Of a stretch of 64,000 nt of DNA, positions 1 through 64,000 are shown piece after piece. Source of the DNA: Leptolyngbya sp. SIO1E4. Its GTDB lineage: Bacteria > Cyanobacteriota > Cyanobacteriia > Phormidesmidales > Phormidesmidaceae. The notes under the pieces were generated by a model. It saw only the letters and a list, made by a program, of their open reading frames with translations. It was not told the origin of the DNA and searched no databases. The stretch is taken from the NCBI GenBank assembly GCA_010672825.2, contig JAAHFU020000001.1, forward strand, positions 124,001 through 188,000. Reading direction: 5' to 3'. The stretch's first letter is position 1. Every line of letters begins with the position of its first letter. A program made the translations under genes and the position numbers.

Positions 1-20
1 GCGACAGGTGAAGCGGGACG

Positions 21-674
21 TTAGGCTCCCAGTTTCTGGGTTAACTGCTGTACGAGTTCAGGAATGGCCACATGTGCTGCTTGTACGGACCGCTGGTGGC
101 GATCGTCCCCAAACTCTTGATATTCAATGCGAATGATGTGATGCTCGCTGACACCCAGTAGCCGCGAAGCTGTAATGATGGCGGTATCAAGATGATTTTG
201 GGCGGCATGAACACCATCGATTTCAAAGCCACCTTCACCGGATGAGGTTAAAATCACTAAAATTTTGTCAGTCAAGATAGGCTCAATCGGTTGTTCACCC
301 CGTGCAAGGTCAAACGAAAACGTGCGGCCAATCCGAATCACTTGATCAATCCAGGCCTTGAGTGCGGCTGGCATGCCGTAGTTATACATGGGGGTGCCGA
401 TCACAATAATATCCGCTGGTTCCAGTTCCGCCAGCAGCTGATTGGATTCCTGGAGTACAGTCTGTTGTTCGGACGTCCGCTGATCTGTTGACTTGAAAGC
501 GGCTGCAATCCAAGCCTCGCTGATGGCAGAGGGGGGATTTAGCCCCACATCGCGTTTGATCACGGTGTCATTGGGCCGGGACGCCAGCCAATTTTCCATG
601 AAAGCATTGGTTAGCCCTCGACTAAGGGATCGTGTAACCCGAGCACTAGCATCGATTTGTAGAAGTGTTGTCAT
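21..674 (-). CDS. azoR: FMN-dependent NADH-azoreductase
   Basis: 217 aa, usual family length. Flavodoxin-like fold enzyme that reduces azo and quinone compounds with NADH through FMN in the cytoplasm. Visible marks are the N-terminal strand followed by a Ser-rich phosphate-binding stretch (residues 9-20), the FMN-loop motif PMYNYG (95-100) followed by ALKAWID, and the glycine-rich TSSGEGG loop. It is transcribed away from the LysR gene at 1068, a layout typical of a regulator and its target. The stop codon lies inside the heptamer GCCTAAC, which resembles an integron attC end; what follows is cut by the window edge. Confidence 0.9.
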   Translation of the reverse strand: MTTLLQIDASARVTRSLSRGLTNAFMENWLASRPNDTVIKRDVGLNPPSAISEAWIAAAFKSTDQRTSEQQTVLQESNQLLAELEPADIIVIGTPMYNYGMPAALKAWIDQVIRIGRTFSFDLARGEQPIEPILTDKILVILTSSGEGGFEIDGVHAAQNHLDTAIITASRLLGVSEHHIIRIEYQEFGDDRHQRSVQAAHVAIPELVQQLTQKLGA

Positions 675-1067
675 GATAAGTGTCCTCAGAGTTGGTGGTG
701 AGGGGGTTTAAGCAGCGGAACTAGCTGGGAACCAGGCGGCTGGTTCTGGATATTCAAAGCCTGAATGTGGGTGAATGGACTGTGAGGCAACAGCAGTTAT
801 TTCCGCACTTCAGCCCTAAAATTGCACAGGTACTCCCATCCAACGACGTAACCCTCGCTGTTGATTGGACTAACAGTTGGTGAATTAAAGGCTGAAGGGT
901 AATGCCGGAAAAACCGGTTTTTGTTTAGAAAAACTAATTCTCCTTAACGATTCGGATATGTTTCATCTGCCTTAATTCGAACAATAGCGAGTACTTTAAA
1001 GGATATGCAAAGTTAATTTGCTTAGGCTAGGATGAGAAAAATTCATCTACATTGAAGTTAATAATCA
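675..1067. promoter_or_regulatory. azoR-lysR divergent control region
   Basis: Spacer of 393 bp between two divergent genes, with no ORF I can support. It holds a perfect 14-bp palindrome at 909-922 (AAAAACCGGTTTTT). Two short dyads lie close to the regulator: GATGA/TCATC at 1031-1047 and CATTGA/TCAATG at 1050-1070, the last overlapping the LysR start codon. LysR proteins bind dyads in divergent promoters, so these are candidate operators. That is inference only. Confidence 0.5.
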
Positions 1068-1976
1068 ATGTCTATGCGACAGCTTTGTTCTTTGAATGCG
1101 TTACAAGTGTTTGAGGCAGCAGCGCGACATCTTAGCTTTCAGCAGGCGGCAGCAGAGTTGGATGTCACCTCTACGGCAGTGAGCCATCAAATCAAACTGC
1201 TGGAAACGGAATTGGGTATGTCGCTATTTCGGCGGCGTCCCCGCCCATTGACGTTAACCGACGCAGGAGAACAGCTTTTTCCTGCTGTCCAAGAAAGCCT
1301 GGATACTTTGGCTGCCGCGCTCGCTCGCCTCAAACAGGCTAATGCCCCTAGTGACCTCACGGTAAGCGTGCTTAATGTCTTTGCGGCCAAGTGGCTCGTG
1401 CCGCGCTTACCAGACTTTCAGCAGCAATACCCAGAGGTGGACGTGCGGCTGCAAACGTCGAATTCAGCCGTCGATTTGCAGACCCGTACCGTTGATATGG
1501 CAATCCGTTACGGGAAAGGCTATTACCCTGAACTGGAAGCTCATCACCTGGTGAAGGACGAGTTTACCCCGGTATGTAGCCCAAGATTGCTAGTAGATGA
1601 ACAACTGCTGGCGGTACCAGAAGACTTAGCTCGTCATTCTCTCATTCATTTTGAGTGGCTAAACTATGGTTCAGATGCCCCTAGTTGGAAAAACTGGTTC
1701 GCATTGACAGGGCTCGATAATGTCTACTATGACAGAGGACTAAAATTTGATGACGAGAGCTTAGCGATTCAAGCTGCGATCGCAGGCCAAGGAATTGCCC
1801 TTTGTAGCAGCATCCATGTCTCTGATGATGTAAAGTTGGGATTCCTCACTCAACCCTTCGACATCGCTTTGCCAGGACTCACCTATTCTGCGGTCTATCT
1901 CAAAAAACATCCTAAAGAGACGTTGATTCTCAAGTTTGTAGCTTGGTTAAATGAGCAGATACAAGACTTGGAATGA
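1068..1976 (+). CDS. LysR-family regulator (GcvA-like)
   Basis: 302 aa. The N-terminal winged helix-turn-helix is clear (LNALQVFEAAARHLSFQQAAAELDVTSTAVSHQI, given here as residues 8-41 in two overlapping helices), followed by the periplasmic-binding-like effector domain (about 95-300). The pattern SxTAVSHQIKxLE and the LFRRRPRPL wing are typical of the GcvA subgroup. It faces away from azoR and probably controls it in response to an electrophile or quinone, which is inferred from position. The start is the ATG lying in an inverted repeat, consistent with autoregulation. Confidence 0.88.
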   Translation: MSMRQLCSLNALQVFEAAARHLSFQQAAAELDVTSTAVSHQIKLLETELGMSLFRRRPRPLTLTDAGEQLFPAVQESLDTLAAALARLKQANAPSDLTVSVLNVFAAKWLVPRLPDFQQQYPEVDVRLQTSNSAVDLQTRTVDMAIRYGKGYYPELEAHHLVKDEFTPVCSPRLLVDEQLLAVPEDLARHSLIHFEWLNYGSDAPSWKNWFALTGLDNVYYDRGLKFDDESLAIQAAIAGQGIALCSSIHVSDDVKLGFLTQPFDIALPGLTYSAVYLKKHPKETLILKFVAWLNEQIQDLE

Positions 1977-2381
1977 CTGATAATCATGCTGAAAAGGCAG
2001 ATATTGTTATCAATCTCCACCATTCTTGTAATCAAACAGCTAACCTTGCGTTGGTGCGGACGGCACAGAAGTTATCAGTGGGAGTTTAAAGCTATCTGCC
2101 TCTGCACAACTTCACCGTTGACAGCTCAAACCTCAGCGGGAACACAACCCCAAAATCATCTGTTAGTGTTGAGATCAGAGGCAGTGTAAAGCTATTAATT
2201 AGGCAGTTTTTTGAAGTGGGTAGTAATGCGATCGCTCTAATCCACTTGTTTTTTGGAAAAATCGCCACCCCGGATTGACTAAATCTAACGCCTAACATCT
2301 CATAGGTAAAACACTTGCTGTCGGTTGAGCAATCAACCGATAGTACTTTTTATAGGGTATCTCGCCGTCTGCTGTTGGGAA
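1977..2381. other. intergenic, no gene seen
   Basis: 405 bp between convergent genes. Small ORFs on both strands show no family features. One GCCTAAC heptamer occurs at 2290-2296 without an adjacent gene end. The stretch GGTTGAGCAATCAACC at about 2321-2338 can form a short hairpin near the 3' side of the TetR gene, but it lacks a clear T-tract. Confidence 0.4.
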
Positions 2382-2963
2382 TCACTTCAGGTCTTCCAGT
2401 ACGGTTTCGATCGCCGCCTTTGCAGACTTAATAGGGGTCCCCTTTACGCCAAGCCACTCAAGCAGGGGTGAGCGATCAATCAGGATGGCAACTGTATAGG
2501 CCGCCGTTTTTAGTTGTTTTTTTGGAACATTTGGGTACTCACGTTGCAGCACCTCGCCCACGGTTCGGAACATTTTGTCGTAGCTGCGTCGAAGGCGATC
2601 GCGAACGACCTCGGATCGAGTCGCGTAGGCGGAGATCTCCGCCCAGAGGATTTCCGCCCGCTCGGTAGAGTTTTGCTGATGACTGTGAAATGCCTCCACG
2701 AGATCCATGACACTAGCCGACTGCTCCAGCTTTGCCAGTGCTTTGTTCTTGTGCGTGTCAAATGTGTCGATGATTCGTTGAGTCATTGCATCGACCAACG
2801 CCTCTCGATTGCCGAAGTAGTGGCTAATCATTTTCCGATCCCTTCCTAGCACCTGAGCAATGTGCTGAAACGAGGTTCCCTCAATTCCCCGCTCTAGAAT
2901 GCACTGCTCGAAGGCATCGAGTATATCCTCTCGTCGCTCAGCAACCAGACTTTTCCGTCCCAT
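2382..2963 (-). CDS. TetR/AcrR-family regulator
   Basis: 193 aa. N-terminal TetR HTH at residues 8-55: RREDILDAFEQCILERG, then GTSFQHIAQVLG and a recognition helix ending in the family signature HYFGNREALVDAM. The C-terminal half is an all-helical ligand domain of unknown specificity. It is divergent from the broken flavin amine oxidase at 3167, and a perfect palindrome sits between them, so it probably once repressed that gene. Unlike its presumed target it is intact. Confidence 0.88.
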   Translation of the reverse strand: MGRKSLVAERREDILDAFEQCILERGIEGTSFQHIAQVLGRDRKMISHYFGNREALVDAMTQRIIDTFDTHKNKALAKLEQSASVMDLVEAFHSHQQNSTERAEILWAEISAYATRSEVVRDRLRRSYDKMFRTVGEVLQREYPNVPKKQLKTAAYTVAILIDRSPLLEWLGVKGTPIKSAKAAIETVLEDLK

Positions 2964-3122
2964 GGCAAACCCCTCCTACGCAGGCATCGCGTGCGGTACC
3001 TCTCTGAGACTACAGGATGCCAAAGCGGGTTGACAAAATAAATTCACCGCCTGTAGAACAAATTTAAATTCAACGCTTGATGAATTTTTGAAAGCGTCAA
3101 TTTGAACTGAGTCTTCAGCGTG

Positions 3123-3142
3123 AGCGATCACGAGTGATCGCT
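3123..3142. promoter_or_regulatory. 20-bp palindrome, candidate TetR operator
   Basis: Perfect inverted repeat AGCGATCAC-GA-GTGATCGCT, 9-bp arms and 2-bp spacer, 25 bp upstream of the pseudogene start and 160 bp upstream of the TetR gene. TetR dimers bind such compact palindromes. The arms contain HIP1-like GCGATC, so part of the symmetry may come from that abundant motif. Confidence 0.5.
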
Positions 3143-3166
3143 CTGAAAAACATATAGGAGGACATC

Positions 3167-3561
3167 ATGAATCAAGTTGAAACTATGGAACAGGAAACTT
3201 TCGACACGATTATTGTGGGCGCGGGATTATCCGGACTGTACAAGGCGTTACTGTGAGGTGCGACGAAACCACTTGGCAGGGCAAACAGGTCATCTGTACG
3301 CTGCCACCCGCATGATCAATCGGCTTGAGTTTGAGCCAATGTTGCTCGCATACCGCCGCGTGTTCCATCGGCTGAACGTGACCAGATTATTCTCGATCAG
3401 GTTGCCAATGAGCTGGGCGAACAGGCACGCCATCCAGTGGCGATGGCGGTTAGCAGTGGGTGAATGAACCTTGGTCTCAAGGCGAGGCCTGCTTTTATAT
3501 GACACCGGGGACCCTCACGACAATTGGCGATCGCCTCTGGAACCCTGCGAACGGATTTTAA
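3167..3561 (+). pseudogene. remnant of flavin monoamine oxidase
   Basis: A good ribosome site (TAGGAGGA, 3155-3162) precedes ATG 3167. The first 29 codons carry the FAD-binding start DTIIVGAGLSGLYKA, then a TGA. Further family pieces follow in different frames: VICTLPP then, one frame over, MINRLEFEPML; then ERDQIILDQVANELGEQARHP; then, after another frame change, the C-terminal block NEPWSQGEACFYMTPGTLT. The order matches NAD(P)/FAD amine oxidases of about 360-450 aa, so the gene has a large internal deletion plus several frameshifts. It lies beside a TetR gene and its putative operator. I am confident that it is broken; the substrate is unknown. Confidence 0.8.
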
Positions 3562-4348
3562 AGAATCTATAACTACCCCTCGACTTATACATAACTTTAT
3601 TCTCCAGATTGAAAGGCCATAGTAGTTAAGATATCCCTTGAAAATGATTCAACGATGCAAATCTAACTCTGTGTCCACATGAGGAATCGTTACCTTTCAA
3701 AAAAACGACACTTTTTATTTTATGGTTACAATATTTTTTGGCTCTATACGGGTTTCCAGGAAGTCTGAATCAAGAAATAATTGAAGCCCTTGCCATGCAA
3801 GACTTTTAGCCTAGGAGCTGTAGAATCTCTTAAACATATTTTGGATAAAGACTACAGTCTATTGCATTAGTCCACCTCCTTGAAATAGCTATTAAGTCTT
3901 TTGTTTTTCACAATAAATGTTGTTTTTTGCTGCGATAATCCTAATAGTGCTGTTTAGTCTTGTTTAGTGTCTCGATTTATTCGTCACTCACAAAAGCCAG
4001 TTTCAGAAAGTCCACTGTGCAAGGCTGTCTGCAATAGGGGTGAATACTAAAGGCGATAGACCTCTTGCAAAATAGCTTTTATAATATGACAGTAGGCCTT
4101 GATTCACTGTTTTCTATCAAGGCAGATAAACTACAAAACCACTCAAACCCTTAGCCCTTAGAAGCTGATGAATTCCGTGAAGAAAGCGATCGCAGTCTAG
4201 GCAATACCCATGCACACCGACCGCTAGCAAGAGAGCAGTTGTAATGTAAAATCTATCTGCAGCGGTGATGGGCAACGTTAGACAGACTGGGTTTTGAGTT
4301 CTGTTTTTGGGCAAGCTGAAAGTAGTTGTCTAGGAATTTTTAAGAATT
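3562..4348. other. long intergenic region, no gene seen
   Basis: 787 bp, more AT-rich than the flanks, with no ORF that shows a family feature. AGACCTCTTGCA near 4059 matches one terminus of the repeat described at 54245. GTTAGAC at 4277-4283 fits the integron attC consensus GTTRRRY and lies 66 bp before the next gene. It may hold decayed coding sequence. Confidence 0.4.
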
Positions 4349-5047
4349 ATGCAGCAACCACTAGAGCAAGCTGCTGATTTGAAGGGAGGTATTTCAGCTT
4401 CTGCTTCAAATAGTAGTCCGGCTTTTTTGTTTGCAGATGTCAACCGACTTTATCTACGCAGTCTTCTGCAGAGATATGAATTTGCTCCACACCAAATAGT
4501 TTCCATTGAGAAAGATAGAGATAAAGCCATCTCAATCAAACACACTCGCTCAGATTATCCAGCCAGCATTATTTTTCGCTCGTCGGTAAGCGCGGCAGAA
4601 ATCCTTGAAACCATTAGAAACAAAGGATTTATTTTTTCTGCTTCAGTTAGCGATGTACCGATTCGAGAAGGAATTCCAGTTCGCCTAACGATTTTAATTC
4701 CTATCTGTATTGTTGTTATTTGGTCGTTGCTGACTGGTCAATCATTTGGACTCAATCAACTGGTTCATTCTCAAACATGGGGCAACTGGAGACCTATTCC
4801 GATTGGAGTGATTTTCTCCATCTCGGTAATTACTAGATTCTTCCCTCCTGTCCAATGGCTTTTGATCAAACCAGGAAGGCATGTTGGTGAAATTAGCCCT
4901 TTTCTTAATGGTTTGATTCTGGTATCAGGCCTACTTGGCATTGTGAGCTTTCTAATTATCTCAGGTATTTCAGAATTATTCGCGATTCTGATGACTATAT
5001 CTACTTTGTGGTTGATAGTCGAACTAGATCGGAGATTCATTGAATAG
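4349..5047 (+). CDS. hypothetical membrane protein
   Basis: 232 aa, not recognised. Residues 1-110 are soluble and polar; from about 112 there are four hydrophobic segments (VRLTILIPICIVVIWSLL, PIGVIFSISVITRFF, GLILVSGLLGIVSFLII, LFAILMTISTLWLIVEL), so the protein is anchored by its C-terminal half. Start ATG with weak AGGAA upstream. It stands alone, with spacers on both sides, in the accessory stretch. Confidence 0.6.
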   Translation: MQQPLEQAADLKGGISASASNSSPAFLFADVNRLYLRSLLQRYEFAPHQIVSIEKDRDKAISIKHTRSDYPASIIFRSSVSAAEILETIRNKGFIFSASVSDVPIREGIPVRLTILIPICIVVIWSLLTGQSFGLNQLVHSQTWGNWRPIPIGVIFSISVITRFFPPVQWLLIKPGRHVGEISPFLNGLILVSGLLGIVSFLIISGISELFAILMTISTLWLIVELDRRFIE

Positions 5048-5438
5048 TGTTAAATAGTAAAGTTTAAAGCTTGAGTTTTAGGGTAGATAATAACTCTCTA
5101 GACAAGCTGCAAAAGTAGTGTAGAGAAAACGATCTGTGATAGTTCGATAGCTCCGCTATAAGGATGAAGAATCTGCTGGATGGAGTAATAAAATACTTGA
5201 ACTTCAGGTGCGATTTCAATCCAAGAGTGCGTGGCTATCGCTCTATTTGAGCGGTCTAATACTACGTCGGTACAGACGGAGCAAAATCTGTCGGCTAAAA
5301 TCAGAAGTGATGACCGCCGCACAACTCTACGTTAGTGGCCTCAATCAGACTGTAAACTTAAGTTCATATACCCTTTATCTATACCTATTTCTTGGATAGT
5401 TGATCAAGCTCGACTAATTCAGCCTGAAAGAGTTCAAA
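5048..5438. other. intergenic, no gene seen
   Basis: 391 bp. No convincing ORF. GTTAGTG at 5330 lies 109 bp upstream of the next start; the related motif ACAACTC(T)ACGTTAG resembles an attC end but no clear partner arm is seen. Confidence 0.35.
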
Positions 5439-6143
5439 ATGACTGACTTTCTTGAAATTTTCCAAAGTAAGTATAGCTGCGCCCTTTTGGCCGATGCAGC
5501 CTTTCGGGCAGGTATCCCGTTCGGCACTGCTCCATGCGGTCTCACGCCGATTGACCAGGCAATGAAATTAGCGGGTCCAATTATTACCATCCAGGCCAAT
5601 AATGATTTGGTTACTATCCTGGCTGGAATCCATCAGGCAAGAACGGGTGATGTCGTTGTAATCGCGAACCCCTCAAATGAGGTTGCCTTGATTGGCGATC
5701 TGATCGCGACCGAAGCCAGCCGCAAGGGACTTGCAGGTATCATAGTTGATGGATTCGTTCGCGATACTACTGAGCTTATTGAGATTGGTGTTCCGATCTT
5801 CTGTAGAGGTGTGTATCCGATTGGTCCCTTAAAACTCCCTCAAGATTTGAAGGGGATAGGCGATATCGGTTTAGAACTCACGCTCGGAAATACTACAGTC
5901 AAGTCAGGGGATTTGGCCTTTGGAGACGCTGATGGGGTTATTTTCATTGGGAGTTTAGACCTACCAGAAGTCTTTGAATGGGCCGAAAAGTCTTATCGAA
6001 GGGAGGAGTCTCTAGCAGCCCAGATACGTTCGGGAGTCCCCTTGGGAGAGTTACTTGGCGTTGAAACTTTTGTGGAGGAGCGAGCATCTAATCCACAAGC
6101 CGACTTCAATCAGCATATGTCTGAATTAGGACAGGCAATTTGA
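5439..6143 (+). CDS. RraA-like / HMG aldolase-family protein
   Basis: 234 aa. Fits the RraA-like fold family, which includes 4-hydroxy-4-methyl-2-oxoglutarate aldolases and RNase E inhibitors. Visible features: N-terminal ALLADA, the AGPIITIQANND core strand, GDVVVIANPSNEVALIGDLIATEASRKG (given in part) and the metal/substrate signature GIIVDGFVRDT with the conserved Arg-Asp, then FGDADGVIFI near residue 165. Such proteins usually cleave C-C bonds of oxo-acids with a divalent metal. Ribosome site AAAGAG lies 6 nt before ATG. The real substrate cannot be told from sequence. Confidence 0.8.
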   Translation: MTDFLEIFQSKYSCALLADAAFRAGIPFGTAPCGLTPIDQAMKLAGPIITIQANNDLVTILAGIHQARTGDVVVIANPSNEVALIGDLIATEASRKGLAGIIVDGFVRDTTELIEIGVPIFCRGVYPIGPLKLPQDLKGIGDIGLELTLGNTTVKSGDLAFGDADGVIFIGSLDLPEVFEWAEKSYRREESLAAQIRSGVPLGELLGVETFVEERASNPQADFNQHMSELGQAI

Positions 6144-6338
6144 AGATATCAAACTTGGCACCGCCAACTCTATCAAGTTAATTGAACAGGCCGACAAAGC
6201 AAGATCGATCGCACAGACACCAGGCACGCCGATCACTAAATAACCGTTAGGTCACCAAGAGGTATTGGGACTTTCAAATAAGAAGCATTCATACATAATT
6301 ATTGCAAGTCAACTTCAGACCAGTACCTGCTAGAAACC

Positions 6339-6998
6339 ATGAAAACATCCACGCCATTCCTTGGCCTTCAAATTACTGAGCTTACAGCGATCAATGTAGC
6401 TAAGGCCATTACAATTTTATGTCTAATAGCTTTAGCCCTGTTTTATGGAATTCACGATCAGCGGCAAATCATTTACCTCTGTCTACATATTAGCTATTGC
6501 TGCTGGTGGTTACTTGAGCAATGGTTATTTCCCCAACGCCGTCAACAAATATTTACCGACAAGATTGGCCTGGGTGCTTTCCTAGTTGTCCTATTGTTTG
6601 TGGGCGTGTTTTACGCGCTGCCAGGTTACTTCGCGTTTACTAACCCAAATCCCATCGCATACTCTACAGTCGCAGTGGCATTGCCTCTGTACATTTTTGG
6701 AAGTCTGATTAATAGCACAGCTGACATTCAAAAAATGACGGCCAAGAATATGGGTGCCAGCCTGGTCAACGACGGTATTTGGCGTTCCGTTCGACACATA
6801 AATTACCTCGGAGACTTGATGCGATACACAAGTTTTAGTGTCCTCTCTGGATCGTTATGGGCTTTCCTATTACCTGGCATGATTTTTCTACTGTATTTGC
6901 AGCGGATTTTTCAAAAAGAACAGTCTATGGCTGCTAAATATTCCGAATTTGAAGCTTATCAACAAAGCAGTACCCGCTTGTTTCCTGGAATCTGGTAA
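6339..6998 (+). CDS. DUF1295/isoprenylcysteine methyltransferase-like membrane protein
   Basis: 219 aa with five to six hydrophobic segments. The C-terminal pattern NDGIWRSVRHINYLGDLMRY is the hallmark of the DUF1295 / ICMT / phospholipid methyltransferase superfamily, where the RHxNY-G-D block contacts the cofactor. It is followed by a final hydrophobic pair and EFEAYQQSSTRLFPGIW, also typical. Probably an integral membrane methyltransferase or reductase acting on a lipid; the substrate is unknown. Stands alone. Confidence 0.75.
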   Translation: MKTSTPFLGLQITELTAINVAKAITILCLIALALFYGIHDQRQIIYLCLHISYCCWWLLEQWLFPQRRQQIFTDKIGLGAFLVVLLFVGVFYALPGYFAFTNPNPIAYSTVAVALPLYIFGSLINSTADIQKMTAKNMGASLVNDGIWRSVRHINYLGDLMRYTSFSVLSGSLWAFLLPGMIFLLYLQRIFQKEQSMAAKYSEFEAYQQSSTRLFPGIW

Positions 6999-7169
6999 TG
7001 GTAGCGCTCATGAGGCATTGTTGAGTTAGCGAGTAGAATACCCAGCCAGCACATTGCCGCCGACAGGCGGTAGTTTCTGATGATGAGTTTAAGGTGAATG
7101 CAACCGTTAGACTGCAAACAGTTCCAAATGCAGTTAGGCTCTATAAAATAAGTCTCAAAGGGTTACAAA

Positions 7170-7682
7170 ATGCCAAGTCAGACTATAGATTCAATCAAAA
7201 CTACCTTCCAAAGCCGCTTAACAACGCTTGAGCATCTCTTGAAGTCAGCTCAAACCCATTTCAATGGAAGTGAGTCTTTCCTGAAGGAGCGCATTGCCGC
7301 TGATATGTTGCCCTTTGGCACACAGATTGCTTTCACCTGCAATCAACCCCGCAACTTTACTTTGTGGTGTGACGGCAAACCGATGGATAATTTAGATCCA
7401 GAGGTCCCATCCCTGGCACAAGCATACGAACATATAGCGAATACTAAGGGACTGCTTTCGAGCATTAACGCCGAAGATGAAAAGCTTAGTGAAGTCACGC
7501 GCATCGAACTGGGTCAGAGTCTATACCTTGAGATGTCTGGTAGCGCCTATGTGAATGACTTTTTAATGCCAAACTTCTACTTTCATATGGTTACGGCTTA
7601 TGACATTCTTCGCATGGCTGGTGTCCCCATTGGCAAGCGAGATTACATGATGCATCTGGTTCCACTCCTTAAGCAGATGTGA
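7170..7682 (+). CDS. DUF1993 family protein
   Basis: 170 aa, full family length. Clear match in pattern: SRLTTLEHLLKSAQTHF at the start, RIAADMLPFGTQI, and the C-terminal PNFYFHMVTAYDILRMAGVPIGKRDY. The family belongs to the DinB-like four-helix bundle group and its function is unknown. GTTAGGC lies 33 bp upstream, and GCCTAAC begins 1 nt after the stop, so the gene sits between two sequences shaped like integron cassette ends. Confidence 0.85.
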   Translation: MPSQTIDSIKTTFQSRLTTLEHLLKSAQTHFNGSESFLKERIAADMLPFGTQIAFTCNQPRNFTLWCDGKPMDNLDPEVPSLAQAYEHIANTKGLLSSINAEDEKLSEVTRIELGQSLYLEMSGSAYVNDFLMPNFYFHMVTAYDILRMAGVPIGKRDYMMHLVPLLKQM

Positions 7683-7683
7683 A

Positions 7684-7769
7684 GCCTAACGCCTCAAATG
7701 CAACGGGCGATCAAGAGCCACTACTGAAAAGTTCAAAGTCATTATCACTTTTGATTTGAGCTGTTATGC
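7684..7769 (+). repeat. attC-like imperfect inverted repeat after DUF1993
   Basis: GCCTAACGCCTCAAA (7684-7698) and TTTGAGCTGTTATGC (7755-7769) are inverted partners with 12 of 15 positions paired. The outer heptamers correspond to the attC consensus RYYYAAC...GTTRRRY with one deviation in the right one. The site begins 1 nt after a stop codon and spans 86 nt, within the usual attC size range. The middle does not obviously pair, so this is a candidate only; no integrase is in the window. Confidence 0.4.
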
Positions 7770-7801
7770 CGCAGGTTCTTTGTAGAGTAGTGTTTCAAGA
7801 T

Positions 7802-7850
7802 CATCTTCACGAACAGTAGCACTGTAAAATCGCTACTATTCGTGAAGATG
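7802..7850. repeat. 19-bp inverted repeat (hairpin)
   Basis: Arms 7802-7820 and 7832-7850 (CATCTTCACGAACAGTAGC and its near-perfect complement) pair at 18 of 19 positions across an 11-nt loop. It has no T-tract, so it is not an obvious terminator. It lies 63 bp before the next start and could be a regulatory stem, a recombination site or a small palindromic repeat. Confidence 0.6.
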
Positions 7851-7913
7851 TTGTAGTGGTTTATCTATAGGGAAAACTATATTAGTTTAGCGTTCTCAAC
7901 GCCAATTTCCTGT

Positions 7914-8498
7914 ATGCAAAGCTTTAAAGTTATTTCTATTTTTACAGACAGTTTAGGAAAAATTGGCATTGGATTGATAGTGATACTTGGTATTTATCTT
8001 TCAATGTCGATTCTTGATGTAGAGGATTCTAATGATAACTCTATTCCATTAATCAACTTAAGCTTCTGCTCTATTGGATTTGCACTGCTGTCATTACTCT
8101 TCGTTTACCCCCCTCTTTGGCTAGGAGCAAATTCTCTATCATGGTTTTGGATAAGCGGTTTTGCTGTGGCTTGGGCTTTTGGATCAGCTTCAATGGGAGT
8201 GTTGAGGCTGCTTCCCTACCTCTTAATTTATTACACACTTTTACAGTCACAGTATTCAACAGATACTAGAACTGTCTGGATAAAGATGTTGTCAGAACCA
8301 GAGAGTCTGGCAATAATGGTGATCTCTCTGCTCACTGGATTATTGCTTCTCTTTGGTTCTCTTTGTGGATTAAAGTTACTGGAGTCTCATAGCCAGCCAT
8401 ACGCCTTTTTTCTTTTGATTTTTTCTGCATTACTAGGTTTGTGCTTAGGTGAAACATTACATCTTGCAGTACAGATGTTGAGTGTCAGCTTCGCATAA
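7914..8498 (+). CDS. hypothetical membrane protein
   Basis: 194 aa, not recognised. Five hydrophobic segments are spread over the whole length (about 12-32, 45-65, 72-95, 125-150, 160-185), so it is an integral membrane protein with very short loops. No catalytic motif is visible. Its TAA stop is inside GCATAAC, the left arm of an attC-like inverted repeat, and it is preceded by the hairpin at 7802. Confidence 0.6.
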   Translation: MQSFKVISIFTDSLGKIGIGLIVILGIYLSMSILDVEDSNDNSIPLINLSFCSIGFALLSLLFVYPPLWLGANSLSWFWISGFAVAWAFGSASMGVLRLLPYLLIYYTLLQSQYSTDTRTVWIKMLSEPESLAIMVISLLTGLLLLFGSLCGLKLLESHSQPYAFFLLIFSALLGLCLGETLHLAVQMLSVSFA

Positions 8499-8555
8499 CA
8501 ACTCACTTGCACATTGACTGTATTTTCGTTAACGATTGGGAGTGAAGCGCTATGT
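8493..8555 (+). repeat. attC-like inverted repeat over a stop codon
   Basis: GCATAACAACTCACT (8493-8507) contains the stop codon of the preceding gene. AGTGAAGCGCTATGT (8541-8555) is a partial inverted partner, about 9-10 of 15 positions paired, including CATA and TCACT. Position, size and the TAAC core are like integron attC sites, but the pairing is weaker than at 7684. Confidence 0.3.
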
Positions 8556-8756
8556 TGTACTGCTTTGTCTCATCGTAATCATGAAGGCTTGAGACATACT
8601 TGTCAGCTTGCAAGATAAGATTATTCTAAGGCGATCGCTAAGAAAGTTATTTAGAGACAATCCAGAAGACTTTATATTAAGGTTAGCTACTCGAACAGTT
8701 TAGAGTCAGCCATTAGAGTTAGAAACGAAACAGAGAAGTTCGAGGAATCTAAAATC

Positions 8757-9155
8757 TTGATTCAAGGTGGCTGCTTCTGTGGTGCTATCTGATATCAAGC
8801 TGATAGTATGCCATTTCATGAAACAAATTGTCATTGCTCAGTTTGTCACCGTACCAGTGGTGCACCGTTTGTTACATGGTTCAGTGTTCCAAAATCGTGT
8901 TTTGAATTTATCTCGGGCGCACCAACAAAATTTAGATCAACAGTGAAAGGGCCACGCACCTTCTGTCCTCACTGTGGCACTTCGCTAACCTCCGAACTTA
9001 ATGACTTTCCCGATGAAATAGATGTGACAACCTGTAGTCTTGATAATCCAGAGTTGTTGCCACCAAAAGATCACACCCGCACCAGTAGCAAGCTCCCTTG
9101 GGTGCCTTTAAGTAATAGCCTGCCAGCGTATCAGGAAAGCCGTCATGATGGTTGA
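8757..9155 (+). pseudogene. GFA-family enzyme with a nonsense codon
   Basis: From TTG 8757 the frame reads IQGGCFCGAI, then TGA (8790-8792), then YQADS and MPFHETNCHCSVCHRTSGAPFVTW (in two blocks), FCPHCGTSLTSE and RTSSKLPW. This is the complete Gfa/CENP-V zinc fold: first CxC, CHCSxC and CPxCGT cysteines, and the C-terminal TSSxLPW. Family members have Arg at the stop position (CGAIRYxA), so a single CGA to TGA transition explains it. A shorter ORF from ATG 8808 lacks the first zinc ligands and is unlikely to fold normally. Family members add glutathione to formaldehyde or are uncharacterised. Confidence 0.78.
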
Positions 9156-9332
9156 ACTGTTGTACATCAACCGTATCAGGCTTCTTCATTGAGTTCGAGA
9201 AGCCACTAGCAGCAAGCGAACGGGATCGTCAGACAGCTTAAGCTATCAGTCAGGTTATGGGTGAAAGCTATTTGTTCTGCCTGGTGTCAGTCACTGATAT
9301 GTTATCTATAGAAATTTGGTCAGAAGCTGGTT

Positions 9333-9968
9333 ATGCGTCGTCTAGGTATTTCCTCCATTAGCCGCACTTTTTCAGTGTTTGCTTTAGCAATATGTTTGTA
9401 CAGTTTTTTTGTCTCAGATGAGCCTGAAATCAAAACTCAAGCCATCTACTGGTTCTGCATTGCACTTGTGTCAGCAATAGTTCCGTATCTTGAAGAAGTT
9501 GTAGCTTATATTCGAAGCATCAAGCTTGGTGATATTGAGATTGCATTAAAAGAAGTCAAGAAGGAAATTAAAAGGGTTGATGACAGAGTAGAAAAGCTTG
9601 ATGAAAAGCTGTTGATTTCATTGGGCCAAGTTCGCCAAAGCGAAGCAAATTTATCGAAAGAAGCTCGTGAAAATCGACAGAGAATTTATGATGAGTCTGC
9701 TCAAGCGCTTGCGCTATTACCGCCTGAAAGCAAAATGAATTTACAAAAGCGACTTACACTAAATCACCTTAGTGATGCAGGCATTGATGTAAAAACGCTC
9801 AAGGAGATACTGGAAAATCTTGGTTACTATCAAGGAACAATAGACCAATTCTTTAATTCTGAATTAATACAAGCTGTTGAAAAGTTTCAATCTGAAGAGA
9901 TGTTAGGACGACCCGATGGCATTGTTGGTCCAATGACGCTTGCGAAGATTGCAGAACTTCACTCTTGA
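9333..9968 (+). CDS. membrane-anchored coiled-coil protein with peptidoglycan-binding domain
   Basis: 211 aa. Two N-terminal membrane segments (about 12-29 and 36-55), then a charged coiled coil (65-120, rich in Lys/Glu, with KEVKKEIKRVDDRVEKLDEK), then a C-terminal PG_binding_1 fold (about 145-208: LKEILENLGYYQGTID, AVEKFQSEEMLGRPDGIVGPMTLAKI). The last block is the standard peptidoglycan-binding repeat. Probably links membrane and cell wall; a partner enzyme is not encoded nearby. Confidence 0.75.
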   Translation: MRRLGISSISRTFSVFALAICLYSFFVSDEPEIKTQAIYWFCIALVSAIVPYLEEVVAYIRSIKLGDIEIALKEVKKEIKRVDDRVEKLDEKLLISLGQVRQSEANLSKEARENRQRIYDESAQALALLPPESKMNLQKRLTLNHLSDAGIDVKTLKEILENLGYYQGTIDQFFNSELIQAVEKFQSEEMLGRPDGIVGPMTLAKIAELHS

Positions 9969-10155
9969 AGAATCAAATACAGGCTTGCTATTATTTGAAA
10001 TCTTCCATAGTCACTGTCTAGTAATTCGGTTAGGATAGACTTATAAGAATCTTGACAGTAATTCAGAGTTTCTGTCACCGCACAACTTCACTGGTAGACC
10101 GCTTAAACACTGCATTAGACTCATTCAATTTATTATTCGTTTTACATACAAGTTA

Positions 10156-10803
10156 TTGATAAACCAAGGAGACATAAGGCTGGCTATCTCTCACCTTCAA
10201 AAGCTCGGCGGCATCGCTGCGTTCATCAACGTCGGTGTGGCGATCGCCACACTTGCAGTCGCGATTCTACTGATTGGCATTCCGACTATTGCAGACCCGA
10301 GCAAATTAGCAGACCTGGCAATCCACAACCCCTTACCCTTATTGCTCCAAGACGGCTTGAAGTTCATCTCGGTAGCGACTTCCAGTGTGCTAATTTTGGC
10401 ACTCGCAGCCTATTTACGTCGTGATGCTTCAGCCTTACTTTCAGTTGCAACCGGGTTTGGCTTCTTCTCAGTTTTGTGTCTGCTTGGCAATACCATACTG
10501 AGTTTGTATGCGATTTCCCAGGCGGCTACTTATGACCAAGCAACATCATTGGGTAGCAGCCAACTTAACAGCATAATTGGCATCCTAGCCATGGCGGCAA
10601 TCAGCCTAGATGGTGTGTGGTGTTTGCTGGTGAGCTGGACAGCACTCAAGAGCCAGCGGCTACCCCGTTTTCTGTGTTATCTAGGCTTAGGAATGGGAGT
10701 ACTCAGTTTGCTCCCACCTCTAGGAATAATTGTGTTGCTGCTGAGTATTCTGTGGTCAATGTGTATCGGGCGAGTGTTGTTGCAAGAAGAACCAGCAGGC
10801 TAA
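10156..10803 (+). CDS. hypothetical multi-pass membrane protein
   Basis: 215 aa as read from TTG 10156. Six hydrophobic segments; layout and GGIAAFINVGVA start resemble DUF4386-type membrane proteins, but I am not certain. AAGGAG at 10166-10171 lies inside the reading frame and 8 nt before CTG 10180, so the true start may be further in than TTG; no ATG is available there, and the original start codon may have mutated. The TAA stop is in GGCTAAC. Confidence 0.55.
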   Translation: MINQGDIRLAISHLQKLGGIAAFINVGVAIATLAVAILLIGIPTIADPSKLADLAIHNPLPLLLQDGLKFISVATSSVLILALAAYLRRDASALLSVATGFGFFSVLCLLGNTILSLYAISQAATYDQATSLGSSQLNSIIGILAMAAISLDGVWCLLVSWTALKSQRLPRFLCYLGLGMGVLSLLPPLGIIVLLLSILWSMCIGRVLLQEEPAG

Positions 10804-10889
10804 CCCTTCAAACACAGTTGATGGCTGATTGCGAGCATCCTGGCCAATGCGTATTGGGATGGCATCGAGATTGACACCCTGCTAATTTT

Positions 10890-11777
10890 CTATTTTGGGT
10901 ATCGACCTTCGAGCAAATCTGCATATTGCCTAATCGCTTGAGCCATAAAGGTTACAAATACTCTGGCACGCTCAGTCGTACGCAGATCATCTAACGTCAG
11001 TATCCAACCCGGTTTTCCTTGAATAACCCTACCCGGTGGAACCCGTCGCAATGCCGGATCTGAATCGCCTCGATAGCAGGGCAACATCACCATCCCTAAC
11101 CCCACCTGTGCAGCCGTCTGCTGCAACAATATAGGCATACTCCAGCGAACTGGAATATGAGGATAAGGGCTCTCTTTTAACCATTGAGCGGTTGGAAAAG
11201 TCGCGATTTCATCCATCCCAATTCAGTTTGCAGTGGGTGGATCGGCGGTGAGATCGTGCTGTTCAAGATATTCTTGAGAAGCATAGTAGGAAATATTGAG
11301 ATTGGGCAAGCGATGTCCAACCAGATGTTCTGACGGGCTGGCCATAAAACGGATCGCGACATCGGCCTCCCGCTTAGCCAAGTCAACCACATCGTAGGAC
11401 GTCGTAATCACCACATCAATATCTGGATACGCGAGTTTGAATCGCTGCAAATCTGGAGCGATTAAAAACTGAATGAGCGCATCTGCCACTGTGACTCGAA
11501 TAGTGCCGCTCAACTTGGCATCTTGTCCCAGAATGCTGAGCTCTAAGCCATGAATTTCGTTTTCTACCTGTTCTGCCCGTTTCAACGTAGCTTCCCCCAC
11601 TGAAGTCAGGGTATATCCCTGAGGCATTCATTCAAATAAACGAACCCCCAAGCTCTTTTCCAACGCGTCTACACGGCGTACAACGGTAGAATGGCTGACT
11701 GCGAGCCTAATCGCAGCAGATCTGACAGAGCCTGAACGAGCCAGCGCCAGGAATACCCGCAAATCATTCCAGTTCAT
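10890..11777 (-). pseudogene. LysR-family regulator with two in-frame TGA codons
   Basis: Reading from ATG 11777, MNWNDLRVFLALARSGSVRSAA begins a standard LysR HTH. The frame is interrupted by TGA at 11628-11630, directly after GVRLFE, where relatives have Arg (LFERTPQGY), and again at 11223-11225 after PPTAN, where relatives usually have Trp. No frameshift is needed: all three pieces together give a normal 295-codon regulator with effector domain through the C-terminus. Both changes are single transitions, CGA to TGA and TGG to TGA. Probably a recent pseudogene; a sequencing error is possible. Confidence 0.8.
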
Positions 11778-11913
11778 GGGTGTAATATTTTTGCATAGCT
11801 GAAAAGCAAATTTAGCGCTCCTCACTGCAATACTAATCCAGCTACACTACTGCTATCTTGCATGCTTAGCCCAGAGGTTGATGCGAAGCCGCTAACCATG
11901 GCTTGGCCCATAC

Positions 11914-12030
11914 CAACTCTCCAAAACAGCGCTACCTATCGCCACCCCACCGCCTGCGGCACCGCCCCTTGGCAAGGGGCGGCTGGGAGGGGTCTGATCG
12001 GTCGCTTTAGAAACGAGAACGGGTATTTAT
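11914..12030. repeat. dispersed GC-rich repeat with hairpin
   Basis: The stretch from CTCCAAAACAGCGCTACC onward recurs near 18795 and, at its other end, in inverted form at 42244-42300 (GTTTCTAAAGCGACAG). Inside it, 11962-11982 forms a perfect 9-bp stem CCGCCCCTT-GGC-AAGGGGCGG. It lies directly upstream of the methyltransferase gene. Confidence 0.6.
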
Positions 12031-12063
12031 CATGTGTGTCGGTAAATTGCGGAAGGAGTGAAT

Positions 12064-12702
12064 ATGGATACGAGTTTTTGGCTTCAGAGATGGGAAACCA
12101 ACAACATTGGTTTCCACAAAAGTGAAGTTAACCCCATACTGGTTCAATACTTTAAAAAGCTTTCTTTAAGGGAGGGTAGTCGAGTATTTGTGCCCTTGTG
12201 CGGTAAAACTCGGGATATTGCCTGGTTACTTTCTAATGGTTACCGTGTTGCTGGAGCTGAATTGATCGAAATGGCTATTGAGCAGCTATTCGATGAGCTA
12301 GGAGTAGCGCCACAAATATCAGAAGTGGGTGCAGTAAAGCACTACAGTGCCCAAAATATCGACATATTTGTGGGTAATATCTTTGATGTTTCTGGCGATA
12401 GGTTGGGTCTAGTCGATGCAGTTTATGACCGAGCCGCTTTGGTAGCCCTGCCCGAAGAGATGCGCCATCGATATACCAAGCACTTAATGGAAATTACGTC
12501 TAAAGCGCCGCAGCTGCTAATTAGCTATGAGTATGACCAAACCTTGATGGCAGGCCCTCCATTTTCAATCAGTAACGAGGAAGTCAGCCAACACTATAAA
12601 AAAAGTTATGATATAACACTCGTTAAAAGCTCAAATTTACCTGGTGGATTGAAAGGAAAATGTGCAGCACAAGAGTCTGTTTGGTTGCTGAAAAATAGCT
12701 AG
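12064..12702 (+). CDS. thiopurine S-methyltransferase family (TPMT/TehB-like)
   Basis: 212 aa from ATG 12064, chosen over GTG 12058 because AAGGAG (12053-12058) then sits 5 nt before it and MDTSFWLQRWE matches family starts. Features: WxxRWETNNIGFHKSEVNP, the SAM-binding RVFVPLCGKTRDIAWLLSNGY, AELIEMAIEQLF and the conserved DAVYDRAALVALP motif, then LLISYEYDQTLMAGPPFSI. These proteins methylate S, Se or Te compounds. It is 73 bp upstream of the acetyltransferase and co-directional, so co-transcription is possible. Confidence 0.88.
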   Translation: MDTSFWLQRWETNNIGFHKSEVNPILVQYFKKLSLREGSRVFVPLCGKTRDIAWLLSNGYRVAGAELIEMAIEQLFDELGVAPQISEVGAVKHYSAQNIDIFVGNIFDVSGDRLGLVDAVYDRAALVALPEEMRHRYTKHLMEITSKAPQLLISYEYDQTLMAGPPFSISNEEVSQHYKKSYDITLVKSSNLPGGLKGKCAAQESVWLLKNS

Positions 12703-12775
12703 GACTATTTATGCTTTAAAGCACTTTAGTACCCATGCAGATAGAGACATCCTCGAAAGATGACAACGTCTCACA

Positions 12776-13255
12776 ATGATGCAGAACTTTGTCCCTAAAA
12801 TTTTGCAGCTCGGCCCCAGTGATGTCTCACACTTCGAAGCAATGATGACGTTGTTTGGTGAAGCGTTTGACGAAGTGACGACATACTGCAGCAAGCGTCC
12901 GAGTCGGGCCTACATAAAAGATTTGTTGGCAAGTAACCACTTCATTGCCATCGCAGCCCTTGAGCGGGAGAAGGTGATTGGAGGATTAGCTGCCTACGAA
13001 CTCAAAAAGTTTGAACAGGAGCGCAGCGAAATCTACATCTATGATTTAGCTGTGGCGATGCCCTATCGACGACAGGGCATCGCCACAGCAATGATTCAAG
13101 ACCTTCGTAGAATTGGTCTGACTCGAGGTGCCTACGTTCTTTTTGTGCAGGCAGATTATCAAGATCCGCCTGCTATTGCTCTATACGAGAAGTTGGGAAC
13201 GCGTGAAGAAGTTTTGCATTTCGATATTGCCCTACAGCCTTTTTTAGCTGAGTGA
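12776..13255 (+). CDS. AAC(3)-I-type aminoglycoside N-acetyltransferase homologue
   Basis: 159 aa, same length as AAC(3)-I enzymes. GNAT fold with the diagnostic blocks LFGEAFDEVTTY, FIAIAALEREKVIGGLAAYELKKFEQ, RSEIYIYDLAVAMPYRRQGIATAMI (acetyl-CoA loop RRQGIA) and YVLFVQADYQDPPAIALYEKLGTREEVLHFDI, all typical of the AAC(3)-I group. Members acetylate the 3-amino group of aminoglycosides such as gentamicin. Chromosomal relatives may have other substrates. The last seven codons come from the end of a dispersed repeat (13233-13337), so the original C-terminus may have been replaced. Confidence 0.82.
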   Translation: MMQNFVPKILQLGPSDVSHFEAMMTLFGEAFDEVTTYCSKRPSRAYIKDLLASNHFIAIAALEREKVIGGLAAYELKKFEQERSEIYIYDLAVAMPYRRQGIATAMIQDLRRIGLTRGAYVLFVQADYQDPPAIALYEKLGTREEVLHFDIALQPFLAE

Positions 13256-13337
13256 GGCACATCCTGGTCGCAATAGGGGCGAGGGCCTGGGGTTTGGGGT
13301 CTAACGCTAGTACTTCATCAGAGTGAGAAACGCTGTA
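13233..13337 (+). repeat. 105-bp dispersed repeat, TACAGC-ended
   Basis: Starts TACAGCCTTTTTTAGCTGAG and ends GAGAAACGCTGTA, the ends being inverted partners (TACAGC/GCTGTA). A closely similar 105-bp copy lies in the other orientation at 31467-31571. Its centre (GGGGTTTGGGGTCTA) is shared with the 96-bp TATAGC-ended repeats, so both are subfamilies of one group. It overlaps the 3' end of the acetyltransferase gene. Confidence 0.8.
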
Positions 13338-13528
13338 TCTAAACCCGTAGAGCATTGAAATATCAGGTATCGGATGCTCAATGAAAAGCCGCTCCACGCA
13401 TCGCTCAAGTCGAAGCTGACAAATCGGGTGCGATCGCATCCGATACGGTTGAGCTATCCGATTGCCCAAGAGAAATGGATTTTGAAGTTAGCAAAAGGCG
13501 TGAAATCCTTATGCAGCAAGGTCTTGAT

Positions 13529-13560
13529 TTCTGCCTTCTGCCTTCTGCTTTCTACCTTTT
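13529..13560. repeat. TTCTGCC simple repeat
   Basis: Imperfect reiteration of TTCTGCC/TTCTGCT. Similar tracts occur at 30790-30828, 43740-43772 and 54534-54570, each between genes. Such short tandem tracts are common in filamentous cyanobacteria. Confidence 0.7.
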
Positions 13561-13566
13561 GCTATA

Positions 13567-15078
13567 TCACTCCACCCAATGTTTGGCACGCTCAACAGCC
13601 TTACTCCAAAGCGCATAGTTTTCCTGCGCTTCAGACGCATCAGCCCCCGGCTCGAACACCGTATCGATCGCGCGGGTATCCACCAGGGCACGGTAATCTT
13701 TCCAAAAACCGCTAGCCAGCCCTGCTGCAAACGCCGCCCCTTGAGCCGTGGTGTCTAAAATTCCAGGTCGCTCAATGGGAATGCCCAACACATCCGCCTG
13801 GAACTGCATCAGGAAATCGTTTTGGCACGCACCGCCGTCTACTTTAAGTTGGCCGATGGGGGTCTCGCTGTTGGCATTCACCGCATCCACCACTTCTTTA
13901 ACTTCGTAGGCGATCGCTTCTAAAACAGCCCGTATCAGGTGCTCCCGCTTGACACCGCCGGTAATCCCCATAAAAGAGCCCCTCGCCGTCATGTCCCAGT
14001 GGGGCGCCCCTAGCCCACTCAGGGCAGGCACGAAGTAGACGCCGCCATTACTGCCGATTCGCTTGGCCAGGGGTTCCGTATCTGCGGCATGGCTAATCAC
14101 GCGAATACCATCCCGTAGCCACTGGATACAGGCGCCAGCCGTAAACATGGCCCCCTCGACCGCATATCCAACCGTCGGCTGTCCGCTGCTGTTAGCCTCT
14201 GACCAGGCAATGGTGGACAGTAGTTTGTGGTCAGTGCGGGCGATTTCATTGCCCGTGTGGGCGACCAAAAATGCCCCGGTTCCATAGGTACACTTCAGTG
14301 CACCGGGGCGATCGCACCCGTGGCCAAATAACGCCGCTTGCTGGTCTCCCAACACCGACATAATCGGAATTTCAGCCCCTAGGAAACCGGGGTCAGTATA
14401 GCCAAAAAGCCCTAGACTTGGCTTAACCTCCGGCATGATGTGAGCCGGCACGCCAAACATCTCTAACAAAACCGAATCCCAGTCATGGCCTTGTAGATTG
14501 AGCAACATCGTCCGGCTGGCATTGCTGTGGTCGGTGGCGTGAACCTTGCCGCCAGTCATGTTCCACATCACCCAGGTGTCAACAGTACCGGCCAGGGTTT
14601 TTTCTAGATCTAAGGGAGGATCGGTATAGGTCTTGATATGGTCAAGCAGCCAGGCGAGTTTAGACGCAGAAAAATAAGCGTCCAGAACGAGACCCGTGCG
14701 GTCATAAATGTCGTCCGCCTTACCGGCTGCCCGCAGTTTATTACAGAGCGGCGCAGTGCGGCGATCTTGCCACACGATCGCATTATGGTGTGGACGCCCG
14801 GTTTCCTTATCCCACAGCAGACAGGTTTCTCGCTGAACGGTTAAACCAATGGCAGCCACGTCTTGGGCTGAAATCTTGGCCTTCTCTAAGGCTCCTTTGG
14901 CAGCCCAACGAATATCATCCCAAATCTCCCTAGGATCGTGCTCTAGCCAACCGGGTTCAGGATAGTACTGCGTCAGTTCTTTATAAGACTGAGCTACAAC
15001 CTGCCCAGCTTGATCAAACAGAATTGCGCGATTGCCTGTGGTGCCCAGATCCAGGGCCATGATGTAAGCGGCTGCCAT
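13567..15078 (-). CDS. glpK: glycerol kinase
   Basis: 503 aa, full length. FGGY-family kinase that makes sn-glycerol 3-phosphate with ATP. N-terminal phosphate-binding loop ALDLGTTGNRAILFD, WLEHDPREIW, the substrate region GLTVQRETCLLWD and IVWQDRRT, GDQQAALFGHGC, CTYGTGAFL, YFVPALSGLGAPHWD, and the second FGGY signature VDGGACQNDFLMQFQAD with GIPIERP. All expected catalytic regions are present. Classic enzymes read DQGTTSSRA at the first loop, here DLGTTGNRA. No glpF or glpD is adjacent; it appears monocistronic. Confidence 0.95.
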   Translation of the reverse strand: MAAAYIMALDLGTTGNRAILFDQAGQVVAQSYKELTQYYPEPGWLEHDPREIWDDIRWAAKGALEKAKISAQDVAAIGLTVQRETCLLWDKETGRPHHNAIVWQDRRTAPLCNKLRAAGKADDIYDRTGLVLDAYFSASKLAWLLDHIKTYTDPPLDLEKTLAGTVDTWVMWNMTGGKVHATDHSNASRTMLLNLQGHDWDSVLLEMFGVPAHIMPEVKPSLGLFGYTDPGFLGAEIPIMSVLGDQQAALFGHGCDRPGALKCTYGTGAFLVAHTGNEIARTDHKLLSTIAWSEANSSGQPTVGYAVEGAMFTAGACIQWLRDGIRVISHAADTEPLAKRIGSNGGVYFVPALSGLGAPHWDMTARGSFMGITGGVKREHLIRAVLEAIAYEVKEVVDAVNANSETPIGQLKVDGGACQNDFLMQFQADVLGIPIERPGILDTTAQGAAFAAGLASGFWKDYRALVDTRAIDTVFEPGADASEAQENYALWSKAVERAKHWVE

Positions 15079-15198
15079 GGTATTCCGTTATGTAGCGTCA
15101 TGCAGGACAGAATCCTGCTGTTATAGCTTCGTCGGGACAGCTTGTTTCGGTCAGGAACTTAAGATTGCCGTTAGATTTTTGTTAGGGCATGTTGCAGA

Positions 15199-17724
15199 TT
15201 ATTCTGACAAGTCGCTCGTTTGGGTACCCCATTCACGGTAGATTCTGCGCCATTCATTCAAAAGCGGGTCTGTCCAAAGCCAGTTGCTCCAGGTTTCTGG
15301 TGACGTGTTGACGATTTGCAGCTGACCGGGCGACATCAAACCATCAGAATCAAGCTCTTGAAGACGGAGAAACAGTTCTTGGGCGATCGCCCGTTCATTG
15401 TCAGCCTCAGCATTCAAGATAGCTTGCTCTTCACCGCTAGCATCGCCTAAGCGTTCATCTTCCTCAAGGCCAGCCGGGTTGATATCTGCCGCTTTCGTCC
15501 GGGCCATGACCAGCCCTGCATAGGCATGTAGAATCGTCACATCTAACGGAGTCGAGGCATCTGGCTCAGGACTTTGTTGGCGTTCTTGATCGTAGAGTGC
15601 CAGGGCCGCCTCCAAATTGGTGATCGCCCCATCGATATCGCCCATAGCATAAGCAGCAAAGCCCCGAGCGACACGCCCCGGCAAAAATGTATTGTCGGTG
15701 CCCTCCCAAGTATCCCGGGCCTGTCGGGTTAAATCCCGTCGCTGATAGTCCCGATCGAAGGAAATGGCGTCTTCCCCAAGCTGGGCAATTTGCTGCCAGA
15801 TGATGCGGCCTTGAAGATAGAGTAAGTCTGGCTCTTGAGTGTCTGTGACCAGGGGCCAAATGGCGTCGCTGACTTCATGGTTGGCGGTGCTGCCGATCAG
15901 TTCTTGGGTTAAGGCCAGCTCCAACCCTTCCCGAGCATCGCCATAGAGCCCTCGCTCTATGTCCTGCTCTGCTTGACGGATCAACGTCTCAACGTCCACC
16001 GAGCCACTGGGTGCCAGTGCGGGAACCGATGATTCGTTCTCACTCAGCGATGGCGGTTCAGAAAGACCACCCGCCCAGCGCAGGGCCAAAGCTGCCAGCC
16101 CAATCACCCCAACCAAACCAACCAGACCCAGCGCGAACCAAATTAGCGGAGACCTTTCACGGATTTTTTGAGGCTGGGTTCGCGACAGTAACCGTTGGGG
16201 GGAATCGGTTGAAACGCCAGCACCATTTTGAGAGGAAGGCGAGTGAGACTCGGACGGCGGCGCAGGTGCCGGAGGGGTTTCCTGGAGGGGGGCCTCTGGC
16301 AGTGCGTCATAAATGGCCATCCCCGATCCCTCAGCATCATGATCGACCAGAACTTCTCCCTGGGCTGCGGGCAGAGGGGGGACTTCAGAAACCGTAGACT
16401 TTTCGGAGAGTCGCTTCACAAAATTGGCAACGTCTTCGTCCTGATCGCTCTCTATCGGGGCTGGGGTTTCGAGTTGGGTGAGGAAGGTAGTGGTGGTCTG
16501 ATCTGGAGGCGGGGGCTCAGTCGTTAGCGGAGCGGCCGCTTTGGCCAGTTCCAAATCATCTGGAATGAGGGGATCATCCGCCGCGCGATCGCCCTGGGTG
16601 AGATAGCCATTAAAATCTGGCTGTAGATAGAGAATGGGCAGCGCCCAATAGTGCTGGTCAGAACTAAACGCTGAAATCAGCCCTTGACGGGTGCGGCTCA
16701 AGCTCAGGTCAATCGGGAACCCATTGCGGAGATTTTTGTAGAACAGCTGCGTGAAGGCGATCGCCACCTCGTCGGGAATCCGCTCTGCCATTGCAATCAC
16801 ACTCGGCATTCCCTGGTTGACGAGAGCCTGCACCAGATTTTGCTGGCGCCAATCCATCTCAGCATCATCCCCAGCGGTATGTCCGCTCCGGCAAGAGTTA
16901 AATATCGTCAGAGCGACATGGTTATTCACCAATAATCCGGCTAAATCATCCCCTGAGAGCTTCTCAGTCAGCCCGGTTTGACGATTCACCAGAGAGAGGT
17001 CACCGCCATTTTCTCCAAAGTCACTGTGCCCGGCATAGTGCAGCACCTGATAATTGCCCTGCTCCAATGCCTGGGCGAGTTCGTTGCGATCTGGCTGCTT
17101 TAAGACACGTAGCTTAATAGGCAGAATCGCCTCCGTCTCGGCGGCTAACAGTTTCTGAATGTGTTCGACTTCTTCCAACAGCTGGAGGTGATCTTGATCC
17201 TGAGGGCTGGCAATCACCATGAGCACTTTTAATGGCGTGTCAGCATCCGGCAAATTCTCTGCCTTAAATGTCTGACCCACCATGAAGTTGGCAGCGTAAC
17301 GAGCAAAGGTTAAGTCAGAGCGGTTGGTGAGGGGGCGTCCATCGTAGTGCAGAACCTCCCAGGGCAGGCGCTGGAGACGACTCTCTTTAAGACCGAGGCG
17401 AAAGCGCAACATCTCATGACGGTTTTGCGCAATGCCCTGGGCTCTGAGCCAACTTTCGCGTATCGCCTCTTCTTCGAAGAGCGCCTTATAAAGCTGTTCG
17501 CCGACTTGAGGGAGGTGAGCCGCCCCTTTACCGAGGTCAGATTGCCCCTTCAATACCCCCATTAAAGGGGCATCCATTGCCGGTTGAACCAGCTGCAGCC
17601 ACGTCTCAACCGGCCACTCTACCTGCACCTCTGCAATCGGAACCCCCATCGCTGTATCTTCCGTGCGGATGAGGTAGCGATCGCTCCCTAATGAGGTAAT
17701 CGATAGGTGAAATTCTTGAGTCAC
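15199..17724 (-). CDS. CHAT-domain (caspase-like) protein with membrane segment and C-terminal helical repeats
   Basis: 841 aa from GTG 17724; the frame stays open 25 codons further upstream, but the conserved VTQEFHLSITSL start is preferred. Residues about 100-400 form a CHAT peptidase domain with the catalytic His in HYAGHSDFGENGG (His233) and catalytic Cys in TIFNSCRSGH (Cys278). A Pro/Glu-rich linker follows, then one membrane helix (PLIWFALGLVGLVGVIGLAAL) and a C-terminal part of tetratricopeptide character. CHAT proteases act in regulated proteolysis and, in some systems, cell death. No obvious substrate gene is adjacent. Confidence 0.85.
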   Translation of the reverse strand: MTQEFHLSITSLGSDRYLIRTEDTAMGVPIAEVQVEWPVETWLQLVQPAMDAPLMGVLKGQSDLGKGAAHLPQVGEQLYKALFEEEAIRESWLRAQGIAQNRHEMLRFRLGLKESRLQRLPWEVLHYDGRPLTNRSDLTFARYAANFMVGQTFKAENLPDADTPLKVLMVIASPQDQDHLQLLEEVEHIQKLLAAETEAILPIKLRVLKQPDRNELAQALEQGNYQVLHYAGHSDFGENGGDLSLVNRQTGLTEKLSGDDLAGLLVNNHVALTIFNSCRSGHTAGDDAEMDWRQQNLVQALVNQGMPSVIAMAERIPDEVAIAFTQLFYKNLRNGFPIDLSLSRTRQGLISAFSSDQHYWALPILYLQPDFNGYLTQGDRAADDPLIPDDLELAKAAAPLTTEPPPPDQTTTTFLTQLETPAPIESDQDEDVANFVKRLSEKSTVSEVPPLPAAQGEVLVDHDAEGSGMAIYDALPEAPLQETPPAPAPPSESHSPSSQNGAGVSTDSPQRLLSRTQPQKIRERSPLIWFALGLVGLVGVIGLAALALRWAGGLSEPPSLSENESSVPALAPSGSVDVETLIRQAEQDIERGLYGDAREGLELALTQELIGSTANHEVSDAIWPLVTDTQEPDLLYLQGRIIWQQIAQLGEDAISFDRDYQRRDLTRQARDTWEGTDNTFLPGRVARGFAAYAMGDIDGAITNLEAALALYDQERQQSPEPDASTPLDVTILHAYAGLVMARTKAADINPAGLEEDERLGDASGEEQAILNAEADNERAIAQELFLRLQELDSDGLMSPGQLQIVNTSPETWSNWLWTDPLLNEWRRIYREWGTQTSDLSE

Positions 17725-18028
17725 AATAATTCTTAAATCACAAGTGAGGATTAATAATGACCAGAGTTGAGCAGTGAACGAAGGCAGGCAGCCTCTCACG
17801 ATAGGGGTTTCTACCAGGGTAGATCAGGGGACTGCGATCGTTAAACCTGAATCTTCTCTCATGATTCGCTCTCCTTCAGCTCTTCCCGGGCAACCTCTAG
17901 CCTTTGACTACTGACTATCGCTGGCTGATTCCTGACGCCTTTCCCCTTAGACGATACTCTAAACAAGAAGCGGGGTTGATACTTCCAGGGTGAGCCACCG
18001 CTGCTTTTTTATGTCCTGTTTGATTCCT
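17725..18028. promoter_or_regulatory. divergent spacer between CHAT and HAD genes
   Basis: 304 bp that must hold the promoters of both divergent genes. No strong dyad or known riboswitch is seen. In-frame upstream extensions of both ORFs enter it but lack ribosome sites. Confidence 0.35.
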
Positions 18029-18787
18029 ATGGTGCTCAAAGCCGTTTTTCTCGAATTTAACGGTGTCATTCTGAAAGACATTGACTTACAAAGACGTTTG
18101 ATGGATAAAATTCTCATCAGTGAGAATCTTCGTCCCGACCCAACAGAGTTTGGCCAGGTGTGTATTGGGCGCAGCGATCGCACCTGCCTGGATCAACTCT
18201 TAACCCGTCGAGGACGGGCCACTTCCAAAGCATCCTTAGATAAGCTGCTGGCGCAGAAGTCTAGGGCTTACATTCAGCAGTTGTCAGCAGACAACACACT
18301 GCCCCTTTACCCAGGGCTACAGGACTTTTTATACCAGCTCAAGGCCGCTTCGCTACCGTTGGGGGTGGTCACAGCAGCCCAGAAAGCAGAGGTGGATTGG
18401 GTCTTAGCCCAGGCTAATCTGATTGACCAATTTGCTGTCACAATCACCGGGAATGACCTCACTGTGGACGAGGACAAACCCGCCACCAAGCTTTACGAAC
18501 AGGCGATCGCCCGCTTGAATGAGCAGTTGCCCCAGTCAGCCTCCCAGTCGGCCTCCCAGTTAGCCATTCTGCCTGAAGAGTGCTTAGCAGTTGAGGCCTC
18601 TTTTGCCGGGATTACAGCGGCCAAACAAGCCCGTGTCCCCGTTGTCGGGGTAGCCCATTTCTATCCATATCGCATGATGCAGCGACAGGCGACTTGGGCA
18701 GTCGATTATCTCAATGAAATCGACCTAGCCTGGATTCAGCAGCGTTATGAACCGAAACCTTTAACCGTCAGCGAAGCTTCTGGATAA
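18029..18787 (+). CDS. HAD-superfamily hydrolase with altered nucleophile motif
   Basis: 252 aa from ATG 18029, chosen because MVLKAVFLEFNGVI is the conserved start of the cyanobacterial beta-phosphoglucomutase-like group; upstream GTG/ATG starts only add a poor leader. Cap-domain helices follow, then GVVTAAQKAE (motif II Thr), the DEDKPATKLYEQA lysine motif and ECLAVEASFAGITAAKQA (motif IV region). Where relatives read FDFNGVI, this one reads LEFNGVI, so the catalytic Asp is Glu. The acidic motif IV is EASFAGI rather than the usual EDS. It may have lost phosphatase activity. Confidence 0.75.
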   Translation: MVLKAVFLEFNGVILKDIDLQRRLMDKILISENLRPDPTEFGQVCIGRSDRTCLDQLLTRRGRATSKASLDKLLAQKSRAYIQQLSADNTLPLYPGLQDFLYQLKAASLPLGVVTAAQKAEVDWVLAQANLIDQFAVTITGNDLTVDEDKPATKLYEQAIARLNEQLPQSASQSASQLAILPEECLAVEASFAGITAAKQARVPVVGVAHFYPYRMMQRQATWAVDYLNEIDLAWIQQRYEPKPLTVSEASG

Positions 18788-18867
18788 TACCCATTCTCCA
18801 AAGCAGCGCTACCTATCGCCACCCCACCGCCTGCGGTGCCGCCCCTTACCAAGCTACTCCTTATACA
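18788..18867. repeat. dispersed repeat, left part of a composite
   Basis: Shares CTCCAAAGCAGCGCTACC and the following GC-rich stretch with 11914-12030. Its right end, GCTACTCCTTATACA, recurs as GCTACTGCTTATTACA at 42294-42308, again directly bordering a 96-bp TATAGC repeat. Confidence 0.6.
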
Positions 18868-18963
18868 TATGGCCTTGTTCAGTTGAGTCCAGTACATCTG
18901 GGGCAAGACAGGGTCTGGGGTTTGGGGTCTAGGGTGTGCTTGATTAGCCTGCATACTGCTATA
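18868..18963 (+). repeat. 96-bp palindromic repeat R1
   Basis: Begins TATGGCCTTGTTCAGTTGAG and ends GCATACTGCTATA. Copies: 35080-35175, 42309-42404 (opposite orientation), 54033-54128, 60952-61035 (truncated) and a diverged one at 51463-51543. The two outer 32-bp arms pair imperfectly, with GGGTCTAGGGTTTGGGGTC between them. Confidence 0.8.
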
Positions 18964-19009
18964 AGTCCTGGTCTGATCCAGAAGCATGCTGGAGACCCCC
19001 TCTAACGCC

Positions 19010-19260
19010 TAGGACTAATTCATTCAACAGAGAAAAATATCCTCAATCTCTGCTGAGGCGACTAACCTCTGCCAAACTTCCTATGACTCAACCAATCGTC
19101 AGCTGGAACTAACCGTTCCATCCACCTTACTGCCCCCTCCTTTCCGCGAGGTCCAGGACGGCGAACCTGGTTGACTGGGGGTATTTCGCTACCCCCAGTC
19201 ACCCTCACAACGCGTCACCGGAATCGCCGTCTTACCGCCCTAACCGAAGCAGTTGTCTAT
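19010..19260 (+). mobile_element. MITE-like element, copy C (right end lost)
   Basis: Starts TAGGACTAATTCATTCAACA and follows copy D (45899-46184, opposite strand) for about 250 bp, including the core CGCGAGGTCCAGGACGGCG. The terminal GAATCATCCCTA is missing; after about 19260 the sequence passes into another repeat (TTTCCCTCCTTGAGAAGGCG) also found at 42470. Non-autonomous: no transposase. Confidence 0.7.
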
Positions 19261-19331
19261 AACGGGATTTCCCTCCTTGAGAAGGCGGGATTAAGAGAGG
19301 TTGTGCAGCATTGAAGTTTATCCAGCAGCTC

Positions 19332-19652
19332 TTAACGCAGTTCCCTGCCGACATCTTCTGAGGTCTGGGTATGCCCATTGACCCCCCCTAAGCGCTGACG
19401 CACATCATCGATCGCAACGTTGAGCTGCGCAATTTTATCCTCCAGCCCCCGACGGGCAATTTCCATTTCCTCTTCTGACAAGCTGGGCTGATCGGGGCTG
19501 TTTTCCCCAGAATCGTCAAGACGAAATGTGTCAGGCTTAGACCGGTCTTGGATAACCCTTGAGGTCACAACGGCCCCCACGATACCGCCTAACACTCCGC
19601 CAAACAGAGTGCCCAGTACAAAACCGCTGCCAAAGTTGTCTTGTTGACTCAT
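19332..19652 (-). CDS. small glycine-rich membrane protein
   Basis: 106 aa. One glycine-rich membrane segment at residues 8-31 (GSGFVLGTLFGGVLGGIVGAVV), then an acidic Ser/Asp linker and a helical tail (60-90) likely to form a coiled coil. The layout is like YtxH-type small proteins, whose function is unclear. Pattern conservation is plausible for cyanobacteria, but I do not recognise a named family. Confidence 0.65.
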   Translation of the reverse strand: MSQQDNFGSGFVLGTLFGGVLGGIVGAVVTSRVIQDRSKPDTFRLDDSGENSPDQPSLSEEEMEIARRGLEDKIAQLNVAIDDVRQRLGGVNGHTQTSEDVGRELR

Positions 19653-19804
19653 GGTAAGTAGCGAAACCTATTCAACCTTGCTGCTAACGCGAGTGTTTTC
19701 CTATTGTTGCCGATCTCTGAATTTATCGGCTGGAGATGACGAAAAACTTGTTGGGCTTGAGGCCACAGCCCCTGTTCAGGACCCAAGCCCCAGGGGCGAA
19801 GACC

Positions 19805-20455
19805 CTAAGTGCCAAAGGTGCGATCGCCCGCATCCCCTAACCCTGGAACAATAAACCCCTTTTCATTCAGCCCCTCATCAATCGTCGCCGCATAAATTTT
19901 GAGCGCTGGGTAGGCATCTGCCAGCTTCTGTAGAGCTGGGGGAGCCGTCACCACAGAAATAATGCGCACCATCTCAGGGGTAACCCCCCGTGAAGTGAGC
20001 GCTTCCATCGCTGCCATGATCGTGCCCCCCGTCGCCAACATGGGTTCGCTGATGAGCACGCGTGCAGTCGATGGAATTTCATCGGGCAGTTTATTGAGAT
20101 AACAGCTGGCCTGCAGGGTGACTTCGTCTCGAACAAACCCCACATGATAAACCGAAGCTAACGGCAGCACCGACTGCGCCCCTTCCATCAGAGCCAACCC
20201 GGCTCGCAAAATTGGCATGATCACGACAGGAACTTCTGGGCTCACAAACGTTGCCGCAGTTGATGTCAACGGGGTTTCGATAGTGGTCTCTAAAATGGGC
20301 AACCATTCCCGCGCGGCTTCGTAGGTTAGCCAACGCCCCAACTCAGTCATCGCTGTCCGAAACAGAGAAGACGGCGTATTGACATCACGAGCCACCCCTA
20401 ACCAGTGTTGAATCAACGGATGGGGCGGCACAAAAACACGCAGTTGAAGAGCCAT
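19805..20455 (-). CDS. upp: uracil phosphoribosyltransferase
   Basis: 216 aa from ATG 20455, preferred to an ATG six codons upstream because MALQLRVFVPPHPLI is the family start. It converts uracil and PRPP to UMP. Seen: LGRWLTYEAAREWLP, VVIMPILRAGLALMEG, the PRPP-loop LISEPMLATGGTIMAA and the uracil-binding C-terminus FIVPGLGDAGDRTFGT. Most homologues have DPMLATGGS, here EPMLATGGT. Length and C-terminus are complete. No pyrimidine neighbour; divergent from crtH. Confidence 0.93.
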   Translation of the reverse strand: MALQLRVFVPPHPLIQHWLGVARDVNTPSSLFRTAMTELGRWLTYEAAREWLPILETTIETPLTSTAATFVSPEVPVVIMPILRAGLALMEGAQSVLPLASVYHVGFVRDEVTLQASCYLNKLPDEIPSTARVLISEPMLATGGTIMAAMEALTSRGVTPEMVRIISVVTAPPALQKLADAYPALKIYAATIDEGLNEKGFIVPGLGDAGDRTFGT

Positions 20456-20570
20456 AATTAGGGTGCGGCACAAAGGTCTGAATCATCATATCTCCTTCGG
20501 GTAGAAATTTCGTGGTGGTCATGATTCATGTCCCGATGCTCGCTGTTGATAAATGGGTTAGCTGGGCTCT

Positions 20571-22115
20571 ATGGTTTTGTCGTCTTCCCTCCCAGAAACC
20601 TCTCTCCGCTGGCCCGATGGCAGCCATTTTGAGGTCATTGTGATCGGCGCAGGCATGGGGGGGCTGGTCACGGCTACGCAGCTAGCAGCACGAGGATTTC
20701 GCCCCTTACTGTTAGAGCGATATCTGATTCCAGGGGGGAGTGCAGGCTACTTTGAGCGAGACGGGTATCGCTTTGATGTTGGCGCTTCCATGATTTTTGG
20801 GTTTGGGCAACAGGGCACCACTAATCTGCTTACCCGTGCCCTCGCTGCCGTGGGCAAAAAAGTGGAGACGGTGCCTGACCCTATTCAGGTTCACTATCGC
20901 CTGCCAGGAGGGTTGAATATTCGGGTACATCGAGACTATGAGGCGTTTCTTACTGAACTGGGCGATCGCTTCCCCCATGAACGCAAGGGCATTCGCCGTT
21001 TCTACGACACCTGCTGGCAGGTCTTCAACTGCTTGAATGCGATCGAACTGTTGTCCTTAGAAGAGCCTCGCTATGTCGCCCGAGTGTTTTTTCAGAATCC
21101 GCTAGCCTGCCTCGGCCTGGCTCGGCGCCTACCCGCCAATGTTGGCGCAGTGGCCCGGCGGTATTTGCAAGACCCGGAGCTGCTGCACTTTATCGACATG
21201 GAGTGTTACTGCTGGTCGGTGGTGCCCGCTGAGAAAACCCCGTTGATTAATGCGGGCATGGTGTTTAGCGATCGCCATTACGGCGGCGTTAATTATCCGA
21301 AAGGCGGCGTCGGCCACATTGCCCAAACCCTAGCAGATGGCCTGGTTGAAACCGGCGGGCAGGTTCAATATCGATCCCGAGTTAATCGCATCATGACCCG
21401 GCAGGGGCGGGCTATTGGGGTAGAGTTGGCAACCGGTGAACGCTACACAGCTGACCGCATCGTCTCGAATGCAACCCGCTGGGACACCTTCAACACCCTC
21501 CTGGCCCAAGACTCACTCCCCGCCTCAGAACAGCGTTGGCAATCTCGCTATACCAAGGCACCCAGCTTTCTCAGTCTGCATCTGGGCGTTCAGGCGACGG
21601 TGATTCCCCCTGAAACCGATTGTCATCAAATTTTGCTGGATAACTGGGCTGATCTGGAAGCGGCTGGAGGCACCCTCTTTGTCTCCATTCCGACCCTGTT
21701 AGATCCGAGTCTGGCCCCCCCTGAACGCCACATCATCCATGCCTTTACGCCCAGTTGGCTAGCCGATTGGCAAGGGGGATCCCATGCTCAATATGTGGCG
21801 CAAAAACAAGCCCTGGCCCAGCAGCTAATTCAGCGGTTAGAAACAATTTTCCCTGGGCTGAGTCAGGCAATTGACCATTGCTCTATCGGCACTCCACGCA
21901 CCCATCGTCGCTTTTTAGGACGCAGTGACGGCACCTACGGCCCCATGCCCCAGCGTCAGTTATGGGGCCTACTCGGGATGCCCTTCAACCGCACTGCCAT
22001 TCCAGGACTTTACTGTGTGGGAGATAGTACCTTTCCTGGACAGGGGCTCAACGCCGTCGCTTTTTCTGGCTTTGCCTGCGCCCACCGGGTCGCCGCCGAC
22101 CTTAGCAACCAGTAG
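20571..22115 (+). CDS. crtH: carotenoid isomerase (prolycopene isomerase)
   Basis: 514 aa. FAD-binding phytoene-desaturase-like protein. N-terminal dinucleotide fold VIVIGAGMGGLVTATQLAARG with ERYLIPGGSAGYFERDGYRFDVGASMIFGFG, then the CrtISO-specific CYCWSVVPAEKTPLINAGMVFSDRHYGGVNYPKGG (seen in blocks), and the C-terminal FAD motif GLYCVGDSTFPGQGLNAVAFSGFACA. It turns poly-cis lycopene into all-trans lycopene in cyanobacterial carotenoid synthesis, at the membrane. The start gives a sensible 20-residue leader before the Rossmann strand. Confidence 0.92.
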   Translation: MVLSSSLPETSLRWPDGSHFEVIVIGAGMGGLVTATQLAARGFRPLLLERYLIPGGSAGYFERDGYRFDVGASMIFGFGQQGTTNLLTRALAAVGKKVETVPDPIQVHYRLPGGLNIRVHRDYEAFLTELGDRFPHERKGIRRFYDTCWQVFNCLNAIELLSLEEPRYVARVFFQNPLACLGLARRLPANVGAVARRYLQDPELLHFIDMECYCWSVVPAEKTPLINAGMVFSDRHYGGVNYPKGGVGHIAQTLADGLVETGGQVQYRSRVNRIMTRQGRAIGVELATGERYTADRIVSNATRWDTFNTLLAQDSLPASEQRWQSRYTKAPSFLSLHLGVQATVIPPETDCHQILLDNWADLEAAGGTLFVSIPTLLDPSLAPPERHIIHAFTPSWLADWQGGSHAQYVAQKQALAQQLIQRLETIFPGLSQAIDHCSIGTPRTHRRFLGRSDGTYGPMPQRQLWGLLGMPFNRTAIPGLYCVGDSTFPGQGLNAVAFSGFACAHRVAADLSNQ

Positions 22116-22139
22116 ATACCGCCAGTTGCTAAGGTCGGC
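22095..22139. terminator. 15-bp perfect stem over the crtH stop codon
   Basis: 22095-22109 and 22125-22139 are perfect complements (GCCGACCTTAGCAAC and its inverse) around a 15-nt loop that contains the crtH stop. The convergent gene at 22167 ends just beyond. There is no T-tract, so it may be a 3' protective stem or a rho-type stop. The repeat of the last coding bases downstream suggests a small inverted duplication. Confidence 0.6.
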
Positions 22140-22166
22140 AGATACCGAGCGTAGTCCCCTTAGTCG

Positions 22167-22580
22167 TTAGCGCTGCTGAGTTGCAGGCTTGAGCAGTAGC
22201 GCCGCTGGTAGCGAAACCACAATTGTCCAGACGCCAAACACTAACATCACTTGAGGCAGCAGGCTGAGGGCCTCGCCAAGCGTCAGTTGCGCAGCGGTGG
22301 TTTGCAGCATCTGCAGCGCACCCCAGAAAACTATCCCAGACGCGATCGCCGCAACAATTCCTAAGCCCCAGCGCCGCTGCCGAAATAAGACCAGCGAGGG
22401 CAAAACTGTCAGAATCATCGGCAAGGAAAATAGGAAAATGGCCGGGAGATTTGATGGCGCTAGCGCATTTTCAAAATTGTTGACCTGGGGGTCAGCTGAA
22501 ATTAGCAGCGCAGCTGTAAAGAAGATTAAAAGATAAAACCAACTAAATCCAAGAATACGCCGTACACGCAAAAAGTTCAT
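22167..22580 (-). CDS. hypothetical membrane protein
   Basis: 137 aa with four hydrophobic segments (about 10-30, 44-64, 70-92, 105-128). Basic N-terminus, no catalytic motif. Convergent with crtH, with only 51 bp between stops. Not recognised; the intact frame and typical membrane layout suggest a real gene. Confidence 0.55.
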   Translation of the reverse strand: MNFLRVRRILGFSWFYLLIFFTAALLISADPQVNNFENALAPSNLPAIFLFSLPMILTVLPSLVLFRQRRWGLGIVAAIASGIVFWGALQMLQTTAAQLTLGEALSLLPQVMLVFGVWTIVVSLPAALLLKPATQQR

Positions 22581-22795
22581 CTTACTTTTCCCTCAAGGAT
22601 AGAATCTGTCAGATTATTCGCTTACATTTGATTGTTTTAGGGATGCACTTCAAAGAATCCAGACTAATTAGCTGATCAGAAAGAATGCAGAGTTTCTAGC
22701 AGCAAAACCAGTCTTTTTTTGGCAGATTACTAATACGATAGCTGCCCATTAGGTGAAAAATTTCAATCTTACATCCACTCTTTTAAGTGTCACAG

Positions 22796-24331
22796 TTACA
22801 CCAATACTTTCTCTTCATTCAGGCGCTCAACTGAGGTATCTAATGGCAATGTAAACCAAAAAGTAGACCCAATATCTGGCTGGCTAATAACACCGATTTC
22901 TCCTCCATGGGCAGTGACAATTTGCTGACACAAATAAAGCCCTAACCCTAACCCAGGCATATAGCGAGCCCGTTGCCCTCGACTGTAAAGTTCAAAGAGT
23001 CGTTGACACTGACTACGGGGGATACCGATACCATCATCCTGAACGCGACAAAGCAGCATCGGTAGAGATTTGATATTTGAAATTTTTTTATGAAATGGTT
23101 GTGGCAGACTTTGCGGGTTTGAAGAAATTAGATCATCCCGCGTAGTAGAGCACCGGGCAGCCTTGATAACATCTGCCGATAAAGTCAGATGAATGCCCGG
23201 AGGATTATGCTTGAGGGCATTGTCAATCAAATTGCTCAAGACTCGCCACAGATGGGTAGGATCTGCCCTCACTAATGGAAAATTAGGATCAATGGTGTTG
23301 TGTAGCTCAACTTTATTGTGTAAGCGCTTAGGTTCAATATCAGCTAATACCGTTTCAACCACGGTGCTAAATTGCACAGGCTGGCAGTGCAGCGTTATCC
23401 CCTTACCATCAGCATGATAAGCTTCTACCAATGCGTTAATCAGAGCTAACTGGCGATCGCTTCCTTGCAAAAGGCGCTCTAGCACTGGAGCACTGACCTT
23501 GGCGTAGCCATCAGCAGCTTTATTCAACAGGTTTTTAACCACCATCGAACTTCCCATAACCGGGTTACGGAGATCATGGGAAATGGTATGTAAAAAGATT
23601 TGCAATTCTCGTCGCGACTCAAACTCAGAACGACGCAGTCGCTCATACACGTAAACACCAACATTACAAATCAAACAAACCCATCCAATTTCAATAAATG
23701 TACCAGCACTATACACACTATTAAAAATAGAGATATTGCCAACCCCATTAATTCCTAACAGGGGTAATACAACCGTATAGTAAACAATTGGCAATAGTTG
23801 AGAAATTAGATGTAAGGGCCAGCGTAGTGGCAACAACACAGCAAGCGCCAAGAAAATAGTTGTGTCTGGCTGAATAGGGACACCATAGAATGTAGAAATT
23901 ACCTGCGTAACAAACCCGTTGACAGCACAGGCAAAAATCAAAAATATAATAGCAGGATAGCGCTTTCCAAAACGGGTTCGGTGCAACCACAGACAAACCC
24001 CAATTAAGCCCACAATTATGAAGAAACCCGTTATTGTAATGCTCCTTAAAGTTTCGGCTATCCAAGGGGCTTCAAAAAATCTATCTAGATCTTCCTGTAG
24101 TTGATCAAATTCCACTATATACAGGTAAAGACCGTGGCTAGACGAAAGCAAGAAACAAGCCAGGCCAATCCAAATTCCGAAGCTTAAGCGTTTGTACAAA
24201 AACTCATGTCGCCATTTGATGTAGTCAGCAGACTCAGCAGGCAAAAGAATCTGTCTTAGCCAGGAATAGCCTAGATACGCTTGCTGGCGTACCCAGCATA
24301 TTGACAAATTCGCCCTGCTATAGAGAGTCAT
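22796..24331 (-). CDS. membrane sensor histidine kinase (copy 1)
   Basis: 511 aa. Residues 1-230 hold about six membrane segments; there is no PAS, HAMP or extracellular sensor, so the membrane domain is probably the sensor. The dimerisation box is LHTISHDLRNPVMGSS with His252. The ATPase part has the N box (HLWRVLSNLIDNALKHNPPGI), G1 DDGIGIP, and G2 GLGLGLYLCQQIVTAHGGEIG with STFWFTLPL. It is a near paralogue of the next gene; both share EFESRRELQ before the H box. No response regulator is adjacent, so the partner is elsewhere. Confidence 0.88.
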   Translation of the reverse strand: MTLYSRANLSICWVRQQAYLGYSWLRQILLPAESADYIKWRHEFLYKRLSFGIWIGLACFLLSSSHGLYLYIVEFDQLQEDLDRFFEAPWIAETLRSITITGFFIIVGLIGVCLWLHRTRFGKRYPAIIFLIFACAVNGFVTQVISTFYGVPIQPDTTIFLALAVLLPLRWPLHLISQLLPIVYYTVVLPLLGINGVGNISIFNSVYSAGTFIEIGWVCLICNVGVYVYERLRRSEFESRRELQIFLHTISHDLRNPVMGSSMVVKNLLNKAADGYAKVSAPVLERLLQGSDRQLALINALVEAYHADGKGITLHCQPVQFSTVVETVLADIEPKRLHNKVELHNTIDPNFPLVRADPTHLWRVLSNLIDNALKHNPPGIHLTLSADVIKAARCSTTRDDLISSNPQSLPQPFHKKISNIKSLPMLLCRVQDDGIGIPRSQCQRLFELYSRGQRARYMPGLGLGLYLCQQIVTAHGGEIGVISQPDIGSTFWFTLPLDTSVERLNEEKVLV

Positions 24332-24457
24332 AGAGAACGGCTCCGGGAATAAAGAGTTTCACTATATTGATATGCCGATAAAATGGGGCGATCTCGCATC
24401 ACCCAGTCAGTCATTTTTTAGAAAATTCATGGAATCGAGCCCTGGGGCTTAGCCTTT

Positions 24458-25972
24458 CTAGGGGAGACTGGCGTCAGGATTCGAGATCGCCAGCGGTAAT
24501 GTGAACCAAAACGTCGACCCCTGGCCAGGCTGGCTGACAATCCCGATTTCCCCGCCATGGGCTGTGATGATTTGCTTGCAGAGATAGAGCCCTAACCCTA
24601 GCCCTGGCATACGGCGAGCCTGATTACCTCGGGTATATAGCTCGAATAGTTTTTCGACCTGCATGGGTGAAATCCCCACTCCGTTGTCATGAAGGTACCC
24701 GAACATCACGGGGGAACTTTGGAGCTTCAAGTTTTGAGGGGTCAGTTTAAGGGGGGGCTCGATTAAAGTGGCTAATTCAGCCCTTAAGCTCGCTTCTTGA
24801 ACAGGGTTGATGACAGTTGCTGCAAGCGTTAGATGAATGCCATGGGGGTTATGTTTAAGGGCATTTTCAATCAGGTTACTGAACACTCTCCACAACTGCA
24901 TTTCATCTGCATTGATTAAGGGTAAATCCGGATCAATGTGATTGGATATGCCAATTTTGTTTTGCAAAAGTTTGGGTTTGAGATCCGCTAAAGCAGCCTC
25001 TACAACGGTGCTGAGCTTTAAAGGCTGACACTGGAGTGCCATACCCTTAACATCCATTTGATTCGCTTCTACCAATGCGTTGATAAGCGCTAATTGGCGA
25101 TCGCTACTTTGCAAGAGCCGTTCAAGGACGGGGGTATCGATCTGAGTTTGTCGGCCAACGGCTTTTCGCAACATATTTTTGATCACAATTGAAATCCCCA
25201 TGACTGGGTTCCGCAAGTCATGGGAAACAGCGTGCAAAAAGAGCTGTAATTCTCGTCGCGACTCGAACTCAGAAAGACACAGCCGTTCGTAAACCATGAC
25301 CCCCAAATCGCAGGTTATGCAAACCCACCCAAGCTCAAGGAGGTCGCCTACGTTGTAGACGCTTAAAATGGGCTCGCCTCTAAATCCGGTCAGGCCCAGG
25401 CTAGGTAAGACCAGGGTGTAATAGGCAAGGGGCAGCAGCTGAACGAATAGATGTAGTCGCCAACAAAGCGGCATCATCACCGCAAAGGCGAGAAAAACAG
25501 TAGGGGATGGCGTCAGCGGCATGCCATAGGGTGTAGCAATAATTTGGCTGGCAAACCCGTTGACGGCACCAGCAAATATAAAAAAGATCACCGCTGGATG
25601 GCGTCGGCCCCATGGGGTTTTATGAATCAGCAAACAGGTCAATACCAGCCCTACAATCACAGGGCAAGCCGTTATGGTGATGTCTCTGTAGTGATCTGCA
25701 ATCCACGGTTTTCCATAAAGGCTTTCAAAATCTATTCTTATCTGCTCAATTTTAAATAGGAAAATATAAAGCCAATAGGTGAAAAGAATCAGGGTATATG
25801 TCAACCCAATCCAGAGCCCCCGCCCCAGGCGTCGATGAAAAAAGCGCCGTCGCCAGGCGAGGTATTCGGCTGATTTTGTCAGTTGATTGGTCTGCGTAAG
25901 CTGAGACCAGCGTTGATAAAGCTCTTGAAGTCTCCGATGTATCGACAGGCTCGTCTCGCTGTGGATGTTCAT
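24458..25972 (-). CDS. membrane sensor histidine kinase (copy 2)
   Basis: 504 aa, co-linear with the kinase at 22796 from the membrane domain to the C-terminus and clearly arisen by tandem duplication. H box LHAVSHDLRNPVMGIS (His251), N box LWRVFSNLIENALKHNP, G1 HDNGVGIS, G2 GLGLGLYLCKQIITAHGGEIG. Around residues 130-165 both copies keep GAVNGF/CAVNGF and the P-T-x-F-L-A pattern in the membrane domain, suggesting a shared signal. The paralogues differ most in loops. Lies 126 bp upstream of copy 1, so one transcript is possible. Confidence 0.88.
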   Translation of the reverse strand: MNIHSETSLSIHRRLQELYQRWSQLTQTNQLTKSAEYLAWRRRFFHRRLGRGLWIGLTYTLILFTYWLYIFLFKIEQIRIDFESLYGKPWIADHYRDITITACPVIVGLVLTCLLIHKTPWGRRHPAVIFFIFAGAVNGFASQIIATPYGMPLTPSPTVFLAFAVMMPLCWRLHLFVQLLPLAYYTLVLPSLGLTGFRGEPILSVYNVGDLLELGWVCITCDLGVMVYERLCLSEFESRRELQLFLHAVSHDLRNPVMGISIVIKNMLRKAVGRQTQIDTPVLERLLQSSDRQLALINALVEANQMDVKGMALQCQPLKLSTVVEAALADLKPKLLQNKIGISNHIDPDLPLINADEMQLWRVFSNLIENALKHNPHGIHLTLAATVINPVQEASLRAELATLIEPPLKLTPQNLKLQSSPVMFGYLHDNGVGISPMQVEKLFELYTRGNQARRMPGLGLGLYLCKQIITAHGGEIGIVSQPGQGSTFWFTLPLAISNPDASLP

Positions 25973-26123
25973 AGAAGCAGCTACAGGCCTTTATAAGGAT
26001 AGATTGCAGACAATGGCACAATACCGGTATAGCTGGATATCGATACTGTCGTATATCCTCCAGTCAGACATTCTTTAGGCGATCGCCGCTGGCTATCTCC
26101 ATTGATGCCATCAAGTCAGAGGG

Positions 26124-27353
26124 TCAGAACTGGCAGACTGTTTCAGGTTGAACGGGGCAGGTGCGATCGCTGAGAGGATTTTCGCCCAGGTCGAGCCAGT
26201 TCAAGTTGGTCAGACTGGCTAAGGGAGTAACATCTGCGATTTGATTGTTATAGAGTTCCAGCCTGGTTAGATTGGTCAGGCTGGCTAGCGAGGTGACGTC
26301 CACGATTTGATTTTCCCTTAGACTCAATCCTTCCAGGTTGCTCAGGTGAGTTAAGGGAGTAACATCTGCGACACCACTTAAGTCAAGGCTAAGTTGGGTC
26401 AGGTTTGTCAGGCCCGCTAAGGGGGTAATGTCTGCAATGTCGTTGTCACTTAGGAGAAGGTTCGACAGATTAGTGAGATTGGCTAAGGGGGTAATGTCTG
26501 CAATGTCATTGCTAATCAGGGACAGCTCAGTCAGATTAGTGAGATTGGCTAAGGGGGTAATGTCTGCAATGTTATTGACGCTGAGGTAAAGCCGGGTCAG
26601 ATTCGTGAGATTGGCTAACGGGCTCACGTCTTTAATGCCAGCCTCTTCGAGGTAAAGCTCGTTGAGATTGATGAGACTCTTTAAAGGGCTCACGTCTGCA
26701 ATGTTGTTATTAATTAAAGAAAGCCTGGTTAGATTCGTCAAACGGGCTAACGAGGTGATGTCTCCAATTTGGTTAGACGTGAGGTAAAGCTCATTGAGAT
26801 TGGTGAGACTCGCCAACGGGCTGACATCTGTAATGTTGTTGGAATTCAGAGAAAGCTTGGTCAGATTCGTCAAACGGGCTAACGAGGTGACGTCTGCGAT
26901 TTGGTTCTCATGGAGATGAAGCTCGGTGAGGTTGTTCAAACGCGCTAGAGGAGAAACGTCTGCGATTTGATTGCTCCCCAGAGAAAGCGTTGTCAGATTG
27001 GTCAGACTGGTTAACGGGCTCACATCCACAATGTAGTTGATGTTGAGGGAAAGTCCAGTCAAGTGGGTCAGACTGGCTAACGGCATCACGTCTACGATTT
27101 CACTTCTCCATAGAACGAGTTCCGTCAGGTTGTTGAGTGTCTCCTCAGCCTGAGTACAGTCCTGGGTTTCGGCTTCCGCTAGCAATACTTGGACTGTGTG
27201 GCGAGTTTCTGGAGTCAAACTGGCTTGATTAAGACACCAGTCAGCAAAGGTTTCAAATGCTTCTGAAGGTGTCTCGTTCTGGGCTGTACTGCTCGTACAA
27301 ATCAAACTCACCATGAGAAACGACAGCAAGCTCATAATGATTGCTTTCTTCAC
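26124..27353 (-). CDS. secreted leucine-rich-repeat protein (internalin-like), copy 1
   Basis: 409 aa from GTG 27353, chosen because GGGAGG lies 6-8 nt upstream. Signal peptide VKKAIIMSLLSFLMVSLICTSSTAQ; the Cys before TSSTAQ could also be a lipobox. A Cys-containing N-cap (residues 30-75) is followed by about 14 units of 22 residues with the pattern L-NLT-L-L--N-IADVTPLAS, and a C-cap with two cysteines (DRTCPVQPETVCQF). The repeat spacing is that of bacterial internalin-type LRRs, which bind proteins outside the cell. Confidence 0.85.
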   Translation of the reverse strand: MKKAIIMSLLSFLMVSLICTSSTAQNETPSEAFETFADWCLNQASLTPETRHTVQVLLAEAETQDCTQAEETLNNLTELVLWRSEIVDVMPLASLTHLTGLSLNINYIVDVSPLTSLTNLTTLSLGSNQIADVSPLARLNNLTELHLHENQIADVTSLARLTNLTKLSLNSNNITDVSPLASLTNLNELYLTSNQIGDITSLARLTNLTRLSLINNNIADVSPLKSLINLNELYLEEAGIKDVSPLANLTNLTRLYLSVNNIADITPLANLTNLTELSLISNDIADITPLANLTNLSNLLLSDNDIADITPLAGLTNLTQLSLDLSGVADVTPLTHLSNLEGLSLRENQIVDVTSLASLTNLTRLELYNNQIADVTPLASLTNLNWLDLGENPLSDRTCPVQPETVCQF

Positions 27354-27509
27354 AATCGTCCCTCCCAAGAAGCCAACGCAGAGGTGTTTTGGATAAAGCG
27401 TGCGATCGCACTTTACTGATCCTGATGCGATCGCGCCTCCTCCTATCAGACAAGTTTCAAGAAGTTTGAGCAGCTCATAATTCGTGTACTGTATCTGGCT
27501 GAAATTAAC

Positions 27510-28373
27510 TTATTCATTCAGCGGAGTAGGAGGAGTTGTAGAAAATTGACAGATCTCTTCGGGTTGCACAGGGCAGGTGCGATCGCTGAGCGGATTGCCA
27601 TAGAGAGAAAGCGCTCCCAGCTTTGTTAGATCAGCTAACGGGGCGACGTCCACGATTTGATTATTAACGAGGCTAAACCACACCAAGTTAGTCAGACCGG
27701 CTAACGGGGTGATGTCCACGATTTGATTGTCACCCAAGAAAAGCGAGGTCAGACTGGTCAAATCCGCTAAGGGAGTGACATCCGAAATTCGATTGTTACT
27801 CAGCCTAAGCATGGTTAGATTGGTCAGACCGCCTAAGGGAGTGACATCTGAAATTTGATTCCTTTCAAGGCCAAGGGAGGTCAGATTAGGCAGGCCGGCT
27901 AAGGGAGCTACGTCCGAAATTTCATTTTCGTTGAGGCCAAGCACTTTTAGATTAGACAGGTTCGCTAAGGGAACAACATCCGAAATTTTATTGGTACTAA
28001 GGCCAAGTATTTCCAGATTGGTCAGACTGGCTAAGGGTGCCACATCTACAATGCTATTCTCCCAGAGCAAAAGATGTTTTAGGTTGGTCAGATTGGCTAA
28101 CGGGGTTATGTCTACGATTTCATCGCTCCATAGGACGAGTTCTGTCAAGTTGGTGAGTGTCTCGTTAGCCTGATGACAGTCTTGCGTTCCGGCTTCCGCC
28201 AGCAGTACTTCGACAGTGTGGCGAGCTTCTGGAGTCAAACTGGCTTGAGTAAAACACCAGTCGGCAAAGGTTTCAAATGCTTCTGAAGGCGTCTCATTCT
28301 GGGCTGTACTGCTCGTACAACTCAAACTCACCATGAGGAACGACAGCAAGCTCATAATGATTGCTTTCTTCAC
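27510..28373 (-). CDS. secreted leucine-rich-repeat protein, copy 2
   Basis: 287 aa from GTG 28373, same ribosome site as copy 1. Signal peptide, N-cap and C-cap are nearly identical to the neighbour at 26124 (for example SSTAQNETPSEAFETFADWC), but it has only about 8-9 LRR units and a longer tail after CQF (STTPPTPLNE). The upstream region, including a GCGATCGC-bearing stretch, is duplicated as well, showing that gene and promoter were copied together; repeat number then diverged. Confidence 0.85.
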   Translation of the reverse strand: MKKAIIMSLLSFLMVSLSCTSSTAQNETPSEAFETFADWCFTQASLTPEARHTVEVLLAEAGTQDCHQANETLTNLTELVLWSDEIVDITPLANLTNLKHLLLWENSIVDVAPLASLTNLEILGLSTNKISDVVPLANLSNLKVLGLNENEISDVAPLAGLPNLTSLGLERNQISDVTPLGGLTNLTMLRLSNNRISDVTPLADLTSLTSLFLGDNQIVDITPLAGLTNLVWFSLVNNQIVDVAPLADLTKLGALSLYGNPLSDRTCPVQPEEICQFSTTPPTPLNE

Positions 28374-28492
28374 AATCGTTCCTCCCAAGAAGCCTACGCA
28401 GAGGTGTTTTGGATAAAGCGTGCGATCGCACTTTAGCGATATCCAGTGCGAGCGCGCATCCTCCAATCAGACAAATTTAGGTCGTGCTTACT

Positions 28493-30406
28493 TCAGACAG
28501 TTTGATATTCATTCGTGGTTTGTCGTAGGGCTGCTAAAGCCGTATCGGCATAATCTTCTGGGGCTGTAAGGTTGACGCCATTGCGGAAGAGGAGAGTGGT
28601 GGTTTCAGATTCTTTGTCGTAGCGCAGGCGCACCGTCCAGCCATAGCTATCCCCATTCGCGAAGAAAAATTCTCCTGTTGCGGAGTCATCACCATAGCCA
28701 AAGCCCAAACCTACTCCCTGTTCAGGTACTCCACCCGTAACCATTTCATTCAGGGTATTAGGATTGACCAACTCACCACCCACTAAGGCTTGGGTAAACC
28801 GCATCAGGTCTTCAGCGTTCGAGATTAAAGCACCGGCACCGCCGAAGCGATCGAGATCGGCTTCCGCTGCATTGAGGTCAAATACCCCATCCCCATCGGC
28901 ATCAATGTAGCCCGGTTGGTAGTCAGCGGGGATTTCTCCCCCCGGCATGAAGGTGTTGTCTAAATCAAGGGGGTCAATAATGCGATCGTGAAACTGACTT
29001 TCTAGTGTTGAGTCTGTAGCTGACTCGATAATGAGGCCCAGCAGAAGATAGTTGGCGCTGTTGTACTCTACCTCAGCACCAGGGGCAAAGCTGGCATCTT
29101 CGCCATACACATACTCAGCCAGTAGGTCCTCAGTCGTCCAATCCTGAAAGATTTTAGATGGGTTTTCAATCAAATCCTGAAAATACCCGTCGCTCATAAT
29201 AAAGCTATTGATGCCGCTAGTATGGCTCAGGAGTTGGCGAATGGTAATCTCGTCGCTGTTGGGGATTTGCCTGGTCACCGTCTCGGGCAGCCATTGATCC
29301 ATCGTGTCTTCCAGAGAGAGCACGTCTTCGTCAGCGAGTTGCATCGTCACAACAGCGGTGAAGGGTTTGGTAACGCTTGCGATAGGGAAGCGATCCTCAG
29401 CAGTGACGGGTGTATTATTTTCGGCGACGGCAAAGCCGCTTGCTCCCGTCCACAAATATCCGTCTTCAGTCATCACGGCTGCGATTGAACCTGGGCTAGT
29501 CTCATCTTCGAGCGATCGCGCCAGGGTGGTTTGCAGATCTGTGGCGAGTTCGGGGTCTGCAAACTGGAAGCTCTCTTCTGTTAAATCAGCCGCTTCAACC
29601 CCTTCCAACAAGACTAGTCCGGCCCGAGCTTCGACACTAATCAACGCACCCGCTTCGGTATCGTCAATTATCAAGTCGTCAAAACTTAGCCAGAAGTTGA
29701 AAGTGAGGACATCCTGACCCACTTCAAAGTCAGTGATGGTGAAATCAGGTGGCGGTGGAAAAATGGTGATTTTAGGGGTGTCTGGTAGGTGACCATTGCC
29801 AATGCGAAACTCATCTTTGCCGGTACCGCCTGTGAGGCGATCGCCGCCCTCAGTGTCGATCAAAACATCATCCCCACTGCCGCCATCAAGCGTATCTTGT
29901 CCGGGGCCGCCATCGAGCTGATCATCGCCAGATCCGCCCCAGAGAGCATCATTGCCTGCCTGACCGTTGAGGGTATCGTCACCCTCGCCACCGACCAAAA
30001 AATCATCCCCAGTGCCGCCAACGAGCTGATCGGCTCCTTCATATCCCAGCAGTAAGTCACTGCCTGCATCGCCATTGAGCCAATCATCGCCGCGATCACC
30101 AGACAGTAAGTCATCTCCTGCCTTACCCGCTAAGATATCGTCCCCAGCTCGACCGAAGATAAAATCGCTGCCATCGGTGCCAGATAGCGTATCGCGATTA
30201 TCGCTGCCAAACTGAAACTCTGGAGCCTCTGGAGCTTCTAACATCGCCTGTAGCAGAGGCGTGAAGGCGGCAACATGACTACGGTCAATTGTCTGAATCA
30301 GGGATAAAAGTATTGCAGACGCGTGCTCCCCCAAGTCAGACGCTGCCTCATTCAGATAGGAAGAAGCCTTTAAATCAGCCGGTGAACCCACGCGGGTATT
30401 CAACAT
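28493..30406 (-). CDS. RTX calcium-repeat protein fused to a class C beta-lactamase-like hydrolase
   Basis: 637 aa. Residues 1-65 are a helical leader without a Sec signal; 66-200 hold RTX/hemolysin nonapeptides (GGxGxDxLx, e.g. GRAGDDILAGKAGDDLLSG); 220-285 a beta-rich link; 290-630 a serine beta-lactamase/DD-peptidase fold. Nucleophile motif is SVTK (Ser344, Lys347). Second motif is YNS (448-450) where many relatives have Y-S-N. The usual third His/Lys-x-Gly motif reads SYG within NGDSYGWT. RTX proteins usually leave by type I secretion, so this is probably an exported esterase or peptidase; no exporter genes are nearby. Confidence 0.85.
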   Translation of the reverse strand: MLNTRVGSPADLKASSYLNEAASDLGEHASAILLSLIQTIDRSHVAAFTPLLQAMLEAPEAPEFQFGSDNRDTLSGTDGSDFIFGRAGDDILAGKAGDDLLSGDRGDDWLNGDAGSDLLLGYEGADQLVGGTGDDFLVGGEGDDTLNGQAGNDALWGGSGDDQLDGGPGQDTLDGGSGDDVLIDTEGGDRLTGGTGKDEFRIGNGHLPDTPKITIFPPPPDFTITDFEVGQDVLTFNFWLSFDDLIIDDTEAGALISVEARAGLVLLEGVEAADLTEESFQFADPELATDLQTTLARSLEDETSPGSIAAVMTEDGYLWTGASGFAVAENNTPVTAEDRFPIASVTKPFTAVVTMQLADEDVLSLEDTMDQWLPETVTRQIPNSDEITIRQLLSHTSGINSFIMSDGYFQDLIENPSKIFQDWTTEDLLAEYVYGEDASFAPGAEVEYNSANYLLLGLIIESATDSTLESQFHDRIIDPLDLDNTFMPGGEIPADYQPGYIDADGDGVFDLNAAEADLDRFGGAGALISNAEDLMRFTQALVGGELVNPNTLNEMVTGGVPEQGVGLGFGYGDDSATGEFFFANGDSYGWTVRLRYDKESETTTLLFRNGVNLTAPEDYADTALAALRQTTNEYQTV

Positions 30407-30836
30407 AAAACTTGCCTAAAAGCTACGAGGTCTATCTGTGCACTTTAGGGCTGCCTTGGTTGGGCTACATCGACCTATCGGTTGGCCAACGGGTCAATTT
30501 TGTTGCGGAGCGATCGCATCTGCTGCGATCGGACTTATGACCAGTTGGGCGATGCCATGGGTAGGTGCCTGGGGCAAGGTAAAGATAAAGCTATTCACCC
30601 TTTGCATTACAGACAGACGCTAGCATCTTTTACCAAAGGGGTGTTTTTTGCCACAAGACAATAGCTTTGATTCTTACTCATCAATCCTCTATAGCTATCG
30701 CCCGTATAATTGCAGCATTTAGATAGCTAAACATCTTTCACAGAAAGCGTTTATACCTCATAGAAAACCGCGATCGCATCTACATTTTTTTTGCTTTCTG
30801 CTTTTTACTTTCTGCCGTCTGCCCTTGGCTATAAAA
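30407..30836. other. intergenic, simple repeats only
   Basis: 430 bp. Holds HIP1-like sites (for instance near 30510 and 30770) and a CTTTCTGC-type simple tract (about 30790-30828) that runs right up to the next start. No supported ORF. Confidence 0.45.
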
Positions 30837-31352
30837 ATGGTTGTACTCCAAACAGATCGTCTCATCCTAAGAATGTTTAGACATGACGACTTTGAGGAAT
30901 ATGCTGCCTTATTTTCCAACCCAGAAATCGTTCAATATTTAGGGAATGGAAAAACCCTGTCACGGGTTGTTGCCTGGCGGAGTTTAGCGGCACTGATAGG
31001 GCATTGGCAACTCAGAGGCTACGGCACCTGGGCAGTTGAAGCGCGTGATAGCCAGGCGTTTATTGGCCGCATTGGCTTTTTTGATGCAGAAGGCTGGCCT
31101 GGCTTTGAATTGGGATGGGTTTTAAAGCCCGCTTATTGGGGACGGGGGTACGCTACTGAGGGAGCCCAAGCAGCCCTTGCATATGCCTTTAATGAACTTG
31201 GCAAAAATCGTGTCATTAGTCTGATTCACCCTGAGAATATCCGTTCGATTCGAGTGGCTGAACGGCTGGGAGAGCGCTGTGAAGGTGAAACCGAAACCTT
31301 TGGTGAGCCGACCTTAATCTATGCGGTTAATCGGGAAAAGCAGAGTATTTAA
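30837..31352 (+). CDS. RimJ/RimL-type GNAT acetyltransferase
   Basis: 171 aa from ATG 30837 (MVVLQTDRLILRMF is the family start; four codons upstream are also open but begin at a rare codon). GNAT fold with LILRMFRHDDFEEYAALFSNPEIVQYLG, IGRIGFFDAEGWPGFELGWVLKPAYWGRGYATEGAQAAL (acetyl-CoA loop GRGYATEG) and SIRVAERLGERCEGE. Such enzymes acetylate protein N-termini or small amines. No clear ribosome site; a CTTTCTGC tract occupies that position. Confidence 0.85.
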   Translation: MVVLQTDRLILRMFRHDDFEEYAALFSNPEIVQYLGNGKTLSRVVAWRSLAALIGHWQLRGYGTWAVEARDSQAFIGRIGFFDAEGWPGFELGWVLKPAYWGRGYATEGAQAALAYAFNELGKNRVISLIHPENIRSIRVAERLGERCEGETETFGEPTLIYAVNREKQSI

Positions 31353-31466
31353 TCATACTAAAAGCAATGCTTGAATTACCCAAAAGCTAACAGCAAACTT
31401 TTTCAAAATTAACGCGTCAATCACCCTGATCTAGCTGAGCTATCGCCAATGCTGAGCTATCGCCAA

Positions 31467-31571
31467 TACAGCGTTTCTCACTCTGATGAAGCACTCGCCT
31501 TAGACCCCAAACCCCAGACCCTAGACCCTCTTGCGACCAGGATGTACCTCGCTCAGCTAAAAAAGGCTGTA
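31467..31571 (-). repeat. 105-bp dispersed repeat, TACAGC-ended
   Basis: Opposite-orientation copy of 13233-13337, the same length, with ends TACAGCG and GGCTGTA. Just before it CTGAGCTATCGCCAATG is repeated in tandem (31434-31466). It ends 12 bp before the methyltransferase start. Confidence 0.8.
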
Positions 31572-31582
31572 AGTAAACCCCA

Positions 31583-32389
31583 ATGAGTAGATTAGATTAC
31601 TTTTCTGATGTAGCCAAGGATTACGAAAAGTACCGTCCCAGCTACCCGCCTGCGGCCATTGACAAGCTGCTAGTAGGGGTGAGGTCTGATTCAAAAATCG
31701 TTGCGGCTGATATTGGGGCGGGCACCGGCATCGGTTCACGACTGCTGGCCCAACGGGGAATTCAGGTATTGGCGATTGAACCCAACCCCCAAATGAGAGC
31801 GGTTGCCACCCCAAATAACCACATCCGCTTCATTGCAGGAACAGCCGAGAAAATTCCATTGTCTACGGCCAGCGTTGATTTGGTGTCTTCATTTCAAGCC
31901 TTTCACTGGTTTGACTTTGAGCACAGCCTCCAGGAGTTTGGCCGCATTCTTAAACCCTCAGGGCGATTGGCCCTCCTTTGGAGCTTTTGGGATCAAACAG
32001 ATCCGTTTTCTAAGTACTACACGCGCCTCCTGTATGAGGCTGCAAAACATAGCCAGCAGCCCATGCCCCAGTTTCAATCCGCCACAACGCAGCGCACTGG
32101 CTGGGCAAAATGGCGATCGCGCTGGCAATACTGGTTATTCTGGCAGGGGTTTCAGCTGCCGGGCTTCAGGCATTTGCAAAAGCATGAATTCACCTATCGG
32201 CAAACTCTGGATGTCACCGGGCTCATAGGGTGTGCCCGCAGCCAAGGATTTGTACCTGCCTCAGGAAGCGAATTTGACGACCTGGCTGCACAGCTCCGCA
32301 TTCTGCATCGCCAGTGGGCAAATCAGCAGGGATATGTGCGGCTGGCCTATCGAACCTATTTGTTCACAGCGGTCTCTGCAGGCATCTAA
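31583..32389 (+). CDS. class I SAM-dependent methyltransferase
   Basis: 268 aa. Methyltransf_11-type fold: FSDVAKDYEKYRPSYPPAAI at the start, motif I VAADIGAGTGIGSRLLAQRG, acidic motif II VLAIEPNPQMR, IRFIAGTAEKIPLSTASVDLVSSFQAFHWFD, and GRILKPSGRLALLW. The WFD block and Tyr-rich start resemble the small-molecule (UbiE/TAM-like) methyltransferases. Substrate unknown. The same strand continues into a broken reductase remnant. Confidence 0.85.
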   Translation: MSRLDYFSDVAKDYEKYRPSYPPAAIDKLLVGVRSDSKIVAADIGAGTGIGSRLLAQRGIQVLAIEPNPQMRAVATPNNHIRFIAGTAEKIPLSTASVDLVSSFQAFHWFDFEHSLQEFGRILKPSGRLALLWSFWDQTDPFSKYYTRLLYEAAKHSQQPMPQFQSATTQRTGWAKWRSRWQYWLFWQGFQLPGFRHLQKHEFTYRQTLDVTGLIGCARSQGFVPASGSEFDDLAAQLRILHRQWANQQGYVRLAYRTYLFTAVSAGI

Positions 32390-32431
32390 GGCAACGCTGA
32401 GATCCGGGAATCGTGAGCTTCCTGGCCAAGC

Positions 32432-32667
32432 CTGTTGGGGCAGCGGGCGATCGCGAATGTTGCTATACGCTACGGCCTTGAGCAGCCTGCAGAAACAGGC
32501 GCTATCGTTGGGACACGCTGAAATATCGCCAATCTGTTAAAGACAATACCCGCATTTTTACGTTTGCGCTTACCCTAGAAGACCACGCTCAGATTCAGCG
32601 CACCTGTAACAATTCCCGCAATGTGTTTGAGCTGATCGGCGATTGTGGCGATAACTATCGGCGTTGA
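32432..32667 (+). pseudogene. C-terminal remnant of an aldo/keto reductase
   Basis: One frame reads LGQRAIANVAIRYGLEQPAETGAIVGTR then a stop; shifting frame gives DNTRIFTFALTLEDHAQIQ and GDCGDNYRR with a stop at 32667. Together these match the end of aldo/keto reductases (IANVAxRxxLEQPxVxGxIVGxR, then xxxDNxRxFxFxLxxED). The N-terminal two thirds are absent. So this is a truncated, frameshifted relic between the methyltransferase and the next membrane protein. Confidence 0.65.
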
Positions 32668-32687
32668 GTGCCCCGGCAGGAAGAGCT

Positions 32688-33395
32688 ATGCGGACGACTG
32701 TATCTATCCGAAAACCCACCATTCAAGCCTCTCGCCCCTTACGGTACCTCTGCGCCGCGGCTCTGCTCATTGTCGCCATGACGATAGCGAAAGGGGCGAT
32801 CGCATGGATCTCAGAGCGTTTTATTTACACCCTGCCCATTATGGGTGGGTTGCTCAAAAGCTTAGAGCTGATGGAAGTCTCTAACGTGGTCGTTTTTGCC
32901 ACCCTTGGCGTGGGCTTGGGGGCGTTTACGCGGTGGCTGCCTAGAAAAAAGAGCCTATTTCAAAAGGCGATCGCATTAATTATCAGTGTCCCCATCGTGT
33001 TTTTGAGCAGCTATGTGGTGCGCCATTACGTTTGGGTACAGCAGGTTGCCATTGAGTCTGAACTCTTGCCTAGCCAAGCTGCCCAGGTGACCGATAGCTT
33101 ACTGGTACAGGCTACCGGGCAAAAGGGGGTGTGGGGCTTTTTTAAGTACACGGTGCAGGTGCCCATTTTGCCGACTGATTTAAGCGCACTGCAAACGGTG
33201 GATGAAGATGACAAATGGTTTCGGTCAGAGCTAACGCGCTTTAGTGGCTTAGAACCTGGCATCTTTACCTTATTATTTCGCCTCACTGGCTGGGGCATTC
33301 GGCTGTTTTACATCTTGCTGGCGCTGGTGACAGCGGCGATTTACTTTGCTAAGGGGCTGGTTTGGGCAGACAGCCACCGGCAACCGCGACGATGA
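32688..33395 (+). CDS. hypothetical membrane protein
   Basis: 235 aa from ATG 32688, preceded by AGGAAGAG; the TTG eight codons upstream lacks one. Four membrane segments: about 20-38, 55-75, 88-110 and near the C-terminus (LLFRLTGWGIRLFYILLALVTAAIYFA, in part). Between the third and fourth is a hydrophilic domain of about 90 residues (extracytoplasmic if the N-terminus is inside). Not recognised. Lies 34 bp upstream of mobA on the same strand. Confidence 0.6.
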   Translation: MRTTVSIRKPTIQASRPLRYLCAAALLIVAMTIAKGAIAWISERFIYTLPIMGGLLKSLELMEVSNVVVFATLGVGLGAFTRWLPRKKSLFQKAIALIISVPIVFLSSYVVRHYVWVQQVAIESELLPSQAAQVTDSLLVQATGQKGVWGFFKYTVQVPILPTDLSALQTVDEDDKWFRSELTRFSGLEPGIFTLLFRLTGWGIRLFYILLALVTAAIYFAKGLVWADSHRQPRR

Positions 33396-33429
33396 CTCGG
33401 GGGCTGATTGAAATTGCCGGGGGCGGGCC

Positions 33430-34062
33430 ATGAGCGCTGAACCCTTAGCAGCGCTGATTTTGGCGGGGGGGCTAAGCCGACGGATGGGGGCAGACAAAGC
33501 CCTGTTAGACCTGGCAGGAACCCCAATGCTGCGGCACACCTGGGAAATTGCCCAAACCCTAACGCCCGCCGTCTGGGTTGTGACGGCTTGGCCAGAGCGA
33601 TACCAAGCTTGCCTGCCCGCTTCTGCCCAGTGGATTTTGGAAACGGCTCCTTTGCCAAATACCCCCCCTTCTGGCCCACTCGTGGCCTTTGCCCAGGCGT
33701 TACCCCAGGTTGAGGCTGACTGGGTGCTGCTGCTGCCCTGTGATTTACCCGCGCTGCGGGTTGAGGTGCTGGCGCAGTGGCAACAAGCCCTGCCGCAGGT
33801 GCCTCCCGGTGCGATCGCCTATCTACCGCATCAGCCGCAGGGGTGGGAACCCTTGTGTGGATTTTATCGCCGCACCTGTTTGCCTAATTTGCAGACCTAT
33901 GTCGCCACCGGCGGGCGTTCATTTCAGCAATGGCTGGCTCAGCAGCCGGTTCAGGCCATTCCCAACGTGCCTGCCGAGATGCTGGTGAACTGCAATACCC
34001 CAGCAGACTGGGCTCGGTACCGGGCTCAGCTCCCCCTCCAGACCCCAGATAATGCTGGATGA
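33430..34062 (+). CDS. mobA: molybdenum cofactor guanylyltransferase
   Basis: 210 aa. Nucleotidyltransferase that joins GMP to molybdopterin. N-terminal signature LAALILAGGLSRRMGADKALLDLAGTPML (residues 6-34), then VLLLPCDLPAL with the metal-binding Asp, and the late GGRSFQQWL. Length and order are typical. No other molybdopterin gene lies in the window; the enzyme acts in the cytoplasm on Mo-bis-MGD enzymes such as nitrate reductase. Confidence 0.9.
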   Translation: MSAEPLAALILAGGLSRRMGADKALLDLAGTPMLRHTWEIAQTLTPAVWVVTAWPERYQACLPASAQWILETAPLPNTPPSGPLVAFAQALPQVEADWVLLLPCDLPALRVEVLAQWQQALPQVPPGAIAYLPHQPQGWEPLCGFYRRTCLPNLQTYVATGGRSFQQWLAQQPVQAIPNVPAEMLVNCNTPADWARYRAQLPLQTPDNAG

Positions 34063-34163
34063 CCCGTAGCGCGTTCTATTTTGTCAACGATCCCCCTGAA
34101 AATGTTAGGACTTTCCTACACTAGAAGGAGCTTTGCAGCGTTCTCTCAGAGTGCACACAACCC

Positions 34164-34907
34164 ATGTTTCTAGATATTTTCATGGGCCGCAAAAACCAGG
34201 TTAGGCTCACGCTAACCTCTGAAGCGGCAACGGTTTTGGATGACCTTGCTAAACAGACTGATTTGTCTCGTTCGGAAGTGATAAACGCGATCGCCCAGGG
34301 GAAAGTCACGCTGATTGCCGACGGCGCCCAGTGGGCGTTTTACCTCCGGTCCGGAGAAGCAGGCCCGATTCTAGAAGCCGTCTCGTCTCCCGCCGGGGCG
34401 ACGCCCTCGACTGCGACGCCTCCACCAGAAAGCCTGCCGAGCCCCTCCCCGTCTGCACAGTCGCAACCGGCCGCTTCAGATGGGGCCACCGCATCACCAG
34501 AAGCGACCGCCACCGCCACCATCAACCGCTTACACGGTGAAATCGCGGCGCTGCAGACAAAGCTAGCCATCGCCCAAGCAGAGGTCGATCGCATCGCAAA
34601 GGGCAATGGCATCCAGCCCCAAATGAATGCGAGTCAACCCCCCGCACAATCTCAACCGCCTGAGCCTACCGCTGCCGCAATACCCACGCCCCCCCAAGCA
34701 GAAACACCCCTTCCCACCAATGCGGTCGCTAAACTGCAACAACAGCTGCTAGACGCCAAAGCGGCCCATGCCCTGCTGGAAGAGCTTTATCAGAAACAAC
34801 AAGCAGAAACCGCCCGTCTGTGGCAAGAACTGGCCCAGCTGCAACAGGTTGCCGCGATCGGTGAAAACCAGCTTAATCGTTGGCAGTACAAAACCTTTGC
34901 TCGCTGA
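34164..34907 (+). CDS. ribbon-helix-helix-like protein with Pro/Ala-rich linker and coiled coil
   Basis: 247 aa; an alternative start at ATG 34182 gives MGRKNQVRLTL. Residues 7-50 read as a ribbon-helix-helix DNA-binding fold: strand NQVRLTLT, then two helices EAATVLDDLAKQT and SRSEVINAIAQ. A long low-complexity region rich in Pro, Ala, Gln and Thr (70-190) contains one predicted helix at 115-140, and the C-terminus is a Gln-rich coiled coil (190-240). It may be a small regulator or partition-like protein; the fusion is unusual. AAGGAG at 34125 is too far from the start to serve it. Confidence 0.6.
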   Translation: MFLDIFMGRKNQVRLTLTSEAATVLDDLAKQTDLSRSEVINAIAQGKVTLIADGAQWAFYLRSGEAGPILEAVSSPAGATPSTATPPPESLPSPSPSAQSQPAASDGATASPEATATATINRLHGEIAALQTKLAIAQAEVDRIAKGNGIQPQMNASQPPAQSQPPEPTAAAIPTPPQAETPLPTNAVAKLQQQLLDAKAAHALLEELYQKQQAETARLWQELAQLQQVAAIGENQLNRWQYKTFAR

Positions 34908-35079
34908 TAGTGCCTTAGTCGAAGTAGGGTGAGCATCGCCCCCTGCCCTTAAGCGGGCTCCAAAGAATAAAGTGTCCAGGAACCCGGTTCCTCCCAAACA
35001 CCGGCCATTAGACCTCTTGCATCAATCTTGAATAGCCCCCTAATCCCCCCAAATTAATACCTATGGCGGAATCCACAAT

Positions 35080-35175
35080 TATAGCCTTGTTCAGTTGAGT
35101 CCAGTACATCCGGGTCAAGACAGGGTCTAGGGTTTGGGGTCTAGGGTGTGCTTGATTAGCCTGCATACCGCTATA
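35080..35175 (+). repeat. 96-bp palindromic repeat R1
   Basis: Full copy, TATAGCCTTGTTCAGTTGAG to GCATACCGCTATA, nearly identical to 54033-54128. Confidence 0.85.
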
Positions 35176-35331
35176 GCAATCCTGATTGAGCCACAACCGT
35201 TTTTGAGGCCTCCCAGCCCCCAAATTTGATACTGCTGGCGAAATATTTTGCAATGTGGCGAAAAGGCTGTAAGCCCCCTTAATCCCCCAGTTCTGGGGGA
35301 AACCGAGCACTTGCTCCCTTAGGGTTGGGGG

Positions 35332-35643
35332 TTGGGCTGATTCATTCAACAGAGAAAATACTTCAAACGGCTATTATTACCGTTAACCTGCTGCTGTACC
35401 TCGAATATCCCGACCCAGATCAAGCTGAAACCATCTGGTCTATCAGCCTTGCCAACCCCCTACTTCCGCGAGGTCCAGGACGGCGGAACGTCCTGGTCGA
35501 AGGGGTCTGGGGGCAAGCGAAATGCCCCCAGGTAACCCCCCTTAACCAGACCTGACTCTTCGCCTTACCGCCTTCACCAGAAATGCCATCAGCCTTCCTT
35601 TCTAACGTCAATGCGATTTCCTTCTAGCAGAGAATCATCCCTA
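35332..35643 (+). mobile_element. MITE-like element, copy A (complete)
   Basis: 312 bp from TTGGGCTGATTC to GAATCATCCCTA; ends are inverted partners. The flanking 11-mers AGGGTTGGGGG (35321-35331) and GGGGTTGGAGG (35644-35654) match at 9 of 11 positions, consistent with an aged target duplication. Internal palindrome CCAGGACG...CGTCCTGG. About 98 percent identical to copy B over 249 bp. It carries no transposase. Confidence 0.8.
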
Positions 35644-36015
35644 GGGGTTGGAGGGCCTCGGAACCTTGATGCCACTGCCAATGTTTCTAAATGTCGATTT
35701 CGCCATTGGTATCAATGCTGGGGGACTTTCGACCCTTGATTAAGCATATACAGACGCTGTAAGAACAGTTTCCCCCAAAATTGGGGGACGGAAGGGGGCC
35801 TCATTTTATTCGTGCAAGCGGTCTATTCTCTGATCAGGCTTTGTAGAAACCGGATTCCTATCGTGGATGGTTTTTGATTTGGACTCCTCTCAACCAACCT
35901 CTTTACATCGACACTAATTGACGCTTAACAACAGGAAACCCGCAGATTCAGTCTGTAGTTAAAGAACAGTGGCCAACCTCTGCGTATTGCCACCGCTCTT
36001 CAATCCTTCCCAGAC

Positions 36016-37668
36016 ATGAAACTGTTCCCCTACGATCGCTTCTCGCTGCAAACTCAATCCCCTCTATCAGCGGTCATCGCCACCTTAGATCCCTACATTG
36101 AAGCCCCTCGCATGCGTTGGGGGTTTTCGCACGACCATGCTCCCTACTCCGGCACCCTGTCTGAATCTGGGTTTGAGATTCGCCGCATTATCCACTATCG
36201 CAACTCGTTCTTGCCCCAAATTAAAGGCCGGTTTGAGCCCTCCTCCCAGGGCACGGTGGTGCATATCACCCTGGGGTTGCATCCTTTGGTCATCGCCTTT
36301 TTGCTGTTGTGGCTAGTGACCTGGTACAGCGGCGCGGTGCCTATCTTTTTCTTCGGGGTGAGAGCTGGGGATATTCCGACTGTAGTGGCTGCTTTCGCCC
36401 TAGTTGCCCCGATCATGTTTTTCTTGATAGCTTGGGGCGTTTTTTGGTACGAGGCCCGTCGCAGTCGGCGGGAACTGACGCAAATTATTCATGGACAACC
36501 CTTGCCCGCACCCTCACGGTCGAGTCGGGTGGCGTGGCGAATGGTGCAGGGGATTGCTGCGGTCATCGCGGTGGCCAATTTGGTTGTGTTCCTGCATCAA
36601 CAGAGCCAGGGGCCTGAGGGGGCATTACCGTCCCAAACCTCACCACCTCAAGCCTCACCATCTCAGGCTTTACAGCAGCCGTGCACCCAGAACTCACCCA
36701 CCCTTGCTGACTGTAACTTTGTCCTGGCACACACTTTGACCGAGCACCCAACCGCCAGCGTCATTGCCCTCAGCCAGGATGGTAAAACCTTGGTCAGCGG
36801 TGGCTCAGATAAGGCAATTAAGGTCTGGGATGTGCAAACGGGGGCATTGAAGCGCACTCTGCAAAGTGACTCTGGGGTAATTACGGCCCTGACGATCGCC
36901 CCCGATGGCCAGACGGTGGTTAGTGGGGCGGGCGATCGCAGGGTGCGCATTTGGGATATCGCCACAGACCAACCGCCGCAAATACTGCACGGGCATACCA
37001 CCCATGACATTGGGCTGGTAAAAGTTTCAGCCGATGGCACCACGATTATTAGCGGCGGCTATGGTGAAGTGAACCTCTGGGATCGGGCCACGGGGGAGCT
37101 CAAAGCCACGCTGCCAGAAAACGGCCCCCCGGAGATTACCCTTGGCCCGGTCACCGTGAAGGGTAGCCCGCCCTATTTTCGCCTGTTTGATATCAGGGCT
37201 GATGGCAAAGCGGTGTTGGTGGTGCAGGGCAGCAAGCTGATCATTTGGGATTTAGAGACGGATCAACAAACGGTGCTGCCTCGCCAATGGTTGACTCACC
37301 TCAACACGGCCTATTTCACGCCGGATGGCACGCAGGTGGTGACGACGGCCTATACCCAGCCCAGAAACCAGCTCAAAATCTGGGATTTGGACACTCACGA
37401 ACTGCGGGCAACGATTCTATTGTCTGAGGCGAGGGAGAGCTGGGGCTATGGCGATCGCATTGCTTTTAGCGGCGATCGGGTAATGGCCAGCACCCCTACA
37501 GGGCTGAAGGTTTGGAATTTGCAGACGGCTGAGCTAGAGGCAAATCTGCAGCTTGGGTTTATGAACCCTGTGATGGTGAGCCCGGATGGTCAGTCTCTGG
37601 TTGGGATTGGCAGTGGGGCAGGCGATGCTGCTCAGGAGACGCAAATTAGAATCTGGCAGCGCCCTTAG
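36016..37668 (+). CDS. membrane-anchored WD40-repeat protein
   Basis: 550 aa. Residues 1-85 soluble; two membrane segments (about 90-110 and 118-142), then a third (about 172-192), a Pro/Ser/Gln linker, and from about 240 a C-terminal beta-propeller of seven or so WD40 blades, for instance VIALSQDGKTLVSGGSDKAIKVWDVQTG and LTIAPDGQTVVSGAGDRRVRIWDI. Blades thus face one side of the membrane, probably as a docking platform. Common architecture in filamentous cyanobacteria. It lies 129 bp upstream of the NACHT gene on the same strand, so the two may act together. Confidence 0.85.
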   Translation: MKLFPYDRFSLQTQSPLSAVIATLDPYIEAPRMRWGFSHDHAPYSGTLSESGFEIRRIIHYRNSFLPQIKGRFEPSSQGTVVHITLGLHPLVIAFLLLWLVTWYSGAVPIFFFGVRAGDIPTVVAAFALVAPIMFFLIAWGVFWYEARRSRRELTQIIHGQPLPAPSRSSRVAWRMVQGIAAVIAVANLVVFLHQQSQGPEGALPSQTSPPQASPSQALQQPCTQNSPTLADCNFVLAHTLTEHPTASVIALSQDGKTLVSGGSDKAIKVWDVQTGALKRTLQSDSGVITALTIAPDGQTVVSGAGDRRVRIWDIATDQPPQILHGHTTHDIGLVKVSADGTTIISGGYGEVNLWDRATGELKATLPENGPPEITLGPVTVKGSPPYFRLFDIRADGKAVLVVQGSKLIIWDLETDQQTVLPRQWLTHLNTAYFTPDGTQVVTTAYTQPRNQLKIWDLDTHELRATILLSEARESWGYGDRIAFSGDRVMASTPTGLKVWNLQTAELEANLQLGFMNPVMVSPDGQSLVGIGSGAGDAAQETQIRIWQRP

Positions 37669-37797
37669 CCAAATCGGGTAGAGTTCTATGCCTAAACTCG
37701 CATTGATTCTGACTCAGCAGCTTTCTGCACAAGGGCTTAGCGGAATAGAAATGCAGAGGCCATAATACGGTCAACTAAGCGAAATTGCTGAGCCCTA

Positions 37798-40700
37798 ATG
37801 ATCGTCCTTGAAACCCTCCTCGCCGTTGCTACCGAGAAAGTTGGTGAGAGGCTTCTCACTGGCCTCAACGCCAAACTGAACCCCCAAGCGCTTGAAACCT
37901 TCTTAAGGCAAGCGGTAAAGGCGGCGAATGAAGCTCAGCCGGATCTTTTCTTCTCTTTTCAGGAGGATGGGGTGCAGGGCTATGGGGCTTTTCTCAATCA
38001 GTTCTTTAAAGGACGCGCCTGCTCGGAATTGCAAAAGCCATTGGAAGAAACCCAAGGTTATCCAGACGTTGCCTTGTTAACTGAAGCCCTTTGGAAGGAC
38101 GCTGTAGAGCACCCGAAGCTCAACTGTTTGAACAAAGCCAACATTGAGCCCTGGATGCAGGAATTTGTCGCCACCTATTTCCGCGAGACTAACCGATCGC
38201 TCCAGTTTCAGATTATTCAGGCCGATTACTGTGACCAGATTCGCCGTGTCTTTGACGATGTGAAATTTGCAGGCATCGCCGTTGAGGGGCAAGACATAGA
38301 CCGCGCTGAGCGCTTGGCCGACATTTTTGTGATGCCGGATGTGCAAGAAGACGACGCAGGAATGCGAGGCATCTCAGACGACATGCCACCTGAAGCCATG
38401 GAGGATCCGCAACAGCGCCTTCTGTGGGAGCAGCGCCAACAGATTTTGATCTCTAAACAGCGCACCAGCGGAGGCAACTTCTCAGCCGCAGATCTGCTGA
38501 CCAAAGGCAAAACCAACCGCGCGGTGCTATTGGGAGCACCCGGCTCAGGCAAAACGACCCTGATGAACTACTTTGCCGTAATCGCCTGTTCAAGAGATCA
38601 ACTCGATGAGAATCGTGGCTCCCCTACCTTCCCCATCTCTCGCACCTCCCTCGTGCCCATCCTCATTCGTATCCGAGATCTCGCCCGCCAGCCCGATCTC
38701 TCTATCCTCGAATTTGTGCAAGATTTTGCCCAAAAAGACCTCGCAATCACACGCGATCTCACTGGCTTTTTTCAATATTACTTAGAGAACGGCAACACCC
38801 TGATCCTGCTGGATGGGCTGGATGAAGTGGCGGATATTGCGCAGCGCTACAAAGTCGTGGAGAAAATTGAAGCCTTTCTCAGTCAGTTTGAGCACTGCCC
38901 CGCCATCATCACCTCTCGCCCAGCCGGATACAAACGCGACTTCTTTCGGACTGATGAATATCCCCATTATGAGCTGCAGCCCTTTAACGATGAAAAAATT
39001 GAAACCTTCATCGACCATTGGTACGACAGCCGCTTTGAACTAGAAAGTGAGCGAGAACGGCGGCAAACTAGCTTGCGCAAGGCCCTCAATGACCAGCCCC
39101 GCATTAAACAGCTGGCCCGTAATCCGCTGTTGCTCACGATCATTGCACTGATCCATCGCTATCAGGCCAAACTACCGAAAGAACGCTACAAGCTGTATGA
39201 CAAAGCAGTAGAAACCCTACTCACCACCTGGGATAGTAACAAAGAACTGAGCAATCACGAGATTTTGGAATACCTGGAACTGGACGACCTGCGGCGGCTG
39301 ATGGAACGGCTAGCCTATTGGATTCACTGCCAGGGGGGGACTGGAGATACTGAAGGCGGCACGCTGATTGACCGGGATGAATTGATTACTCAGCTGACGC
39401 AGTACATCCGAGAAATGAAGCGGGTGGAGCGGCACCAGGCTAAGGCGGAAGCTAAACGCTTTTTAGAACAGATTGTGCGCGATCGGGCGGGATTGTTGAG
39501 TCTGCAAGGGCAAGACCGCTATGCGTTTGTGCACAAAACCTTTCAGGAATACCTGACAGCGATGGAAATTCGAGATCGGCAGGAGGAAGGGTTTGAGGTA
39601 GTGCTGGAACACATTGAAGAATACCTGCATAATCCCCATTGGGAGGAGGTGTTGCTGCTGTTGATTGCCCAGCAGAAGCGAAATAACCCGATCAAGGTGT
39701 TGCAGGCAATTTTGGCCCACGACACGCCGTATGAGCGATGGCTGCATCGTAACCTGCTATTTGCAGGGAGAGTACTGGCTGAGAACGTTCCGGTTGCGGA
39801 TACCGAATTAGCGGGCTCCATTATCAGCCACCTTATGGAATTAGACGTTACCCAATCGCCACTGGGAACTGACAAGCTACGCAGTCGAATTTTCCGCGTT
39901 GTTAGCAGCCTGTCTGAAACTGCTTTTGAAGACATTGCCCTGAAGCTGTTAGAGAATCATAAAAATGACCTAGGACGTTGGCGATACTTAGATTACCAAG
40001 GTGCATTAGCACCAGATCAAGCAGTTGGGTTGCTGTTAGTTCTGCTCCAAGATGACGAGTCTGATGTGCGTTATCGCGCCGCTGAGGCGTTGGGACAGCT
40101 GGGGCAGGGCAGCGATGCGGTGGTCGCGGCCTTACTCCCCTTGCTCCAAGATGACGAGTCTGATGTGCGTTCTCACGCCGCTGAGGCGTTGGTAAAGCTG
40201 GGACAGGGCAGCAATGCGGTGGTCGCGACCTTACTCCCCTTGCTCCAAGATGACGAGTCTGATGTGCGTTCTCACGCCGCTGAGGCGTTGGTAAAGCTGG
40301 GACAGGGCAGCAATGCGGTGGTCGCGACCTTACTCCCCTTGCTCCAAGATGACAAATTTTTTGTGCGTTCTCGCACTGCGGAGGCGTTGGGACAGCTGGG
40401 GCAGGGCAGCGATGCGGTGGTCGCGGCCTTACTCCCCTTGCTCCAAGATGACGAGTCTCTTGTGCGTTCTAGCGCCGCTGAGGCGTTGGGACAGCTGGGG
40501 CAGGGCAGCGATGCGGTGGTCGCGGCCTTACTCCCCTTGCTCCAAGATGACAAGTTTTTTGTGCGTTCTAGCGCCGCTGAGGCGTTGGGACAGCTGGGGC
40601 AGGGCAGCGATGCGGTGGTCGCGGCCTTACTCCCCTTGCTCCAAGATGACGAGTCTTTTGTGCGTTTTAGCGCCGCTTTAGCGTTGGCAAAGCTGGGGCA

Positions 40701-41301
40701 GGGCAGCGATGCGGTGGTCGCGGCCTTACTCCCCTTGCTCCAAGATGACGAGTTTTTTGTGCGTTCTAGCGCCGCTTTAGCGTTGGTAAAGCTGGGGCAG
40801 GGCAGCGATGCGGTAGTCGCGGCCCTACTCCCCTTGCTCCAAGATGACAAGTCTTTTGTGCGTTCTCGCACTGCGGAGGCGTTGGGACCGCTGGGGCAGG
40901 GCAGCAATGCGGTGATCGCGGCCTTACTCCCCTTGCTCCAAGATGACGAGTCTCTTGTGCGTTCTCGCGCCGCTGTTGCGTTGGGACAGCTGGGGCAGGG
41001 CTCTGATGCAGTGGTCGCGGCCTTACTCTCCTTACTCCAAGATGACGAGTCTTTTATGCGTTCTCGCGCCGCTGTTGCGTTGGTAAAACTGGGGCAGGGC
41101 AGCGATGCGGTGGTCGCGGCCTTACTCCCCTTGCTTCAAGATGACGAGTCTCTTGTGCGTTCTCGCGCCACTGTTGCGTTGATTAATCTTGATAAACAGT
41201 CAGATCAGGTTGAACCGGCTCTGGTTCAGTGGATCGAGCAACATCAAACCGAAGACTTTGTGGGTCAGGGGGTTGATGTGCTGTGGGAACTGGTGGGCTG
41301 A
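37798..41301 (+). CDS. NACHT NTPase with HEAT repeats (NLR-like)
   Basis: 1167 aa. N-terminal helical region (1-240, unrecognised), NACHT STAND NTPase at about 240-420 with Walker A GAPGSGKTT (246-254) and Walker B LILLDGLDEVAD (335-346), TSRPAGYKR sensor, then winged-helix/helical parts ending with FVHKTFQEYLTAMEI typical of these proteins. Residues about 742-1140 are twelve HEAT-type units of 33 residues. Similar NLR-like bacterial proteins are known or suspected in phage defence and signalling. Whether the N-terminal part is an effector cannot be said. No nuclease or other known effector motif was seen. Confidence 0.88.
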   Translation: MIVLETLLAVATEKVGERLLTGLNAKLNPQALETFLRQAVKAANEAQPDLFFSFQEDGVQGYGAFLNQFFKGRACSELQKPLEETQGYPDVALLTEALWKDAVEHPKLNCLNKANIEPWMQEFVATYFRETNRSLQFQIIQADYCDQIRRVFDDVKFAGIAVEGQDIDRAERLADIFVMPDVQEDDAGMRGISDDMPPEAMEDPQQRLLWEQRQQILISKQRTSGGNFSAADLLTKGKTNRAVLLGAPGSGKTTLMNYFAVIACSRDQLDENRGSPTFPISRTSLVPILIRIRDLARQPDLSILEFVQDFAQKDLAITRDLTGFFQYYLENGNTLILLDGLDEVADIAQRYKVVEKIEAFLSQFEHCPAIITSRPAGYKRDFFRTDEYPHYELQPFNDEKIETFIDHWYDSRFELESERERRQTSLRKALNDQPRIKQLARNPLLLTIIALIHRYQAKLPKERYKLYDKAVETLLTTWDSNKELSNHEILEYLELDDLRRLMERLAYWIHCQGGTGDTEGGTLIDRDELITQLTQYIREMKRVERHQAKAEAKRFLEQIVRDRAGLLSLQGQDRYAFVHKTFQEYLTAMEIRDRQEEGFEVVLEHIEEYLHNPHWEEVLLLLIAQQKRNNPIKVLQAILAHDTPYERWLHRNLLFAGRVLAENVPVADTELAGSIISHLMELDVTQSPLGTDKLRSRIFRVVSSLSETAFEDIALKLLENHKNDLGRWRYLDYQGALAPDQAVGLLLVLLQDDESDVRYRAAEALGQLGQGSDAVVAALLPLLQDDESDVRSHAAEALVKLGQGSNAVVATLLPLLQDDESDVRSHAAEALVKLGQGSNAVVATLLPLLQDDKFFVRSRTAEALGQLGQGSDAVVAALLPLLQDDESLVRSSAAEALGQLGQGSDAVVAALLPLLQDDKFFVRSSAAEALGQLGQGSDAVVAALLPLLQDDESFVRFSAALALAKLGQGSDAVVAALLPLLQDDEFFVRSSAALALVKLGQGSDAVVAALLPLLQDDKSFVRSRTAEALGPLGQGSNAVIAALLPLLQDDESLVRSRAAVALGQLGQGSDAVVAALLSLLQDDESFMRSRAAVALVKLGQGSDAVVAALLPLLQDDESLVRSRATVALINLDKQSDQVEPALVQWIEQHQTEDFVGQGVDVLWELVG
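40020..41200 (+). repeat. twelve 99-bp tandem repeats in the NACHT gene
   Basis: Exact 99-bp spacing (e.g. TTACTCCCC at 40132 and 40231). Units 2 and 3 are identical in protein. Differences cluster at the DESDVR/DKFFVR/DESLVR and AEALVKL/AEALGQL positions; the GQGSDAVVAALLPLLQDD stretch is nearly invariant even at the DNA level, indicating recent unequal recombination or gene conversion. Confidence 0.9.
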
Positions 41302-41413
41302 TGTTGGATTTTGGATTGGGGATTTGCGATTTTGGATTGATTAGCCCCTTACCTCCTTGACTCTGCCCTTGGGGCAGGGTGTGTACTCAAACAGTCAGTG
41401 ACTTCCCAGCGTT

Positions 41414-42241
41414 ATGACCCTCTATAAAATCAGCGCTTTTTCCCGCTTGGGGCAGGTCTCCATCAAGGCGCTGCGGCTTTACGATCAGCGCAATTTGCTT
41501 AAGCCCGCCCAGGTAGATGCAGAAACCGGCTATCGCTATTACCAAATCGAGCAGCTGCAGCGGCTGCACCGCATCCTGGCCCTTAAAGCCATGGGGCTAT
41601 CGCTAGAGCAAATCGGCCAAATACTGAACGACAACCTATCGCTGAGCCAGATGCAAGCCATGTTACGGCTCAAGCAAGCCGACCTGCAGCAGCAACTCAT
41701 AGAGGCACAACAACGCCTGGTCACTGTCAACGCCCATTTGCAATACCTCAAAGAAGAACACACCATGCCCGATTACGAAGTCGTCCTCAAATCAGTCGAG
41801 CCCGTTCATTCTGTGGCCACGATTCGAGACATCATCCCCACCTACCCTGCCGTGGGGCAACTGTTTAACGAACTCATGGCCTATCTGGGGCAACATCACC
41901 TGCAGCCCCAGGGCTACTGCGCCGCCATCTGGCACGACGCAGAATACACCGAAAAAGACGTCGATGCCGAAGCCATTATTGCCGTTCCTAAAACCCTGTC
42001 TGGCACTCAGCGCATCCAGGTACGAGATTTGCCTGCCCTAGAGCTAGTCGCCTCCATCATTCATCGAGGCACCTACAGCACCCTCAATCAAGCCTACGGG
42101 GCAATCACACAGTGGATTGAAGATAACCCCTATCAAATTATTGGCGCTAACCGCGAGGTCTATTTGAAAGGCGGCGCGGAGCAAGACAACCCCGATTACA
42201 TCACTGAGATTCAGTTTCCGGTGATGCAGATCGCTGGGTAA
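41414..42241 (+). CDS. MerR-family regulator with GyrI-like effector domain
   Basis: 275 aa. MerR HTH at 1-75 (YKISAFSRLGQVSIKALRLYDQRNLLKPAQVDAETGYRYYQ, in two helices with the wing), a coiled coil (80-115), then a GyrI-like small-molecule-binding domain (120-270: VHSVATIRDIIPTYPAVGQLF, and TYSTLNQAYGAITQWI). This is the BmrR/BltR layout, activators of multidrug efflux that bind lipophilic cations. No transporter gene is adjacent. Confidence 0.88.
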   Translation: MTLYKISAFSRLGQVSIKALRLYDQRNLLKPAQVDAETGYRYYQIEQLQRLHRILALKAMGLSLEQIGQILNDNLSLSQMQAMLRLKQADLQQQLIEAQQRLVTVNAHLQYLKEEHTMPDYEVVLKSVEPVHSVATIRDIIPTYPAVGQLFNELMAYLGQHHLQPQGYCAAIWHDAEYTEKDVDAEAIIAVPKTLSGTQRIQVRDLPALELVASIIHRGTYSTLNQAYGAITQWIEDNPYQIIGANREVYLKGGAEQDNPDYITEIQFPVMQIAG

Positions 42242-42308
42242 TCTCGTTTCTAAAGCGACAGCTCAGCCCCCTCCCAACCTCCCTTTGGCAACGCTACTGC
42301 TTATTACA

Positions 42309-42404
42309 TATAGCGGTGTGCATTTGGATCAAGTACACCCTAGACCCCAAACCCTAGACCCTGCCTTCACCAAAATGTACTGGACTGAACTGAATAGGGC
42401 TATA
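42309..42404 (-). repeat. 96-bp palindromic repeat R1, inverted
   Basis: Reads TATAGCGGTGTGCATTTGGA to GGGCTATA on the plus strand, the reverse of the 18868 copy. Yet its flanks are in the same orientation as those at 18868: GCTACT(C/G)CTTAT(T)ACA before and AGTCCTGGTCT(G/A)ATCCAG after. Confidence 0.8.
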
Positions 42405-42504
42405 AGTCCTGGTCTAATCCAGAAGCATGCTGGAAACCCCCTCTAACTCCCCCTTACGAAAGGGGAGAACTGGGTTTCCCTCCTTGAGAAGGCGGGATTA
42501 AGGG
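42405..42504 (+). repeat. dispersed repeat between R1 and MITE copy B
   Basis: AGTCCTGGTCTAATCCAGAA, AGCATGCT and CCCCCTCTAAC, then TTTCCCTCCTTGAGAAGGCG. The first part recurs at 18964-19009, the second at 19262-19290 and, diverged, at 63012-63075. Confidence 0.65.
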
Positions 42505-42755
42505 TAGGGCTGATTCATTCAACAGAGAAAATACTTCAAACGGCTATTATTGCCGTTAACCTGCTGCTGTGCCTCGAATATCCCGACCCAGATCAAGCTA
42601 AAACCATCTGGTCTATCAGCCTTGCCAACCCCCTACTTCCGCGAGGTCCAGGACGGCGGAACGTCCTGGTCGTAGGGGTCTGGGGGCAAGCGAAATGCCC
42701 CCAGGTAACCCCCCTTAACCAGACCTGACTCTTCGCCTTACCGCCTTCACCAGAA
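42505..42755 (+). mobile_element. MITE-like element, copy B (right end deleted)
   Basis: Starts TAGGGCTGATTCATTCAACA, about four differences from copy A over 249 bp, but it lacks the last 60 bp with GAATCATCCCTA. Inserted next to the 3' side of the repeat-protein gene at 42896. Confidence 0.78.
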
Positions 42756-42790
42756 TAGACCCTAGCCTTGCCCTGATCAGCTTGAATAAA

Positions 42791-42818
42791 GCCCCCTTGA
42801 TGTAGCCATCAAGGGGGC
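42791..42818 (-). terminator. intrinsic terminator of the 15-residue-repeat gene, copy 1
   Basis: Perfect 12-bp stem GCCCCCTTGATG / CATCAAGGGGGC with a 4-nt loop; on the minus strand it is followed by TTTATTC. Placed 78 bp after the stop of the gene at 42896. The homologous stem follows the second copy at 57244. Confidence 0.85.
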
Positions 42819-42895
42819 AAGGGTGTGAGTGAGTGTGAATCAAACTAAACCGGTAGATGCAAGCACAAACACGATGCCTGAAGAAAGCTTGTTGC

Positions 42896-43561
42896 TTAGC
42901 TCTTCTCCAGATTCTCGCGACGAACCTCATCTAGATTGACCGCGTCCTTATCCAGGTTCTCGCGACGCAGTTGATCAAAATCTACAGCATCGGCTTTAAG
43001 CGTCTCGCGACGGAGATCATCAAAGTTGGTGGCTTTCACCTGTAGCTCAACCACTGCGTCCTTGTCTAAGTTCTCGCGGCGCAGTTCGTCGAAGTTGACC
43101 GCGTCTTTATCCAGGTTCTCGCGACGCAGTTCATCAAAGTCAACACCTTTTGCCTGTAGCTCAACCACGGCGTCCTTGTCTAAGTTCTCGCGGCGCAGTT
43201 CGTCAAAGTTGACCACATCTTTGTCGAGGTTTTCGCGGCGCAGCTCATCAAAATCAACGCCTTTTACCTGTAGCTCAACCACGGCGTCCTTATCCAGGTT
43301 CTCGCGGCGCAGTTCGTCGAAGTTGACAGCGTCTTTGTCGAGGTTTTCACGACGCAGTTCATCAAAGTCGATCTCTTTGAGCTGAATCTCAGCCACCGCA
43401 TCTTTGTCCAGATTTTCGCGACGCAGCTCATCGAAGTTGACGGCATCCTTATCGAGGTTTTCGCGGCGCAGTTCGTCAAAATTAGGTGCGGCGTGGGCGG
43501 CAGGTGCCACTGCGATAGAAACAGCGGTCAGAGCAGTCAGGGCAAGAGCAATGCGTTTCAT
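42896..43561 (-). CDS. secreted 15-residue-repeat protein (FDELRRENLDKDAV), copy 1
   Basis: 221 aa, not recognised. Signal peptide MKRIALALTALTAVSIAVAP with AHA cleavage, then eleven units of FDELRRENLDKDAV. Units alternate: a plain 15-residue unit starting N/D, and a 23-residue unit with the tail VELQVKGV or AEIQLKEI, giving a 38-residue higher-order period. The last three units have drifted (FDDLRRETLKADAV, FDQLRRENLDKDAV, LDEVRRENLEKS). Highly charged, probably helical. Codons for identical residues differ between units (Leu, Asp, Lys, Arg), so the protein sequence is under constraint. Leader, terminator and paralogue are shared with the gene at 57310. Confidence 0.8.
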   Translation of the reverse strand: MKRIALALTALTAVSIAVAPAAHAAPNFDELRRENLDKDAVNFDELRRENLDKDAVAEIQLKEIDFDELRRENLDKDAVNFDELRRENLDKDAVVELQVKGVDFDELRRENLDKDVVNFDELRRENLDKDAVVELQAKGVDFDELRRENLDKDAVNFDELRRENLDKDAVVELQVKATNFDDLRRETLKADAVDFDQLRRENLDKDAVNLDEVRRENLEKS

Positions 43562-43685
43562 AATTGGGGCTCCTTTCGTCGCTTTAACGACTCAATCATC
43601 TTGAGTCCTATAGTGGCGTCCGCCTCTGAGCCCTGACTGACTGAGAAATAAGCTGAGTCTAATGGCTTCCTGAGAAAACTGAATT
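43562..43685 (-). promoter_or_regulatory. conserved promoter and hairpin leader of the repeat gene, copy 1
   Basis: On the minus strand: CACTATAGG (-10-like), then ACTCAAGATGATTGAGT (hairpin, 43590-43606), GTCGTTAAAGCGAC (hairpin, 43578-43591, overlapping by 2 nt), then AAAGGAGCC before ATG. The same order occurs upstream of 57834; about 75 bp further upstream (TTCTCAGGAAGCCATTAG) is also conserved. Confidence 0.65.
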
Positions 43686-43785
43686 TTAGAGTCTATTCAG
43701 CTGAGCATGCTTAGCTGCGATCGCGCAGAAGAGCGTTCTATTCTGCCCTCTGCCTTCTGCCTTCTGCCTTTCCCCCACCCTCTCC

Positions 43786-44802
43786 TCAACCGGCAAGTAA
43801 CGCCTGCACCGCCGTCCGAATAAAGGCTTCATCCTCCGGGTTTTGGTAAGGGTTGCCTGCCCGATGGCCCCAGATTGAGGGAATGGGGCGATAGTCAGCA
43901 CCAGGGATCAGGGCGGCCTCGGCTTTGCAGTCTTCTGGTGTGAAGTACAAATCGGTTTCGGCAGGCATGACCAACGTTCGCGCTTGAATTGAGCCAAGCG
44001 CTTTAGCGTAGTCTCCTTGATACAGTGGCGTATTGCCAACGTCACACCGCAGCCAGGTATCGATCATGGCAATCAGGTTGTGGGGGTCGCGCTTGCGATA
44101 GCCCGCTTCCCAACTGCGAACCAAATAGTCTTCCAGAGAGTTGTAGCCAAACTGGCGATATAGCTGCTCTCGATAATAGGCCTGGGAGGCAGCCCAGCTT
44201 GCATAGATGCGGGCATAGGCCCGATAGCCGCGATCGGGGATGCCGTCAAAGCGGCGACCGTTCCAGGTGGGGTCTGCGGTCAGGGCCGATCGCAAACTCG
44301 CTAAAAAGATCTGGTTATGCTCGGTCGTTTTCGCGGTTCCACACAGGGCTGCAATGCGTTCAACCCGGTCGGGATAATGGGTGCCCCAGTAGTAGCCCTG
44401 CTGAGCCCCCATCGACCAGCCATAGACCAGGGCTAACTTTTCGACCCCAAACGCTTCGCGCAGGAGCGTTTCCTGGGCTCGAACGTTATCAAAATGGGTA
44501 AACCAAAACCCGTCTTCGGCCAACCCACACCGGGCATCATTGCTGGGCGATGTGGACAACCCATTGCCAAACTGATTAACGATGACGATAAACCAGCGAT
44601 TGGGGTCGAGGATGCGATCGCCCCCAATCAGCCAGTCAATATCCATATGCTGAGCCCCATAGGACGTGGGGTAAAGAATGACGTTGGCGCGATCGCTGGC
44701 CAGCTGCCCATAGGTCTGATACACCAGCGTGGCCTCTGGTAAGACCCTGCCACACTGAAGCTCAAAGTTTTTGAGCGTAAAGGATTGAGCCGATAACGTC
44801 AT
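43786..44802 (-). CDS. MetX-like alpha/beta hydrolase
   Basis: 338 aa. Homoserine O-acetyltransferase-like fold: ATLVYQTYGQLASDRANVILYPTSYG, NQFGNGLSTSPSN, the nucleophile elbow VYGWSMGAQQGYYW (Ser), the late Asp (ETDLYFTPED) and His in IWGHRAGNP. Homoserine acetyltransferases usually carry GGSMGGMQ, so this is probably a related acyltransferase or hydrolase rather than MetX proper. Its start overlaps the stop of the desaturase gene by 4 nt (ATGA), so the two are translated as a pair. Confidence 0.8.
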   Translation of the reverse strand: MTLSAQSFTLKNFELQCGRVLPEATLVYQTYGQLASDRANVILYPTSYGAQHMDIDWLIGGDRILDPNRWFIVIVNQFGNGLSTSPSNDARCGLAEDGFWFTHFDNVRAQETLLREAFGVEKLALVYGWSMGAQQGYYWGTHYPDRVERIAALCGTAKTTEHNQIFLASLRSALTADPTWNGRRFDGIPDRGYRAYARIYASWAASQAYYREQLYRQFGYNSLEDYLVRSWEAGYRKRDPHNLIAMIDTWLRCDVGNTPLYQGDYAKALGSIQARTLVMPAETDLYFTPEDCKAEAALIPGADYRPIPSIWGHRAGNPYQNPEDEAFIRTAVQALLAG

Positions 44803-45785
44803 GGAGCCGCTTGCCCAAGGTTGGCAATGATAGAACGGTTCACTTGCACATAGCCCGACGCCACATAGGCAAACTTGGAGGCCAGCTGCCCATGGGCAGC
44901 CGCGAGCTGATGGAAAGGAATTGACGGATAAAGGTGATGCTCAGCGTGGAAGGGCATGTTCCACATGAGGAGCTTAATCGGCCAGGTAGTTAGGGTGGTG
45001 CGAGTGTTAGTGAGGGGATTGTCTTCATGGCTGCAGCCAGTGTGCTCGGCGAGCAGAATCAGGCGGAGAATAGGCTGCCCCACCGCCAATGGCAAGAGCC
45101 AGTACAGCAAAAACCAGGGCTGGTGAGCAACCACAGAGAGGCCAATGGCGATCGCATAAACCCCCAGCTGCAGCCAGGTAGAACGCCTCACCTCGCCATA
45201 GGCAGCTTCAGGAATGTAGGGCATCTCTGCCATATTGCCGGTGGCTACGCGCCAGTGCCCCTTCACCTTGCCCCACCACCAGGGCAGCCCACTCACACGC
45301 CAGAGATATTCCTGAAATGTGGTGGGTTTGGGTTCCTCCAGTTCAGGATCTTTCCCAGGGATTTGAGTGTAGCGGTGGTGCCATTTGTGATAACGCCGAT
45401 AAAAGGTGCTGTTGTAGAAGGAAAGCACCCCCGCGACCCAGCCCACCCCAGCATTCAGCCGATTGCTGGCAAAGGCGGTTCGGTGAACGCATTCATGCAC
45501 CGCCGCAAACATGGAGGCCAGGCTAAAGCCGTAGATAATCAGGGCGGGTAGGGCGATCGCCCACTGCCCCCGCTGAGTTGCCCACAGATAGCCACTGCCC
45601 GCCATCACGGCCAGGTGGCCCAACAGTTGTAGTCCTCCTTTTAAGTTAGAGCGCTCATTCAACCGTTTCAGATCCTCAATGGGCAATATCTGCCTCGGAT
45701 CAATTGCGCTCTCTTTCAACGACGTCATGCCTAATGCCCTTTTATGTTGAGATGATTGTGATCCTAATATTCTGAGAGAAATCAT
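44799..45785 (-). CDS. membrane fatty acid desaturase family
   Basis: 328 aa; an internal ATG at 45728 (MTSLKESAIDP) is an equally likely start. Three histidine boxes of the membrane di-iron desaturases: HECVHRT, HKWHHRYTQ and HAEHHLYP, plus four hydrophobic segments. Substrate (acyl lipid, carotenoid or other) cannot be assigned. Translationally coupled to the MetX-like hydrolase, which suggests that the pair modifies the same lipid. Expected in thylakoid or plasma membrane. Confidence 0.82.
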   Translation of the reverse strand: MISLRILGSQSSQHKRALGMTSLKESAIDPRQILPIEDLKRLNERSNLKGGLQLLGHLAVMAGSGYLWATQRGQWAIALPALIIYGFSLASMFAAVHECVHRTAFASNRLNAGVGWVAGVLSFYNSTFYRRYHKWHHRYTQIPGKDPELEEPKPTTFQEYLWRVSGLPWWWGKVKGHWRVATGNMAEMPYIPEAAYGEVRRSTWLQLGVYAIAIGLSVVAHQPWFLLYWLLPLAVGQPILRLILLAEHTGCSHEDNPLTNTRTTLTTWPIKLLMWNMPFHAEHHLYPSIPFHQLAAAHGQLASKFAYVASGYVQVNRSIIANLGQAAP

Positions 45786-45887
45786 CCCGAATCTTAAAGG
45801 ATTCAGAAACGTGATCGCTGTAGTTGCAGCTACGGTTGTTGGAGCGAGGCGGGGGATAGGGTTTGGGGTTTGGGGTGTGATTTATCC

Positions 45888-46195
45888 CGGTGTAACCCTA
45901 GGGATGATTCTCTGCTTAGAGAGATAGATAACAGCTTCGGTCAGGGCGGTAAGACGGCGATTCCGGTGGCGCGTTGTGAGGGTCACTGGGGGTATTTCGC
46001 TACCCCCAGACCCCGTCAACCAGGACGTTCCGCCGTCCTGGACCTCGCGGAAAGAAGGAGGCCGTGAGGTGGATGGAACGGTTGGTTCCAGCTGACGATT
46101 GGTTGAGTTATAGGAAGCTTGGCAGAGATTAGTCATCTCAGCAGATAGTGAGGGTATTTCTCTCTGTTGAATGAACCAGCCCTACGGTGTAACCC
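45888..46195 (-). mobile_element. MITE-like element, copy D, with perfect 11-bp target duplication
   Basis: Element 45899-46184 (286 bp). Ends TAGGGATGATTC and GAACCAGCCCTA are inverted partners at 10 of 12 positions. Directly outside both ends is CGGTGTAACCC (45888-45898 and 46185-46195). This defines the element boundaries and shows transposition. Target duplications of 10-12 bp are known for IS4-family elements, so one of those may have moved it. It inserted 1 bp from the stop codon of the next gene. Confidence 0.88.
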
Positions 46196-46196
46196 G

Positions 46197-46748
46197 TTAT
46201 CGGAGCTGATTGAGTTGCTGGTTGACTGCTTCAATCGGAAAGACCTCTGGATCAAAGTCAGCGCCGACCCAATTCAGCAAGTCTTCGTAGTCGGGGGTGT
46301 CGGGATTGCCGAGTTGCTCTAGCAGCTCTTCATAGCCCCACACGCCGCCACAATCTTCTGGGGGGCAGGCTCTTTCACCTTCCAGGCAGTGGGGTGTCGG
46401 TAAAGACGCGTCAGGAACCAAAATTGCCTCCAGCGTCAGGAGATGAAGCCAGCCATCCCCAAAGTCGTAGGTATAGGTAAAGCGAGCGTCAGCCTTGAAG
46501 TTGAGATTAGCCAGGGTAACTGCGGTTGAGTCTTGGGTGTCGGCCAACGGCGGATCAAGGGGTGGGGCATAGCGATCGCCCCGGATGTTGAACGCATGCA
46601 GGTGGCTATTGTGCCAGCCCATCACCCGCTGCAAGACCTGGTGCAAGTCATCTAGGGTGGCCTGGTTGCTGACCTGAAACCGTCGCCAAATGGGCGGATC
46701 ACTGTCTGCTAACCAAACCTGCCAGCGCAAAATAGCCGCCTCCGCCAT
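46197..46748 (-). CDS. pRiA4b ORF-3-like protein
   Basis: 183 aa. Carries the family core: WRRFQVSNQATLDDLHQVLQRVMGWHNSHLHAF, YTYDFGDGWLHLLTLE, and CPPEDCGGVWGYEELLE. Proteins with this domain occur on plasmids and chromosomes and resemble the IS1096 TnpR-type accessory protein; the function is not established. It starts 22 bp after the stop of the LCP gene upstream, within a duplicated ribosome site, so the two genes are probably co-transcribed. MITE D abuts its stop. Confidence 0.87.
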   Translation of the reverse strand: MAEAAILRWQVWLADSDPPIWRRFQVSNQATLDDLHQVLQRVMGWHNSHLHAFNIRGDRYAPPLDPPLADTQDSTAVTLANLNFKADARFTYTYDFGDGWLHLLTLEAILVPDASLPTPHCLEGERACPPEDCGGVWGYEELLEQLGNPDTPDYEDLLNWVGADFDPEVFPIEAVNQQLNQLR

Positions 46749-46751
46749 GCC

Positions 46752-46777
46752 CTTCTCCTAGAGACTTCTCCTAGAGA
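46752..46777 (-). repeat. 13-bp tandem duplication carrying stop and ribosome site
   Basis: CTTCTCCTAGAGA occurs twice in a row. On the minus strand each unit carries TAGGAGAAG; the first holds the TAG stop of the LCP gene and the second is the Shine-Dalgarno of the pRiA4b ORF-3-like gene. Confidence 0.75.
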
Positions 46778-48186
46778 CTTGAACTGGTACCATACTCGTC
46801 TAACCAATCATGCCCGAGCTGAATGGTGATATCAGAGTCAAGGCTCCCAGTGCTCTCGACTCGAACTTCACCTACGCCCAAGAAGCGCTGCAAGGTCTCA
46901 GCACTGGCCAGGTCACCGGTTTGAGCCACCACGCGCGTAATCGGGAGTTCTTCATTCCAGTCGTCTTCAATATAGACGTTGTAGTAGCCGCTGTCGTACA
47001 GGGTTTGTATCAGGCTATCGACTGCGATCGCATCTCCTGTACTGTCTTGAATGGCAATGCGAAGATATTGAGGATCTTCAGAAACCGCAACCTGACGTGT
47101 GCCATAGCCAAAATATTCAGCCACCACAGCATCAATTTCTCGGATGTTCGGCAGCCAATAGCTCAGCTCATAGTCATTGAAGTTGCTAAATTCCCCTGGC
47201 AACATCAACATTTGGACGTTGTACGCGTTGGTTTGGGAGGCAAACCCAGCCAGTGCTAGCAGCTCTTCTACACTCAGGTTAGTGTCTACGTGGGATTGAA
47301 TCACCGAAAGGATTTTAGGGGCGCGGGCGATCGTCTTTGGGGTGAGCGCCTGCTCTACAATGGCTCGCATCATCATCTGCTGCCGCTGAATTCGCCCAAT
47401 ATCGCCCTTCTCGTCATAGCGGAAGCGTAGAAACTGTAGGGCTTGATCGCCGTCCAGATGTTGTTCCCCCGCCTTCAGATTAATGTATAGGTGCTGGCTG
47501 TCATCCTGATACTTCATGTCTTGGGGAACGTTGATATTCACCCCCCCTAACGCATCGACCAGTTTTTCGACCCCTTGCACGTTAATACGAACATAGCGAT
47601 CAATCGTTACCCCTCCCAGCAAATCACTGACGGACTCAGCAGCTAGGGCCGGGCCACCGTCTCGATTGGCCTCGTTAAGCTTGGTCATGCGCCCCTGCAC
47701 CAGGGTGCGGGTATCACGGGGCAAAGACATCACCACCAGCTGATCAGTATGAGGATTAAACCGAATCAGCAGCATGGTGTCTGACAGCCCTTCAAAAGAA
47801 TCGACCAGGGCGTGGTATCCCAGCTCTTGAACATCTAGGGGCAGTTCGTCGATATCGCTGCTGAGCACCTTGAGCCCCAACACCAAAATATTGACCGGGC
47901 GGGTGAGCTTAGGCAACCGCAAATTACTGTCAGAGGTGATGGGATCATCCTGATTGAAGAAGGCAGACTCCTCCTCCGTCAGGGTGTTTTGTAATAAGGG
48001 CGTACTGTTAAGGGAAACCGCAAGGAAACCGCCACCGATCGCCGACACGCTGGCGACCCCAAATAGCGCAATTCCTAACCCTAGCCATTTAGGAATGCGG
48101 AAGCGACGAGATGACTTCGCAGAACTGTGGGGAACGTAGTGACGAATCGGACGGGAAGAGCGTTTGTTAGACACGGACAACCTCAA
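46771..48186 (-). CDS. LytR-CpsA-Psr (LCP) family protein with LytR_C domain
   Basis: 471 aa. Basic N-terminus, one membrane segment (about 36-55), LCP domain at 90-310 with DTMLLIRFNPHTDQLVVMSLPRDTRTLV and RMTKLNEANRDGGP, ending HVDTNLSVEELLAL; then a LytR_C domain (about 370-460). LCP enzymes transfer glycopolymers from lipid carriers to the cell wall, outside the membrane. The Arg and Asp residues that hold the lipid pyrophosphate are present in PRDTR. Co-directional with the gene at 46197. Confidence 0.92.
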   Translation of the reverse strand: MRLSVSNKRSSRPIRHYVPHSSAKSSRRFRIPKWLGLGIALFGVASVSAIGGGFLAVSLNSTPLLQNTLTEEESAFFNQDDPITSDSNLRLPKLTRPVNILVLGLKVLSSDIDELPLDVQELGYHALVDSFEGLSDTMLLIRFNPHTDQLVVMSLPRDTRTLVQGRMTKLNEANRDGGPALAAESVSDLLGGVTIDRYVRINVQGVEKLVDALGGVNINVPQDMKYQDDSQHLYINLKAGEQHLDGDQALQFLRFRYDEKGDIGRIQRQQMMMRAIVEQALTPKTIARAPKILSVIQSHVDTNLSVEELLALAGFASQTNAYNVQMLMLPGEFSNFNDYELSYWLPNIREIDAVVAEYFGYGTRQVAVSEDPQYLRIAIQDSTGDAIAVDSLIQTLYDSGYYNVYIEDDWNEELPITRVVAQTGDLASAETLQRFLGVGEVRVESTGSLDSDITIQLGHDWLDEYGTSSSL

Positions 48187-48479
48187 AGCCTATCGGTTGG
48201 TCGTTTACAAAGAGATAAGGAGAACACCCTATCTAAACTGAGTACAGATGCAAGTTTCCTCAACAGCGACCAGGCACACTCCACATGAGAGAAAACCTGC
48301 AATACCGGATGGCACACATGGCGTTAGGTTTGCTGGTAAGCCCTTTTCCGCGGAGCATCGCCGCCCTGAGTAGCAGCCATGTTAGCAGCTTTCTGGGATT
48401 ACACAGCCCTCTGTAACCAAGAACCCTTAGAGGAAACACGTGTATTGTATTGATGAATCTCAAAGTTGCCACTTTTTCT
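48187..48479. other. intergenic, nothing clear
   Basis: 293 bp upstream of the LCP gene; no supported ORF or repeat seen. Confidence 0.35.
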
Positions 48480-48839
48480 TTAGGGCAGGCGATCGCCGAG
48501 TTTGCTGATCCCAGGTAGGCGCACCGATCTTCCCTGCAGCAGGCGCACCATCAGCCACAGGTTGGTCACAAAGTAGCCCGTCGTCGTCAGCAGGCTAGTT
48601 ACCAGTAAGCGTGTAGAGGCAACATCCGACACCTGAGCCCCCGCTGCCGTCAGCACATAAACGGCCAGCCAAACGAAGGCCAAGCTGACCGCAGTTTTAC
48701 TGACCGTTTGCTCTCGCCGACTGCCTGGCTGCACATACAGACTCCACAGCGATGGAAAAAAGCCAAAGATGGGCACCAGATAAATGACCAGCTTCAGGGT
48801 TTCCAGCTTGGTTTCAGGATCAGAGTTGCGAGAACGCAT
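48480..48839 (-). CDS. small conserved-type membrane protein
   Basis: 119 aa from ATG 48839 (MRSRNSDPETKLETLKLVIYL). The longer frame to 48947 would overlap the solute-binding gene, so the shorter start is preferred. Three hydrophobic segments (about 15-32, 50-72, 80-102). A cyanobacterial-looking protein of unknown function; C-terminus basic. Spacing of 97 bp from the gene upstream. Confidence 0.65.
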   Translation of the reverse strand: MRSRNSDPETKLETLKLVIYLVPIFGFFPSLWSLYVQPGSRREQTVSKTAVSLAFVWLAVYVLTAAGAQVSDVASTRLLVTSLLTTTGYFVTNLWLMVRLLQGRSVRLPGISKLGDRLP

Positions 48840-48936
48840 GGGCAATTGCCGGGTAAGAATCAGGCCATTTTCAGAGGGGAGTCGAGATCTAACACACGAG
48901 ATCCAACACAACCGAAGTGTCCCCTTTATGGTGACA

Positions 48937-50214
48937 TTACTCCCCAAAGATTAAGTCTAAACGGCGTTGAGACTGCTGCAGCGCTTCGGTCGGATCTGCC
49001 CCCAACAGTGTCGCCTCGATCGCCCGACCAAAATTCTCTGACAGGTAAGGATAGCCCGGAATCACCGGACGAGAGCGAGCCCAAGCCATTTGGTCTAAAA
49101 AGACCTGAAGTAAAGGGTTATCAGCCACAAATTGCTGGTACGCTTCACTGTCTTGAACCGTCAGATTCACCGGCAAAAATCCGGTCTGCAAGGCCCAGTC
49201 TTGCTGAAACTCAGCACTGAGAATGTATTCCAAAAACGTGAGGGCAGCCTGACGTTTTTCGGGGGTTGTGCGGCATAGGAAGAAGTTTTCGCCCCCCAGA
49301 ACAGCCGCCGGTGTTTGGTTGATGGGTAAGGGAAACACGTCAAAGTCCACCCCGGCAGACTGCATTTGGGCCAGCGTCCACGGCCCAGTAATTTGCATCG
49401 CGACTTTGCCGGTGAGAAAGTTGTCGATCTCAAACCCCCGCTCTGGGGGCGACAGCATGGCGGTGCCCGCTTGCACCAGGGTTTGGGCAAAGGTCAGAGC
49501 AGCGATCGCCCCCTCATTCACCAAGTCTGGTTTTGCACCTTGGTTCAGCCACCCCCCAGCACTGTAAACGAAGGGTAACCACACAAAGACGTTCCACTCC
49601 CCCTTGCCCAAAGACAGAAAAATCCCCCGCTGATCGATGCGCCCGTCTCCGTTCGTGTCTTGGGTCAGGGCACGAGCCGCCTGAAGCAATTCATCCCACG
49701 TGCGGGGAGGGGCTGTAATGCCTGCGGCTTCGAATAGGCTAGGCCGATAGAACACCGCTGTGTTATTCGAGCCAAAGGGAATCGACCACAGGTGGCCTTC
49801 AAATTCCATCGTTTCTAGCAGCGCCGGGTCAAGCTGAGGCCTAACGGGCGATCGCGTCAGCCAGTCTTCTAGCGGTTCAATGGCTTCTAGCTCGACAAGT
49901 TGCCCCGTCAATGTGGGGTTGTACCACAGAATATCGGGGGCGGCGTTGCCGACCACAGCGGTCAAAATTTTGGGGATTTGCTGATCAGGATGCCCCACAT
50001 ACAAAGATTCCACCTGAATCTCAGGGTGGCGATCGTTAAAGCGCTGCACCAGAGACTGAAAGACATCTCGATTGGGGGGTGGGCCAATGCCTTGCCAGAG
50101 AGTGAGCTGAACAACCCCTGAATCAGCGGTCGGCGGCGATTGCAGCTGACAACTGCTGAGCATGAATGCCAGAATCCCCGCCAAAATTCCTAAACAACAG
50201 CGCTTAAGTGCCAT
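48937..50214 (-). CDS. sugar ABC transporter substrate-binding lipoprotein
   Basis: 425 aa. Lipoprotein signal with lipobox LSSC (Cys about residue 22), then a type 1 extracellular solute-binding fold: VQLTLWQGIGPPPNRDVFQSL, FNDRHPEIQVESLYVG, PRTWDELLQAARALTQD, GKVAMQITGPWTLAQM and TFLEYILSAEFQQDWA. Binds an oligosaccharide or similar on the outer face of the plasma membrane. No permease or ATPase gene lies nearby, so it is an orphan; those components must be elsewhere. Confidence 0.9.
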   Translation of the reverse strand: MALKRCCLGILAGILAFMLSSCQLQSPPTADSGVVQLTLWQGIGPPPNRDVFQSLVQRFNDRHPEIQVESLYVGHPDQQIPKILTAVVGNAAPDILWYNPTLTGQLVELEAIEPLEDWLTRSPVRPQLDPALLETMEFEGHLWSIPFGSNNTAVFYRPSLFEAAGITAPPRTWDELLQAARALTQDTNGDGRIDQRGIFLSLGKGEWNVFVWLPFVYSAGGWLNQGAKPDLVNEGAIAALTFAQTLVQAGTAMLSPPERGFEIDNFLTGKVAMQITGPWTLAQMQSAGVDFDVFPLPINQTPAAVLGGENFFLCRTTPEKRQAALTFLEYILSAEFQQDWALQTGFLPVNLTVQDSEAYQQFVADNPLLQVFLDQMAWARSRPVIPGYPYLSENFGRAIEATLLGADPTEALQQSQRRLDLIFGE

Positions 50215-50543
50215 GGAAGTCTCAGCAACCTTCTGCTTTTACGGTATCTTGAGGCGACAAAAAATAAAGCAAAAAAATACGGCGGCAACAAATAAATCTG
50301 ATATTCTCTTCCCTTGAAAGCCAACATCACCATCGCCAAGGCTATTGCTCACCGTAAAAGTCACCTTAGGAATCAAGCGAATGTGAGCTATGGCAAGGGT
50401 TTCAGAGCAGGAAAAGACCTAACGCGAGTTACTCAAACCCTTTAAAGAAAGCTCAATCAAGCCTTCTTTAGGCTTCCCGTTATCCATTAACGTTGAAGAC
50501 TTTTGTTCAATCACACTGCTTTAGGCATTCAGGAGGCAATGAA
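50215..50543. promoter_or_regulatory. divergent spacer
   Basis: 329 bp holding promoters for the solute-binding protein and the MscS channel. No ORF. AGGAGG at 50531-50536 is the MscS ribosome site and decides its start at 50544. Confidence 0.5.
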
Positions 50544-51365
50544 ATGCAAGAAGACTTCAGTCAATATATCGAAGTATTGCAAGATCTCGTGACCCGCTTT
50601 GGCCTTAATCTCATCGCCGCGATCGTCATCTTCCTTATCGGTCAGTGGATTGCCAAACGGGTGCGTTGGCTTGTCCGCCGATTAATGAGCAAGGGAAACA
50701 TGGACCCCACCCTGATTTCCTTTGTCTCCATGCTGACCTACTACCTCATTCTGGCTTTTGTGGTGATTGCATCCCTGAATCGCCTGGGCATACAAACGGC
50801 ATCTCTGATTGCAGTCGTAGGGGCTGCCGGTTTAGCTGTAGGTTTAGCACTGCAAGGGTCGCTGTCTAACTTTGCAGCTGGGGTTCTTATCATTATTTTC
50901 CGACCGTTTAACGTTGGCGACTTAATTGAAGCGGCGGATGTGTTGGGCACAGTCGAAGAGATCCAGCTATTTACCACCGCCCTCATAACGCTAGATAACA
51001 AGCGCGTGACTGTCCCCAATGCCAGCCTGATTGGGGGTAACATCACGAACTATACGGTTACCGGCAAGCTGCGGGTAGATACGGTTATCGGCGTTGCTTA
51101 CGATGCTGATATTGATCGGGTAAAGCAGGTGATCTCTGAGGTGTTGAGTAGTGATCCCCTGGTTTTGCAAGAGCCCGCACCCACGATCGCGGTGATGGAA
51201 CTTGCAGATAGCAGCGTCAATTTTGCGGTGCGCCCCTGGGCTCAACCAGAAAATTATTGGTCGGTCTATTTCAACACTTACGAAAATGTGAAAAAACGGC
51301 TGGATGCCGAAGGGATCACGATTCCTTTCCCTCAGCGCGACATTCACGTTTTTCAAAACAACTGA
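50544..51365 (+). CDS. small-conductance mechanosensitive channel (MscS family)
   Basis: 273 aa from ATG 50544 (AGGAGG 7 nt upstream); a longer frame lacks a ribosome site. Three membrane helices; the pore helix TM3 is VGAAGLAVGLALQGSLSNFAAGVLIIIFRPF with the glycine/alanine packing pattern, followed by the beta domain (FNVGDLIEAADVLGTVEEIQLFTT) and DNKRVTVPNASLIGGNITNYT. Opens under membrane tension to release solutes during hypo-osmotic shock. Standard length for the short MscS class. Confidence 0.93.
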   Translation: MQEDFSQYIEVLQDLVTRFGLNLIAAIVIFLIGQWIAKRVRWLVRRLMSKGNMDPTLISFVSMLTYYLILAFVVIASLNRLGIQTASLIAVVGAAGLAVGLALQGSLSNFAAGVLIIIFRPFNVGDLIEAADVLGTVEEIQLFTTALITLDNKRVTVPNASLIGGNITNYTVTGKLRVDTVIGVAYDADIDRVKQVISEVLSSDPLVLQEPAPTIAVMELADSSVNFAVRPWAQPENYWSVYFNTYENVKKRLDAEGITIPFPQRDIHVFQNN

Positions 51366-51462
51366 AGATCGCTCTGAACAAAACCCGCTCCCCGGTTTCT
51401 GTGAATAAAGCCCGAATGTTTCAGGCTTTTGCCCTGAAGCCAGGGAGCTTGTTATTGCTGTT

Positions 51463-51543
51463 TATAGCTTGCATTCGGATCAAGGACATCCTAAAGCCAG
51501 TCTTGGCCAAGATGTACTGAACTCAACTGAACAAAGCCCTATT
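51463..51543 (-). repeat. diverged R1 repeat
   Basis: TATAGCTTGCATTCGGATCA to GATGTACTGAACTCAACTGA; aligns with the reverse R1 at 42309 but has lost its GGGTCTAGGG centre. Confidence 0.6.
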
Positions 51544-51579
51544 CTGTAATCTCGCCACCCATCGGTGGCAACGTGGCCT

Positions 51580-51652
51580 CATTTGCTTTTAGCAAACATA
51601 ATCTCATTTGCCTTCAGCAAACATAATCTCATTTGCTTTCAGCAAAATAGAC
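51580..51652. repeat. 25-bp tandem repeat at the 3' end of lysR
   Basis: Three units of CATTTGC(T/C)TT(T/C)AGCAAA followed by CATAATCT, starting 51580, 51605 and 51630. Each holds a TTTGC/GCAAA dyad. The last nine or so codons of the LysR gene, with its stop, fall inside units 2-3. Confidence 0.8.
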
Positions 51653-52509
51653 AAAAATTCTCGCACGGTGGGTGCTGTTGCATCTTGTCGCCAAGCCGCC
51701 GCAAACTTGAGTTTTAGGGGGCAATTCATGAGCGGTCTGCAGACCACGTCATGGTTACCCACTGCGGCCTGAGCACTTTCTGATACAAACGTCACCCCAA
51801 TACCGGCAGCCGCCAAACAAACTCGCGAGCGGAGAGAAATTGTCTCTTTCACGATATTGGGTTGGAAGCCTAACTGCTGACAGAGCTGAATAAATCCATC
51901 GTAGAGAACCGGGCCTTCCTGACGAGGATGAATGATCAATGATTCTCCTGAAAAAGCCACCAAGGGAATGTGCTCATATTTCAATAAGGGGTGCTGTTTC
52001 GGCAGCACCGCAACAAAATCTTCTTCCAAAATGGGGTGAAGCTTTAGCCCCCGCTCATCAATCGGTGGGTGTAGAAAAGCCACATCAATTTTGCGCTCAT
52101 TGAGGGCACTGACCTGCGCCTCTGTGCAAAGCTCCTGCATCTTCAGCTCAACCTTGGGGCAGCGATCGCGGAAGCGACGAACCAAAGTTGGCAATACCGT
52201 AGACGTTGCTGTCGCTGTAAACCCAAGGGATAAGGTTCCTTCCTCCCCACTCGCTGTACGCTTCACCAAGTGAACCGTCTCATCCACCTGAGCGAGTAGC
52301 TTTCTCGCCTGGGTCAGCAAAACCTGGCCAGCAGCGGTCAACTGCACCGTGCGCCTGGTTCGCGTCAACAACTGCACTTCCAGCTCTTTTTCTAGCCCTG
52401 CAATTTGCTTACTCAAAGCCGGTTGGGTCAGCTGCAGCCGTTCGGCCGCCTGACCAAAGTGGAGCGTTTCCGCAACGGTCACAAAATAACGCAGGTGTCG
52501 GAGTTCCAT
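51604..52509 (-). CDS. LysR-family regulator (CatR/BenM-like group)
   Basis: 301 aa. N-terminal MELRHLRYFVTVAETLHFGQAAERLQLTQPALSKQI (two HTH helices), wing and linker, then the effector domain (90-295) with LSLGFTATATSTVLPTLVRRF. The MELRHLRYF start is typical of the group that includes BenM/CatM. Its stop and last codons lie in a 25-bp tandem repeat, so the C-terminus may have been altered by repeat expansion. Divergent from the beta-propeller gene at 52609, 99 bp away, which may be its target. Confidence 0.9.
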   Translation of the reverse strand: MELRHLRYFVTVAETLHFGQAAERLQLTQPALSKQIAGLEKELEVQLLTRTRRTVQLTAAGQVLLTQARKLLAQVDETVHLVKRTASGEEGTLSLGFTATATSTVLPTLVRRFRDRCPKVELKMQELCTEAQVSALNERKIDVAFLHPPIDERGLKLHPILEEDFVAVLPKQHPLLKYEHIPLVAFSGESLIIHPRQEGPVLYDGFIQLCQQLGFQPNIVKETISLRSRVCLAAAGIGVTFVSESAQAAVGNHDVVCRPLMNCPLKLKFAAAWRQDATAPTVREFLSILLKANEIMFAEGK

Positions 52510-52608
52510 TTAATAACTCAAAGTTATTAGTTGAGGGCTAAAAATGACTTGGACAGTCACTATAGTTCTAGCCTACGCTCGGTTTATACCAGTTCTCCAT
52601 TCATCAAC

Positions 52609-54009
52609 ATGAAGTGGCTTAAATTCAAAGGATGGCAGCGAATGACATGGCTGGGGCTGGGCCTGGTTCTGGCCCTCATCGGCTATGGTTTGCTGCAGCT
52701 CATTGAACCCGTCAGAATTGCGCCGATGGCTCCATCGGCTTCTGTGCAGTTTGCTGGACGGGCGTTGCTGGTTGCCTCCGATGCCGATATGGTAGCCACG
52801 GCCTATGCCGACGGACAGCTGGATCGGGTTTCGGGCATTGAGGATGCGCTGACGGTTATCGAGTTGCCCCTAGACACCAGCGAACCAGTTGTTGCTTGCC
52901 TTCAGGTTTCTAATTCAGTGATGTCATGGCCTCAGATTATTGCTGTGTCACCGAATGGGCAGCGGGCCTATGTCGCAGAGGTAAGGGCACGTCCAGCTGA
53001 TGACATTCAAGGGTTCGAAAATATTGAAGCAATGCCCGCAGGAGAAAGGATTTCAATTATCAATATTGAGAACCCAGCGCAGCCCCAGTTGATAGACACT
53101 GTGCCCGTGGGACGGATGCCAGAACACATCAGCATTAGCCCCGACGGTAGATTCTTGGCCGTTGATTTGGAAGAGCCAGAAACAGATTTAAGCATTTTTC
53201 AGATTAACCCGGATGGCACTTTGGGTGAGCGCAGCGACTTTGCGATCGCGAATGACCTACCTGCCACCAGCACTCCGACTGCCTCTCTGTGGCATCCTTC
53301 TGGTCAATTTCTTGCCATCACAACAAACAGCAATCGTTCGGGGAGATCCGCCGCTTCCTTTGTCGCCTTCTATCAAGTGATTCAAGACAACCAAACAATT
53401 CGGCTCGAACCCTACAGCGAACCTCTGGCCGTCGGGAATCATCTCAGCAATGCCCGATTTACCGCAGACGGGCGCTTTCTCCTGGTTCCTGACTTAAAGT
53501 GGCGTACACGGGGCGTTCGGATATTAGACTACTTGTTGAATCCAAAGGGTGAACTGATTGCCATTCAATTTGAACCAGAATCTGGCGCAGCCCCTGAAAT
53601 TGCTGACAGGGTCGAGGTGGGGCTCAGCCCAGAAGGGTTTGCCCTGAGCCCAGATAACACACTCATCGCTACGGTAAACATGCGGCGCACCTATTTAAGC
53701 CCTGGCCTTCCCCCCGCCTGGCGAGGCAAGGCTTACAGCTCTCTGTCTTTAGTGAGCTTTGATCCCATCTCTGGGGAATTTACCCCTGCCGGGGAATATG
53801 GGTTTGAAGGGCTCTTGCCAGAACAGGCCACCTTTGACGCGAGTGGGCAGTCTCTGGCGGTCGTCATTTACAACGACCGTGAGCCGAGCCCTAGAACAGG
53901 TGCTGTTGAGTTTTGGCAGGTCATTTCAGGAGATCAGCCCCGTTTAGAACGTTCAGGCTTGAGGCTAGGGGTCGTTCGAGGCGCCCATGATATTGTGCTG
54001 GTGCCTTAA
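52609..54009 (+). CDS. membrane-anchored beta-propeller (lactonase-like) protein
   Basis: 466 aa from ATG 52609 (MKWLKFKGWQRMTW; basic residues then membrane segment 17-38), preferred over an upstream ATG in the regulator's promoter. The rest is a beta-propeller of the 6-phosphogluconolactonase/YVTN type: PQIIAVSPNGQRAYVAEVR, PEHISISPDGRFLAVDLEEP, PTASLWHPSGQFLAITTN, SPEGFALSPDNTLIATVNMRR. Anchored outside the plasma membrane. Catalytic residues cannot be assigned. Divergent from the LysR gene. Confidence 0.75.
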   Translation: MKWLKFKGWQRMTWLGLGLVLALIGYGLLQLIEPVRIAPMAPSASVQFAGRALLVASDADMVATAYADGQLDRVSGIEDALTVIELPLDTSEPVVACLQVSNSVMSWPQIIAVSPNGQRAYVAEVRARPADDIQGFENIEAMPAGERISIINIENPAQPQLIDTVPVGRMPEHISISPDGRFLAVDLEEPETDLSIFQINPDGTLGERSDFAIANDLPATSTPTASLWHPSGQFLAITTNSNRSGRSAASFVAFYQVIQDNQTIRLEPYSEPLAVGNHLSNARFTADGRFLLVPDLKWRTRGVRILDYLLNPKGELIAIQFEPESGAAPEIADRVEVGLSPEGFALSPDNTLIATVNMRRTYLSPGLPPAWRGKAYSSLSLVSFDPISGEFTPAGEYGFEGLLPEQATFDASGQSLAVVIYNDREPSPRTGAVEFWQVISGDQPRLERSGLRLGVVRGAHDIVLVP

Positions 54010-54032
54010 GCCCTGGAGCATTGCCCTGAAAA

Positions 54033-54128
54033 TATAGCCTTGTTCAGGTGAGTCCAGTACATCCGGGTCAAGACAGGGTCTAGGGTTTGGGGTCTAGGGT
54101 GTGCTTGATTAGCTTGCATACCGCTATA
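54033..54128 (+). repeat. 96-bp palindromic repeat R1
   Basis: Full copy, TATAGCCTTGTTCAGGTGAG to GCATACCGCTATA, just after the beta-propeller gene. Confidence 0.85.
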
Positions 54129-54244
54129 AATAGCAAAGGGGCATCGCTGCGCGGATCACACCCCACAATTTTTATTCGGGGAGGTGATGCTGCTGCGTCA
54201 TGGACAATGGGTGTTATGGTGCTGGCCATTTTGATTTAGACATC

Positions 54245-54392
54245 AGACCTCTTTCACTAATAATGAGGCCCCCTTCCGTCCCTCAAAATTGGGGAAACTG
54301 TTCTTACAGCGTCTGTATATGCCCAATCAAGGGTCGAAAATCCCCCAGCATTGGGGGATTTAGGGGGCGTTTAGGATTGATGCAAGAGGTCT
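54245..54392 (-). repeat. 148-bp repeat with 12-bp inverted ends
   Basis: AGACCTCTTTCA at one end, TGCAAGAGGTCT at the other (11 of 12 paired). The centre has TCGAAAATCCCCCAGCATTG and CAGCGTCTGTATATGCC. The same sequence, reversed and split by other repeats, is at 35010-35824. Confidence 0.75.
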
Positions 54393-54574
54393 ACCAAGTA
54401 GCATTCTGATGCTTAGCGCAGCATCAAAATGGCTCGCAGTCTTGTCCTAAGCAGACTGGCAACTGCTATTGCACCTGAAGTGCCGGTTAGGACAGTCAGA
54501 TTTCCTAGAATCCTTATGCAGCAAGGATTTGACTTCTGCTTTCTGCCTTCTGCTTTCTGCCTTTTGCCATATAA

Positions 54575-54988
54575 CTACTCCCCCTCTTCTGTGAACAGGA
54601 GTTTCTGCTCGTAGCGCTGATTTTCAAATTTCAGTTCTGCCTCCAGCTCTTTGTTGAGGAAGAAGTTCAAAAACGTTCGAATCAAAGCAACGATCGCGAG
54701 TTTGCCCAGGGCTTCTAGCGTGGGGGCTACGGTCGTGGCTAACACATCGGCCCCCAGCTGACATTCCAACGCGAGGGCTAGCCAGCTGCCAAACCGCAGC
54801 CGTACCTGATTAAAGGGAAAAGCTTCACGATTGCGATGGCGACGCCTGAGCGCCAGAATTAGCTGAATTGTTTTAACCAGCCCGATGACAACGCAGAGAA
54901 TGGAAATGGCCTCTAAGACAAGCTCGGCGAACGCGACAAAAACCGCCAAGTTCCCTTCTAAATGTTCGATCAGTGCCATCCACCCCAT
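54575..54988 (-). CDS. DUF1622 membrane protein
   Basis: 137 aa. Matches the DUF1622 layout: N-terminal membrane helix, AISILCVVIGLVKTIQLIL, a basic loop, then VRLRFGSWLALALECQLGADVLATTVAPTLEALGKLAIVALIRTFLNFFL (in blocks). Function unknown. Ends in a short acidic tail. Next to a YccF gene, also a small membrane protein on the same strand (38 bp apart). Confidence 0.85.
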   Translation of the reverse strand: MGWMALIEHLEGNLAVFVAFAELVLEAISILCVVIGLVKTIQLILALRRRHRNREAFPFNQVRLRFGSWLALALECQLGADVLATTVAPTLEALGKLAIVALIRTFLNFFLNKELEAELKFENQRYEQKLLFTEEGE

Positions 54989-55026
54989 CTCCTGACACGC
55001 GATCTGGTGGCAGGGAGTCTATTTCA

Positions 55027-55395
55027 TCAGACGAGACTGCGACCAAAGGGCATGATTGCCAAGATCATAAGCTTGAAGTGCTGTTTGGCAAAGGGCAACC
55101 CAATGATCGTGATAGCCAGCAGCGCCCCCCAAAAGAGATGGTTGAGCGCGATCGCCCAGCCAAATAGAAATACCCAAATCACGTTGAGGATCAGCAACAG
55201 TGTGGAGTTCGCGTTAGCGTTGACTTTGATTTCTTTACCGAAGGGGGCAAAGGTCGCAAACCCTAGCTTGATGGTTTCAATGCCGAAGGGAATGCCAATG
55301 ATAGTCAGGCAGGTGCTCAGCCCTCCCACAATGTAGGCAATACCGCTCATAAACCCGCCAAAAATCAGCCAGATGATGTTGCCCAATAAGCTCAT
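55027..55395 (-). CDS. YccF-domain membrane protein
   Basis: 122 aa from ATG 55395 (MSLLGNIIWLIFGGFMSGIAYIVGG); five extra codons upstream are possible. Two YccF repeats with IIGIPFGIETIKLGFATFAPFGKEI and ITIIGLPFAKQHFKLMILAIMPFGRSLV (in part), typical of the family (DUF307). Function unknown; inner membrane. Probably co-transcribed with the DUF1622 gene downstream. Confidence 0.9.
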   Translation of the reverse strand: MSLLGNIIWLIFGGFMSGIAYIVGGLSTCLTIIGIPFGIETIKLGFATFAPFGKEIKVNANANSTLLLILNVIWVFLFGWAIALNHLFWGALLAITIIGLPFAKQHFKLMILAIMPFGRSLV

Positions 55396-55585
55396 AGCGT
55401 TTTTCTCCACCGGGATTGATGCTGTTTACTGATAGCATAGCTTTCCGGCTATGGCTCTCAGGCTGGATTGAGGGGAGAGGGAACAGGTGATAGGAATCGG
55501 TATAGTTAGAACTCGCATCGACAATAAGACTCAAAAGCGCCGCAGCATCAGCGATTACTAACGTGATGTGTAGGTGACAGTATGT

Positions 55586-55628
55586 GAATAGCAGAGAGAG
55601 GTAGCTGGGCCGAGCTTGTTCAAAGTGC
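55586..55628 (+). repeat. 43-bp direct repeat, left copy
   Basis: GAATAGCAGAGAGAGGTAGC followed by TGGGCCGAGCTTGTTCAAAG. A diverged copy (about seven differences) is at 56993-57035; together they bracket the lipoprotein gene. Confidence 0.6.
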
Positions 55629-55655
55629 AAACTTCATCCAGGAAAAGTCATCAAA

Positions 55656-56525
55656 TTACTCACCTGCTGAGCAGTATGAATTAAGCTCGTTAATCATTGT
55701 CATCTGTTGTTTCGATAGATTCGTGATTTTCTCCACAGCTGGCGACATTTGAGACGAAGAGTCCGATAGCGCCTTCCATAAATCAGTTTCTGTTTCGATA
55801 CTTGAAGTAAGAGCCATGGTATCGCCAACTTGCCTCAGGAGGTTGCTGAGCTCTTCAACTATTTTTGTGTAGCGATCTCGATAGGTCAATATCTGATTGT
55901 CACTAACCTGTATTCCTTCTAGCTCTAACACTAACCCGTCCATATCAGTGGCAACCCCATATATAGCCACCAATTGTTGTTCAGTAATGGCCTTAACACT
56001 TTCAAAGGTTCCATTTTCAATTTTCTGACTTAGCGTCGCAGCAGAAATATAAAAATTCTCCTCGAATTTAGACAGCATTCCTGAAGTCCTATTAGCCACA
56101 TTGGCCAAACGGGCACATTGATATGTCTTAGAAGTTCCTGCAGTATTTAGCAGCGTGTATATCTCGTCTTTCGAGGATGAATTGCTTAGAGCGTAACTAA
56201 GGTTAGGCTGATATTCGAAGATTTTTTGTTGAGCAACCTGATAGTTATCATTGGATTCTGGCACAGCCTCCATGAACTCGATTGCATTAGTCCAAAGCGT
56301 CGCTACATTGTCCCATTCTTCTGGTGTTTTGGCGGTTTGAGTTGCCTCTCCTGCTGCCATCGCACTATTGACGGCCTCTCTAAAAGGAACTTCATGATCG
56401 GTGGCTGTTGCTTCTATAGTACTTTTTGAAAGATTATTGTCGCTGGATGAAGGAACATTACAAGAAGTTACTGTTACTGAGAGCAAAGCTAAGGCTGATA
56501 GTGAATATTTTAACCACTTAGACAT
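55656..56525 (-). CDS. hypothetical lipoprotein
   Basis: 289 aa. Signal peptide with lipobox VTSC (Cys about residue 22), then a mostly helical body rich in Glu, Thr and Asn. A segment EWDNVATLWTNAIEFMEAVPE resembles a helical hairpin seen in several cyanobacterial lipoproteins of unknown role. One Cys pair in the middle and at the C-terminus (YQCARLANVANRT; ELNSYCSAGE). AT-richer than its neighbours and bracketed by 43-bp direct repeats, which may point to insertion. Confidence 0.65.
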   Translation of the reverse strand: MSKWLKYSLSALALLSVTVTSCNVPSSSDNNLSKSTIEATATDHEVPFREAVNSAMAAGEATQTAKTPEEWDNVATLWTNAIEFMEAVPESNDNYQVAQQKIFEYQPNLSYALSNSSSKDEIYTLLNTAGTSKTYQCARLANVANRTSGMLSKFEENFYISAATLSQKIENGTFESVKAITEQQLVAIYGVATDMDGLVLELEGIQVSDNQILTYRDRYTKIVEELSNLLRQVGDTMALTSSIETETDLWKALSDSSSQMSPAVEKITNLSKQQMTMINELNSYCSAGE

Positions 56526-56992
56526 AGGAGATCACCTTTAGTAAGGGTCATTAGACATTTAGGCTTAGGCTACCCAGCGTAATCACTGAGATCACTTTTC
56601 CTGGTCTAACTAGTGGAGAAAATAAAAAGTGCCAAAAATAGCAATCCAGGCATTTGGAACAAGCAGTCCAGTAGGGTTTTGTGTTCCTCTCAAAAATATA
56701 TATAAGCACGCTTCATCTTGAGAATCTCGGGCTCTGTATGAGACAAGGATTTGTATAGTATCCATATTCCGTCTCATTTGATTCGTTTTCTCGAATACGG
56801 GCACATTGGCTAGAGATACATATCGCAGACACCCTAGAGATATCTGTAGGTGCAGAATCTGCGATCGCGCTGCCATTTCTTGACTTCACTGATACTTTGA
56901 CAGTTGAGTGTCTGTACACAACAAAATTTGAATTGTCTTGACGTGAACATCAATTTCTGTATGAAGAAAGACAATTAAGAAAAGCCGAATCT

Positions 56993-57035
56993 GAATAGCA
57001 GAGAGAAGTGATTGGGCCAAGCTTGTCCAGAGTGC
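56993..57035 (+). repeat. 43-bp direct repeat, right copy
   Basis: GAATAGCAGAGAGAAGTGAT followed by TGGGCCAAGCTTGTCCAGAG; matches 55586-55628 at about 36 of 43 positions. Confidence 0.6.
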
Positions 57036-57150
57036 GATCGCAGTTATCAAAAACTAGCAGACTGAAGTAATTACTGGGGCTGAGTGTATCTATGCAGGCA
57101 GGGTGCGAGTACCTTGTGCCTGATGAGCATCGAAGCAGCTTGGCAAGCGC

Positions 57151-57184
57151 CACAAAAAGGCTCCAATCGTCACCGATTGGAGCC
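57151..57184 (-). terminator. strong intrinsic terminator (second in series)
   Basis: Perfect 11-bp stem GGCTCCAATCG / CGATTGGAGCC, 4-nt loop; on the minus strand followed by TTTTTGTG. It lies 60 bp beyond the repeat-gene terminator at 57244, as a back-up stop or the end of another transcript. Confidence 0.85.
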
Positions 57185-57243
57185 CCTGGTGCCTCCAAGA
57201 TGATTGAACACATAGAGGAGTTCCGGCACCAAGCTTCAATAAA

Positions 57244-57271
57244 GCCCCCTCAATCGCTGCATCAAGGGGGC
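57244..57271 (-). terminator. intrinsic terminator of the 15-residue-repeat gene, copy 2
   Basis: On the minus strand GCCCCCTTGAT pairs with ATTGAGGGGGC (two G-U pairs), followed by TTTATTG. Same position and sequence type as 42791-42818 after copy 1. Confidence 0.8.
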
Positions 57272-57309
57272 AAACGGGAAAGGTAGATGCCAAAAGCAAA
57301 TACGGTACC

Positions 57310-57834
57310 TTACTGCAGCTCAACCACGGCATCTTTATCCAAGTTTTCCCGACGCAATTCGTCAAAATTTACCGCGTCTTTGTCGAGGTTCTCGCGACGC
57401 AACTCATCAAAGTCAACAGCTTTTACCTGTAGCTCAACCACGGCGTCCTTATCCAGATTCTCCCGACGCAATTCGTCGAAATTTACTGCATCTTTGTCGA
57501 GGTTCTCGCGACGCAGTTCATCAAAGTCAACGGCTTTTACCTGCAGCTCAACCACGGCGTCCTTATCCAGATTCTCCCGACGTAGCTCGTCGAAGTTGAC
57601 CGCGTCTTTGTCGAGGTTTTCACGACGTAGCTCATCAAAGTCGATCGCCTTGAGTTGAATCTCAGCCACCGCATCTTTGTCTAGATTCTCTCTGCGTAGC
57701 TCATCGAAGTTGACGGCATCCTTATCGAGGTTCTCGCGGCGCAATTCGTCAAAATCCGGTGTGGCGTAGGCGGCAGGCGAGATCGCGATAGAGACAGCGG
57801 TCAAGGCAGTTAAAGCGAGGGCAATGCGTTTCAT
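57310..57834 (-). CDS. secreted 15-residue-repeat protein (FDELRRENLDKDAV), copy 2
   Basis: 174 aa, paralogue of the gene at 42896. Signal peptide MKRIALALTALTAVSIAISP, cleavage near AYA-TP, then eight units in four regular pairs: D-FDELRRENLDKDAV then N-FDELRRENLDKDAV plus VELQVKAV (AEIQLKAI in the first pair). All eight units keep FDELRRENLDKDAV unchanged while synonymous codons vary (for example Leu CTC/TTG/CTG and Asp GAC/GAT). It ends abruptly after VELQ; no drifted tail units. Shares leader and terminator with copy 1. Confidence 0.8.
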   Translation of the reverse strand: MKRIALALTALTAVSIAISPAAYATPDFDELRRENLDKDAVNFDELRRENLDKDAVAEIQLKAIDFDELRRENLDKDAVNFDELRRENLDKDAVVELQVKAVDFDELRRENLDKDAVNFDELRRENLDKDAVVELQVKAVDFDELRRENLDKDAVNFDELRRENLDKDAVVELQ

Positions 57835-57960
57835 CTTTAGGGCTCCTTTGGTTGCTTGAGCAACTCAATCATCTTGAGTCCTATAGTGAAGCCCGCCTCT
57901 GAGCCCTCCCTGACCAGGAAATAAGCAAACCCTAATGGCTTCCTGAGAAAGCTGAGTGCC
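57835..57960 (-). promoter_or_regulatory. conserved promoter and hairpin leader of the repeat gene, copy 2
   Basis: Minus strand: CACTATAGG, ACTCAAGATGATTGAGT hairpin (57863-57879), then GTTGCTCAAGCAAC hairpin (57851-57864), AAAGGAGCC and ATG. The first hairpin is identical in copy 1. The second differs at three bases, and two of these form a compensating T-A to C-G exchange. Confidence 0.65.
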
Positions 57961-58070
57961 AAGCTCTATTTGCCTGAGACGCCCATCTTCACCAGCCCTC
58001 TGATGCCACTTTCACCAACAACCTTGAGTCAGGTGAATTTTTTATGGGGTGCGATCGCGCCAGAAAAGCA

Positions 58071-58102
58071 AAAAAAGACCCCTGGTCGTGTTGGCCAGGG
58101 GT
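58071..58102 (-). terminator. intrinsic terminator, possible small RNA
   Basis: Perfect 8-bp stem ACCCCTGG / CCAGGGGT; on the minus strand followed by CTTTTTTTGC. No minus-strand gene with family features lies upstream of it (58103-58511), so it may end a small RNA transcribed from about 58200-58320. Confidence 0.6.
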
Positions 58103-58511
58103 TGGGGTATGCTGTCTGTCGTTCTTCAGGGAGGAGAAAACGCTGTTGAATTAGTGGCCACAACGAACGCCACGATACGTGAGGTTCACAAGCGGGCTCT
58201 GTTTCGTGTGCTGACTATAGAAACAGCCTCTCCCAATAGCATCCCTGTCAGAAAAATGTGTTTCTGGTTACCTGAAAAACTGTTCTGCATCACCGCAGTA
58301 TTGTGATTCAAATCACGATATTTGCCCGCAAGCCCTCGCATGAGGTGAAGGGCCAGGGTATGGGCATCGATCAGGCAACTACTATCGATTTTCTGCATAA
58401 AAGCTATTCACAACATGCTTTGGTGTTTCGAAAGGCCCTTTCTATATTGGTATTCAAGGATTCAAGGTACCTGACTCCTCACGTTACCCTCACCTGATAA
58501 GGAGCCTCACC

Positions 58512-58778
58512 ATGCAAGCTCATATTGCTAAGCAATCCTGCACCGCCTCCAACTCCCAGCGACCTTTGGGGTTTGTTGACGCACTGACGCAACCCTTCAT
58601 CCAGCTAGGAAGCACCGTAGTTCGTTTTCTCGCTCCTGAAGATACCCTGCATATTCAAACCCGTGAGCTGAATGGGCAAACGACCTGGGTTGTGAGCGAT
58701 CGCATAACTCAAGAGCAGCAACAGTTTACTTCTGAGCAAGATCTCCGCATTTGGTTAGAGGAACGCTACTACCAGTAA
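58512..58778 (+). CDS. small hypothetical protein
   Basis: 88 aa. Good ribosome site AAGGAG 9 nt before ATG. Sequence has a beta-rich centre (STVVRFLAPEDTLHIQTRELNGQTTWVVSD) and a C-terminal helix (FTSEQDLRIWLEERYYQ). Not recognised, but the strong translation start and normal codon use point to a real gene. Confidence 0.6.
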   Translation: MQAHIAKQSCTASNSQRPLGFVDALTQPFIQLGSTVVRFLAPEDTLHIQTRELNGQTTWVVSDRITQEQQQFTSEQDLRIWLEERYYQ

Positions 58779-58850
58779 ATCTTTGCCTATCAATCTGCTG
58801 TTGCAGACAAGCGGGTTGATAGGCGCAGGTAGCTGCCTGATAGCCGGTTC

Positions 58851-59057
58851 CTAGCCTTGAATCACCTCACGGATGAGAAGCCTCTTGCTGCCGAGGTATG
58901 ACCGGACAGCGGTTTGATCTTCCAGAGTGAGGCATAGGCGACTGTTGATTCGAGAGAGCAGGCTGCCTATTAATGCCTCATCGGAGAGTCCAGCTACATT
59001 CTCGGGTGAGGTTTCCGAAACCACAGACCAGAGTAATCGCAAAGTTTCAACACTCAT
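58851..59057 (-). CDS. small hypothetical protein
   Basis: 68 aa. Helical, with the pattern TSPENVAGLSDEALIGSLLSRINSR and SYLGSKRLLIREVI; similar short proteins of unknown role are common in cyanobacteria. No ribosome site stands out. Medium confidence in being a gene because of its length. Confidence 0.5.
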   Translation of the reverse strand: MSVETLRLLWSVVSETSPENVAGLSDEALIGSLLSRINSRLCLTLEDQTAVRSYLGSKRLLIREVIQG

Positions 59058-59358
59058 CCTGTTTATCCACAGCTCAGTCTGGATGCTACGACCCTTGTTT
59101 TATAATGCTTTCGTGAAAATTTAATGTTTTCTTTATATTCTCATTCGTCATGATAACAAGAAAAACAGAACAGTGCTTTTGCGAGGTGCAGGGAAACACA
59201 GAAAGCATAAAGGAACCCTCTGTATGAGGGTATTCAGGTGCCCGAATACTCAACCTTACTGGCAGATGGAATCTCCACAGACCCCGCTGTACAGGGCTCA
59301 AAACTCAAAACTGAGAACTCAAAACTTGAAAGTGAAGCCGGGTGATGGGGTGTGTTGA

Positions 59359-60000
59359 CTAAATCATTTGCCGAATCCGTTTCCGGAAAGCTCTTAGGGC
59401 GGGGCTTCTGCCGATCGCAACACTTTGCTCAAGCACTTCTGCGACCCAATCCAGGATGGGCAATGTTGGAAACGTAGGACTGCTGGTTACAGCCCGATAC
59501 TGACCTGCTTGCAGGGTATAGATAGTTAATTGCCCTTTTTCATACCGCCAAAGCTCAGGTACCCCCAGGACTGCATAAGCCTCTAGCTGAGTTTTTGAGG
59601 TAACATCCACTTCAATCGCTAGGTCAGGGGCGGGATCAACGGTGAGATCGATACGCCGTTTCCCCCTCATCTGTTCTTGATTCTGGATATAAAAGCACTG
59701 ATCGGGTTCAATCCCATTCTCCATTTCTTCTTGCTTGAAAGTGGTAGAGCCGAAACACTCACAGTCGATTTCGAACTCGTCTAGCACAATTTTGATCAGG
59801 TCACCGATGAGTTCCTTATCCACCTCGTGTTCTGGGGAAGGCATTCTGATTTCTAAAGTGCCGTGATTGTAAGCAATACGTGAGGAACGGTTTTCCCCCA
59901 GCTCTTCTAGAATGTGCTCGAATTGTTGCCAATTTAGATTACGGATGAGCAACCGTTGACCCACAGGGACATCAAGTTGTTGGAGTTGAAGCGTAACCAT
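59359..60000 (-). CDS. Uma2-family (DUF820) protein
   Basis: 213 aa. PD-(D/E)XK-like Uma2 fold: QRLLIRNLNWQQFEHILEELGENRSSRIAYNHGTLEIRMPSPEHE (in blocks), EPDQCFYIQN (Asp) and DLAIEVDVTSKTQ (Glu, Asp, Lys side of the site), then PELWRYEKGQLTIYTL. Complete predicted catalytic pattern. Uma2 proteins are very numerous in cyanobacteria and their role is unclear. Stands alone. Confidence 0.9.
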   Translation of the reverse strand: MVTLQLQQLDVPVGQRLLIRNLNWQQFEHILEELGENRSSRIAYNHGTLEIRMPSPEHEVDKELIGDLIKIVLDEFEIDCECFGSTTFKQEEMENGIEPDQCFYIQNQEQMRGKRRIDLTVDPAPDLAIEVDVTSKTQLEAYAVLGVPELWRYEKGQLTIYTLQAGQYRAVTSSPTFPTLPILDWVAEVLEQSVAIGRSPALRAFRKRIRQMI

Positions 60001-60325
60001 CTTTATTTGACCCCTGTGTCAGGGCTCATCAGCTGCCTTAATTATAGGAGGACAGAAGGCGAAGCGTGGTTTGAGCCAGCCCTGACCGCTAACCTCAGGT
60101 TGTCTAAAGGATTGCTGAGAATGGGGGAAGCGCAGCAGGGAATGGGATTGACTGTGTTCACGGCGATAAAGACATTTAGCCCAAACTTCACGCTATCCGT
60201 AATTTCGCCTATTTCCCATGAACTTGCGATCGCACCCCTTTCACTGGGCTTAAATCCAAGCCATGATGAATACATTAAGTGCCTTGAGCACACACGCTAG
60301 TATACAGAACCCTCTACGTTAAACA

Positions 60326-60352
60326 GCCCCTGGTGCCCAGTGCACCGGGGGC
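60326..60352 (+). terminator. terminator-like hairpin on the plus strand
   Basis: GCCCCTGGTGC / GCACCGGGGGC (10 of 11 paired), 5-nt loop, then TTATTAATTT. No plus-strand gene is recognised upstream, so either an unannotated short transcript ends here or it is a chance palindrome. Confidence 0.5.
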
Positions 60353-60916
60353 TTATTAATTTGGAACGCGGGTCGTGTCATGGCCATCAGCAAACTGCGT
60401 GGAAACACGGGAGTTCTGTTAAGACCTGAATTTACCTGAGCTTTTCCCCGTTGTGGCTGAGAGAGACCTGGGTGAGTATGAATACATCCTGTAGACTCGC
60501 GTGTGCTCCTTGAGCACGGGTTGGGTTGGAGCTTCTGGGAAGATGACTTCAGCCCAGCTTTTTATTTTAAAGGCTTGCGATGGCGAGACTCGTTATCTCT
60601 GAGCATCAAGATGTCTTTTCCTCAACGCACCTATATCCTGCATAGCCTGCCACCCGCGTCCAGTTATTTTTAGAACGGGGTGCCGTTTCATCAGACCCGA
60701 TAAAAGAACCAGATACATTCAGGTAGAGGGCTTTGCGCATAGGCAGGGTCGCTCTTGTCTAATCAAGCATTATCTAATCAAGCCTAGGGCGCGTCATCAA
60801 ATTAAGCCAGAATGCTTGCGGTATCAGCATTACCGCGCCCGCCCCAGAACCTCAGCTAGGGGCTGAAACCCTTTCGCTGTTTACGCTCAACGGATAAATG
60901 ATGACAGCCCCTAGAC

Positions 60917-61088
60917 TACAGCGTTTCTGAATCCAGTGAGGTACACAGATCTATAGCCTTGTTCAGTTGAGTCCAGTACATCCGGGTCAAGACAGGGTCT
61001 AGGGTTTGGGGTCTAGGGTGTGCTTGATTAGCCTGAACCCTTGATCTCAGGAAATAAGCTGTACCTCACCTAGAAAGGAAATGCTGTA
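60917..61088 (+). repeat. R1 nested in a TACAGC-ended repeat
   Basis: Outer arms TACAGCGTTTCTGAATCCAG...GTGAGGTACA (60917-60945) and TGTACCTCACC...GCTGTA (61059-61088) are inverted partners of the 105-bp subfamily type. R1 (60952-61035, right end truncated at TTAGCCTG) sits between them, so it inserted later. Confidence 0.65.
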
Positions 61089-61315
61089 TCCATAAACCCT
61101 TATGGTGGATTAGCTTTTTGAGAAAGGGATATGGATGAAAACCGCTCCGTCCAGTCATTCAGATTTCTAGACATCTAAAGCGGTTTAGACTGCACTAGCA
61201 TGCTGCTCTGATGGTTATTTCAGTAGAGATACTGACACAATCCGACCTAATCCAACTTCGACGATGGCTATGCTCGGGGTAGGCGTTCCCGCCACAGTTG
61301 CTCCTGGGTAAAATC

Positions 61316-61996
61316 ATGAATCACTTTTCGACGCTGATTACGTTACTACGCGATCGCGCCCTCTTTTTAGAAGAAGTCCGCGATGGCAAAAAAATTGAAT
61401 CTAAGATTCTTTCGCTGATTATCGCTAGCTCCCTTTTCTTCGCCATCTATGGGGCCATTATTGGAGCCTCTAACGGCTGGCAGCAAATGCTGGTCTCGAT
61501 CGTCAAACTCCCTGCGCTTTATCAGTTAACACTGCTGATTTGTTTACCCACACTCTATTTCTTCGATATCCTATTTGGCTCAAAAGCAGACTTCAAGCAG
61601 TACACCGTTCTCAGCCTGACAACAGTTTCAGTCATCAGCGTACTGCTGTTTAGTTTTGCTCCAATAACGCTGTTCTTTTTAATTTCAATTCGGGACTATC
61701 ACTTCTTCTTACTCCTAAACGTAGCGATTTTCTCCTTGACTGGGTTTGTTGGGGTCAAGCTATTTTATAACGGCATGAAAACGGTGATGGAGTTCGGCGA
61801 AAAAACGCCTCAAATTCGAACCCAGCTGCTTTTGTTCTGGCTCGTGCTCTATGGTCTAGTTGGCAGCCAGCTAGGATGGACACTGCGCCCTTTCTTTGGG
61901 GCACCAGGACAGCCGTTTCAGTTATTCCGCAATATTGAGGGAAACTTTTATGCCCAAGTCATCAGAAGCCTCAGAACCCTCTTACTTGGAAATTAA
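61316..61996 (+). CDS. hypothetical multi-pass membrane protein (Yip1-like layout)
   Basis: 226 aa from ATG 61316 (TTG 61298 also open). Soluble start LRDRALFLEEVRDGKKIESKI, then five hydrophobic segments: FAIYGAIIGAS, LPALYQLTLLICLPTLYFFDILFG, TTVSVISVLLFSFAPITLFFLI, FLLLNVAIFSLTGFVGVKLFY and LLLFWLVLYGLVGSQLGW. This pattern belongs to a cyanobacterial group of unknown function. Upstream of a second membrane protein on the same strand. Confidence 0.7.
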   Translation: MNHFSTLITLLRDRALFLEEVRDGKKIESKILSLIIASSLFFAIYGAIIGASNGWQQMLVSIVKLPALYQLTLLICLPTLYFFDILFGSKADFKQYTVLSLTTVSVISVLLFSFAPITLFFLISIRDYHFFLLLNVAIFSLTGFVGVKLFYNGMKTVMEFGEKTPQIRTQLLLFWLVLYGLVGSQLGWTLRPFFGAPGQPFQLFRNIEGNFYAQVIRSLRTLLLGN

Positions 61997-62205
61997 GAAG
62001 TCGCTATCAGCAGTCAGCCATCAGCTATCAGCCAGAATAGCTGGATCGGAGGGCAGCAAGAAGATGGAGAGAGGGGGAAGTGAAGGGGTTGTAGACGCGG
62101 AACGGTTTCTCGGAGGGTAGGGAACCAATGCTTTACGGTTTCTTTGCTTCACACTCTTCTGACTTCTGACTCCTCAATCTAAACAATTGCCTATTTACAC
62201 TCACT

Positions 62206-62889
62206 ATGAACTCTGATTTGGAGGCGCTTAGAATTACCAAGCCTCAGCTAGAACAGCTCACCGGGCTAGACATTGGCAGTGTTTTTATGGGGGGCATTAT
62301 CCGGCCATCGACCTTTCGCTCAGCCCGTCGATTGGTATCGCTGCTGGTCACCGAATGCTCAGTCCTGGTAGTCAGTTTCATCATTTGTTTGGGCTTGGGC
62401 TTGGTGATCATTCGGAATATGTCTCACTCCAGCAATGTTATGGTTTTGCTGTTTGTGGTTGTCGGTATCACGCTTGGTAGCGCGATCGCCTGGAATCTCT
62501 ACCAATGGCGGCGCTACAAAACCTTTAAATCCTTGGCCCATCTGCTCGACGAAGTTGACCGCCATAACGACATTATCCAGGCAGTACAGGTGATGGACGA
62601 ACTGGAGACCGTTCAGGCCGCAGGGTTGAAGCTGCCCAATCGATCTGAAGTTGTCACGGCGCTAGAAGCGACTCGCGAGAGCCTAATTTCAGCGTTGATG
62701 ACAGAGAGAATTCTGCGCCGTCATCACCATTTAATCCAGCGGCAACAGGAGCTTTTTAGCAGCATCGAAACCAACCTCGCCACCCTAAAGACCCTGCATG
62801 TCAACAATCAGGCTAACGAGTACCAGCAGTTTCTGGAGGAAGCGTTAGAAATTGGATTAGCCGTACAGCAAGAATTGGAAGGTAAATGA
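62206..62889 (+). CDS. hypothetical membrane protein with helical tail
   Basis: 227 aa. N-terminal DLEALRITKPQLEQLTGLD, two membrane segments (about 45-65 and 75-95), then a long cytoplasmic helical domain (105-225) with even charge spacing. Not recognised. Its neighbour at 61316 is 209 bp upstream on the same strand. Confidence 0.6.
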   Translation: MNSDLEALRITKPQLEQLTGLDIGSVFMGGIIRPSTFRSARRLVSLLVTECSVLVVSFIICLGLGLVIIRNMSHSSNVMVLLFVVVGITLGSAIAWNLYQWRRYKTFKSLAHLLDEVDRHNDIIQAVQVMDELETVQAAGLKLPNRSEVVTALEATRESLISALMTERILRRHHHLIQRQQELFSSIETNLATLKTLHVNNQANEYQQFLEEALEIGLAVQQELEGK

Positions 62890-63170
62890 TACGGACGGGC
62901 CGTTTTGATTGACAGAAGAGTGAGGTGCTAACTTGGTCTCTACTGGGTACACACAAGGCATCGTCTGATCTATCCGCGTGTTGTAGATCCCCTTATAGCT
63001 CGCCTTTACAAAAGGGGAGAACTGGATTTCTCTCCTTAGGCAGGTAAGGATTTAAGGAAGGTCATGCAGCATTGAAGTTATCCAAACTAGGCTGTGTGTA
63101 CTTTAAGTAACGTCATAGGAGAAAAGGCTTCCTTCAGTAGAGTTTAGAACCAGCAGTGAGGGTTAACGGC
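62890..63170. other. intergenic with repeat fragment
   Basis: 281 bp. AAAAGGGGAGAACTGGATTT to GCAGCATTGAAGTTATCC at about 63016-63080 resembles the repeats near 19262-19325 and 42460-42500. Confidence 0.45.
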
Positions 63171-63434
63171 ATGGACGAGCACGATCGCATTCCCCCGGGA
63201 ATGAGCCCAGAAAGATATCAGCGACTCTTGGCAGAAGCCAAAGCCCCCTATCGAGGGCTGCGTAAGTTTGTGTATGGCACCTTTGCCGCTTCTGGGGCGA
63301 TCGGGGCCTTTATTTTCTTCTCTCAGATACTGGCAGGGCGCGATGTTGGGGCGGCGATTCCGAATTTGCTACTGCAGCTCGGCGTCGTTGCATTAATGGT
63401 GTTTCTCTTTCGCTTAGAAACCCGGAAATCGTAA
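63171..63434 (+). CDS. DUF3493 protein (photosystem II assembly-related family)
   Basis: 87 aa from ATG 63171. Soluble start IPPGMSPERYQRLLAEAKAPYRGLRKFVYG, then two membrane helices (FAASGAIGAFIFFSQIL and NLLLQLGVVALMVFLFRLE). This is the DUF3493 domain, also found in plant LPA1/REP27 proteins that assist photosystem II. Expected in the thylakoid. Just upstream of hemB on the same strand. Confidence 0.82.
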   Translation: MDEHDRIPPGMSPERYQRLLAEAKAPYRGLRKFVYGTFAASGAIGAFIFFSQILAGRDVGAAIPNLLLQLGVVALMVFLFRLETRKS

Positions 63435-63639
63435 CAGTCGCCATAGCAGCACCAGGGTTTATCCATCGACAAGCTGCTTTACAGAACGTAATTTCAGGCT
63501 TAAGAATTACTGGCCCTTAAGCCTTAGACTTGTAACATTCTGCGCTAGCTAATGCCCAGCTAAACCTGTATCAAAGGTTTATTCGTTTGTTGGTTGCTGG
63601 TTGCAGTCGCTGAAGGGTTCGCTGAGTGCATTTGTCGAT

Positions 63640-64000
63640 ATGTTTCCGATTCATCGTCCTCGTCGTCTGCGTAGCCATCCTCAACTTCGCCGGATGGTTA
63701 GAGAAACCGTTGTTTCAACCAATGATTTGATCTACCCGCTGTTTGCGGTACCCGGAGACGGGGTGGCGCAAGAGGTGAAGTCGATGCCGGGGGTTTATCA
63801 ACTCTCGATCGACAAGATTGTGGAAGAAGCCAAAGAAGTTTACGACTTAGGGATTCCGTCCATCATTCTTTTTGGGATTCCAGAAGATAAAGATGTGGAT
63901 GCTACGGGTGCCTGGCATGACTGTGGCATCGTGCAAAAAGCCACCACAGCGGTGAAAGAAGCCGTGCCAGATCTAATCGTAGCGGTCGATACCTGTCTTT
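63640..64000 (+). CDS. hemB: porphobilinogen synthase, N-terminal part (cut by window)
   Basis: First 120 codons only. Reads MFPIHRPRRLRSHPQLRRMV, then ETVVSTNDLIYPLFAVPG, VKSMPGVYQLSID and SIILFGIPEDKDVDATGAW, and the metal-linked VAVDTCL near the window end. These are the start and first barrel strands of 5-aminolevulinate dehydratase, which makes porphobilinogen for chlorophyll and haem. Confidence 0.95.
   Translation, partial: MFPIHRPRRLRSHPQLRRMVRETVVSTNDLIYPLFAVPGDGVAQEVKSMPGVYQLSIDKIVEEAKEVYDLGIPSIILFGIPEDKDVDATGAWHDCGIVQKATTAVKEAVPDLIVAVDTCL

Follow-up and report, generated by a model that had tools for sequence, protein, structure and literature searches.

The window, a stretch of 64,000 nucleotides (C1:124001-188000) from the 8.2 Mb genome of Leptolyngbya sp. 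SIO1E4 (G000), carries two repeat-protein genes on its minus strand. Copy 1 (42896..43561) encodes 221 amino acids with 11 units and copy 2 (57310..57834) encodes 174 amino acids with 8 units, both counts agreeing with a preliminary description of this DNA made from its letters. The unit in both genes is FDELRRENLDKDAV and the mature repeat contains no methionine. As that description had it, both proteins begin with what looks by eye like a normal Sec-type signal peptide (MKR, a hydrophobic stretch, then AHA or AYA), which in copy 1 reads MKRIALALTALTAVSIAVAPAAHA (43490..43561). The array of copy 1 (42899..43480) has units starting at residues 28, 43, 66, 81, 104, 119, 142, 157, 180, 195 and 210. 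Spacing alternates between 15 and 23 residues, giving the 38-residue higher-order period originally proposed, but runs 15/15 at the array end; likewise the proteins are nearly, but not wholly, built of units, as pairs are split by spacers of 8-9 residues such as VELQVKGVD. Upstream of copy 1 lies a conserved promoter with CTCAG boxes and a -10-like CTATAG followed by a 5′UTR block, CTCAAGATGATTGAG (43594..43685), and the corresponding promoter and 5′UTR block of copy 2 are conserved at 57867..57957. Both genes end in a strong hairpin terminator (42791..42818 for copy 1, 57244..57271 for copy 2), and in copy 2 this is followed by a conserved RNA element that includes a second terminator (57139..57240). 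Elsewhere in the window, positions 37798-41301 encode what is by eye a NACHT-like NTPase in which many HEAT-like repeats of almost the same sequence (LLQDDESxVRSxAAxALGQLGQGSDAVVAALLP) follow one another, a run that seems to have expanded recently.

Comparison of units within each gene gave pS 0.79 and pN 0.014 for the first eight units of copy 1 and pS 1.01 and pN 0.009 for copy 2, while copy 1 against copy 2 gave pS 0.52 and pN 0.029. Identical residues are thus spelled with differing codons, and this dN/dS-type count showed no non-synonymous excess between units. Since synonymous differences are saturated and non-synonymous differences near zero, the protein is, on these counts, under strong purifying selection, in line with the earlier claim that the amino acids are held by selection. 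An excess of identity at lag 2, together with exact repeats of 35-38 nt compared with 19-23 nt in codon shuffles, points to the 38-residue pair as the duplicating block. AlphaFold models are helices throughout at low confidence (pLDDT 69 and 53).

The two genes 14 kb apart first described prove to be an undercount. We identified nine full, dispersed Sec-type copies in the genome along with a divergent one and fragments, the Sec-exported proteins bearing 3-14 tandem copies of the motif at a spacing that varies within and between lineages (mostly 13, 15, 16, 18, 22 and 23 residues). The promoter-proximal region noted as common to copies 1 and 2 extends far more widely, all nine copies having the CTCAG boxes, the -10-like CTATAG and the leader CTCAAGATGATT. 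A search of five genomes with the 20-base promoter core (CTATAGRACTCAAGATGATT, ≤ 2 mismatches) matched only Sec copies and one promoter-only site, while the reversed control gave 0 matches in the same genomes. Judged by these upstream sequences, all Sec copies stand behind one dedicated promoter type except the divergent paralogue (L066, C2:404950-405534), whose units are FDQLRNENRNKAV/FDQLRNENRDKGAV and whose upstream sequence differs. Apart from antisense artefacts of the repeat, the Sec copies have no flanking genes in common, and two of those in G000 have syntenic counterparts in other genera; an origin of the copies as mobile elements was rejected on both grounds.

The repeat family is apparently undescribed, highly expanded and without a fitting curated model. 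Its sole library match was TIGR02953, the pentapeptide MXKDX repeat proteins, to which the two window proteins scored 47.3 and 42.5 bits at full length against a cut-off of 41, but 33.6 bits without the signal peptide. Members of that family are likewise small exported repeat proteins with KD-containing repeats, but the Sec copies lack methionine in the mature repeat and the defining MxKDx pentapeptide is absent from copies 1 and 2; with the mature sequence also below the cut-off, membership is doubtful, and the earlier statement that no characterised family fits still holds. Pfam matches of the repeat were inconsistent and below cut-off, and a ribbon-helix-helix score of 22.8 against 21.6 bits on one changed-unit protein was taken as stray. 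Sequence searches of the PDB found no relative, the similarity that tblastn reported to pentapeptide-repeat proteins of Priestia plasmids (21-22 %) and to two uncultured phages (29-30 %) seems to be due to low complexity, and no published description of the unit or the Sec family was found in the literature searched. Oscillatoria sp. CS-180 and Nodosilinea sp. FACHB-131 do have relatives.

The same unit occurs in a second type of gene. At C8:6133-6300 the genome of the window encodes a 56-residue peptide, MNQESAKDAAKKDEQLSDDQLKEVSGG-VNFDQLRRENLDKDASNLDELRRENLDKD, consisting of a double-glycine (GG) leader and two units, and its gene points away from an adjacent NHLM-type export operon. The usual reading of NHLM operons is that they export bacteriocins; in cyanobacteria, NHLM-type clusters are common and are classed as bacteriocin clusters, and for most of them no product is known. 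The operon encodes a cyclic-nucleotide-binding protein (TIGR03896, 212.6 bits, over cut-off), a short HlyD, a C39-peptidase ABC transporter (TIGR03796, 1113.1 bits, cut-off 853.3) and a second ABC transporter (TIGR03797, 984.2 bits, cut-off 709.4). The HlyD protein matches only the first 55 of 421 positions of TIGR03794 (74.9 bits, cut-off 156.2); it is ~190 aa long (L071 7850-8434 and equivalents), and about 185-240 aa in all relatives. The peptide and operon recur in the same layout in a further 14 genomes (G006, G009, G022, G025, G027, G030, G032, G064, G066, G067, G072, G073, G074 and G078); in some of them the layout runs off the contig. Five more genomes (G031, G126, G203, G285 and G291) have it with changed units. 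In every further genome of the family with this layout the core of the peptide is two units or two leader-core repeats. GG peptides carry 1-2 units per leader, and several of them (L027/L075, L076, L162 and that of family f24) contain a second internal GG site whose cleavage would free two peptides. A model of the peptide matches 40 of 65 genomes of the family. Across the class it matches 42 of 390, of which four belong to family f24 and all others to the family of the window; its weak matches are GG peptides with changed cores. All C39 transporters associated with the unit fall in one clade. In G000 a second NHLM system, with a HlyD of full length, lacks a unit peptide, and in one g3 genome (L253, G002:C5:7417000-7436900, and L258) the GG gene lies beside HlyD alone with the ABC genes ~300 kb off.

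The exporter itself is known in kind, belonging with the NHLM/NHLP bacteriocin export cassettes TIGR03794, TIGR03796 and TIGR03797 (PMC2887384) and the cyanobacterial bacteriocin clusters of group V, which have two-CAP_ED proteins (PMC3140520). It shares with them the C39-peptidase ABC transporter, the second ABC transporter, HlyD, a two-CAP_ED protein and an adjacent double-glycine peptide. Unlike those cassettes, the HlyD is short, the leader of the peptide is short and not of the NHLP or Nif11 kind, the core is a charged repeat, no modification enzyme was recognised in the GG locus and Sec-exported paralogues bear the unit of the peptide. The NHLP and Nif11 leader models TIGR03793 and TIGR03798 gave no match to A1 peptides, and the f24 peptide fell below both cut-offs (19.7 vs 50.9 and 17.6 vs 32.3, respectively).

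Changes in the unit are matched between the GG and Sec forms of a lineage. GG cores of the g3 and g13 genomes read NSVHxxRLEHLDNQSK-SVKDIQxxRLEHLDNQSK; having met the RLEHLDNQ(S/T)K unit in GG peptides, we predicted Sec proteins of the same unit and then found them in those genomes; individual genomes have as many as 58 matches, most of them lying in ORFs of 145-230 aa with signal-peptide-like starts, while G000 has none. Family f24 has RFDEARRENLDKG in both forms, and G203 of that family has RDNLNK in both. Among the 15 genomes that yielded to motif extraction (five others dropped out), the best match of the GG units was in every case the Sec units of their own lineage. Permutation within lineages gave p = 0.007, in a test that is confounded by phylogeny and so bears on matched change without proving coupling; such change can also arise from shared ancestry with no functional coupling. 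Recent gene conversion is an unlikely source of the match in G000, since codon spelling differs as much between GG and Sec units (180/320) as among Sec units (715/1320). The three unit types are inferred to be homologous from their common gene position, leader and RxE(N/H)LD core, and the RLEHLDNQ unit is probably derived, because both f24 and the early-branching L083 transporter go with RENLDK-like units. The two forms are not an obligate pair, as each is found alone, GG without Sec in G030 and G074 and Sec without GG in G001, G011, G014, G019 and G034.

The RNA element downstream of copy 2 is a conserved hairpin found 3′ of many other Sec genes, between the terminator of the gene and a second terminator; copy 1 has none. 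Its stem is GGUGCC/GGCACC, and its loop contains an anti-SD CUCC and UCAAUCAUCUUG, the exact complement of the Sec 5′UTR. In the loop, GAACTCC and UCAAUCAUCU complement, in the right order, the ribosome site GGAGUUC and the leader block AGAUGAUUGA of Sec mRNAs, the longest exact complements averaging 11.0 nt compared with 5.2 in shuffles. Where the leader has changed to GATTAA, in L011 and L101, the loop has the matching TTAATC. A covariance model gave 24 matches in 6 of 16 genomes and none in the other ten, with weaker but positioned matches 3′ of the GG genes in G000, G022, G027 and G032. Folding of the copy 2 element gives -41.5 kcal/mol (z -5.0), largely through its terminator, no base pair had changed at both positions in RNAalifold, which leaves the stem without covariation support, and energies of the duplex between element and own 5′UTR were mixed against shuffles (z -0.4 to -5.3, copy 2 only -0.5). 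Our prediction that the element is an antisense RNA is accordingly drawn from the length of exact complementarity and from conservation, and not from duplex energy. At the gathering score no Rfam family matched the window, and elsewhere L003 had only a chance-level one (E 0.52). At three places the element is kept without an intact CDS, one of them L297. At L088 (G022:C30:139128-139352) a full promoter, leader and 3′ RNA element have no CDS between them, and directly after a PstB-like gene two orthologous decayed Sec copies (L296, G000:C3:79384-79480, and L298, G022:C29:20197-20289) retain terminator and RNA hairpin with a degenerate CDS.

Taken at the level of genes, these data suggest that one secreted repeat leaves some mat-forming cyanobacteria by two export routes. 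From them we infer export, processing, binding, a role in the matrix and action of the RNA as follows. A motif of ~12 residues (FDELRRENLDKD in the lineage of the window) would act outside the cytoplasm. By the first route, nine or more genes in G000 would supply Sec-exported tandem-motif proteins, bead-on-string polymers located at the cell surface, in the sheath or in the mat matrix; by the second, the C39 peptidase of the NHLM-type exporter would cut the two-unit peptide after GG and export it, and the short peptide would meet the same partner as linker, nucleator or competitor. The 3′ hairpin RNA, its loop complementing leader and ribosome site, probably tunes translation of the Sec mRNAs.

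The closest precedent we considered is EbfG1-4 of Synechococcus elongatus PCC 7942, which in the cited sections of two reports are GG peptides exported by a C39 transporter (PteB) and were shown in that organism to be biofilm matrix and cell-surface proteins, EbfG1-3 being amyloid-forming (PMC4997328, PMC9981879). The GG peptide described here is likewise small, with a double-glycine leader and a C39 exporter in a cyanobacterium, a likeness drawn here from the genes. Going by those sections, it differs from EbfG in its tandem FDELRRENLDK-type unit and its Sec-exported multi-unit counterpart (PMC4997328, PMC9981879), and a charged, predicted helical unit sets it apart from the amyloid segments. 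A conserved unit with free spacing fits independent binding motifs on a string, and high copy number behind one dedicated promoter fits a bulk product. Together with the EbfG precedent this pattern leads us to favour a multivalent, EbfG-like extracellular ligand of mat or sheath, made as bulk Sec polymers and a short GG peptide, over a bacteriocin or a pheromone, at a probability of about 0.4. The scaffold, ligand or metal-binding role originally suggested would narrow accordingly, since free unit spacing favours a multivalent ligand over a geometric scaffold and metal binding finds no support. More tentative is an extension to self or kin recognition or a matrix system, in which one ligand motif, delivered as Sec polymers and NHLM peptide, would diversify in step in each lineage under the tuning of dispersed 3′ antisense RNAs common to both gene classes.

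The Sec proteins could instead be polyprotein precursors of a peptide signal or pheromone, cut outside the cytoplasm, with the GG peptide delivering the same signal through C39 cleavage. The low number of units per GG leader, the internal GG sites, the occurrence of either form alone, as alternative routes to one product, and lineage-specific unit changes resembling pheromone specificity all suit such a signal, which is possible but doubtful, as no conserved protease site was found outside the unit, no linked receptor kinase was seen and some ten genes with eight or more units each go far beyond what a signal needs. A bacteriocin system, with an antimicrobial GG peptide and Sec repeats serving as decoys, immunity factors or additional toxins, is unlikely. 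In its favour are the exporter of NHLM/cyanobacterial group V type (PMC3140520) and the f24 peptide, which scores just over the cut-off of the CTB bacteriocin model NF038167 (32.6 vs 32; A1 14.5, A3 none) and over that of TIGR01847 (23.2 vs 15.7), though both f24 matches sit at leaders. The core, moreover, is highly charged, with no cysteine, few serine or threonine ring residues and few hydrophobic residues, and no modification enzyme or immunity gene was recognised beside the GG peptide.

A purely structural coiled-coil or helical filament nucleated by the GG peptide would recall curli, in which CsgA and CsgB are long and short exported proteins with one common repeat. By description curli differ from the Sec/GG system in repeat, predicted fold and export. 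The low-confidence helix predicted throughout and the short and long subunits with common units are consistent with a filament, but spacings mostly of 13 to 23 residues would break a fixed helical register, which binding motifs on a string would tolerate better, and Sec-only genomes would lack the nucleator, making this reading improbable. Least credible is a selfish or neutral dispersed cassette, a unit of promoter, gene and terminator copying itself. Its many dispersed copies, homology limited to promoter through RNA element, and CDS-less and decayed copies are what such a cassette would leave, but the strong purifying selection on the protein, synteny of some Sec copies between genera and corresponding changes in a GG gene that is not linked all speak against it, and neither transposase nor terminal repeats were found.

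Because the GG peptide has its unit in common with a large Sec family that has its own promoter, and the two change together across lineages, a non-antibiotic role of NHLM-type exporters becomes directly testable and is tied to the biology of mats. The 3′ RNA element that many Sec genes share with some GG genes offers a regulatory link open to experiment.
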